36,366 nucleotides of DNA from Candidatus Nitrosopelagicus sp. (GTDB lineage: Archaea > Thermoproteota > Nitrososphaeria > Nitrososphaerales > Nitrosopumilaceae): the NCBI GenBank assembly GCA_028345575.1, contig JAOMDR010000013.1, positions 1-36,366 on the forward strand, given 5' to 3'. Of the stretch, positions 1-36,366 are shown in pieces. Position numbers and translations under genes: made by a program. Position 1 is the stretch's first letter. Each line of letters starts with the position of its first letter. Below the pieces are notes generated by a model. That model searched no databases. It saw only the letters and a program-made list of their open reading frames with translations, and had not been told where the DNA came from.

Positions 1-177
1 ATATTGATCAATTTCTATCTTAAAATTTTCTATAATTTTTTTGGTTGATTTTGTTACATTTCGTTTTTCTGATTTTGTAACAGAAACTTGGATCTTTTTT
101 CTCATATCATTCAAGATTGATTTAGGTTTATGAAATTACTTGATCAATTTTTATAGGGACTAGGTCAGCAAATTTTC
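1..177. other. Upstream region of thiolase, no gene
   Basis: No coding sequence was found in this AT-rich stretch. It carries TGTTACA at 52-58 and its reverse complement TGTAACA at 76-82, each preceded by TTT, and two copies of TGATCAATTT (5-14 and 141-150). These could be protein-binding sites for the thiolase promoter or for a gene to the left of the window, but nothing in the sequence proves it. Confidence 0.5.
148..156 (+). promoter_or_regulatory. TATA-like box of thiolase gene
   Basis: TTTTTATAG is centred about 26 bases before the GTG start at 178. That is the distance expected when transcription begins at the start codon itself, so the mRNA is probably leaderless. There is no convincing Shine-Dalgarno sequence next to the GTG. 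Confidence 0.5.
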
Positions 178-1338
178 GTGGAAAGAGAAAGTGTTTGTGT
201 TTTAGGCGGAGGTAGTACAAAATATGGTAAACTTGATGATAGTATATCTGATATTACTTTACAAGCATCTGTTGGTGCAATTGAAAGCGCAGGAATTGAA
301 CCTAAAGAGATTGAAGCAGGTTACATTTCTAATGTATTTGGTGTAGCAGACAAGCAGGTTCACTTAGGCCCAGTAGTTATGAGTAATCTAGGAATTTCTG
401 AATGTCCATCATTATCAATTGAATCTGCATGTGGTAGTGGTTCTGTTTCTTTTAGAGAGGCATTTGCAAATGTTGCAGCAGGATTTTATGATGCAGTATT
501 AGTTACGGGAACTGAAAAAGTTACCCACACCGGTACTGACTGGACGACAACTTACTTTTCTTATTGTTCTGATTTCTTTTATGAAGGTCAAGCAGGTGCA
601 TCATTTCCTGGTTTGTTTGCATCAATGGCACGTGCGTATTTACATGAATTTGATGCAACTGAAGAAGATCTTGCAAGCGTTGCAGTAAAAAATCATGAAA
701 ATGGTGTATTAAATCCTAAAGCACACTTGAGAAAAAAAATTAGTATTGATGACGTAATGAACTCTGCAGTAGTTGCAAGTCCTTTAAAATTATATGATTG
801 CTGCCCATTTTCTGATGGTGCAAGTTCTGTAATTCTATGTAATGAAAAATTTGCCAAAGAGCATTCAAAAGATTATGTCAAGGTAATTGGTTCTGGTCGC
901 GGAGGTTCTCCTGCAGCATTACAAGGACGTGAACAATTAACAACTATACCAAGTACTAAGATTGCAGCAGCAGCTGCATACAAAATGGCAGGAATTACTG
1001 CAAAAGATGTTGACTTTGCTGAAGTTCATGATTGCTTTACAGTTGCAGAAGTAGTTGACAGTGAAGACTTGGGTTTCTTTGAAAAAGGTACAGGTGCAAC
1101 AGCTGCAAGAAACGGTGAAACTAAACTAAACGGTTCAATTTCTATTAATCCCTCTGGTGGCTTGAAATCAAAAGGACATCCAATCGGTGCAACCGGTGTT
1201 GGACAAGTTGTTGAAGTATACGAACAATTAACAGGAAAATCTGGTGAAAGAACCGTTAACGATGCAAAAATTGGATTGACACAGAACTTCGGTGCAACTG
1301 GAGCAAGTTGTGCAGTTCATGTGTTTGAAAGTGTGTAA
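178..1338 (+). CDS. Archaeal thiolase (acetyl-CoA C-acetyltransferase / SCP-x type)
   Basis: This 386-residue protein is a thiolase, probably condensing or cleaving acetoacetyl-CoA. The nucleophilic cysteine lies in SACGSGS (C85), HDCF (H284) matches the archaeal/SCP-x thiolase pattern, and GHPIGATG (H334) is the catalytic histidine loop; a late cysteine (C378) lies in GASCAVH. Length is typical of the family. The start is GTG at 178. The next gene encodes a DUF35 protein only one base after the stop; in archaea this pair forms a complex that can channel acetoacetyl-CoA to HMG-CoA synthase for isoprenoid lipids. In ammonia-oxidising archaea a thiolase is also needed for the last step of the 3-hydroxypropionate/4-hydroxybutyrate cycle. 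Which role this copy serves cannot be told from sequence alone. Confidence 0.88.
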   Translation: MERESVCVLGGGSTKYGKLDDSISDITLQASVGAIESAGIEPKEIEAGYISNVFGVADKQVHLGPVVMSNLGISECPSLSIESACGSGSVSFREAFANVAAGFYDAVLVTGTEKVTHTGTDWTTTYFSYCSDFFYEGQAGASFPGLFASMARAYLHEFDATEEDLASVAVKNHENGVLNPKAHLRKKISIDDVMNSAVVASPLKLYDCCPFSDGASSVILCNEKFAKEHSKDYVKVIGSGRGGSPAALQGREQLTTIPSTKIAAAAAYKMAGITAKDVDFAEVHDCFTVAEVVDSEDLGFFEKGTGATAARNGETKLNGSISINPSGGLKSKGHPIGATGVGQVVEVYEQLTGKSGERTVNDAKIGLTQNFGATGASCAVHVFESV

Positions 1339-1339
1339 A

Positions 1340-1705
1340 TTGTCTGCAAAACCTGAATTCATAGAAGCAGCAAAGGCTGGTAATATTTTAGCTAGAAAAT
1401 GTACCAAATGTGGTGAGATACTTTTGGCAACTGTTTATTATTGTAAATCATGTGGAAACAAAGAATTTGAAGATACTATTCTAAAAGGAAATGGAAAAGT
1501 TGTCACATATACCATCATGACCGTCCCTCCAGCAGGATTTGAGGATTTGGCTCCATATGCTTGGGTTGTAATGGAATTAGACGATTCTGGAATAAGAGTA
1601 TCTGGCTTTTTAGGCAAAATACCTACTCCTGAAGATTTACCAATTGGAACTTCTGTCAAAATTACGGGATTTGACGAACGTGGAATTGTTTTAGAAAAAC
1701 TGTAA
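1340..1705 (+). CDS. DUF35 zinc-ribbon/OB-fold partner of thiolase
   Basis: The product is about 121 residues with an N-terminal rubredoxin-like zinc ribbon (C21, C24, C35, C38) followed by an OB fold ending near ITGFDERG, the standard DUF35 layout. Family members bridge thiolase and HMG-CoA synthase and hold the CoA pantetheine arm. I chose TTG at 1340, one base after the thiolase stop, because it gives the usual short helix before the ribbon. The longer reading from ATG 1292, or from ATG 1319, would overlap the conserved thiolase C-terminus. The tight spacing implies co-transcription with thiolase. Confidence 0.85.
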   Translation: MSAKPEFIEAAKAGNILARKCTKCGEILLATVYYCKSCGNKEFEDTILKGNGKVVTYTIMTVPPAGFEDLAPYAWVVMELDDSGIRVSGFLGKIPTPEDLPIGTSVKITGFDERGIVLEKL

Positions 1706-1743
1706 ATCATTTTTATTGCATTTATTAAAAAAAATTTTCATAA

Positions 1744-1750
1744 TTTTTAT
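1744..1750 (+). promoter_or_regulatory. TATA-like box of the 53-residue zinc-ribbon gene
   Basis: TTTTTAT is centred about 27 bases before the ATG at 1775, again the leaderless spacing. It supports the small ORF as an independently transcribed gene. Confidence 0.45.
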
Positions 1751-1774
1751 TTGTCATCCAAAACTTGATCCATT

Positions 1775-1936
1775 ATGTCAGTAGAAGTTGTTTGTGGAAA
1801 ATGTGGAGAAAAAATTTCTACAATGAAAATGTTAAAGTCTGTCAAAGATGTTCTAAAACATTACAATAACAAGTGTCCATCATGTAATCAAACTTTGTCG
1901 ACGTCAGAATTTTCTTTAGATGTTGAAGAGAAATGA
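1775..1936 (+). CDS. Small zinc-ribbon protein, 53 residues
   Basis: Translation from ATG 1775 gives a 53-residue protein with two cysteine pairs: CGKC at residues 7-10 and CPSC at 34-37. About 23 residues separate the pairs, so it probably folds around one zinc ion. There is no signal peptide or membrane segment. It begins 69 bases after the DUF35 gene, has its own TATA-like box, and ends 63 bases before the HTH/ATP-cone gene. Small zinc ribbons like this are common in these archaea and may bind nucleic acid or protein, but I do not recognise a specific family and assign no function. Confidence 0.7.
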   Translation: MSVEVVCGKCGEKISTMKMLKSVKDVLKHYNNKCPSCNQTLSTSEFSLDVEEK

Positions 1937-1999
1937 TCTTTTTGTCCGATGTACTAGTGACAACAAGCCTTAATACCTAATTTCTTCTTTACAAATTCA

Positions 2000-4075
2000 A
2001 TGGGGAAGCAGGACGCAGATTTTGAAGAAGAATTAGATATGGATGTTGATGCTAGCGTCGATGACGATGATGATCTAGATCTTGAAATAGATGATGGTTC
2101 TTCAGGAGATGGACGTTTACAATCTACATCAAAACGTGTTAGAATGATCTTCTCTGTTATGGCTAGCCCAAACAGAATCGATATTTTGAGAATCCTAAAT
2201 TCTAAAGGTCCTTTGACCTATTCTGAGCTAAAATCCCTGGCAGGATTTAAATCAAAAAAAGAAAGTGGAAAATTTGCTTATCATCTAAGAAAATTACTCA
2301 GACAATCTCTTGTTGCATTAAATAAATCTGAAAGACGTTATACCATAACAAATCTTGGAAAGTTAGTCCTCAGTCTAGCAAGACAAATCGAAGAACGTTC
2401 TATCATAGAAAGTGGAAAAATGTATGTTCGTACATCACATGATTCAATTGAAGAGTTCAATTCCGATAAAATAATTCAATCATTGGTTCGAGAGGGAAGT
2501 CTTCCACTCGAATTATCACAAAAAATTACCGAAGAAGTAGAAAATAGAATATACAAATTCCAAACTACCTATCTCACCGGTTCATTAATTCGTGAAATGG
2601 TAAATAATGTATTACTGGAGCATGGTCATGAAGAATATCGAAATAAACTGGCAAGACTTGGTATGCCTGTATTTGAGGTTCAAGAAATGTTCACTAATGT
2701 TGAAAACATTCGAAATGGTGTTGAAGACGTACTTTTCACTAGTGGAAAAAACACTCTAGCCGAATATTTACTCACAAACACACTACCAAAGGATATAGCT
2801 GATTCCCATTTATCTGGTGAATTGCATATTTCTAATCTTGGTTTATGGTCACTAATTCCTGATACAATATTTCTAAATCTTAAAGAATTAATTGATGATG
2901 GCATTGATCTAAAAGGTAAATGTCCTGACGTTACACGAGTTTCTTCACCAAAAACATTTGACGATTTAAGAAAATTACTACCAATGATCTTTAACTTAGT
3001 ATCAAAAGAATCATCACAAGAAATAGTAATTGATGATCTAACTACAGTATTAGGAAAGTTCTCAAAAAATAATGATGACGTTGAAAAAATGCTTGTAGAT
3101 GTTTTCACAATGTCATCTACATCTACTAGTTTAGATAAATCCCCAACAGTACTATCTTTCAGAATACCACTTTCAGCTGATAAAAAATTAATTAATACAA
3201 TTTTCTCCGCATACAATACTTTTGTTAAATCAACTCCTGCACCAAAAATTGGTCTAGTTATTGATTATGAAAAAGGAAAAGTTGTAGATCACTCAGAAAT
3301 ACTTGCACAAACTGTATCACTTGGTGGTAACATAACATTCTCAAAAGGTATGTGTTCAACTAATGCAATTAAAAATTCTAATAAAACTCCTGAACCATCC
3401 ATCAAATTAGGATCACTGACAATTAACCTACCACGTCTAGCACTAGAATCAAGTAAGGATGAAACCTACTTTAGAGCTAGACTTGTGTTATTGATGAAAC
3501 CTGCAATTGCTGCAATGGCAACTCGTAAAAAAGATGTATCCGATCTAATAAGACGCGGCGTAAATCCAATTCTAGCAGAAAAAACGCAGTTCATGCAAAA
3601 AAACAATACATCCATAATCCTAAATTTTGTTGGACTAAAAGAAGCAGTACATAAAATACTTGGACATAAAGAAGATAAAGAAGGAAAAGAAATCTTAAAC
3701 AAAGTTTTAGAAACTGCAGTCGATATTGCTCATAAAAAAGGTCAAGAAATGGGAATTGATGTCTCCATTTCTATGGTTGACAGTGATGATCTAACAAGAT
3801 TTGTTACACTTGACAGTGAAAAATATGGTAAAAATTCTATTATGGATGTTTTAGAAGGTGATCTTTATTCTCAGGGATTAGAATTAGATTCTATAGGACT
3901 TGATAAATTAACTGCTAAAAGCGAGATCATATCTGACTATAACAAAATCTCGAAAATATTAGATGGCGGTGTACTTGTTAAACTGTCATTTGATACAAAG
4001 GCAAAAGAATCTGATATACAAAAGGCAATTGTGAAAGCTTCTTCACTAATTTCGTCATTCAAGCCAATAAAATAA
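2000..4075 (+). CDS. HTH / ATP-cone / degenerate NrdD-like protein, probable nucleotide-sensing regulator
   Basis: This 691-residue protein has four parts. Residues 1-37 are very acidic. Residues about 45-130 form an ArsR-like winged helix. Residues about 141-230 are an ATP-cone, the ATP/dATP sensor of ribonucleotide reductases. Residues about 235-691 resemble anaerobic (class III) reductase NrdD: the LPKDIADSHLSGELHI, GSLTINLPRLAL (471-482) and FVGLKEAVHKILG (543-555) stretches follow NrdD order. The enzyme chemistry is missing: there is no C-terminal glycyl-radical motif, no four-cysteine zinc site, and only two cysteines in all (308, 452). The next gene is nrdJ, 253 bases downstream. I infer a transcription regulator that reads dATP/ATP and derives from a dead reductase. 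DNA binding and target are not shown. Confidence 0.75.
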   Translation: MGKQDADFEEELDMDVDASVDDDDDLDLEIDDGSSGDGRLQSTSKRVRMIFSVMASPNRIDILRILNSKGPLTYSELKSLAGFKSKKESGKFAYHLRKLLRQSLVALNKSERRYTITNLGKLVLSLARQIEERSIIESGKMYVRTSHDSIEEFNSDKIIQSLVREGSLPLELSQKITEEVENRIYKFQTTYLTGSLIREMVNNVLLEHGHEEYRNKLARLGMPVFEVQEMFTNVENIRNGVEDVLFTSGKNTLAEYLLTNTLPKDIADSHLSGELHISNLGLWSLIPDTIFLNLKELIDDGIDLKGKCPDVTRVSSPKTFDDLRKLLPMIFNLVSKESSQEIVIDDLTTVLGKFSKNNDDVEKMLVDVFTMSSTSTSLDKSPTVLSFRIPLSADKKLINTIFSAYNTFVKSTPAPKIGLVIDYEKGKVVDHSEILAQTVSLGGNITFSKGMCSTNAIKNSNKTPEPSIKLGSLTINLPRLALESSKDETYFRARLVLLMKPAIAAMATRKKDVSDLIRRGVNPILAEKTQFMQKNNTSIILNFVGLKEAVHKILGHKEDKEGKEILNKVLETAVDIAHKKGQEMGIDVSISMVDSDDLTRFVTLDSEKYGKNSIMDVLEGDLYSQGLELDSIGLDKLTAKSEIISDYNKISKILDGGVLVKLSFDTKAKESDIQKAIVKASSLISSFKPIK

Positions 4076-4145
4076 AATATTTTATGTTTTTTAGCCACAA
4101 GTTTTTTTGCATTATTTTCAATTTATTGTTATTGTACTAATTTAA

Positions 4146-4160
4146 AAACGAAATTCGTTT
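4146..4160. promoter_or_regulatory. Palindromic candidate operator upstream of nrdJ
   Basis: AAACGAAATTCGTTT is a perfect palindrome around its central A. It overlaps the end of a TATA-like TTTAAAAA, a position where an archaeal repressor would block TBP or the polymerase. Confidence 0.45.
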
Positions 4161-4223
4161 CGATCATTTAGTGATCTATCACTCAAATCTTTTTTTGATG
4201 TTGGAACTATGAAAATTACCAAA

Positions 4224-4237
4224 ACGAAGTTTTTCGT
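4224..4237. promoter_or_regulatory. Second ACGAA...TTCGT inverted repeat upstream of nrdJ
   Basis: ACGAA and TTCGT are separated by four bases and share the half-site of the palindrome at 4146-4160, 77 bases away centre to centre. Two copies of one half-site pair in one promoter region suggest a dimeric regulator, plausibly the HTH/ATP-cone protein upstream. Confidence 0.4.
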
Positions 4238-4328
4238 ACCGTTGTGAAATTAATTTACCCATTGTTAGAAAAATAATTGCCAAAGAGTTTTTTAGCTCAT
4301 CAGTTTAACATGTACTTGGGGATTATAA

Positions 4329-6983
4329 TTGGTTGAAAATTCACAGATAGAGTCATCTTTCGCGGAAATTCGAAAGAGAAATGGAGACACAACAAAGTTT
4401 GATCAAGATAAAATTACAAACGCGATCTATAAAGCACTACTTGCAACAAGCGAAGGCGATCGTGACCTTGCACAAAACTTGACAAACGGAGTATTAGGTA
4501 AATTATCCTCTCAAGGATTTGGTACCGAAAACCCACCTAGCGTAGAAGACATTCAGGATATGGTGGAATCTACCTTAATAGAGCAAGGACACAGCGAAAT
4601 CGCAAAATCATATATCTTGTATAGACATGAAAGACGAAAGATTCGTGATGAGAAGATGAAGGTTCTTAATACTAAAGTTCTAGATCCTGTTTCAAAAGAA
4701 TTTGATCTTAACTGCCTCAGAGTATTAGCATCTAGATACCTATTCAGAAATAATAAAAATGAGATTACTGAAAGTCCAACTCAATTATTTGAAAGAGTTG
4801 CAGTTTTAATTACAATTGGTGATCTTTTACATGACTCATCCATATTCAATCCAACAGGAAATACACCACAAAACATTGAAGAGGCAAAAGAATATCTAAC
4901 AAAATTGGATCAGTTCAACTACAAATTTAAAATTGATAAATATTATCTCAATCAATATCATTTTAGAGGTTTAGTAAATGGCTATATCGATATTGCACAA
5001 AAAGGACAAGCAAAGATTAGCTTTAAGGATCTATTAACAAAACTTGCAGCAAAAGAATTTACCGATTATGGTGCAAGAATTACAGAATACTTTGATCTAA
5101 TGGTTAACCAAGTCTTCTTACCAAATTCACCTACTATGATGAATGCTGGTGGACGTCTTGGACAATTGTCAGCATGTTTTGTATTGGGAATGCCTGATGA
5201 CATGGGTAAAATTATGAAAACAACTTCTGACGCAGCATTAATTTTCAAATCAGGCGGAGGTGTTGGGATAAACTATTCAGAATTAAGAGAGGAAGGTGAT
5301 ATTGTTGCATCTACATCAGGAGTTGCTTCTGGACCTGTATCGTTCATGAATATTATCAATACCGTAACTGATGTCATTAAACAAGGAGGTAAGAGAAGAG
5401 GTGCAAACATGGGAATTATGGATGTATCTCATCCAGATATTGAGAAATTCATTACTAACAAAACAGAGCCTGGTGTTTTAGAGAACTTTAATGTCAGTGT
5501 TGGTGTTTGGGGTGACTTTTGGAGTTCACTTGTAGATAGTGATGATGGTGCATATACACTACGAAGCACTAGAGATGGTAGCCCAGTACGTGAAATCAAT
5601 GCACATCACCTAATTGATCTTATTGCAACATCTGCATGGAAAAGTGCAGAACCTGGTTTAATCTTCTTTGATTTAATTAACAAGTACAATGTATTTGCAA
5701 AAGCACGTGGTGGACCGTTACGTGCAACAAATCCATGTGGTGAACAAAGTTTGTATCCTTACGAATCTTGTAATTTAGGATCTATCAATTTAGCAAATCT
5801 TACAAAAAGAACTGCAGATGGTCAATACGAATTTGATTGGCAAAAATATGAAGAAATTGTTAGAAAGACAACCCGTTTCTTAGACAACGTAATTGATGTA
5901 AATCATTATCCAGTTCCAGAAATCAATGTTGCATCAAAAGAATCAAGAAGAATTGGTCTTGGTGTAATGGGTGTTGCAGATTTACTATACAAATTAAGAA
6001 TTCCATATAATTCAAAAGAAGGTTACGAGTTTATGGGTAAACTGTCCGAAGCATTATCCTATTATTCAATGGAAGAAAGTGTTGCTTTAGCACAATCTCG
6101 TGGAGCATTTCCACTATGTTCAAAGACAGAATATCCTGAAGGTAAAATCCCAATTGCTGGTTATTATGAAAAACCAAAACAACGACATTACTACGATTGG
6201 GATGCTCTAATTGCAAAAATTCAGAAACATGGTGTTAGACATGTTCTTACAACAACTGTTGCACCAACCGGAACATTATCGATGTTAGCAGATTGTTCAA
6301 ATGGAATGGAACCAACATTTGCTCTCGTATTTGAAAAACGTGTTACTGTTGGAAGATTCTTTTATACGAATAAAATATTTGAAGAAGTTCTAAGAGAAAA
6401 TGGTCTTTACAGTGAAGAACTATTAGCAAAAGTTGCTGATAATTATGGTTCAGTTAAAGGAATTGATGAAATTCCAGAATGGATTCAAAATATCTTTGTC
6501 ACTGCTATGGATATACATTGGACTGATCATCTAATGGCTCAAGCAGTATGGCAAGACTGGATTGGAAATGCAATTGCAAAAACAATCAACATGCCTAATG
6601 ATGTATCTGCAGAAGATGTTAAAGCAGCATATCTATTAGCACATGAATTAGGTCTCAAAGGAATTACAGTTTACCGTGATGGTTCAAGACATAAACAAGT
6701 TCTCCATATGACTGGTGAAAACTCTCAAAAAACCTTTGAAGTTACAGCAACTGATTATCTACATGACTACATTACAAATAATATCAAAAATCCATACATC
6801 CTAAAACAAATTAATGAAGCACTCAAAGTAACACCTCCACAAGAAATTCCACATGAAAACCGTGTCGTAGCAGAGCCTGATATTGAAGAAAAATTGTGTC
6901 CAACTTGTAAAAATACACTTGTTTTAACTGAAGGATGCCACATCTGTATTGAATGTGGATACAGTGGTTGTACATCTGGATAA
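4329..6983 (+). CDS. nrdJ: Adenosylcobalamin-dependent (class II) ribonucleotide reductase
   Basis: NrdJ reduces ribonucleotides to deoxyribonucleotides with a radical made from coenzyme B12, with no oxygen requirement. The 884 residues show an ATP-cone (about 10-105), the PNSPTMMNAG...LSACFVLG region with active-site C283, the catalytic loop NPCGEQ (N468, C470, E472) with partner C481, and APTGTLS further on. A C-terminal tail carries CPTC (857-860), C870, C873, C876 and C881; its last cysteines probably re-reduce the active site. The start is TTG at 4329 with GGGGAT just upstream. No other reductase gene lies in the window, and the cobalamin genes at 27874-32065 supply the cofactor. Regulation by the upstream HTH/ATP-cone protein is an inference. 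Confidence 0.95.
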   Translation: MVENSQIESSFAEIRKRNGDTTKFDQDKITNAIYKALLATSEGDRDLAQNLTNGVLGKLSSQGFGTENPPSVEDIQDMVESTLIEQGHSEIAKSYILYRHERRKIRDEKMKVLNTKVLDPVSKEFDLNCLRVLASRYLFRNNKNEITESPTQLFERVAVLITIGDLLHDSSIFNPTGNTPQNIEEAKEYLTKLDQFNYKFKIDKYYLNQYHFRGLVNGYIDIAQKGQAKISFKDLLTKLAAKEFTDYGARITEYFDLMVNQVFLPNSPTMMNAGGRLGQLSACFVLGMPDDMGKIMKTTSDAALIFKSGGGVGINYSELREEGDIVASTSGVASGPVSFMNIINTVTDVIKQGGKRRGANMGIMDVSHPDIEKFITNKTEPGVLENFNVSVGVWGDFWSSLVDSDDGAYTLRSTRDGSPVREINAHHLIDLIATSAWKSAEPGLIFFDLINKYNVFAKARGGPLRATNPCGEQSLYPYESCNLGSINLANLTKRTADGQYEFDWQKYEEIVRKTTRFLDNVIDVNHYPVPEINVASKESRRIGLGVMGVADLLYKLRIPYNSKEGYEFMGKLSEALSYYSMEESVALAQSRGAFPLCSKTEYPEGKIPIAGYYEKPKQRHYYDWDALIAKIQKHGVRHVLTTTVAPTGTLSMLADCSNGMEPTFALVFEKRVTVGRFFYTNKIFEEVLRENGLYSEELLAKVADNYGSVKGIDEIPEWIQNIFVTAMDIHWTDHLMAQAVWQDWIGNAIAKTINMPNDVSAEDVKAAYLLAHELGLKGITVYRDGSRHKQVLHMTGENSQKTFEVTATDYLHDYITNNIKNPYILKQINEALKVTPPQEIPHENRVVAEPDIEEKLCPTCKNTLVLTEGCHICIECGYSGCTSG

Positions 6984-7026
6984 TAAAATAACAACATTTT
7001 AGAATACAAAATAGTCTCAGAACATA

Positions 7027-8151
7027 TTGAATAGTAAAATTATTGGAATTGTAATCTTAGTTGTTGCGATAGGTGGTGCATCAGCATATTTTATAACAAA
7101 AAATGATTCTGTTGACAACAATTTATCTTCAAATCAATTAATACCTCAAAATGAGAAAATTGGTCTAGTCATTAATACAATTAATCCTCCAAAAAGTATA
7201 GCTGATCTAGAAGAAGCTTACAAAGTTGCATCTACATCTGGAGCTGGAAGGACAAATTTGTATCTACATTGGAATCAACTTGAACCTGAAAAAGGAAATT
7301 TTGATTGGCGTGTTAGTGATATTATGATGAAATTAAATGAAAAATATAATTTTAAAACAACTCTATTCTTTTCAGTAATCAACGCTGATAGATTAGGTCC
7401 ATTTCCGTCATGGATGGGTAATCAGGCATTAGGACAAACGTTAGAGGATGAAACAATTCGTGTGTTGGATTCAATTCTTTCTAGATATGAAAACATAGAT
7501 TATGTAATATTTGCAGGAGACATTGACTATCATTTTCAAAGAGCAAGTGGTTCAATACCAACATATGTTGAATTTTTTGATGATGTCTATTTAGAAATTA
7601 AATCAAAACATCCAGATGTAAAAATAGGAAATAGTATGTCACTTGAGAATGTATTAAACAAAGGAATGGAACCTGGTGGTTCATTTGAAATGACCCCGAA
7701 ATTGGAGATGGGTGATTTTATAGCTCTTTCATACAAACCTACTGATACTGTTGGGGACATAAACAGAACTCCAGAAGAAGCCATAGATGATCTAAAACAA
7801 TCTATTGAAATATTTCCTTCTCATCAATTAGCATTTTTTGAAATTAGTTGGAGTACATCTGACTTTGTCAATGGAAATAATAATGATCAAGCAGAGTTTA
7901 TTAAATCAAGTTTAAACTTTTTTGAAGAAAATGAATCTAAAATAGACTTTTTTTCGATATCTCGATTATTTGATAAACCAAAAGGAACTTGTGTTTCACA
8001 AGATATTCAATCTGTAGAAGGTTCTGGTTTTACTAGTAACTCATTTCGTCTTGAACGGGTAGATGAATACGTTTGTAATTCTGGTCTAATTGATATAAAT
8101 CAAAATGGAAAATCTTCTTGGACGCAATTTAAAACAAACATTCCCCAATAA
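7027..8151 (+). CDS. Secreted or membrane-anchored TIM-barrel-like protein (glycoside-hydrolase-like)
   Basis: The 374-residue product begins with a hydrophobic segment (about residues 4-22, lysine before it), then a Ser/Asn-rich linker, so it is probably exported or anchored by its N-terminus. The body has features of glycosidase-type TIM barrels, including LHWNQLEPEKGNFDW, a pattern seen near strand 2 of GH-A clan enzymes, and later FFEISWS. I cannot name a family or place both catalytic acids with confidence. The start is TTG at 7027, 43 bases after nrdJ. The stop overlaps the first base of a possible ATG of the next gene. The substrate is unknown; cell-surface glycan processing is one possibility. 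Confidence 0.6.
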   Translation: MNSKIIGIVILVVAIGGASAYFITKNDSVDNNLSSNQLIPQNEKIGLVINTINPPKSIADLEEAYKVASTSGAGRTNLYLHWNQLEPEKGNFDWRVSDIMMKLNEKYNFKTTLFFSVINADRLGPFPSWMGNQALGQTLEDETIRVLDSILSRYENIDYVIFAGDIDYHFQRASGSIPTYVEFFDDVYLEIKSKHPDVKIGNSMSLENVLNKGMEPGGSFEMTPKLEMGDFIALSYKPTDTVGDINRTPEEAIDDLKQSIEIFPSHQLAFFEISWSTSDFVNGNNNDQAEFIKSSLNFFEENESKIDFFSISRLFDKPKGTCVSQDIQSVEGSGFTSNSFRLERVDEYVCNSGLIDINQNGKSSWTQFKTNIPQ

Positions 8152-8155
8152 TGAA

Positions 8156-8824
8156 ATGATTACTTTAATTCTCGTAGAATCATCACTTGAATTAATTCCA
8201 CCAGAGTTATCTCATCATCCATCTGTTTTGGCATATTCAAAAAAATTCAAAAAAAATATTTCGAATACATTACTCGATAATTCTTGGCATTTTGGAGCAA
8301 TGAAAGGATTAGAAAATGAAATTAAGCGTGGAAGGCCAGATATTGTACATCTAACATTATTATCAATTTGTACTTCTCCTGCATTTTATGAAAATAAAAT
8401 TCGAGTATATGTCCATACGATAAATGATGAAATTATCTCAATAAATAATAATACCCGTTTACCAAAGTCGTATCACCGATTTCAAGGATTGATAGAAAAG
8501 TTATTTCTTACTAAAAAAATTGAATCTGAAACTGAAATTCTAATGGAAATAGAAACTTCTTCATTGCCCAACTTAATCTCAAAAATAAAACCAGATGAAA
8601 TAATTGGATTAACAACTATAGGTCAAAAAACAACTTTTGAAAAGTTAATTCATCAAACTAAAGAAAACTCATGTATTCTCATAGGTGGATTTCAAAAAGG
8701 ACATTTTAACAAAGAAAATGAAAAATTAATTCAAAAATCATTTTCAATACATGACTCTTCTTTAGAAGCACATCTTGTAGCAAGCAGACTTGTTTATGAA
8801 TACGAAAAAACCATTTTTATTTAG
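8156..8824 (+). CDS. nep1: Nep1 rRNA pseudouridine N1-methyltransferase
   Basis: The product is a SPOUT-class methyltransferase of the Nep1/Emg1 family, which methylates a pseudouridine in helix 35 of 16S rRNA and aids small-subunit assembly. Supporting features are the N-terminal LILVESSLELIPPEL, GRPDIVHLTLL, RVYVHTINDEII, LPKSYHRFQGLIEKL and the late IGGFQKG segment, in family order. I place the start at ATG 8156 (222 residues) because the family begins at this beta strand; the reading from 8105 would extend into the upstream gene. It is followed by tRNA-Gly and the RNase P subunit, so this is an RNA-maturation neighbourhood. Confidence 0.9.
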   Translation: MITLILVESSLELIPPELSHHPSVLAYSKKFKKNISNTLLDNSWHFGAMKGLENEIKRGRPDIVHLTLLSICTSPAFYENKIRVYVHTINDEIISINNNTRLPKSYHRFQGLIEKLFLTKKIESETEILMEIETSSLPNLISKIKPDEIIGLTTIGQKTTFEKLIHQTKENSCILIGGFQKGHFNKENEKLIQKSFSIHDSSLEAHLVASRLVYEYEKTIFI

Positions 8825-8846
8825 GTAAATTTTTTTTAATCCTTAT

Positions 8847-8920
8847 GCAGTCATAGTATAGCCTGGTTAGTATTCGGGGTTTCCAACCCTGTGACGCGGG
8901 TTCGAATCCCGCTGACTGCA
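8847..8920 (+). tRNA. tRNA-Gly (anticodon UCC)
   Basis: The acceptor stem GCAGTCA (8847-8853) pairs fully with TGACTGC (8913-8919), followed by discriminator A at 8920. The D arm contains GGTT, the anticodon stem CGGGG/CCCTG closes the seven-base loop TTTCCAA, giving anticodon TCC, and the T arm is GCGGG-TTCGAAT-CCCGC. There is no intron, and CCA is not encoded. The tRNA reads GGA and probably GGG glycine codons. Confidence 0.95.
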
Positions 8921-8960
8921 TCTATTGATTTATTTCTAAATAATTCTAATACATTACACT

Positions 8961-9260
8961 ATGAAAAACTCAAAAAAACAGATAGCAATGAAACGTATGG
9001 AGATTCTATTTAATAATGCATTATCAAATGCAAAAAATAATCCTGGGTTAGCTCAAAGACAGGCTGAAATTGCCAAAAAAATCAGCTTAAAATTTAAAAT
9101 TAAAATGCCATTTGAAATTAGTTCAAGTTTCTGTAAAAAATGTAAAAAATTCATAGCTCCTGGAATCGCATCAAAAATACGTCTTGGCTCAAAACCAAAA
9201 TCTATACGAATAACATGTTCATACTGTAATCATACATATCGGAAGATTATTTCTCAATGA
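8961..9260 (+). CDS. rnp4: RNase P protein component 4 (Rpp21 homologue)
   Basis: This 99-residue protein fits the archaeal Rnp4/Rpp21 family, a protein subunit of RNase P that helps trim the 5' leader of tRNA precursors. It has an N-terminal helical part and a C-terminal zinc ribbon with FCKKCKKFIAPG and TCSYCNH supplying four cysteines. The very basic sequence fits RNA binding. It lies 40 bases after tRNA-Gly and 30 bases before S19e. The ATG at 8961 gives the usual family length. Confidence 0.88.
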   Translation: MKNSKKQIAMKRMEILFNNALSNAKNNPGLAQRQAEIAKKISLKFKIKMPFEISSSFCKKCKKFIAPGIASKIRLGSKPKSIRITCSYCNHTYRKIISQ

Positions 9261-9267
9261 TTTATAA
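9261..9267 (+). promoter_or_regulatory. TATA-like box of the S19e gene
   Basis: TTTATAA starts directly after the Rnp4 stop and is centred 27 bases before the S19e ATG at 9291, the leaderless spacing. Confidence 0.55.
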
Positions 9268-9290
9268 GACGATTATCGAGATTTTTTGCA

Positions 9291-9746
9291 ATGGCTAAAG
9301 TTTACGATGTACCACAGCAGGAATTCATCTCAAGGCTTACTGAGATATTAAAAAATGAAGATATTCCTGCACCTGTTTGGTCATCTTTTGTCAAAACCGG
9401 ATCACATGCAGATAAACCTCCACAACAACCTGATTGGTGGTATACTAGATGTGCATCAATAATGAGAAAAATATACCTTCACGGTCCTCTCACTGTAAAT
9501 GATCTTAGAACAATTTACGGTGACGGCAAACGCAAAATGTACTATGGTGCACGTCATCACAGAGATGCTAGTGGTGCAATAGTCAGAAATGCAATTCACG
9601 GATTAGAAAAATTGGGCTATCTTGAACAAGTAGAAAAGAAAGGTAGAGTTGTTAGCCGTCAAGGAATGCAAAAGCTAGATAAACTTGCAACTGAAATTTT
9701 AGCAGAATTAATTCAAACAACTCCAAAACTAAAAATTTATTCTTAG
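9291..9746 (+). CDS. rps19e: Small-subunit ribosomal protein S19e
   Basis: The 151-residue product is S19e, an archaeal/eukaryotic ribosomal protein of the 30S head needed for 16S rRNA maturation. Recognisable segments are PDWWYTRCASIMRKIYLHGP, the basic GDGKRKMYYGARHHRDASG and the late helix KLGYLEQVEK. The length matches archaeal S19e. The gene is followed directly by the PDCD5-like gene (overlap or an eight-base gap depending on its start), an arrangement common in archaea. Confidence 0.96.
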   Translation: MAKVYDVPQQEFISRLTEILKNEDIPAPVWSSFVKTGSHADKPPQQPDWWYTRCASIMRKIYLHGPLTVNDLRTIYGDGKRKMYYGARHHRDASGAIVRNAIHGLEKLGYLEQVEKKGRVVSRQGMQKLDKLATEILAELIQTTPKLKIYS

Positions 9747-9754
9747 TGTTAGAA

Positions 9755-10033
9755 ATGAGTGAACCAGCACCTGATGCAAATAACCAACCAAACGAAGATC
9801 AAATTAATGCACAAAAAGACATACTACTAAAACAAATTCTAAGTTCTGAAGCTAGATTGAGATTAAATAATGTCAAAATGGTTAAACCTGATCTAGCAAA
9901 TATGGTTGAAAATTATCTTTTAGGTCTTGCCAGTCAAGGTAGATCTCCTGGGCAAATCACAGACGACCAATTAAAACAGATTCTTCTATCTGCTCAACAA
10001 CCAAAAAAAGATTTTAAAATCAACAGAATCTGA
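9755..10033 (+). CDS. PDCD5-like DNA-binding protein
   Basis: This small, mostly helical protein of 92 residues belongs to the PDCD5 (TFAR19) family. It has LLKQILSSEARLRLNNVKMVKP and VENYLLGLASQGR in the family core, plus a polar N-terminal tail rich in Asn and Pro. Archaeal members bind nucleic acid weakly and their role is unsettled. I chose ATG 9755; a GTG at 9746 overlapping the S19e stop would add three residues. Linkage to S19e suggests a link to translation or ribosome assembly, which is an inference. Confidence 0.88.
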   Translation: MSEPAPDANNQPNEDQINAQKDILLKQILSSEARLRLNNVKMVKPDLANMVENYLLGLASQGRSPGQITDDQLKQILLSAQQPKKDFKINRI

Positions 10034-10041
10034 TCTCAAAA

Positions 10042-10052
10042 AAATATAATTA
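10042..10052 (+). promoter_or_regulatory. TATA-like box of first MDR dehydrogenase
   Basis: AAATATAATTA is centred about 27 bases before the ATG at 10074, which fits a leaderless transcript. Confidence 0.5.
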
Positions 10053-10073
10053 GGGGTAAATCAGGTTGAAATC

Positions 10074-11150
10074 ATGAAAGCAGTTGTTTATCGTGAATAT
10101 GCACCTGATGACGATTATGCAAAAATCCTCAAGGTTGAAGACATTGATTCACCAAAGCCAAAACCAGATGAGGTAGTTTTTACAAATAAAGCATCTGCTC
10201 TAAATTATAATGATATTTGGGGAATGAGAGGTGTTCCAATTGCAATTCCTCTACCACACGTTTCAGGTTCTGATGTTGCAGGAGATGTTATTGCAGTTGG
10301 TGAAGATGTAAAAGGTTTCAAAGTTGGTGATAGAGTTGTTTCTCATTCTAATTTAGCATGTAGAGTTTGTAGTGCTTGTACAAGTGGAAGAGAATTCGAT
10401 TGTACACGAAGACAAGTTTGGGGTTTCCAAACCGGCCCGCTATGGGGTGCATACAGTGAAGAAGTTCATTTACCAGAAGTTAATGTTTCACATATTCCAG
10501 AGGGAGTATCATATGAAGATGCAGCAGCAGCATCCATGACAATTTTAACCTCATGGCACATGTTAGTTGGAAGAGCAAAAATTACTCCAGGTCAAACCGT
10601 ACTTGTTATGGGTGGTGGTTCTGGTGTTGGAAGTTTTGCAATTCAAATTGCTAAATTATACAACTGTGATGTTATTGCAACTGCTAGTCCTGACAAACTT
10701 GATAAATGTCTTGAATTAGGTGCAGATCATGCAGTAGATCATAGACAAGAAGACTGGAGTAAACAAGTCTTCAAAATTTCAAAAGAAATTGCTAAAACAA
10801 AAGGTCAAGCACCAGGAATTGATTTATCATTTGATCATATCGGTGAAACTCACTTTAACAAGCAACTTCAATTGCTCAAATACGGTGCAACTCTAGTTTC
10901 ATGTGGCGCAACAACAGGCTACGATGCCAAAATCGATCTTAGACACATATTTTTCAAAGGAATTAATGTTCTAGGTTCAACACAAGGAACAAAGGCTGAA
11001 CTTGATGAAGGTCTATACTGGATGGGTCAAGGAAAAATTAAAGCCGCAGTTGACTCAGTCTATACATTTGAGCAAGCAGCAGAGGCTCACACAAAAATGC
11101 TATCTGGTAAGTTCTTCGGCAAAATCCTTTTGAAGCCTGAAGGCGCATAG
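10074..11150 (+). CDS. Crotonyl/acryloyl-CoA-reductase-like MDR dehydrogenase, copy 1
   Basis: The 358-residue protein is a medium-chain dehydrogenase/reductase. It keeps the structural zinc lobe (C96, C99, C102, C110) but has NYNDIWGMRG where zinc alcohol dehydrogenases carry the catalytic cysteine, so a catalytic zinc is unlikely. GGGSGVG begins the NAD(P)-binding fold. VWGFQT, GIDLSFDHIGETHF and ATTGYDAKIDLR parallel crotonyl-CoA reductase/carboxylase segments. I infer an enoyl-CoA reductase, with acryloyl-CoA reduction in the 3-hydroxypropionate/4-hydroxybutyrate cycle the most attractive role; another quinone or aldehyde substrate remains possible. A close copy lies at 23928-25001. A CitE-like gene follows after seven bases. 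Confidence 0.8.
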   Translation: MKAVVYREYAPDDDYAKILKVEDIDSPKPKPDEVVFTNKASALNYNDIWGMRGVPIAIPLPHVSGSDVAGDVIAVGEDVKGFKVGDRVVSHSNLACRVCSACTSGREFDCTRRQVWGFQTGPLWGAYSEEVHLPEVNVSHIPEGVSYEDAAAASMTILTSWHMLVGRAKITPGQTVLVMGGGSGVGSFAIQIAKLYNCDVIATASPDKLDKCLELGADHAVDHRQEDWSKQVFKISKEIAKTKGQAPGIDLSFDHIGETHFNKQLQLLKYGATLVSCGATTGYDAKIDLRHIFFKGINVLGSTQGTKAELDEGLYWMGQGKIKAAVDSVYTFEQAAEAHTKMLSGKFFGKILLKPEGA

Positions 11151-11157
11151 TCATTTA

Positions 11158-12012
11158 ATGACAAATCTTTTTCGAAGTCTAATTTTTGTACCCGGAAATA
11201 ATCCACGATTCTTAGAAAAAGCAAAATCACTTTCTGGAGATATTGTCTGTTTTGATTTAGAAGATTCTGTACCTGATAAAGAAAAACAAAATGCTAGAAC
11301 TTTAATCGCAAAAAAATTGAAAGAGCGAAAAGATTTCAAGGCATCAGTCTTTGTTAGAACTAATTCACCACCATCTGGAAAAGTTCCTAGTGATTTAGAA
11401 AAAATTGTTCAAAAAGGATTGGATGGAATAGTCATACCTAAAGTTGATTCAGCAAAAGAACTGAAAAAAATTGAAAAAATAATTTCTAATTTAGAAAAGA
11501 AAAGAAAATTGAAAAAAATACGCCTAATTCCTTCTATAGAATCTGCTTTAGGCGTGATTAATTGTTATGAAATTGCATCATCAAGTAAGAGAATTGATGC
11601 TATAGTATTTGGAATATTCGATTTATTGAACGATATGCAAATTGAATATACAAAAGGAAATCCTCTCGGTGGAAAATATTCTAGATACAAAGTACCTGTT
11701 GCAGCAGCTGCAGCAGGAGTTGCTGCTATAGATGGAATTTGGCAGGAAATTAAAGATGAAAAAGGTTTAGAGAAAGATTGTAAACTTGGAAAAGAATTAG
11801 GCTATTCAGGAAAAAGTATTATCCATCCTGATCAGATTAAGATAACTCATAAAATATTTCATCCTAACTCTTCAGAAATTTCTTGGTCCAAATTGGTGGT
11901 CAAAGAATATGAAAAATCGACAAAGAAGGGAAGAGGTGCAATCGTGGTTGATGGAAAAATGATTGATGAAGTTCATTATAAACGGGCTAAAGCATTACTA
12001 GAAATTATCTAA
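11158..12012 (+). CDS. CitE-like / HpcH-HpaI family lyase
   Basis: The 284-residue product belongs to the CitE/malyl-CoA lyase branch of the HpcH/HpaI aldolases. It has RSLIFVPGNNPRFLEKA and VCFDLEDSVP at the N-terminus, R68 in VFVRTN, and the metal ligands E128 (IPSIES) and D155 (GIFDLL); the residue before D155 is usually Glu and is Phe here. GKSIIHPDQI near the C-terminus is also typical. Such enzymes cleave malyl-, citramalyl- or related CoA esters. No CitD or CitF is nearby, so citrate lyase is unlikely. Its position behind an enoyl-CoA-reductase-like gene suggests CoA-ester metabolism; the substrate is unknown. Confidence 0.82.
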   Translation: MTNLFRSLIFVPGNNPRFLEKAKSLSGDIVCFDLEDSVPDKEKQNARTLIAKKLKERKDFKASVFVRTNSPPSGKVPSDLEKIVQKGLDGIVIPKVDSAKELKKIEKIISNLEKKRKLKKIRLIPSIESALGVINCYEIASSSKRIDAIVFGIFDLLNDMQIEYTKGNPLGGKYSRYKVPVAAAAAGVAAIDGIWQEIKDEKGLEKDCKLGKELGYSGKSIIHPDQIKITHKIFHPNSSEISWSKLVVKEYEKSTKKGRGAIVVDGKMIDEVHYKRAKALLEII

Positions 12013-12015
12013 ACA

Positions 12016-12025
12016 TTATTTATAC
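12016..12025 (+). promoter_or_regulatory. TATA-like box of riboflavin cluster (ribE)
   Basis: TTATTTATAC lies directly after the upstream stop codon and about 26 bases before the ribE ATG at 12046. It probably starts the riboflavin transcript without a leader. Confidence 0.5.
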
Positions 12026-12045
12026 AGAAAATATAATGATGTAGT

Positions 12046-12630
12046 ATGTTTACTGGAATAATCACTAGCACTGGAAAAATTAAAAAAATAGAACAAAATA
12101 CAAAAAATCGTAGTGCAGTCAAGGTATCTGTTGATCTTGGTAAAGATTCAAAGGGATTGAAAATTGGTCAAAGTGTTGCATTAAATGGTGTATGTCTTAG
12201 TGCAACAAAAATTGTAAAAAATATTTCTACATTTGAAATGATTGATGAAACAATGAAAAAAACAGATTTGGGAAATCTTAAAGTTGGAAGTATTGTTAAT
12301 GTTGAACGAAGTTTGAAAGTTGGTGAAAGATTAGAAGGACATTTTGTATTAGGTCATGTAGATGGTGTTGCACAAATTAAAAAAATAGAAAAAAAACCAA
12401 AAGAAGTAAAAATTTGGTTTAAGATTCCAAAAAATTTAAAAAAATATGTTGTTAAGAAAGGTTCTATTGCTTTAGATGGAATTAGTTTAACGGTTGTTGA
12501 TGTAAAAAATGATTTAGGTTCTGTTTGTCTCATTCCACATACAATCGAAATCACTAATTTTAAAACAAAAAATATTGAAGATAAATTAAATATCGAGACT
12601 GATGTATTAGGAAAATACATTTTAAAATAA
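12046..12630 (+). CDS. ribE: Riboflavin synthase, bacterial (two-barrel) type
   Basis: This enzyme turns two molecules of 6,7-dimethyl-8-ribityllumazine into riboflavin plus a pyrimidine. The 194 residues show two tandem lumazine-binding barrels: the first begins MFTGII and contains SVALNGVCLS, the second begins near EGHFVLGHVDG and contains SIALDGISLTVV. This is the trimeric bacterial and eukaryotic form. Euryarchaea and many Crenarchaea instead use an unrelated pentameric synthase derived from lumazine synthase, so a bacterial origin by old transfer is likely. It leads a cluster with ribB, ribH, arfA and arfC. Confidence 0.95.
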   Translation: MFTGIITSTGKIKKIEQNTKNRSAVKVSVDLGKDSKGLKIGQSVALNGVCLSATKIVKNISTFEMIDETMKKTDLGNLKVGSIVNVERSLKVGERLEGHFVLGHVDGVAQIKKIEKKPKEVKIWFKIPKNLKKYVVKKGSIALDGISLTVVDVKNDLGSVCLIPHTIEITNFKTKNIEDKLNIETDVLGKYILK

Positions 12631-12674
12631 ATATTAACTACCAATTTATTGGTAATAACAATTAATCTAGTAAA

Positions 12675-12686
12675 CTTTATAATAAG
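12675..12686 (+). promoter_or_regulatory. TATA-like box of ribB
   Basis: CTTTATAATAAG is centred about 26 bases before the ATG at 12706. It supports that ATG over the upstream one at 12649, which would place the box inside the coding region. Confidence 0.55.
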
Positions 12687-12705
12687 AAAAAAATCATTTT
12701 TTTAT

Positions 12706-13380
12706 ATGACATTTGATTCTGCACTTTCGTCATTAAAACAAGGTGAGTTTGTAATGATTCATGATTCTGATGGTCGTGAAAATGAAATTGATATGGTAGT
12801 TGCAGCAGAGTTTGTAACACCTGAACATATTGTCAGAATGAGAATGCATGCAGGAGGTTTACTATGTCTTGCAATTGATAATTCACTTGCTGAAAAATTA
12901 CAACTGAAATACATGCATAACATGTTATCTTCCTCAAATGAACTTGATGAAGAATCTAAAAAAATGATTATGGGTACTGCACCATACGGTGATCATCCAA
13001 CATTTTCAATTAGCATTAATCATAAACAAACCTATACTGGAATTACAGATAGAGACAGAGCATTAACTATCAAAGAAATGTCAACATTATACAAAAATGA
13101 AAATCCAAAACAATATTTCAATTCAACTTTTAAAACTCCTGGACACGTTCCGTTATTGATTGCATCAAACGGTCTTCTTTCTTCTAGAACTGGTCATACA
13201 GAAATGTCAGTATACTTGGCTCAATTAGCAAAACTTTCACCAATTACTGCTATCTGCGAAATGATGGATTCTGAAACATATTCTGCATTATCTGTTGATA
13301 AAGCAGAAAAATATGCAAAAGAAAATGCAATTCCTTTCATTGATGGTAAAGAATTACTTGAATTCGCCAAGGTGAATTAA
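12706..13380 (+). CDS. ribB: 3,4-dihydroxy-2-butanone 4-phosphate synthase
   Basis: RibB converts ribulose 5-phosphate into formate and the four-carbon unit of riboflavin. The sequence has FVMIHDSDGRENEIDMV (acidic metal-binding loop), the MRMHAGGLLCLAI strand, a late GHVPLLIA segment with the metal-binding histidine, and RTGHTEMSVYLAQLA. From ATG 12706 it has 224 residues, the normal length for a single-domain RibB with no fused GTP cyclohydrolase II. I chose this start because the extra 19 residues from 12649 are not family-like and a TATA box lies 26 bases upstream. ribH follows after two bases. Confidence 0.95.
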   Translation: MTFDSALSSLKQGEFVMIHDSDGRENEIDMVVAAEFVTPEHIVRMRMHAGGLLCLAIDNSLAEKLQLKYMHNMLSSSNELDEESKKMIMGTAPYGDHPTFSISINHKQTYTGITDRDRALTIKEMSTLYKNENPKQYFNSTFKTPGHVPLLIASNGLLSSRTGHTEMSVYLAQLAKLSPITAICEMMDSETYSALSVDKAEKYAKENAIPFIDGKELLEFAKVN

Positions 13381-13382
13381 TC

Positions 13383-13799
13383 TTGAAAATTGCAATAGTG
13401 GTAGCAGAATTTAACCAAAAGATAACATCACGCATGTATGATGTTGCATTAGAAACCGCAACAAAACTCAATGTTGATGTTGTACATACAAGTAATGTTA
13501 CAGGAATTTTTGATATGCCATTAGTCATTGACAAGTTATTACAAAGAAGTGATATTGATGCTGTAGTAACTTTGGGTGCAGTAATCAAAGGACAAACAAA
13601 ACATGATGAAGTAATTGCACATTCAACTGCAAGAAATATAGCAAAATTGTCCCTCAAACATCAAAAACCTGTTTCACTTGGAATTTCAGGTCCTGGTATG
13701 GCAGAAAGACAAGCATATGCAAGAATTAGACCCGTTTCTGAAAATGCTGTCAATGCAGTAGTCAAAGTATACAATGAGATTAAGGAAATAGAAAAATGA
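13383..13799 (+). CDS. ribH: 6,7-dimethyl-8-ribityllumazine synthase
   Basis: RibH joins the four-carbon phosphate from RibB with the pyrimidine precursor to make the lumazine that RibE uses. The 138 residues show KIAIVVAEFNQKIT, VTGIFDMPLVI, VTLGAVIKGQTKHDE (active-site histidine) and the C-terminal helix. It assembles into large capsids in other organisms. The start is TTG at 13383, two bases after ribB; the stop overlaps the ATG of arfA, so the three genes are translationally linked. Confidence 0.95.
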   Translation: MKIAIVVAEFNQKITSRMYDVALETATKLNVDVVHTSNVTGIFDMPLVIDKLLQRSDIDAVVTLGAVIKGQTKHDEVIAHSTARNIAKLSLKHQKPVSLGISGPGMAERQAYARIRPVSENAVNAVVKVYNEIKEIEK

Positions 13800-14548
13800 T
13801 TCAACTAACAATTATGAAAATTACAGGATACGGTCCTTGGACTCTAACTTTAGGATTTGACCGTGAACATGAATTACAGATGTTACAATCAAAATTATAC
13901 AACAAGCTTCAAGAGTTATTCTCAAAGAAAAATTGTTTGGTATTTCTCAATCGTTCTGATGAATATTTCTCAGTCACAAATGGTCTTTCACTTGATGATC
14001 ATGTTGCAATACAAAAAGAATTAGAGTCATCTTTTGATATCAAACTCTCAATGTCAATTGGTTATGGTGATAATCCATATGATGCAAATTTGGATGCATA
14101 TGAAGCAAAAAAATCACAAAAATTCCTAAATCAGCAGTATTCTATTTTTGGAACATTAAATGGCCATTCAGAACATTCTGTTACTGTAATGCACTTGGAT
14201 GTTGATGATATAACATCTATAAGAAAAAAGAGCATGTCTCCATATGATACTTCTTCATTGATGTTCAAAATTTATTCAAGAATGTCTGAGTACTTTCTTT
14301 CAAAAAATTCACTTACATTTTTCATGGGTGGTGATAATTTCATGGTTGTAACAAACTCTGAATTCAAAACTTTTGCAAAAGATTTCATCCAAATATGTAA
14401 AGATGAATTTCAAATTGAGCTGAATTGTGGAATAGGTACTGCATCAACTTCAAGAGATGCTGTTAAACTTGCAACAGAATCCCTAGATACAATAAGAGAA
14501 ATTAGAGATGCAGGAAAAGAAAAACCTGAAATCTATGAATTAAATTGA
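13796..14548 (+). CDS. arfA: GTP cyclohydrolase III (first step of archaeal riboflavin synthesis)
   Basis: ArfA opens the GTP imidazole ring and releases pyrophosphate, leaving a formylamino-pyrimidine nucleotide. The 250-residue protein shows the family start (ITGYGPWTLTLGFDREHELQMLQ), LVFLNRSDEYFSVTNGL, and a second half with MHLDVDDIT and FMGGDNFMV; the protein consists of two nucleotide-cyclase-like halves. The GGDNF segment matches the GGDN of the Methanocaldococcus enzyme. The ATG at 13796 overlaps the ribH stop, and the TGA overlaps the TTG start of the amidohydrolase. Its presence fixes this pathway as the archaeal branch. Confidence 0.93.
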   Translation: MIQLTIMKITGYGPWTLTLGFDREHELQMLQSKLYNKLQELFSKKNCLVFLNRSDEYFSVTNGLSLDDHVAIQKELESSFDIKLSMSIGYGDNPYDANLDAYEAKKSQKFLNQQYSIFGTLNGHSEHSVTVMHLDVDDITSIRKKSMSPYDTSSLMFKIYSRMSEYFLSKNSLTFFMGGDNFMVVTNSEFKTFAKDFIQICKDEFQIELNCGIGTASTSRDAVKLATESLDTIREIRDAGKEKPEIYELN

Positions 14549-15729
14549 TTCTAAAAAATATTAGCATACTCTATGGAAATGAATTAAAATTAATAGAATC
14601 TATTAATGTACAGATTAAAAATAAAAAATTTCAAAAAATTTCAAAAAATTTTTCTTCAAAAGAAAAATCAATTGATTGTTCAAATTTATTATTAATTCCT
14701 GGTTTCATTAATTCTCATACACATATTGCAGATTCAATTGGAAAAGATCTGTCAATTAATGCAGATGTTGATTCAAAAATTCATCCAATGTTTGGATTAA
14801 AACAAAAGTTACTCAAAGAAACTCCAAAAAAATTTCTAGCAAAATACATTCGTAACTCTGCAAAATCAATGATAAAAAAAGGAATTACAACATTTATTGA
14901 TTTTAGAGAAGGAGGTTTAGATGGTGTATTACTACTAAAATCTGCTTTAGATAGTATACCTATCCGTTGTGTAATTTTAGGAAGAATTGATTATTACAAC
15001 ACAAAAAATGAAATCAAACAAAATCTTTCTTTCCCTAGTGAAAATACCAAAAAATTAACTCAATTACTAAAAAACTGTCATGGAATTGGAATCAGTGGAA
15101 CAAACGAAAATGCTAGTTCAAACCTAAAATCATATTCAAAAACAAAAAAAATTCGTGCAATTCATGCAGCTGAGACACAAGATAGTGCAAATACCTCTAA
15201 AAAAATAACTGGAAAAACAGAGGTTCAAAGAGCCATGCTTCTTAATCCATCATTTCTAATTCACATGACTTTTGCAACAAATAATGATTTGAAACTTACA
15301 GCAAAAAATACACGTGGAATTGTTGTTTGTCCTCGCGCAAATTCTGCATTATCTGAAGGAATTCCTAACATTTCATTAATGCAAAAGTTTGGTTGTAACC
15401 TTACAATTGGAACAGATAATGTAATGATTAATTCTCCAGATATTTTTCGAGAAATGGATTATCTTTGGAAGGTAACTATGGGAATGTCTCAAGCTAGATT
15501 TGATCCAAAAGAAATATTGAAAATGGCTACTGTAAACGCAGGTAAAATGCTAAATCAGAAAATTGGCTGTATCAAAGAAAATTATCTTGCAGATTGTATT
15601 TTTATAGACAAAAATTCACTTGATTTGGAACCAATGAATAATGTACATGCATCTATAGTTCATCGCGCTTCTGAAAAATCAATTAAAGCTGTAATGATTG
15701 GAGGTGAAATTGTTAGTGGTAAACTCTAA
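14545..15729 (+). CDS. Amidohydrolase of the deaminase type inside the riboflavin cluster
   Basis: This 394-residue protein belongs to the metal-dependent amidohydrolase superfamily, on the side of guanine, cytosine and S-adenosylhomocysteine deaminases. Visible site residues are H58 and H60 (NSHTH), H207 and E210 (IHAAET), H240 (LIHMTF) and D291 (IGTDN). The HxxET pattern is typical of enzymes that remove an amino group from purine or pyrimidine rings. It sits between arfA and arfC with a four-base overlap at the front and a Shine-Dalgarno for arfC near its end. I infer that it acts on a riboflavin intermediate, most likely the deamination step; formamide hydrolysis (the ArfB step) is the alternative. 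Neither is shown by sequence. Confidence 0.82.
   Translation: MILKNISILYGNELKLIESINVQIKNKKFQKISKNFSSKEKSIDCSNLLLIPGFINSHTHIADSIGKDLSINADVDSKIHPMFGLKQKLLKETPKKFLAKYIRNSAKSMIKKGITTFIDFREGGLDGVLLLKSALDSIPIRCVILGRIDYYNTKNEIKQNLSFPSENTKKLTQLLKNCHGIGISGTNENASSNLKSYSKTKKIRAIHAAETQDSANTSKKITGKTEVQRAMLLNPSFLIHMTFATNNDLKLTAKNTRGIVVCPRANSALSEGIPNISLMQKFGCNLTIGTDNVMINSPDIFREMDYLWKVTMGMSQARFDPKEILKMATVNAGKMLNQKIGCIKENYLADCIFIDKNSLDLEPMNNVHASIVHRASEKSIKAVMIGGEIVSGKL
15700..15707 (+). promoter_or_regulatory. Strong Shine-Dalgarno fixing the arfC start
   Basis: GGAGGTGA is a near-full match to the anti-Shine-Dalgarno end of 16S rRNA and lies eight bases before GTG 15716. It argues for that GTG rather than TTG 15698 or GTG 15704, both of which overlap the motif. 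Confidence 0.75.
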
Positions 15730-16369
15730 GCCAAAAGTTACTCTTAGTGCTGCAATAACTCTTGACGGAAAAATTGGTCAAAAGAATAAACAAATTGTTC
15801 TGTCCTCTAAGGCTGATAAAATACGGGTTCATAAACTTCGTTCAAAATCTGATGCCATACTTATTGGTAAAAATACTGTAGAGCAAGATGATCCGCTCTT
15901 AACAGTCAGATATGCTAAAGGAAAAAATCCAATTCGAATAATTCTTGATTCTCATGGAACAATCAAAAATAATTCAAGAATAATTAAAACATGTAAACGT
16001 GTTCCAACAATAATTGTAACATCTGAAATTATATCAAAACCAAATCTAAATCGCTTAAGAAAATTACCCGTTGATGTGATTATTTGTGGGAAAAATCAGG
16101 TAAATTTAACAAAGCTTCTGCCAGTTTTATCAAAAAAAGGAATTAAGACTGTACTTTTAGAAGGTGGTGGAATACTAAATCGTTCTTTTTTGAAAAAAAA
16201 TCTAATTGATGAAATGATTATTGCACTAACTCCTTATGTTTTAGGATCAGAAAATACTGTTAGTTTGTTTGAAGGAATGTCTTTTCCAGAATTAAAAACA
16301 AAATTGCCTCTAAAATTAAAAAATGTTCAAAAAAGTGGTAATGAAATTATTTTAAATTATAAAATTTAA
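15716..16369 (+). CDS. arfC: Diaminopyrimidine ribosyl-phosphate reductase (RibD reductase-domain type)
   Basis: ArfC reduces the ribose of 2,5-diamino-6-ribosylamino-pyrimidinone phosphate to ribityl with NAD(P)H. The 217-residue product is a stand-alone RibD C-terminal domain with a dihydrofolate-reductase-like fold: PKVTLSAAITLDGKIG, SKSDAILIGKNTVEQDDPLLTVR, and VLLEGGGILNRSFL are family hallmarks. There is no fused deaminase domain, so the deamination must be done by another protein. The GTG 15716 start is set by a Shine-Dalgarno. The stop overlaps the TFE stop on the other strand by four bases. Confidence 0.92.
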   Translation: MVNSKPKVTLSAAITLDGKIGQKNKQIVLSSKADKIRVHKLRSKSDAILIGKNTVEQDDPLLTVRYAKGKNPIRIILDSHGTIKNNSRIIKTCKRVPTIIVTSEIISKPNLNRLRKLPVDVIICGKNQVNLTKLLPVLSKKGIKTVLLEGGGILNRSFLKKNLIDEMIIALTPYVLGSENTVSLFEGMSFPELKTKLPLKLKNVQKSGNEIILNYKI

Positions 16370-16890
16370 ATTCTTAAATCGCCTTTAATTTGATCAATTT
16401 TCTTTGTAAAGTTTCTTCTCATTTTTTCATGTCTCTTTATGTCTGAATCATCACGTTTTAGAACTTGTCCACATGATGGACATTTAAAAAATAATTCTAA
16501 TGCATCTTCAAATGTTGCTCTTGAACAATCCTCATTACCACAATGGTAAAAGTCTGATGAATTTTCATAATCTAATCTCTTTTGTAATCTATCCAAAATT
16601 TTCTTTTTTTGGTTTTCTATGAAATTTTCAACTTCATCTCTTCTTGAGCGCCATCTGTAGACAAACCAGCCTTTTCTTTCATCTTTTACACGAACACCTG
16701 TAATCAAGCCCTTTCCAAACAAATCATACAATACTCTTCTAACCATGTTAATTCTAAGACCTGTTGAACTAGCAATTTCTTCATCTGTTGCATCTTCAGT
16801 CTTTAACAAAGAACGTGCAACTTTGAGATATTCATCTCCTCCAATCATTGCTGCAATTTTTACAAAAGGGTCTTCATACTTGTCAACCAT
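16366..16890 (-). CDS. tfe: Transcription factor E alpha (TFE-alpha)
   Basis: TFE helps open the promoter and stabilises the RNA polymerase clamp. The 174 residues comprise a winged helix (about 1-85, with ATDEEIASSTGLRINMVRRVLYDL and the GLITGVRVKDERKGWFVYRW wing), a helical linker, and a zinc ribbon (C117, C122, C137, C140). The first cysteine pair is spaced by four residues rather than the usual two. A short charged tail follows. It is 26 bases downstream of trm56 on the same strand. Confidence 0.93.
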   Translation of the reverse strand: MVDKYEDPFVKIAAMIGGDEYLKVARSLLKTEDATDEEIASSTGLRINMVRRVLYDLFGKGLITGVRVKDERKGWFVYRWRSRRDEVENFIENQKKKILDRLQKRLDYENSSDFYHCGNEDCSRATFEDALELFFKCPSCGQVLKRDDSDIKRHEKMRRNFTKKIDQIKGDLRI

Positions 16891-16916
16891 ATTTACTCAC
16901 ATTTTGCCCTCTATTT

Positions 16917-17435
16917 TTACTTTGAAACAACTTTTTTCCCTTTTTTAGTTGGAATAATTTTCCTCACAGAATTATCAAATTTCATATCAAATTGCTTTCC
17001 TTTATGAAGACGATCTAAGACAATTCCCAACGCGCTAATTTCTGAATGTGGTTGATTTGAAACTGATACGTTATAATCAGATTTTTCATAAATTGTTCTA
17101 GGTACCTTTTCTGCTCCCACGACAATCAGAATATTTTGATTTTTTCTAATTTCTTTAGCAACATCATCAATTTTCTCGCCATACATCGTCAAATGAACGA
17201 TTTTGTATTCTTTGATTTTTGAGTTTAGAACTTTTTTCCAGTCCTCAAAAAACTCCACCTCGAATTCTCCCCCCCATGTCTTATTCATTCTTTTAATGGT
17301 ATTCTCAATCTCAGGATCAACTTCATTCATGTAAATTTTAGATGCTCCAAATGCTCTTGCTACCAGTGCAACATGAGTTGTCACTCTATCATCACGTATA
17401 ACTCGTTGTCCAATTCTTAAAACTTCGATCTTCAT
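16917..17435 (-). CDS. trm56: tRNA (cytidine-56)-2'-O-methyltransferase
   Basis: aTrm56 methylates the 2'-OH of C56 in the T loop of archaeal tRNAs. The protein begins KIEVLRIGQRVIRDDRVTTHV, has the SPOUT knot segments VARAFGA, IVVGAEKVP and SNQPHSEISALGIVLDRL, and ends in a basic tail. I start it at ATG 17435 (172 residues), one base after the HflX stop; ATG 17453 would add six residues and overlap hflX. It is probably translated together with hflX. Confidence 0.92.
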   Translation of the reverse strand: MKIEVLRIGQRVIRDDRVTTHVALVARAFGASKIYMNEVDPEIENTIKRMNKTWGGEFEVEFFEDWKKVLNSKIKEYKIVHLTMYGEKIDDVAKEIRKNQNILIVVGAEKVPRTIYEKSDYNVSVSNQPHSEISALGIVLDRLHKGKQFDMKFDNSVRKIIPTKKGKKVVSK

Positions 17436-17436
17436 T

Positions 17437-18507
17437 TTATTCAGTTTTTCCATAAAATCTTTCTTGTAATAGTTGTTTTAGTTCTATTAGATTTTTTCCA
17501 GTAAGTGCTGATATGTCTAAACAATTCTCAATCTCATCAATTTTTAAATTATTCATAATATGCAATATTTTTTTATCATCTATTGTTTCTGATTTATTAA
17601 ATAGAAAAATCATATTTTTTCTTTCTACTCCTAATTCAACTAATGTTTTGTAACAAGTAGAAAATTTCTTTTTCATTAATTCATCATCATCTAGTGAATC
17701 TATTACTAGCAAGATGATGTCTGTAAAAAGTAACTCTTCTAATGTTGATTTAAATGCATCAATCATGTATGCCGGTAATTTACTGATAAAACCTACAGTA
17801 TCTGTGATTAATGAAATTTCTCTTCCAAGCTTTAATCGTCTAGTTGTAGTTGTTAGTGTTGTAAATAGTGATTCACTTCTTTCTTTTGTTTCTCCAGTTA
17901 CATTGTTGAATAGAGTGGTTTTTCCTGCAGATGTATAACCTGCTAATGAAATTGTTTTAAATCCTAATCGGTCTCTTCCTTGTCTGTGTAACGCTCTTTG
18001 TTTTCCTGCTTTTTCCAATTTTCCTTTAATCACTTTACCTCTATTTTTTATGTCATCATAATATGCATCAATGTCATACTTGCCGATTCCCATAAAGCCT
18101 GGTTGTTCTCCGCCCTTTGCCAATCTAACTCGTTCTTTTGCTCTTGCTCTTTCATATCGTAACTGTGCTAACTTTACTTGCAACTTTGATTCTGCACTGC
18201 TTGCTCTACTCTCAAAAATTTCTAGAATTAATGATTCTCTATCTACAATTTCTAACTTTAATTTTCCAGCAAGGCTGTAATTTTGATTCGGTTTCAAAAG
18301 TTCATCAAATACTATGACATCTGGTTTTAATTTCTCAATTTTTTCTTCTAATTCTTCTATTTTTGATTCGGTAATTCCATATTTCCTTTTTTGTAAATTT
18401 TCTACTTTTATCGTATACAGTACGTTGTATTGAGCTGCCTCACACAGGGATTTTGCCTCAGAACTGATATTTTCATTCACATATGTGATTAAAATGCATG
18501 ATTTCAA
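17437..18507 (-). CDS. hflX: HflX-family ribosome-associated GTPase
   Basis: HflX binds the large ribosomal subunit and can rescue or split stalled ribosomes. The 356-residue protein has the N-terminal HflX domain, a basic helical hairpin ([22 protein letters not shown]), then the G domain: G1 GYTSAGKT (190-197), G2 within [10 protein letters not shown]3 DTVGF (236-240) and G4 NKSE (304-307), where Asp of the usual NKxD is Glu. There is no bacterial C-terminal extension. It sits eight bases after the phoU-like gene on the same strand and leads into trm56. Confidence 0.92.
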
Positions 18508-18515
18508 AATTATCT

Positions 18516-19559
18516 CTATTTCTTATTGATGACTTTCTCAATATTCATGTTTAGAACAATTTCTCCAATATCGCTTGCGTATTCGGCAATTCTTCGTATA
18601 TTCTCGGCAATTCGCCTAACTCTGAAAACTTCTTCAGAGTTCTTTGCTTGCTCTAGAGCTTTTAAAACATCATCTTCGTATTTTTTGATCTTACTTGATT
18701 CACTGATTGCATTTTCTGCCTCTAGATAGTCGTTTTTGAATAAAGCTAAACATGTATTGTCTATTGCTGTTAATGCAAACTCATTCATTTTTTCAATGCT
18801 TGTCATTATTTTACCTTTGATTGGTTTTTTGATATCTATCGCATCTTGTGCCAAGGTAACTGCATGATCTCCAATTCTTTCTATATTTTTTACAATTACT
18901 CGATATCCTAAACAATCTCTGGAATTTTTAAAGCCCATTTCTTCAAGCATGTGTTGATTTTCAATAGCTATTGTTAATTGTCTAATAATATAGAAACCAA
19001 ATCTATCTACATCATCATCTGAATTGATTACCTCTTGTGCCAGTTCATCATTGTTTTCTTTTAGTGATAATAGGGCATCTGTTTGCATAGATTTTGCCAT
19101 GGATAGCATTCTTTTGAAAGCACCATCAACTGATAATTCCACTAAATTGATCAATACCTGGACGGTAATTCCATCTGTGGAGTCTGCTGTAATCTCAGAA
19201 CCCATTAGGACTTTTTTTACAGCATTTCTTATTGCAATTCTATGAGTTGGAGAAATTCTTGTTCCTGCTTTTGGTTTTACATTGATTGTTTTAGAGTTTA
19301 GAAAGTATAATGCGATTAATTTTCTAACTATTGTAGATTTGTCATCTTCTGGTGAAATTACAAGATTAGATGATTCATCTACTGAAGATTTTCCAAAATT
19401 AATTGGTTTTACTTCTAGTATGGTACTGCCATTTCTTCCGACTGTAACTTGATCTCCTTGTTTTAGACCTTGGTCTTTAATCCAATCTTTTGGTAATGAT
19501 ACGATGTAAGATGATTTTCCCGTAAACTGGATTTTTCTAATTTGGTCTTTATCTGCCAT
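18516..19559 (-). CDS. PhoU-domain protein with AbrB-type DNA-binding head
   Basis: The 347-residue product starts with a SpoVT/AbrB-type swapped-hairpin domain (about 8-50: [29 protein letters not shown]) and continues with two PhoU three-helix bundles (about 110-210 and 220-335) that carry the acidic metal-binding repeats, for example [14 protein letters not shown] and [17 protein letters not shown]. Archaeal proteins of this build are taken to control phosphate uptake. No phosphate transporter gene is in the window. The upstream intergenic region has repeated GTATCATTT sites that could be its own operator. Confidence 0.9.
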
Positions 19560-19723
19560 AATCCGCAGTGCTATATAGAATTAATAAATATATGGTTTTC
19601 TTGCAGATCTATGTGTTTTAGTCAAAAACTAGTATCATTTTCCATGATTCTCCCCTCACAAAATCATACTTTTTGTATCATTTTTCACTCAGACTAATAT
19701 TTACGAAATAATTCTCAAAAACT
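19560..19723. promoter_or_regulatory. Divergent promoter region with GTATCATTT repeats
   Basis: This gap serves two divergent genes. TTAATAAATA (19581-19590) lies 27 bases before the phoU-like start, and ACTAATATTTA (19693-19703) about 26 bases before the PUA gene. Between them, GTATCATTT occurs at 19632-19640 and 19675-19683, and the second copy faces AAATCATAC (19661-19669) in an inverted pair with one mismatch and a five-base spacer. An ATCAT/ATGAT pair spans 19635-19648. A shared operator is likely. Confidence 0.5.
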
Positions 19724-20200
19724 ATGGACCCATTTGAAAAAATCTCACATTCAGTTGATGCATTATTTGGAAGTGGTGTTTCAAAGAATATTCCAAAGGA
19801 TATTGATTTCAAAATGTCAAAAAAGACAGGAAGAATTCGAGCCGTTTACCATAACGGTTTATTGCTATTTACTCCACGTACTGATGGAGGAATTGCAATG
19901 TCAATTTATTGCGCAGAACTGTTTTCAAAAAACAAGAAATTCACAAATGATTATTGTATAGAAGTTGATGCTGATTCAAAGCCATTTGTTGAACAAGGAA
20001 AGTCAGTTTTTTGTCAACATGTAAAACGATGTGGATCTAAGATAGAAATCGGCTCAGACGTGCCTATATTTTTCAAAAAACAGATAATTGCTGTTGGAAA
20101 ATCCATTCTTTCCTCAAATATGATAACAACTCAATCTAGAGGCATGGCGATTAGAGTGCGGGATAGTTTAAAATCTCAGACTGATGGAGATCAATCATAA
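19724..20200 (+). CDS. PUA-domain protein linked to NAC
   Basis: The 158-residue product ends in a PUA RNA-binding domain: FTNDYCIEVDADSKPFVEQGKSVFCQHV and VPIFFKKQIIAVGKSILSSNMI, with RGMAIRVRDSL, follow the pattern of archaeosine tRNA-ribosyltransferase and related PUA proteins. The N-terminal 75 residues are a small domain with no enzyme motif I recognise. The TAA overlaps the ATG of the NAC gene, so the two are co-translated. A role in RNA binding connected with translation is inferred from this pairing. Confidence 0.82.
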   Translation: MDPFEKISHSVDALFGSGVSKNIPKDIDFKMSKKTGRIRAVYHNGLLLFTPRTDGGIAMSIYCAELFSKNKKFTNDYCIEVDADSKPFVEQGKSVFCQHVKRCGSKIEIGSDVPIFFKKQIIAVGKSILSSNMITTQSRGMAIRVRDSLKSQTDGDQS

Positions 20201-20547
20201 TGATGGGCGGACGTGGCGGAAATCGCGAAATGCGAAGAATGATGGATAAGATGGGTCTTGATATGGAAGAGATTCAAAATGTCCAAGAAGTAATAATCAA
20301 GACAGATAAAAAAGAGATCATAATTAGCAAACCAACTGTTACCGAGATGAAGGCAAAGGATAACTCGATATTTCAAGTGGTTGCTGAAAATATAGAGGAA
20401 AAAGAGTTAGAGGTTCAAATTTTTAGCGATGATGATATTTCACTAGTAGCACAGCAAGCAAATGTAGATGAAGAAGCGGCCAAAAACGCTTTGGCTGAGG
20501 CTGAGGGCGATCTAGCAAGAGCGATCTTACTACTTACCACAAATTGA
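20200..20547 (+). CDS. nac: Nascent polypeptide-associated complex protein
   Basis: Archaeal NAC binds nascent chains at the ribosome exit as a homodimer. The 115 residues show a Gly/Arg/Met-rich start (MMGGRGGNREMRRMMDKMGL), the NAC barrel (VQEVIIKTDKKEIIISKPTV...FQVVAE) and a C-terminal UBA domain (VAQQANVDEEAAKNALAEAEGDLARAILLL). A second ATG at 20203 is equally possible. It is the distal gene of a two-gene operon with the PUA protein. Confidence 0.95.
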   Translation: MMGGRGGNREMRRMMDKMGLDMEEIQNVQEVIIKTDKKEIIISKPTVTEMKAKDNSIFQVVAENIEEKELEVQIFSDDDISLVAQQANVDEEAAKNALAEAEGDLARAILLLTTN

Positions 20548-20550
20548 AGA

Positions 20551-20560
20551 TTTTAATAAT
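20551..20560 (+). promoter_or_regulatory. TATA-like box of coiled-coil gene
   Basis: TTTTAATAAT is centred about 27 bases before the ATG at 20583, so the gene probably has its own leaderless promoter. Confidence 0.45.
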
Positions 20561-20582
20561 GGAGTGCGAGGTTTAAATCAAA

Positions 20583-20906
20583 ATGAGTCAAAAAGTCGAT
20601 GGAATTATCAATTCATTATCTGAATTAGAATCTGATATTGACTCTGTTAATCTCAGTTTGGCTGATATGAAAAAATCACTAAATTCCATTGCTCAAAAAG
20701 AGATTGATTCACTTTTAGAACAGACTAGAAAAATGGCTACTTCTGAAGCAGAATCTATGATTTCCAATTCAAAATCTAACGCCGAATCAGAATCTCAAAA
20801 AATCACCCAAGACGGCGAGTCCAAAGTTGCTGAAATTAAACAAAAAATTGATTCTAACTTTGATTCTGCAGTAAATGATGCAGTATCTACAATTCTAAAA
20901 TCCTAA
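20583..20906 (+). CDS. Coiled-coil protein, possible A-type ATPase stalk subunit H-like
   Basis: The 107-residue product is almost entirely helical and charged, with long Glu/Lys/Ser/Ala-rich stretches (KEIDSLLEQTRKMATSEAESMISNSK, ESKVAEIKQKIDSNFDSAVNDAVSTIL). The ending with a short hydrophobic V-x-x-I-L segment resembles the H (G-type) peripheral stalk subunit of A-type ATP synthases. No other ATPase gene is in the window, so the assignment rests on general character only; another structural coiled coil is possible. Confidence 0.55.
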   Translation: MSQKVDGIINSLSELESDIDSVNLSLADMKKSLNSIAQKEIDSLLEQTRKMATSEAESMISNSKSNAESESQKITQDGESKVAEIKQKIDSNFDSAVNDAVSTILKS

Positions 20907-20955
20907 ATTTTAGAGACATTTTTGACAACTTATGTAGCAAATTTACGCCCAAAAG

Positions 20956-20965
20956 TACTAAATTT
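20956..20965 (+). promoter_or_regulatory. TATA-like box of RuvC-like gene
   Basis: TACTAAATTT is centred about 26 bases before the ATT at 20986. If it is the promoter, the message would start at that codon. The match to a TATA box is only moderate. Confidence 0.35.
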
Positions 20966-20970
20966 GTTGA

Positions 20971-20991
20971 AGTAATACAAAGAGTATTACT
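20971..20991. repeat. Perfect 8-base inverted repeat at the start of the RuvC-like gene
   Basis: AGTAATAC (20971-20978) and GTATTACT (20984-20991) are exact reverse complements with a five-base spacer AAAGA. It could be an operator overlapping the transcription start, or an RNA hairpin ending the upstream transcript. Confidence 0.55.
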
Positions 20992-21639
20992 CGAATAGAA
21001 ACAGCAAAAATTGGAATCGCCACAGCGTATGGAAAACCCTATTTCAAACTATCCAAAATTTTCAAGGAATTATCCATTCCATTTGATTCAATTCTACCTA
21101 GTGAAATTAATGATTTTGATGGCGATTTAGTAGTCACTACTGAAAAAGAGGCTCCAAAACAAATCTCAATACCTATGTTATTTGATGAAATTATTACTAA
21201 AGATCCAATTGTTGTAAAGGGAATTATAACAAATATGCTCAACTCATCAACTAATTCAAGCAAATTGGTTTTAGGGATAGATCCTGGTCAGAGAATTGGT
21301 GTTTCTGTAACATATTTGGAAAATGAAATCGCTAGGGCATTCTTTGTTTCACTTGATAAATTAATTCATTATTTGATTTCCATTCTGGCAGAATTACCTG
21401 CATCTAGAAAAATTGTTAAAATTGGAAATGGTGATATGAAAACTGCAAACAAAATTCTTCAAATGTTAAACTTACAATTTTGTTCAAAATTTGAAATTGA
21501 GTTTGTTGACGAATCAAGTACTACACTTAAAATTAAAAATCATAATCAACGCGGAAAACGAGATATGTTATCTGCACAATTCATTTCACAACGAAGTGGA
21601 ACTCCAAAATCAATTTTACCACTTTCAATTACTGGTTAG
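20986..21639 (+). CDS. RuvC/YqgF-like RNase H-fold protein with non-standard start
   Basis: The frame is open from 20971 to the stop at 21639, but no ATG, GTG or TTG occurs in it before 21175. Residues coded before 21175 (AKIGIATAYGKPYFKLSKIF, then ELSIPFDSILPSE and VVTTEKEAPK) look like real protein, so I start at ATT 20986 (217 residues). The main domain has LGIDPGQRIGVSVTY, the first strand of RuvC-like nucleases with its catalytic Asp, EFVDESSTT as in YqgF, and KRDMLSAQFIS with the final acidic residue. It may process branched DNA or RNA. The short form from 21175 (154 residues) would lose the N-terminal domain. Activity is inferred from fold only. Confidence 0.65.
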   Translation: MTRIETAKIGIATAYGKPYFKLSKIFKELSIPFDSILPSEINDFDGDLVVTTEKEAPKQISIPMLFDEIITKDPIVVKGIITNMLNSSTNSSKLVLGIDPGQRIGVSVTYLENEIARAFFVSLDKLIHYLISILAELPASRKIVKIGNGDMKTANKILQMLNLQFCSKFEIEFVDESSTTLKIKNHNQRGKRDMLSAQFISQRSGTPKSILPLSITG

Positions 21640-21673
21640 TACAAAGTCCGAAAACACAAAGATATTTATATTT

Positions 21674-21694
21674 AATTTCGTTTTTTTTGAAATT
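21674..21694. terminator. Inverted repeat with T tract after the RuvC-like gene
   Basis: AATTTC (21674-21679) and GAAATT (21689-21694) flank a T-rich loop with eight consecutive T residues. Archaeal termination relies mainly on T tracts, so the run may end the upstream transcript; the symmetry may be chance in such AT-rich DNA. Confidence 0.3.
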
Positions 21695-21770
21695 GATCAG
21701 TTTTTAAATATAAATCAATAAAATATTTACATGAAAAATTGATTTTTTTGTAAAAAATCACGCGATCCGT

Positions 21771-21778
21771 TTTATATA
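21771..21778 (+). promoter_or_regulatory. TATA box of zinc-ribbon gene
   Basis: TTTATATA is one of the best TATA matches in the window. It lies 35 bases before the ATG at 21809, which predicts a leader of about eight bases. Confidence 0.6.
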
Positions 21779-21808
21779 GTTGTAAATTCTATAATATATG
21801 CAAACAAA

Positions 21809-22249
21809 ATGACATGTAAAGGAATCTGTTCTAGATACAAAGCACAAAAACCAGTAGGAACTGGACGTTATGCATCTGGTCAAAGACGATGTCAAATCTG
21901 TGAAATCTTCATTAATTGGGAAGGACTTTGGTGCCCATGTTGTGGTTACCGATTAAGAACCAAACCACGTAATTTGAAGTACAAGGCTAAACTCCGAGCA
22001 CGAGTTGAAGCTGACGCAGCATCTGCCAAATCTCAAACTATTGAGGTAGCACAAGTGGCTACAGTTTCAGCATCATCATCTGATTTTGTTAAAACAACAT
22101 TAGAAACTGCTGTCTCTGAAGGATGGACAAAGACAAAGACCGTTGAAGAACTCAGAAAATCTGAAGAACGCATGACCATCAAAAAGGCAAGAGATCTAGT
22201 AAAAGAAGCATTTGAAGCAAAGTCTGAACCGATAGCAATAAAGGCATAA
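21809..22249 (+). CDS. Cysteine-rich zinc-ribbon protein of the Nitrososphaeria
   Basis: The 146-residue product has an N-terminal metal-binding domain with seven cysteines (C3, C7, C28, C31, C42, C44, C45), including CQIC and CPCCGYRLR, followed by a basic stretch (KPRNLKYKAKLRARVE), an Ala/Ser/Val linker and a charged C-terminal helix. I recall N-termini of this style as recurrent in ammonia-oxidising archaea, sometimes in several copies, but I know no tested function. The strong TATA box and short predicted leader suggest good expression. A DNA-binding or transcription-related role is a guess. Confidence 0.7.
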   Translation: MTCKGICSRYKAQKPVGTGRYASGQRRCQICEIFINWEGLWCPCCGYRLRTKPRNLKYKAKLRARVEADAASAKSQTIEVAQVATVSASSSDFVKTTLETAVSEGWTKTKTVEELRKSEERMTIKKARDLVKEAFEAKSEPIAIKA

Positions 22250-22265
22250 TTGAAAAAGTCTTGTT

Positions 22266-22598
22266 GTGGAAATTGGTTGTAGTACAAAGACAGTTGTTTA
22301 CGATAATCGTACTTTCCTAGTGAATATGCTAAACTTTGAAAATGGTCTAATTCTCTCTATTTCTGAAAATTCACTAAAAATTGGTCCGATGCTAATCTCT
22401 ATTAGCTCAGGTCCTGTACCTTCCACATCTGTCATTATTCCAACCAAATCTGAAGAACTTTTTTTAAAACTACTTGCTGAAAAAATTTCGTCTTTTTTAA
22501 AAGGAATTTGTGTTGTTACTGGAAATTTTGAAAAACCATTAGATAATGAAACCACAAAGCAATTAATGCATGAAATAATTGGAGAAATTAAACAATGA
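22266..22598 (+). CDS. Small alpha/beta protein, possible PAC3-like proteasome assembly chaperone
   Basis: The 110 residues from GTG 22266 predict an N-terminal run of beta strands (STKTVVYDNRTFLVNMLNF, GLILSISENS, GPMLISIS), then a strand TSVIIP, a helix EELFLKLLAEKISSFL, a strand GICVVTGNF and a last helix. This order and the hydrophobic pattern resemble eukaryotic proteasome assembly chaperone 3 (PAC3) compared from memory; it is a fold-level resemblance, not an established match. The TGA overlaps the ATG of the UbiD gene. No in-frame ATG is available upstream, where a stop occurs at 22251. Confidence 0.55.
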   Translation: MEIGCSTKTVVYDNRTFLVNMLNFENGLILSISENSLKIGPMLISISSGPVPSTSVIIPTKSEELFLKLLAEKISSFLKGICVVTGNFEKPLDNETTKQLMHEIIGEIKQ

Positions 22599-23923
22599 CT
22601 GGAGATTTACGAGAATACATTTCTAAACTAAAAAAATCAAAAGAAATCAAAATTATCAAAAAAAAGGTTTCAACTAAATTTGAAATTGCCGGAATTACAG
22701 CAAAAGCTGATGGAAATTATGCCTTACTTTTTGAAAATATAAAACAAAATAATTTCAATTTGGTCAGTAATCTAGTTGGTACACGAAAGAGATTTGCATT
22801 AGCAGTAAACTCTAAAGAAAATAAAATCCATGAATCCATTTATTCCTCAATTAAAAAAGCAAAAAAACCAAAAATAACACCCAAAGGTAAATTTTTTGAA
22901 AATGCCTCAAAAAATCTCTCTGAACTTCCTATTGTTACACATTTTGAGAAAGAATCAGGGCCATTCATTACTTCTGCCATAGTTTATTCTCAAAATCATG
23001 AATTCAAAACCCAAAATTCCTCATTTCATCGATTAATGCCTATCGATAAAACACATTTCTCGATTAGAATGGTTGAAGGACGTCATTCTCATCGAAATTT
23101 CATGAATGCAAAAGAGCACGGTGAAGATCTTAAAGTTGCAATTACTGTTGGTGTTCATCCTGCGATATCAATTGCAGGTGCTTATCAAGCTGATTGGGGA
23201 AAAGATGAATTGCATATCGCCAATTCTTTGTTGGGAAACAAATTGACATTAACAAAATGTCCATACACTGGAATGCATGTTCCTTCTGGAACAGAAATTG
23301 TTATGGAAGGTAAGATTCTCCAAGATAAAACAGACAAAGAATGGATGGTTGAAATGTTACGTACATATGATCATCCTAGAGACCAACCACTCTTTGAACT
23401 AGAAAAATTGTATTATAGAAATAATCCAATTTTCCATGATATACTTTCTGGATACGGCGAACATCATTTGTTAATGGGAATGCCAATAGAATCAAAACTT
23501 AATGGAATAATAAAGAAAAAATTCCCTTCAACTAACCAAGTGGTACTATCTAATGGAGGTTCACACTGGCTTCATGCTGTAGCCCAAATTTCAAAAAAAC
23601 CTTCAACTAATGTTAAAAAAATAATTAATGAAATTTTTGCATCTCACCGCTCTTTGAAAATGGTTACCATAGTAGATGATGATATTGAACCTTCAAACTC
23701 TGAACAGGTTGAATATGCAATGGCAACACGATTTCAGGCTGACAAAGATATGGTATTAATAAAAAATGTACGTGGTTCCAGTTTGGATCCTTCCAGTAAT
23801 CAGAAAAAACTCAAAACTGCTAAACTTGGAATTGATGCAACTAGACCCTTTGACAAGAGAAAAGAAGGATTTGAAATCGCAAAAATTCCAAAACTTGATA
23901 AAATCTCTTTAGACAATTACTAA
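22595..23923 (+). CDS. UbiD-family prenylated-FMN decarboxylase
   Basis: The 442-residue protein is a UbiD-family enzyme: LREYISKLKKSKEIKIIKK at the start, HFSIRMVEGRHSHRNFMNA in the prenyl-FMN site, TVGVHPAISIAGA, GTEIVMEGKIL, and the closing EYAMATRFQADKDMVLI followed by GSSLDPSS. The canonical EGPFGE acid motif is altered to KEWMVE here. In archaea one UbiD homologue decarboxylates trans-anhydromevalonate 5-phosphate in the modified mevalonate pathway; that is a good candidate role, with aromatic acid decarboxylation as the alternative. No UbiX (prenyltransferase) gene is in the window. It overlaps the upstream gene and precedes an MDR gene by four bases. Confidence 0.85.
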   Translation: MTGDLREYISKLKKSKEIKIIKKKVSTKFEIAGITAKADGNYALLFENIKQNNFNLVSNLVGTRKRFALAVNSKENKIHESIYSSIKKAKKPKITPKGKFFENASKNLSELPIVTHFEKESGPFITSAIVYSQNHEFKTQNSSFHRLMPIDKTHFSIRMVEGRHSHRNFMNAKEHGEDLKVAITVGVHPAISIAGAYQADWGKDELHIANSLLGNKLTLTKCPYTGMHVPSGTEIVMEGKILQDKTDKEWMVEMLRTYDHPRDQPLFELEKLYYRNNPIFHDILSGYGEHHLLMGMPIESKLNGIIKKKFPSTNQVVLSNGGSHWLHAVAQISKKPSTNVKKIINEIFASHRSLKMVTIVDDDIEPSNSEQVEYAMATRFQADKDMVLIKNVRGSSLDPSSNQKKLKTAKLGIDATRPFDKRKEGFEIAKIPKLDKISLDNY

Positions 23924-23927
23924 CAAA

Positions 23928-25001
23928 ATGAAAGCTTTAGTTTATGAGAAATATGCAGAAAATAATGATTTTGCATCAATTTTAAAACTAAAAGAAGTTC
24001 CTGACCCTGTTCCAAAACCAAATGAAGTATTATTTCGTGTGAAAGCTGCTGCATTAAACTATGATGACATATGGGGAATGCGAGGTAAACCTCTTGCAGT
24101 ACCTTTACCACATATCTCTGGCACCGATGCAGCTGGTGAAGTAATTGCAGTTGGTGAAGATGTAAAAAGTATCAAAGTTGGTGATAGAGTTGTTTCACAT
24201 GGAAACATGTCTTGTCGTGTCTGTTCCAGATGTACTTCTGGAAGAGAATTTGATTGTAAAAAAAGAATAATTTGGGGATTTCAAACAGGTCCTCTTTGGG
24301 GTGGATACTGTGAAATTGCACACCTACCTGAAATCAATGTCTTAAAAATTCCCGATTCAATTTCTTATGAAGAATCTGCTGCTGCTTCCATGACACTTTT
24401 GACATCTTGGCATATGCTGGTTGGAAGAGCTAAGATCAAACCTGGACAAGTTGTTCTTGTAATGGGCGGCAGTTCTGGTGTCGGTATTTTTGGAATTCAA
24501 ATTGCAAAATTATATGGTTGCACTGTAATTGCAACTGCAAGTCCAGAAAAATTAGAAAAACTAAAAGAACTTGGTGCTGATTATGCAGTAGACCACCGAA
24601 AGGAAGATTGGAATAAAGAAGTTTTCAAAATTTCAAAAGAATTGGCAAAAAAGAAGGGTGAAGCACCAGGAATTGACGTAATTTTTGAGCACATTGGTGG
24701 CTCACATTTCAATAAAGAACTAACTTTACTGAAATATGGTGCAACAATGGTAACCACCGGTGCAACAACTGGTTATGATGTGCCAGCAGATCTACGTCAA
24801 ATCTTTTTTAAGGGAATCAATATTTTAGGTTCAACGCAAGGAACTCGTGCTGAATTAGAAGAGGGATTCTATTGGATGGGTAAAGGAAAAATCAAAGTCA
24901 TTATTGATTCTGTCTTTACGTTTGAGAATGCTGTAGAAGCTCACAATAAGATGCTTAATGGAAAAGGATTAGTTGGAAAGATAATTCTCAAACCTGAATA
25001 A
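23928..25001 (+). CDS. Crotonyl/acryloyl-CoA-reductase-like MDR dehydrogenase, copy 2
   Basis: This 357-residue protein is a clear paralogue of the one at 10074-11150, colinear over its whole length. It has the same NYDDIWGMRG in place of the catalytic zinc cysteine, the four-cysteine structural zinc lobe (CRVCSRCTSGREFDC), GGSSGVG for the cofactor, GIDVIFEHIGGSHFNKEL and ATTGYDVPADLRQIFFKGI. VIFEHIG is even closer to crotonyl-CoA reductases than copy 1. It belongs to an operon with the UbiD-like gene and meets the DUF1059 gene tail to tail, two bases apart. The two copies may act on different enoyl-CoA esters. Confidence 0.8.
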   Translation: MKALVYEKYAENNDFASILKLKEVPDPVPKPNEVLFRVKAAALNYDDIWGMRGKPLAVPLPHISGTDAAGEVIAVGEDVKSIKVGDRVVSHGNMSCRVCSRCTSGREFDCKKRIIWGFQTGPLWGGYCEIAHLPEINVLKIPDSISYEESAAASMTLLTSWHMLVGRAKIKPGQVVLVMGGSSGVGIFGIQIAKLYGCTVIATASPEKLEKLKELGADYAVDHRKEDWNKEVFKISKELAKKKGEAPGIDVIFEHIGGSHFNKELTLLKYGATMVTTGATTGYDVPADLRQIFFKGINILGSTQGTRAELEEGFYWMGKGKIKVIIDSVFTFENAVEAHNKMLNGKGLVGKIILKPE

Positions 25002-25003
25002 TT

Positions 25004-25180
25004 TTATTTTTTGTTGTATTTGTTTTGAAACATCTGCTTTAATGATTCCTCTGAATACCATATGCCATGTTCTTCATCTACATGTTTACCAAATAGTGTC
25101 GTCACATATTCGCTGTCTTCACCTTTTGCTATAAATTCACAATCATAACCATAGTCTTTACAAACTATTTCAAAAGGCAT
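25004..25180 (-). CDS. DUF1059 small protein, 58 residues
   Basis: Minus-strand translation from ATG 25180 gives 58 residues starting MPFEIVCKDYGYDCEFIAKG, with two cysteines (C7, C14) and the HVDEEHG stretch. This matches the DUF1059 pattern of a CxDxGxxC motif followed by an acidic segment with a conserved HxxxEHG. The function of the family is unknown. It lies 44 bases after the end of ctaB on the same strand. Confidence 0.78.
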   Translation of the reverse strand: MPFEIVCKDYGYDCEFIAKGEDSEYVTTLFGKHVDEEHGIWYSEESLKQMFQNKYNKK

Positions 25181-25224
25181 AGTTCTTGAATAATTGTGGG
25201 TTAAAAAAGTGATTCGGTAAAATA

Positions 25225-26154
25225 TTACAAAGCAGAATCTACCATTAATGCAATAAATAATACTGCTAAATATGGACTAGAGAACTTGAACAAAACCCAT
25301 GAAGCCTGTTCAGTTGGTTTTGAAACGACCCATGCACTAAGTGCAACCATCAAAATACCTGATGCTATTGCCGTGTATAGGTAAACTTCACTCATTACTG
25401 GTTCACCTGTATCAGTTGTTAAAAAGAATGGAACAATACTGAATACTACCATCATTACTGTTGTTGCAGCAATAACTCTCGCTGATGTTTTTTCAGATAA
25501 CACTGCAGTTAACATTGGAACTTTGACTTTTTGATAATCCTCTCTAAAGTGTAGTGTTAATGCCCAAATATGCATTGGAATCCAAATGAATACTAATCCT
25601 GCCATGATTAATCCAAAGTCCCATAATCCAGTTAGTGTAACTGCAGCATAACCAATCATTGCAGGTGCGCCTCCTGAAAAACCTCCAAGTATAATGTTAA
25701 GCTGACTTTTTCTTTTCAATGCATGACTGTAAATTAAAATATTATCTGCTAATCCAAATACCATAAATATTCCACACCACATTCCATTCCAAAATGAAGT
25801 AGTAAATGCAATTCCAAATGCACATGCAATTGAAATTCCTGCCAACACTAATCCAAAGTCTCTTGCTTTCTCAGCAGGGAAAATTCTTTTACTTGGAATT
25901 GGTCTGCCTTTTGTTCTTTCCATAATTTCATCGATATCTCTATCATGATAATTTGTCAAAGTATTAGCTGATGCGGATCCTGCGGCTACTCCAAAAAGCA
26001 TCAAAGCCCAGGTTGCAATTGAGATCTCGATATTATAGATATTTGAAGCTGTAATTGCGGTACCAAATGCTGTAAAAACCAACAAATACCAGATTTTTGG
26101 TTTTGTTAACTCATAGTATGTTTTTATTTTAATTTTAGTAGTAGTTTCTTGCAT
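25225..26154 (-). CDS. ctaB: Protohaem IX farnesyltransferase (haem O synthase)
   Basis: CtaB adds a farnesyl chain to haem b to make haem O for terminal oxidases. The 309-residue membrane protein has about eight or nine hydrophobic helices and the prenyltransferase motif NYHDRDIDEIMERTKGRPIP (N68, D71, D75), a second acidic loop HFREDYQKVKVPML, and an N-terminal cytoplasmic tail KTYYELTKPKIWYL. This fits an aerobic archaeon with a haem-copper oxidase. A TATA-like ATATTTATTT lies about 27 bases upstream on the minus strand (26175-26186). Confidence 0.95.
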   Translation of the reverse strand: MQETTTKIKIKTYYELTKPKIWYLLVFTAFGTAITASNIYNIEISIATWALMLFGVAAGSASANTLTNYHDRDIDEIMERTKGRPIPSKRIFPAEKARDFGLVLAGISIACAFGIAFTTSFWNGMWCGIFMVFGLADNILIYSHALKRKSQLNIILGGFSGGAPAMIGYAAVTLTGLWDFGLIMAGLVFIWIPMHIWALTLHFREDYQKVKVPMLTAVLSEKTSARVIAATTVMMVVFSIVPFFLTTDTGEPVMSEVYLYTAIASGILMVALSAWVVSKPTEQASWVLFKFSSPYLAVLFIALMVDSAL

Positions 26155-26193
26155 CTAATCACTCACATTCTCAGAAAAATAAATATCACGCGT

Positions 26194-26649
26194 TTACTCT
26201 GGCATGTAAGGCATCGGTTTCGTCCTTCTTTTCATCTCTATGAAGCTCTCAGAACCTAAAATTCCCTCTATTTTGCCAATTTTCTCTGAAACCACCTTGT
26301 GCATGTCATTTAATGATTTTGCGTACATTGTAACCATGATATCAAATCTTCCTGTAACTTCTGAAATTTCTCTCACGCCCTCTATTTTGAATAATTCATC
26401 AATTATCGTATCTCTTCTTTTAGAATCCATGTTGATTCCTGTAACAGATTTTACCGAATAACCCAATTCTTTATCATTGACATCTATTGTGTATCTTTGA
26501 ATTAATTTTTGTTTTAAAAGTCGTTTAATTCTACTGTAAACTACTGATGAATTGATATTAATTTTTTCAGATAATTTTGGAACTGATATCGATGCATCAT
26601 TACTTAATTCTGATAAAATTTTTAAATCAAGATCGTCTATTTTTGCCAT
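26194..26649 (-). CDS. Lrp/AsnC-family transcription regulator
   Basis: The 151-residue product has the standard N-terminal helix-turn-helix (DLKILSELSNDASISVPKLSEKININSSVVYSRIKRLLKQKLIQRY) and a C-terminal RAM ligand-binding domain (VTGINMD...GVREISEVTGRFDIMVTMYA). Such proteins form octamers and respond to amino acids or other small ligands. It lies between ctaB and the Asd-like gene, all on the minus strand, so it might regulate the Asd-like gene, but no operator was identified. Confidence 0.93.
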   Translation of the reverse strand: MAKIDDLDLKILSELSNDASISVPKLSEKININSSVVYSRIKRLLKQKLIQRYTIDVNDKELGYSVKSVTGINMDSKRRDTIIDELFKIEGVREISEVTGRFDIMVTMYAKSLNDMHKVVSEKIGKIEGILGSESFIEMKRRTKPMPYMPE

Positions 26650-26720
26650 TTAATTCTCCGGCATTATAGAAATTACTACCTTTAATAAAGATATTATTGA
26701 AAATCTTCTAAATTTTTTGA

Positions 26721-27794
26721 CTAAATCTTCTCTTTCTTGTATAGCATCTCTGCTAACAAAACTGCACCTTTTGCAGAGCCCATTTTTTTGTTATGTGAAA
26801 ACAACATATACTTTAATCCGTTATCAAACAGTTCTTCTTTTTCAACTCTTCCAATTGACGTAGTCATTCCATCTCCTACTTCTCTTTCCATTCTAGGTTG
26901 TGGTCTAGTTGGATCTTCATGAAATGCATAGTATTTTTCAGGTGCAGAAGGTAATCCTGCTACTGAAATATCTTTGTTGTAATCATTGAATGTATCCTTT
27001 GCTTGATTAGGATCAATTTCTTTTTCAGTTTCAACAAATACTGATTCCGTATGTCCATCAATCACTGGAACTCTTGTGCATGTACAGCTAACTTTAATAT
27101 CTGCATCTTCAATTTTACCATCTTTTAATTTACCAAGAATTTTTCTAGTTTCTATTCTAACTTTCCCTTCTTCTTTTGGTATGTATGGTAAAATATTATC
27201 TGTAATTCCCATTGCTGATACTCCTGATTTTCCACCACCTGAAATTGCTTGCATTGAAGTCATCATGACTTTCTTGGCGCCATATTTCTCTACTAGTGGT
27301 TTTAGTGTAATTGCCAAACCTGTAGTTGTACAGTTTGGTAATGGTGCAACCCATCCTTTCCAATCTCTATTTTTCTTTTGAACTTCTAATAATTCCGCTT
27401 GTTCATCATTAATTCCTGGAATTAAGATTGGTACATCTTCTTCATACCTATATGCAGATGATGTTGAAATTACCGGTAAATCTTTTGCAAAATTTGTTTC
27501 TATATCCCTTGCAGCTTCTGATTCAACTGCTGAGAAGATTAGATCTAATTCTTGTACGTTAATTTCTTCAACTTTGAGAACTTTCATACTTTTGATATAC
27601 TCTGGAATTTCTCCACCAACGTCCCATGCAATAATTCCACTGGCATCTCTAATTGCATCAAGATACATTTTTCCTGCTGAACGTTCTGATGCTGCAATTT
27701 GAGTTACTTCGAACCATGGATGATTATGAAGTGATTGTACAAATTCTTGGCCTACTGAACCTGTTACACCTATTATGGCAACTCTTTTTTTCAT
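26721..27794 (-). CDS. asd: Aspartate-semialdehyde dehydrogenase (or malonyl/succinyl-CoA reductase paralogue)
   Basis: The 357-residue protein is of the archaeal Asd family. It opens with the NADP-binding VAIIGVTGSVGQEF, has the catalytic cysteine C155 in LPNCTTTGL, ISGGGKSGVSAMG, and VPVIDGHTESVFVE with the active-site histidine. Asd makes aspartate semialdehyde for lysine, threonine and methionine. In Sulfolobales a close paralogue is malonyl-CoA reductase of the carbon-fixation cycle, so this copy could have either role. No amino-acid biosynthesis neighbours are present to decide. Transcription diverges from the cobalamin operon. Confidence 0.88.
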   Translation of the reverse strand: MKKRVAIIGVTGSVGQEFVQSLHNHPWFEVTQIAASERSAGKMYLDAIRDASGIIAWDVGGEIPEYIKSMKVLKVEEINVQELDLIFSAVESEAARDIETNFAKDLPVISTSSAYRYEEDVPILIPGINDEQAELLEVQKKNRDWKGWVAPLPNCTTTGLAITLKPLVEKYGAKKVMMTSMQAISGGGKSGVSAMGITDNILPYIPKEEGKVRIETRKILGKLKDGKIEDADIKVSCTCTRVPVIDGHTESVFVETEKEIDPNQAKDTFNDYNKDISVAGLPSAPEKYYAFHEDPTRPQPRMEREVGDGMTTSIGRVEKEELFDNGLKYMLFSHNKKMGSAKGAVLLAEMLYKKEKI

Positions 27795-27873
27795 CGATCA
27801 AATTTGGTAATTTTCTGTTAATAATCCTTTAGCCAGAACCAAAAGAATACTATACTGAATTACTTTATTTCAA

Positions 27874-28962
27874 ATGTTGAAAATAACGCCAAATCCAAAT
27901 ACTGTCAAGCATACACCTGCTGCACATGGTGGTATATTTTCCATCAAAAATCCGGATGAAAAGATAGTTGATTTTAGTTCAAATGTCAATCCTTTAGGTT
28001 GTCATCCTGGCGTAAAAAAATATCTTAAAAACCAATTAAATCAAATCCATATTTATCCTGATTCAGAGTCAACACGATTACGTTCAAACTTAAAATGGTT
28101 TACTGGAATAAATGCATCTCAAATCCTAATTGGTAATGGTGCTACTGAAATAATTTATAATTTTTGCAGCACTTTTGTAAATAAAAAATCTAAAGTATTA
28201 ATTCCATGCCCAACATTTTCTGAATATGAAAAAGCAGTGAATTTTTTTGGTGGTAAAACCATATCGTTTCGAACTCTAAATCTTAACACAGATCTACAAA
28301 AATTCTTGAAAAAAATCCCAACAAACGGAATCGTCTTTATCTGTAATCCAAATAACCCCACTGGTGAAATTTTATCAAAAAAGAATATGGAACAAATTGT
28401 AAAACTTGCTAAAAAAAAATCTACTCTTGTATTTGTTGATGAAACATTCATTGAATTAGTACCAGATTCTAATCCATCACTTGTAAAAACTCTAAAATCA
28501 TATGAAAATTTATTCATTCTACGCTCTTTTACAAAATCATTTGGATTAGCTGGTCTACGTATTGGTTATGGACTGGGCAGTAAAAAAATAATTGAAATCT
28601 TACAAAGAGTAAAAATACCCTGGAATGTTAATTATATTGCACAAACTGCTGCAAGTGCTGCATTATGTTATTCAGATTTTCTAGAAAAGTCACGAAAAAA
28701 TATTAAAAAAGAAAATTTATTTTTAATGAATTCTCTATCAAAAATTAATTGGTTATCATGTTTTTCTTCTTCAACAAACTTTATACTAATTAAAACAAAA
28801 ATTAATTCAAAATTACTTCAAAAAAAATTACTTAAAAAAAATATTCTTGTTAGGGATTGTAGTACATTTTGTGGACTAGATGAAAATTATATTCGAATAG
28901 CTGTAAAAAATAGAGTTCAAAATAAATTACTTGTAAAAGCACTTGGAGAAATAAAATGGTAA
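27874..28962 (+). CDS. PLP aminotransferase-fold enzyme, probable threonine-phosphate decarboxylase (CobD/CobC)
   Basis: The 362-residue protein belongs to the class I/II fold with HisC-like features: AHGG near the N-terminus, DFSSNVNPLG, IHIYPDSESTRLR, GNGATEIIY, ICNPNNPTGE, VDETFIE, and SFTKSFGLAGLRIGYG with the PLP lysine K221. The DFSSNVNP start and the place as first gene of a cobalamin operon favour L-threonine-O-3-phosphate decarboxylase, which makes aminopropanol phosphate for the cobalamin lower side chain. Histidinol-phosphate aminotransferase is the alternative. Its stop overlaps the start of the next gene (ATGGTAA). Confidence 0.85.
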   Translation: MLKITPNPNTVKHTPAAHGGIFSIKNPDEKIVDFSSNVNPLGCHPGVKKYLKNQLNQIHIYPDSESTRLRSNLKWFTGINASQILIGNGATEIIYNFCSTFVNKKSKVLIPCPTFSEYEKAVNFFGGKTISFRTLNLNTDLQKFLKKIPTNGIVFICNPNNPTGEILSKKNMEQIVKLAKKKSTLVFVDETFIELVPDSNPSLVKTLKSYENLFILRSFTKSFGLAGLRIGYGLGSKKIIEILQRVKIPWNVNYIAQTAASAALCYSDFLEKSRKNIKKENLFLMNSLSKINWLSCFSSSTNFILIKTKINSKLLQKKLLKKNILVRDCSTFCGLDENYIRIAVKNRVQNKLLVKALGEIKW

Positions 28963-29798
28963 AATCACTAATGATTCAAGGAACTTCTTCAGGTTCTGGT
29001 AAAACAATACTTGTCACTGCACTATGTAGGATTTTTTCTGATCTTGGTTACACTGTATCTCCATTCAAAGCACAAAACATGTCTAATTTTTCATACATTG
29101 GTAAAAATTTTGAAATTTCTAGAGCGCAAGCAATACAAGCAGTTGCTGCACGTACTGACATAGTTCCTACTCAAAACCCAATATTACTAAAACCACTAGG
29201 AAATTACAAGAGTTCTGTGTTTGTTAATGGAAAATTTTTCAAAAAAATGCATGCCAGTGATTACTATGAAAATTTTGTTCTTAAAACTGGTATTAAAACT
29301 TCGATGGATTCTTTTAAGAAACTTTCACAATTACATGAAATAATTTTTCTTGAAGGTGCAGGTTCTCCTGCTGAAATTAATTTGCAGAAATTTGATATTA
29401 CAAACATGAAAATTGCTCAAAAAACAAAATCACCTGTATTATTAATTACAGATATTGAAAGAGGTGGTGCATTTGCAAGTATTGTAGGAACAATGGAGTT
29501 AATTGAAAAAAAATATGTTGAACTCGTCAAAGGATTTATCGTAAACAAATTTCGAGGAGATATAGAAATTTTAAAACCTGGATATAAAAAATTAAAACAA
29601 AAAACAGGTTTACCTGTTTTTGGTACAATACCGATGACCAATTTTGAAATACCTGATGAGGATTCAATTGGAAATTCTCCTAAAAGCTTGAATTGGAATA
29701 CCTCAAATTTAAAAAAACTAGATACTGAAATTAACAAAATTGCTAAAGTTGTAAAGTCAAGTCTTAATATTCGTGAAGTGGAGAAACTTTTGAAATGA
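28956..29798 (+). CDS. cbiP: Cobyric acid synthase lacking the glutaminase domain
   Basis: CobQ/CbiP amidates four side chains of adenosylcobyrinic diamide. This protein has only 280 residues against about 480-500 for the family. The ATPase half is complete: GTSSGSGKT (9-17), SPFKAQNMSNF, ISRAQAIQA, NPILLKP, FLEGAGSPAEIN, ITDIERGGAFAS, FIVNKFRGD and PDEDS (about 233-237). The expected class I glutamine amidotransferase half with its Cys-His-Glu triad is absent. Residues 255-280 (LDTEINKIAKVVKSSLNIREVEKLL) resemble the extreme C-terminal tail of full-length CobQ. The next gene starts within the stop codon, so no remnant is hidden downstream. The enzyme may use free ammonia or a separate glutaminase. 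Confidence 0.85.
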   Translation: MVKSLMIQGTSSGSGKTILVTALCRIFSDLGYTVSPFKAQNMSNFSYIGKNFEISRAQAIQAVAARTDIVPTQNPILLKPLGNYKSSVFVNGKFFKKMHASDYYENFVLKTGIKTSMDSFKKLSQLHEIIFLEGAGSPAEINLQKFDITNMKIAQKTKSPVLLITDIERGGAFASIVGTMELIEKKYVELVKGFIVNKFRGDIEILKPGYKKLKQKTGLPVFGTIPMTNFEIPDEDSIGNSPKSLNWNTSNLKKLDTEINKIAKVVKSSLNIREVEKLLK

Positions 29799-30766
29799 TT
29801 TTAGAATCAATTATCATAATTGGACTTGCTATTCTGTTAGATCTTATTTTAGGTGATCCAAAAAATCGTTATCATCCAACTGCTTGGATTGGAAATTTAA
29901 TTGGAATAATCACAACTCGTATGAGAAATGAAAATCAAAACTTAGAAAAATTTGGTGGTATCTTTACTGTCTTAATTCCTGTTTCTGTCTCTACTGTAAT
30001 TTTACTTAGCTTACAATTTAGTATTGATCTTATTAATATTGATTTTTTATCAATTTTAGTTTCTATTATTTCTGGAATAATATTGTTCAAATTGACAATT
30101 GCAATTAAAGGAATGGAACGTCATGCTTTAGCAGTATTAGATGCTGTTGAAAAAAATGATCTAAACAAAGCAAGAACCAATTTGTCAATGATCGTGAAGA
30201 GAAATACAAAAAATTTAGATAAAAATCACATATTATCTGGAACTTTAGAGAGTCTTAGTGAAAATATTGTAGATGGAATAACTGGTCCAATGTTTTACTT
30301 TGCTATATCTGGTTTACCGGGTGCATTTGCATATCGTATTGTTAATACTGTTGATTCCATGGTTGGATACAAAACTCAAATGTTTAAAAATTTAGGTTGG
30401 TTTGGCGCAAATTGTGATAATATTTTGAATTACATTCCTTCAAGATTAACTGGTCTAACAATTGTACTTGGTTCAATGTTGTTGGGACATGATTGGAAAA
30501 ACTGTTATGAAATTTTCAAACGTGATGGTAAAAAAACAGATAGTCCAAATGCAGGATATCCAATGGCTGCTTTTGCTGGAGCATTGGGAACTAAATTTGA
30601 AAAGATTGAACATTATTCTTTGGGAACCGGTAATAATGTAATAACTTCAAAAAAAGTTAAAGATGCAATTACATTGATGAAGGTTACATCCCTACTCTTC
30701 TTTGGAATTGTATCGGTTCCTATAATTTTATTTATATCAATTATGGAGTTGATTTTAATTGCTTAA
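29795..30766 (+). CDS. cbiB: Adenosylcobinamide-phosphate synthase (CbiB/CobD)
   Basis: CbiB attaches aminopropanol phosphate to adenosylcobyric acid at the membrane. The 323-residue product shows the family opening LDLILGDPKNRYHPTAWIGNLIG, SLSENIVDGITGPMFYF, GLPGAFAYRIVNTVDSMVGYK, and SPNAGYPMAAFAGALG, with four to five hydrophobic helices. ATGA overlaps the previous stop, with GGAG upstream. The TTG start of cobS lies inside its 3' end. Confidence 0.95.
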   Translation: MILESIIIIGLAILLDLILGDPKNRYHPTAWIGNLIGIITTRMRNENQNLEKFGGIFTVLIPVSVSTVILLSLQFSIDLINIDFLSILVSIISGIILFKLTIAIKGMERHALAVLDAVEKNDLNKARTNLSMIVKRNTKNLDKNHILSGTLESLSENIVDGITGPMFYFAISGLPGAFAYRIVNTVDSMVGYKTQMFKNLGWFGANCDNILNYIPSRLTGLTIVLGSMLLGHDWKNCYEIFKRDGKKTDSPNAGYPMAAFAGALGTKFEKIEHYSLGTGNNVITSKKVKDAITLMKVTSLLFFGIVSVPIILFISIMELILIA

Positions 30767-31484
30767 GCAAATCGGTTCTGTTTTTTCATTTTTAACAATT
30801 ATCCCTACATCAAATTCAGATCTTAATTCTATTGCAAAAAACATGTTTCTTTTTCCAATTGTTGGAATTGTGATAGGACTTGTAATTGGAAGTATAGGCT
30901 TTGGATTATCTCTTTATCTTGAACCGCTTGTTGTATCTCTAGTTGTTGTTGCATCTCTTGCAGTAATAACTGGAATTCATCATACTGATGGTCTTGCTGA
31001 TTTTGCAGATGGTTTAATGACCAAGGGAACAAAAGAAAAAAAACGCAAAGCGATGAAGGATCTTTCTGTAGGTTCTGCTGGAATATTCTCAATAGTTCTG
31101 TACGCAATAGGTATGATAATTGCATTATCATTCAGTAGCGGGATGGAGTTATTCAAAATCATATTACTTAGTGAAATAATAGCAAAATTCTCTATGGTTT
31201 TGATGGCTGGATTGGGAAATTCTGCATCAATTGGTTCTAACTCTCCTTTCATGGATTCTATGAAAGACAAAAAACGTTTGTTGATAGCTGGAATAATCAC
31301 AATTATTCCATTGATTGTTATTGGTGAAATGAATGGATTGATAGTTTTTGCATCGGGAATTGTTCTTACAATGTTTCTAGTAGGATTATCCACAAAAAGT
31401 TTTGGAGGAATTACTGGTGATGTTATGGGTGCAAGTAATGAACTAACTAGATTATCATCTTTATTGATTTTTGTTTCATTATGA
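30759..31484 (+). CDS. cobS: Adenosylcobinamide-GDP ribazoletransferase
   Basis: CobS joins adenosylcobinamide-GDP to alpha-ribazole to finish the nucleotide loop. The 241-residue membrane protein has SFLTIIPT at the start, the metal-binding acidic/histidine motif HHTDGLADFADGLMT (H74, H75, D77, D81, D84), SVGSAGIFSIVLYAIG, and GGITGDVMGASNELT near the C-terminus, which carries further acidic ligands. The start is TTG 30759, with GGAGTTGAT about seven bases before it. Confidence 0.95.
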   Translation: MLKQIGSVFSFLTIIPTSNSDLNSIAKNMFLFPIVGIVIGLVIGSIGFGLSLYLEPLVVSLVVVASLAVITGIHHTDGLADFADGLMTKGTKEKKRKAMKDLSVGSAGIFSIVLYAIGMIIALSFSSGMELFKIILLSEIIAKFSMVLMAGLGNSASIGSNSPFMDSMKDKKRLLIAGIITIIPLIVIGEMNGLIVFASGIVLTMFLVGLSTKSFGGITGDVMGASNELTRLSSLLIFVSL

Positions 31485-32065
31485 TTGGTCTTATTATGGC
31501 TGGTGGGAAAGGAACCAGAATGCAAAGTAACCAAGAAAAATTATTACTTGAATACAAAAAACCACTTGTCTTACATGTTATTGATGCATTAAAAAATTCA
31601 AATTGTTTTGAAAAAATTATTGCTGTTACCAGTGCAAATTCACCTCAAACGCACAAAATTCTTACTAAAAATGATATAGAAATTATTCAAACTTCAGGAG
31701 AAAATTTTGTGGCAGATCTAAACTATGTTTTAAAAAAATTAGATGATTACATATTTGTCACTTCTGGAGATTTACCTCTTTTAGATGGGAAAATAGTAAA
31801 ACAAATAGTTGATACGGCAAATCCTGAAAAAATATGGACTAGTATTATCACAACAAAAGCATTTCAATCATCTTTGAATTTAGAACCAGAATGTATTGTT
31901 TCATTTAATGAAGAAGATCACGTGAATACTGGTATTTCTATTGTAAATGCAAGTGAGATCAAAAATTTTGATTCTGTAAAAGAGGATTATCTAATAATTA
32001 ACGATAAACGTGTATGCCTGAATGTAAATACAAAAACTGATTTTGAATTACTCGGTACTTTCTAA
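31481..32065 (+). CDS. cobY: Adenosylcobinamide-phosphate guanylyltransferase (archaeal CobY)
   Basis: CobY transfers GMP to adenosylcobinamide phosphate and replaces bacterial CobU in archaea. The 194 residues open with the nucleotidyltransferase signature LIMAGGKGTRM, followed by EKLLLEYKKPLVLHVIDAL, and the metal-binding TSGDLPLL. The ATG overlaps the cobS stop. Its last 18 bases overlap the end of the S27e gene on the other strand. Confidence 0.92.
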   Translation: MIGLIMAGGKGTRMQSNQEKLLLEYKKPLVLHVIDALKNSNCFEKIIAVTSANSPQTHKILTKNDIEIIQTSGENFVADLNYVLKKLDDYIFVTSGDLPLLDGKIVKQIVDTANPEKIWTSIITTKAFQSSLNLEPECIVSFNEEDHVNTGISIVNASEIKNFDSVKEDYLIINDKRVCLNVNTKTDFELLGTF

Positions 32066-32245
32066 AATTTTACCATTTATCTGAGCAACAGAACCTGTTG
32101 CTTTTGATAAAACATTTCCACATGAATTACAAATTACTTGTGTAGAGCTATGAGAGTAAACAATTTGCTCTTCCTCGCATTCATGACATTTTACTTTATT
32201 GAATTTGCTACTTGGTTCTGGAACCAAAACATGATCTTTTTTCAT
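32048..32245 (-). CDS. rps27e: Small-subunit ribosomal protein S27e
   Basis: S27e is a 65-residue zinc-ribbon protein of the 30S subunit. The cysteines C20, C23, C39 and C42 form the zinc site, within KCHEC and CNSCG, followed by the typical LSKATGSVAQI. The ATG overlaps the TGA of the L44e gene, the usual archaeal pairing. The C-terminal end overlaps cobY by 18 bases. Confidence 0.95.
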   Translation of the reverse strand: MKKDHVLVPEPSSKFNKVKCHECEEEQIVYSHSSTQVICNSCGNVLSKATGSVAQINGKILESTE

Positions 32246-32523
32246 GCTGCTATCAACTCGAATTTTCTAATTCTAATTCCTTTGTTCATCATTTTCTTTT
32301 TACATGTTGTACATGTTTCAATTAATGTAACTTTTTTAGTAGTTTTAGCAGGTTTTGCAAGTTTTGGAAATTTCTGTCCGCCATATCCCTTTTTTCTTAA
32401 AGCATGTCTTCTTTCACCTGCTGCTGAACCTCTTCTTTTTCCAGCTTTGTAAATTGAGACTTTCATTTTTTGATGACTTTTACATTTTGGACAATATGAT
32501 CTAGTCTCTTTTGGTAAATTCAT
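32242..32523 (-). CDS. rpl44e: Large-subunit ribosomal protein L44e
   Basis: The 93-residue protein starts MNLPKETRSYCPKC and has the zinc ligands C11, C14, C71 and C74, with the basic KAGKRRGSAAGERRHALRKKGYGG loop that reaches the E-site region of the ribosome. I chose ATG 32523 because it matches the family N-terminus and has a TATA box 27 bases upstream; a longer frame to 32601 is not family-like and would cross that box and the opposite promoter. Confidence 0.95.
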   Translation of the reverse strand: MNLPKETRSYCPKCKSHQKMKVSIYKAGKRRGSAAGERRHALRKKGYGGQKFPKLAKPAKTTKKVTLIETCTTCKKKMMNKGIRIRKFELIAA

Positions 32524-32545
32524 AGTATTGTGCCTCGCTGACCGT

Positions 32546-32554
32546 AATTTAAAC
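32546..32554 (-). promoter_or_regulatory. TATA-like box of L44e-S27e operon
   Basis: On the minus strand GTTTAAATT is centred 27 bases before the L44e start at 32523. The spacing predicts a leaderless message. Confidence 0.55.
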
Positions 32555-32566
32555 ATCGCTTCAATG

Positions 32567-32577
32567 TATAATAATAT
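32567..32577 (+). promoter_or_regulatory. TATA-like box of adenine deaminase gene
   Basis: TATAATAATAT is centred about 25-27 bases before the ATG at 32596 and back to back with the L44e promoter, giving a compact divergent promoter of 72 bases. Confidence 0.55.
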
Positions 32578-32595
32578 CTGAGGCTGCATTGAGAT

Positions 32596-34368
32596 ATGCA
32601 CACTAAATTTTCTTCAATATTATCTGAAATTAATTCAGTATCTATTGGTGATAGTCATGCAGATCTAATTTTAGAAAATTGTTCTCTAATCAATGTCTAT
32701 ACAAATGAAATACAAGAAAAAATTCAGATATCAATCAAAAATGATAGAATTGCATTTGTAGGTAATGATGCATCACACACACGTGGTCCAAAAACCAAAG
32801 TTTTAGATGTAAAAAACAAGCACGTCTGTCCAAGTTTTGTTGATCCTCACATACACATTGATCATTTTTTAACTCCTGCAGAGTTTGTGAAAAAATCATT
32901 ACTATGCGGCGTGACTTCACTTTTCCCAGATTCTATTGATATTGTAAGCGTATGTGGCTATCGTGGTTTTAAGGAATTTTTACGACAAACTCAAAATTTA
33001 CCCATGAGATTTTTTCATACAATTCCTGGAGGTTTACCCGTTGACAGAAAATTTAGTCATGGAAAAACTCTCAGTATAGAAGAAGAAAAAGATGCAATTG
33101 GATTGCAATCTGTTGTTGGTCTAGGTGAAGTCTTTGCTTGGACAAAAGTTACTAAACGAGATCCTAAAACCATAAAATCATTAAAACAAATGCATGAGAA
33201 TCATTGTATAATTAATGGTCACACGGCTGGAGCAAGTGGTAAAAAATTAAACTCTTACATTGCATCAGGAATTTTTTCTTGTCATGAACCAATAAATTTT
33301 GATCAAGTGTTAGAGCGATTACGTCTTGGTATGTGGATAATGATTAGAGAAGGTTCAATTCGTAGAGACTTAAAAGAAATTGTTCCGCTTGTATTATCTA
33401 ATAAAATATATAAAAATCGATTAATGTTTTGCTCTGATGGTTTAGATCCTTCTGACATTACAAACATTGGTCACATTGATCATTGTGTTAGAGAATCAAT
33501 TAAGCTTGGAATGAATCCAATTGATGCTATTTCCATGGCATCAAGAAATTGTTTTGATTATTATAAAATGGGAAATGAATTTGGTGGAATTGGTCCTGGA
33601 AAAATTGCAGATATTTTAATTTTAGATGATTATAAAAAAATAAAAATTAATAAAGTAATCTTAGGTGGAAAAATTGTTGTTTCTAATGGAAAACTTGTTC
33701 AACAATTTCGTACTCCTAAAGTACCAACATGGATGAAAAAAACTATTAAAATTCCAAAATTACAACCAAAATTTTTCAATGTAAATTCAAAAAATAATAA
33801 TGAAACTGTAAATACAATTTCAATGAAAACTGAAATTGTCACAAAAAAGAATACATCTGATTTAGATGTTATAGACTCGAATGTTGTTGCATCATATGAA
33901 AAAGATATCTGGAAAGTGGCGGCATTGGACCGAACATTTGGTAGTAAAACTCATGCTGTTGGATTTTTAGAAAACTTTGGTGCTGATATTGGTGCATTTG
34001 CATCTACTTGGAGTTTTCATGAAAATGATATGATAGTAATTGGTTCAAATGAGAGTGATATGGCTGATGCATGCAATAAACTTGCAAAGTCTCAAGGTGG
34101 ATTAATCGTTGTAAAAAATGGAAAAACGTTGGCATCATTACCATTTCAGTTGGGAGGAATAATCTCAACTGACCCAATTGAAAAAGTAACAAAAAACTTT
34201 GCAAAAATTAATGATGTTTTATCTGATTCTGGTTGCAAATTTAAAAAACCACATCTAATTCCTTTATTCCTACCTTTCTTGGCATTACCTGATATTAGAA
34301 TATTGTATAGTGGTATTGTAGATGTAAAATCTAGAACGTTTATCCCCACGATCCAGACTAACCTATAA
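32596..34368 (+). CDS. ade: Adenine deaminase
   Basis: Ade converts adenine to hypoxanthine and ammonia. The 590-residue protein is of the amidohydrolase-type adenine deaminase family: LILENCSLINVYTNEI, FVDPHIHIDH with the metal ligands H85 and H87, GLGEVFAW, INGHTAGASG, SCHEPINFDQVLERLRLGMWIMIREGS, MFCSDGLDP with the late Asp, and the C-terminal domain with VAALDRTFGS, GGLIVVKNGKTLASLPFQLGG. The length is typical. It probably serves purine salvage, and in an ammonia oxidiser would also release a little ammonia. The stop codon lies within the thermosome TATA box. Confidence 0.93.
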   Translation: MHTKFSSILSEINSVSIGDSHADLILENCSLINVYTNEIQEKIQISIKNDRIAFVGNDASHTRGPKTKVLDVKNKHVCPSFVDPHIHIDHFLTPAEFVKKSLLCGVTSLFPDSIDIVSVCGYRGFKEFLRQTQNLPMRFFHTIPGGLPVDRKFSHGKTLSIEEEKDAIGLQSVVGLGEVFAWTKVTKRDPKTIKSLKQMHENHCIINGHTAGASGKKLNSYIASGIFSCHEPINFDQVLERLRLGMWIMIREGSIRRDLKEIVPLVLSNKIYKNRLMFCSDGLDPSDITNIGHIDHCVRESIKLGMNPIDAISMASRNCFDYYKMGNEFGGIGPGKIADILILDDYKKIKINKVILGGKIVVSNGKLVQQFRTPKVPTWMKKTIKIPKLQPKFFNVNSKNNNETVNTISMKTEIVTKKNTSDLDVIDSNVVASYEKDIWKVAALDRTFGSKTHAVGFLENFGADIGAFASTWSFHENDMIVIGSNESDMADACNKLAKSQGGLIVVKNGKTLASLPFQLGGIISTDPIEKVTKNFAKINDVLSDSGCKFKKPHLIPLFLPFLALPDIRILYSGIVDVKSRTFIPTIQTNL

Positions 34369-34372
34369 AAAG
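34364..34372 (+). promoter_or_regulatory. TATA box of thermosome gene
   Basis: TATAAAAAG is centred 26-27 bases before the GTG at 34394 and overlaps the stop codon of the adenine deaminase gene. It is a good match to an archaeal TATA box and predicts a leaderless GTG-started message. Confidence 0.6.
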
Positions 34373-34393
34373 GGAATTCGTAGAAAAATATCC

Positions 34394-36025
34394 GTGGCCT
34401 CAATACAACAAACACCAAATGGACCTGTTTTAGTCCTAAAAGAAAGCGCTTTACAAGAAAAAGGTAGAGATGCTCAAAAAAACAATATCATGGCTGCAAA
34501 AATGGTTGCAGATATTGTAAAATCAAGTTTAGGTCCACGTGGACTTGACAAAATGCTTGTTGATTCCTTAGGTGACGTTACAATTACAAATGATGGTGCA
34601 ACAATTCTAAAAGAAATTGATGCACAACACCCAGCTGCTAAAATGATGATTGAAATCTCTAAAACCATTGATAATGAAGTTGGAGATGGAACCACATCGT
34701 CTGTTATCTTTGCTGGAACCTTACTTGCAAAAGCAGAAGAATTACTAAAAAAAGATGTACACTCTTCAGTTATCATTGAAGGCTTTCAAGCAGCATCTGA
34801 AAAAGCATTAGAAATTTTATCTGAAATCTCAAAAAAAGTAAGTCCTGATGATAGAGAAACATTGTTACAAGTTGCAAGTACAAGTATGGAATCAAAATTA
34901 ATCTCAGAAGATAGTGAATCTCTTTCAAAAATTGTTGTTGATTCAATTATGAATATTACTGAAACAAGTGATAACAAATCATCTGTTGATCTTGATAATC
35001 TTAAAGTTGAGAAAAAGGCTGGTGGTTCAATTCAAGATACCGCATTGATTAAAGGAATTGTTTTGGATAAAGAAGTTGTACACTCTGGTATGCCAAAAAA
35101 AATACAACAAGCAAAAATTGCTTTACTTAACACTGCAATGGAAGTTGAAAAAACAGAGATGAGTGCAGAAATTAGAATTAATGATCCTACACAAATGCAA
35201 ATGTTCCTTGAAGAAGAAAACAGAATGATCAAAACAATGGTAGAAAAAGTTCATGCAATTGGTGCAAATGTTGTAATCTGTCAAAAAGGAATTGATGACA
35301 TGGCACAACACTTTTTGTCAAAGCATGGAATTTTAGCTGTAAGACGTGTAAAAGAAAGTGACATGACAAAACTTGCAAAAGCAACTGGTGCACGTATCAC
35401 TTCAAATATTGATGATATTTCTGAAAAAGATTTAGGTGCAGCAAACTTAGTTCAACAAAAGAAAGTTGAATCTGATAAATGGGTTTTCATTGAAGGATGT
35501 AAAAATCCACAATCTGTAACATTACTAATTCGTGGTGGTTCTCAACGTGTAGTTGATGAAGTAGACCGTTCTATTCATGATTCTTTAATGGTTGTAAAAG
35601 ATGTAATTGAAAAACCAGAAATTGTAGCAGGCGGTGGTGCACCAGAAGCTGTGTTGGCATCATTTTTGAAAGATTGGTCTGAAAGATTTGAAGGAAGACA
35701 ACAATTAGCAATTAACAAATTTGCAGAAGCATTAGAAATTATTCCATTAACTATTGCAGAAAATGCAGGTATGGATCCAATTGATACTATGGTTAAATTG
35801 CGTGCAAGACAAAGTGAAGGTAAAAAATGGACCGGAATTAATGCAAAAGAAGGAAGAGTAGCAGATATGTTATCTCAAAATATTGTTGAACCGGTCGTAG
35901 TAAAAGAACAGATTATCAAGTCTGCAACAGAAGCTGCATCAATGATTCTTAGAATTGATGATGTAATTGCAATCTCTGGTGGTTCTGGCGGCGGTATGCC
36001 TCCTGGAATGCCACCAATGGGATAA
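34394..36025 (+). CDS. thsA: Thermosome (group II chaperonin) subunit
   Basis: This 543-residue subunit builds the double-ring cytosolic chaperonin of archaea. Features are the N-terminal [53 protein letters not shown], the ATPase motif [18 protein letters not shown]-like [12 protein letters not shown] and the apical-domain lid region. The C-terminus is a short Gly/Met/Pro tail ([15 protein letters not shown]), which lines the cavity. The start is GTG at 34394. A structured segment begins seven bases after the stop. Confidence 0.96.
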
Positions 36026-36031
36026 ATTTTT

Positions 36032-36137
36032 GAAAAAGCGGTTCTAGCAATAAAAAATTCTACATACAAATGACATTTCTTGTAAGGGTTGGCTATGACG
36101 ACAAAAATTTTGTAGTTTGCTATGTGAACCGCTTTTC
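36032..36137 (+). ncRNA. Candidate structured RNA after the thermosome gene
   Basis: AAAAGCGGTTC (36034-36044) pairs perfectly with GAACCGCTTTT (36126-36136). Inside it TAGCAA (36045-36050) pairs with TTGCTA (36117-36122) across a three-base bulge, and CTACA (36060-36064) pairs with TGTAG (36111-36115). A further small hairpin TACAA/TTGTA lies within (36065-36084). That is 22 nested pairs in the main stem, in DNA that is otherwise AT-rich and unstructured. It could be the thermosome 3' UTR, a separate small RNA on either strand, or a DNA element. I do not recognise an RNA family; the strand is assumed. Confidence 0.45.
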
Positions 36138-36159
36138 ATGATCAATTTGAGTGATTTTT

Positions 36160-36187
36160 GGATATAAGATCCGCTGAGGACTTATCC
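36160..36187. repeat. Local hairpin
   Basis: ATAAG (36164-36168) pairs with CTTAT (36181-36185), continued by TCC/GGA around loop GCTGA, and GGATA (36160-36164) can instead pair with TATCC (36183-36187). The two pairings exclude each other in part. Its role is unknown. Confidence 0.4.
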
Positions 36188-36240
36188 ATTGTCCATTTTT
36201 TGTTATTTTGTTCTATCATAGTGTCCTGTTAGTCACAAGA

Positions 36241-36301
36241 AACTATGTAGTTTTTAGTAAATTACATAGTTTATTTTTAAACTATAGAATTTACATAGTT
36301 T
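36241..36301. repeat. Cluster of AACTATGTA / TACATAGTT elements
   Basis: AACTATGTA (36241-36249) and TACATAGTT (36263-36271) form a perfect nine-base inverted repeat. TACATAGTTT then recurs exactly at 36292-36301, 29 bases after its copy at 36263-36272, and faces AAACTAT at 36279-36285. Three to four related half-sites in 61 bases look like an operator array for a gene to the right of the window. Confidence 0.5.
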
Positions 36302-36366
36302 TTTGTAATAATTTGTTCTATAACTGTAGAATGTTCAATTTTTTAGAAGAAATAGATCTAAAATGT

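Follow-up and report, generated by a model that had tools for sequence, protein, structure and literature searches.

An amidohydrolase gene in the riboflavin cluster

The window, by which we mean the whole 36,366-nucleotide stretch of DNA that was analysed, comes from a relative of Candidatus Nitrosopelagicus, and the five closest named relatives are Candidatus Nitrosopelagicus genomes with 92-96% identity. It contains a riboflavin cluster in the order ribE-ribB-ribH-arfA-[amidohydrolase]-arfC, with the following features.

12046-12630, + strand: ribE, bacterial-type riboflavin synthase alpha (NCBIfam TIGR00187, 207 bits, above the cut-off)
12649-13380, + strand: ribB, DHBP synthase (TIGR00506, 219 bits, above the cut-off)
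13383-13799, + strand: ribH, lumazine synthase (TIGR00114, 129 bits, above the cut-off)
13796-14548, + strand: arfA, GTP cyclohydrolase III (PF05165, 172 bits, passes the Pfam cut-off)
14545-15729, + strand: amidohydrolase (NF005552), proposed deaminase of the ArfC product (394 aa; Pfam and NCBIfam matches)
15700-15707, + strand: Shine-Dalgarno-like GGAGGTGA in the amidohydrolase gene, ahead of arfC (direct sequence reading)
15716-16369, + strand: arfC, stand-alone RibD_C reductase (PF01872, 162 bits; TIGR00227, 190 bits, passes)

The amidohydrolase ORF starts with TTG at 14545 and the TGA of arfA lies at 14546-14548, so that the two genes overlap by 4 nt. The longest arfC ORF begins at 15698, but GTG 15716 is the likelier start because GGAGGTGA precedes it and an overlap with arfC is also found in relatives; with this start the overlap with the amidohydrolase gene is 14 nt. 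The gene is thus embedded on both sides, as the initial annotation had described. For ribB, the true start is probably at about 12706, as the TIGR00506 match to the ORF starts at residue 21. A promoter and terminator scan, run with a bacterial-type model on this archaeal host, did no better than chance. Directly upstream of ribE lie genes for a zinc alcohol dehydrogenase (10074-11150) and an HpcH/HpaI-type lyase (11158-12012), and this pair also stands ahead of the riboflavin cluster in other Nitrosopumilaceae as well as in families f2, f3 and f8.

Fold, catalytic residues and a separate clade

The window protein matched Pfam Amidohydro_1 (PF01979, 4.9e-39) and is a member of NCBIfam NF005552 by score (338.2 bits; cut-off, 294). 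It carries, on a TIM barrel, the HxH, H, E, H, D set of the TRZ/ATZ (COG0402) deaminase branch of the amidohydrolase superfamily. These are H58, H60, H207, E210, H240 and D291, the six residues that had been picked out from the sequence as matching ring deaminases, and all six were invariant in 19 family sequences and in 69/69 proteins of the residue alignment. The AlphaFold model had a mean pLDDT of 92, and its nearest solved folds in Foldseek were adenosine/MTA deaminases, TM0936, the isocytosine-specific deaminase Vcz (TM 0.85) and guanine deaminases. The protein had no PF02633 (creatininase) match and so falls outside ArfB as defined by NF033501 and PF02633; its PF01979 domain is also not the cytidine-deaminase-fold N-terminal half of RibD/RibG (TIGR00326). 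Amidohydrolases are versatile, and superfamily membership alone therefore does not fix the substrate.

The alignment was made of 57 family members and 12 outgroup proteins, of which ten are archaeal paralogues and two are bacterial, and it separated the two groups at six further positions. D63, K86, E122 and N292 were found in 57/57 members and R264 and R374 in 55/57, whereas the 12 outgroup proteins carry other residues in these columns. Even in the highly divergent member from genome G185, D63, K86, E122 and N292 were retained together with the catalytic set. Three of the invariants are cationic (K86, R264 and R374), which, judged from sequence, would fit a phosphorylated substrate. In the tree, an NF005552-like riboflavin clade was set apart from the DadD/MTA-type paralogues with an SH-aLRT of 100, although one very long paralogue row strayed into it; some of these paralogues share genomes with family members. 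Many rib-linked members and the haloarchaeal ones missed the NF005552 cut-off and nonetheless fell within this clade.

Co-occurrence with ArfC and ArfA

The distribution of the family was examined in 121 genomes of the order and 300 genomes of the phylum. Within the order, 61/121 genomes had a family protein above the cut-off and 3 more had truncated, split or divergent copies. These are the same 64 genomes that have ArfC, with the family in 0/57 of the others and no discordant genome; the genomes of an order are related and not independent data points, so that a Fisher test on these counts overstates the significance, but the absences of the protein are spread over several separate families. 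ArfA was present in 62 of the 64 and nowhere else among the 121.

In the phylum sample, ArfC was also present in 77 of the 78 genomes with a strong family match, and the single exception was a genome 76% complete. Conversely, 48 genomes had an ArfC-like protein and no family match at E<=1e-40, and weaker matches were found in 41 of them. We considered these 48 as possible counter-examples and rejected them, since representatives of the weaker copies from several families belong to the family in trees and the memberless genomes lack ArfA. Placement was by representatives and covered part of the 48 genomes: those from families f19, f26, f28 and f32 and from two f38 genera fell in the family, and those from f61 and the f38 genus g75 were paralogues. 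All 13 genomes with an ArfC-like protein and no family member were without ArfA and are therefore not shown to run the riboflavin pathway. An ArfC-like RibD_C protein with neither ArfA nor the amidohydrolase was seen in f18, f39, f45, f52, f55, f61 and the f38 genus g75; the RibD_C proteins of these ArfA-less genomes may belong to a different route or catalyse a different reaction. Among the control genomes, the only four with matches at E<=1e-40 were the archaea M. jannaschii, H. volcanii, S. acidocaldarius and M. acetivorans.

Gene order in other lineages

The order arfA-amidohydrolase-arfC, whose conservation the initial annotation had proposed to trace, was contiguous in nearly all riboflavin loci read within the order, and linkage of the amidohydrolase gene to arfA, arfC, ribH or ribB was seen in ten families beyond it. 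It adjoins arfC in six of these (f30, f31, f44, f49, f51 and f67) and arfA in f48; in f35 it is the last gene of a ribB-x-ribH-arfA cluster, in f32 it is found together with arfC-arfA-ribB-ribH, and in f19 it lies opposite an arfA-ribH-ribB cluster. In f26 the other pathway genes were clustered and the amidohydrolase gene stood apart, and most copies in f26, f28 and f38 were divergent and unlinked to rib genes. Co-occurrence and gene order prove membership of the pathway better than they prove the exact step.

A second DMRL_synthase-like ORF was found beside ribH in several lineages (loci L170, L182-L185, L037, L041, L158, L178 and L194). It probably encodes a riboflavin synthase of the archaeal type; the lineage of the window, by contrast, uses the bacterial-type RibE. 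We also looked for the phosphatase (EC 3.1.3.104) in the riboflavin clusters read; none stood out, and apart from unrelated genes the search gave only TPR proteins and proteins resembling archaeal-type riboflavin synthase.

RibD-type deaminases and ArfB elsewhere in the genome

By profile search, the ArfC of the window consists of RibD_C only, and the lack of a fused deaminase domain that had been noted for it extends to every sampled genome (121 of the order and 300 of the phylum), none of which had a RibD deaminase half joined to ArfC. Likewise, the absence of a RibD deaminase from the cluster extends to the whole genome of the window, which is 86% complete and gave no TIGR00326 deaminase-half match; its single PF00383 protein is ComEB/dCMP-deaminase-like. 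The closed genome G096 of the same genus gave the same picture, with just one PF00383 (cytidine-deaminase-fold) protein, and the closed relative G001, which has the full cluster, had zero PF00383 (CDA-type) hits. We rejected the idea that the genome also encodes a RibD deaminase, whether fused or separate, as profile searches did not find one.

ArfB, which is indeed missing from the cluster of the window, was a different case. One creatininase-family protein is encoded on another contig of the same genome, and it likely acts as ArfB, to judge from its sequence family. Its gene, the only one of the creatininase family in the genome, lies directly 3' of a gene for a PurU-like formyltetrahydrofolate deformylase (L023:2975-4523, on C12 of the window's genome); both enzymes would release formate.

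Alternative assignments and the preferred reading

The initial annotation had offered, as its alternative, that the amidohydrolase takes the place of ArfB, the formamide hydrolase, and would thus remove the formyl group from the ArfA product. The gene does lie directly 3' of arfA in a cluster without arfB, and with NF033501, the model for archaeal ArfB, the creatininase of the window's genome reached just 57 bits against a cut-off of 180. However, a creatininase-type ArfB and the amidohydrolase gene share one cluster in five loci of relatives (L033, L037, L041, L158 and L171), and the creatininase-family protein BrbF is a proven ArfB analogue with ArfB activity in bacteria (PMC9478397). The fold neighbours of the window protein are also ring deaminases. 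With a creatininase elsewhere in the genome and in the clusters of relatives, we rejected the replacement of ArfB, which we regard as very unlikely. A role for the protein as a nucleoside or purine deaminase (acting on MTA, SAH, 5'-deoxyadenosine or guanine) that is merely located in the operon would agree with its superfamily branch and with the adenosine/MTA deaminases among its best solved-structure matches. Against this, the DadD/MTA/SAH deaminase models gave scores far under their cut-offs (134.8 bits against 617, and 88.6 against 522), the tree and the family-specific residues set the protein apart from such paralogues, and the co-occurrence of the family with ArfC is perfect across the order. 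On model scores, tree and diagnostic residues this role was rejected, and we give it hardly any weight.

A third alternative keeps the deaminase activity and changes its position: deamination would precede reduction, as in the bacterial order, and the substrate would be the ArfB product instead of the ArfC product. The gene order arfA-amidohydrolase-arfC could be read in this way, and the reduce-first order was established in M. jannaschii, which is another lineage (PMC13028884, PMC3403918). However, according to PMC8305020, which refers to Graupner 2002, the studied archaeal ArfC acts on the non-deaminated compound, and we consider deamination before reduction unlikely.

The reading we prefer is that the gene encodes the archaeal pyrimidine deaminase of the riboflavin/F420 pathway and that the enzyme acts after ArfC, with a probability of roughly 0.86. 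It is supported by the phyletic pattern, the gene order, the residue conservation, the structure class and the absence of a RibD-type deaminase; the proposal of a deaminase for the step after ArfC, made for this gene from sequence alone, gained support from genome comparison and a predicted structure.

Proposed reaction

For the substrate, the order of the steps and the role of the phosphate we infer the following scheme. ArfA would open GTP, a creatininase-type ArfB would then remove formate, and ArfC would reduce the ribosyl chain. The substrate of the amidohydrolase would be the substituted isocytosine 2,5-diamino-6-ribitylamino-4(3H)-pyrimidinone 5'-phosphate, whose C2 amino group would be removed by hydrolysis to give 5-amino-6-ribitylaminouracil 5'-phosphate and ammonia. 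As this presumed substrate is an isocytosine substituted at positions 5 and 6, the chemistry needed is C2-amino hydrolysis on a 2-amino-4-oxo pyrimidine, which is within the repertoire of the amidohydrolase deaminase branch. If the enzyme works like the guanine and isocytosine deaminases, one divalent metal would be held by H58, H60, H207 and D291, while E210, H240 and D291 would activate the water and relay protons. K86, R264 and R374, together with D63, E122 and N292, may recognise both the pyrimidine ring and the 5'-phosphate.

Vcz (PDB 7ww2/8is4) and the guanine deaminases resemble the window protein in fold (TM about 0.80-0.85) and metal site, and they carry out the C2-amino hydrolysis on a 2-amino-4-oxo-pyrimidine ring that is proposed here. 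They differ in sequence, with about 15-17% identity to the window protein, and in substrates, which have no 5'-phosphate, and D63, K86, E122, R264, N292 and R374 are the window family's own. The deaminase domain of RibD/RibG and the fungal Rib2 show the opposite combination: they catalyse the same pathway reaction as proposed here, in Rib2 also after reduction, but their fold is that of the cytidine deaminases and has no relation to the amidohydrolase barrel. It is probable, on a broader and less firm view than that taken of the window gene, that the family is the general archaeal riboflavin/F420 pyrimidine deaminase, a phosphate-reading enzyme of the isocytosine type, convergent with bacterial RibD and fungal Rib2 and widely inherited across Thermoproteota and Euryarchaeota. 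If so, archaeal flavin and F420 biosynthesis would no longer lack a deaminase, and this would be a clear case of one pathway step solved by two unrelated enzyme folds. The family, which the model NF005552 (PRK07213) describes as an archaeal amidohydrolase named "chlorohydrolase" without an assigned pathway role, would also have its label corrected.

Relation to an earlier prediction

Three gaps were left in the haloarchaeal riboflavin pathway, and according to PMC8305020, candidates for two of them were predicted by Rodionova et al. in 2017. In Table 6 of that paper, HVO_2483, 34% identical to MJ0699, is placed right after arfC and ahead of the missing phosphatase. This slot between arfC and the phosphatase gap is the deaminase position, although the table does not contain the word "deaminase". 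The host genomes of MJ0699 and HVO_2483 both have family matches at E<=1e-40, from which we infer the identity of the two locus tags with the family, and they very probably belong to it. The deaminase assignment was very probably already proposed in 2017 from other archaea and is not made here for the first time. The view in the initial annotation that the deaminase after ArfC is not firmly identified therefore stands in one respect, as we found no experimental proof of an archaeal deaminase in a literature search that had most subscription journals outside its reach, but not in the other, as the family had apparently been predicted. The present case is strong and testable support for a previously predicted enzyme, not a new kind of system.

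Haloarchaea also supplied three plasmid-borne homologues that scored 246-270 bits, join the riboflavin clade and carry the family-specific residues. The homologue of Halobacterium salinarum sits on the large plasmid pNRC200 (L217:4905-5924).
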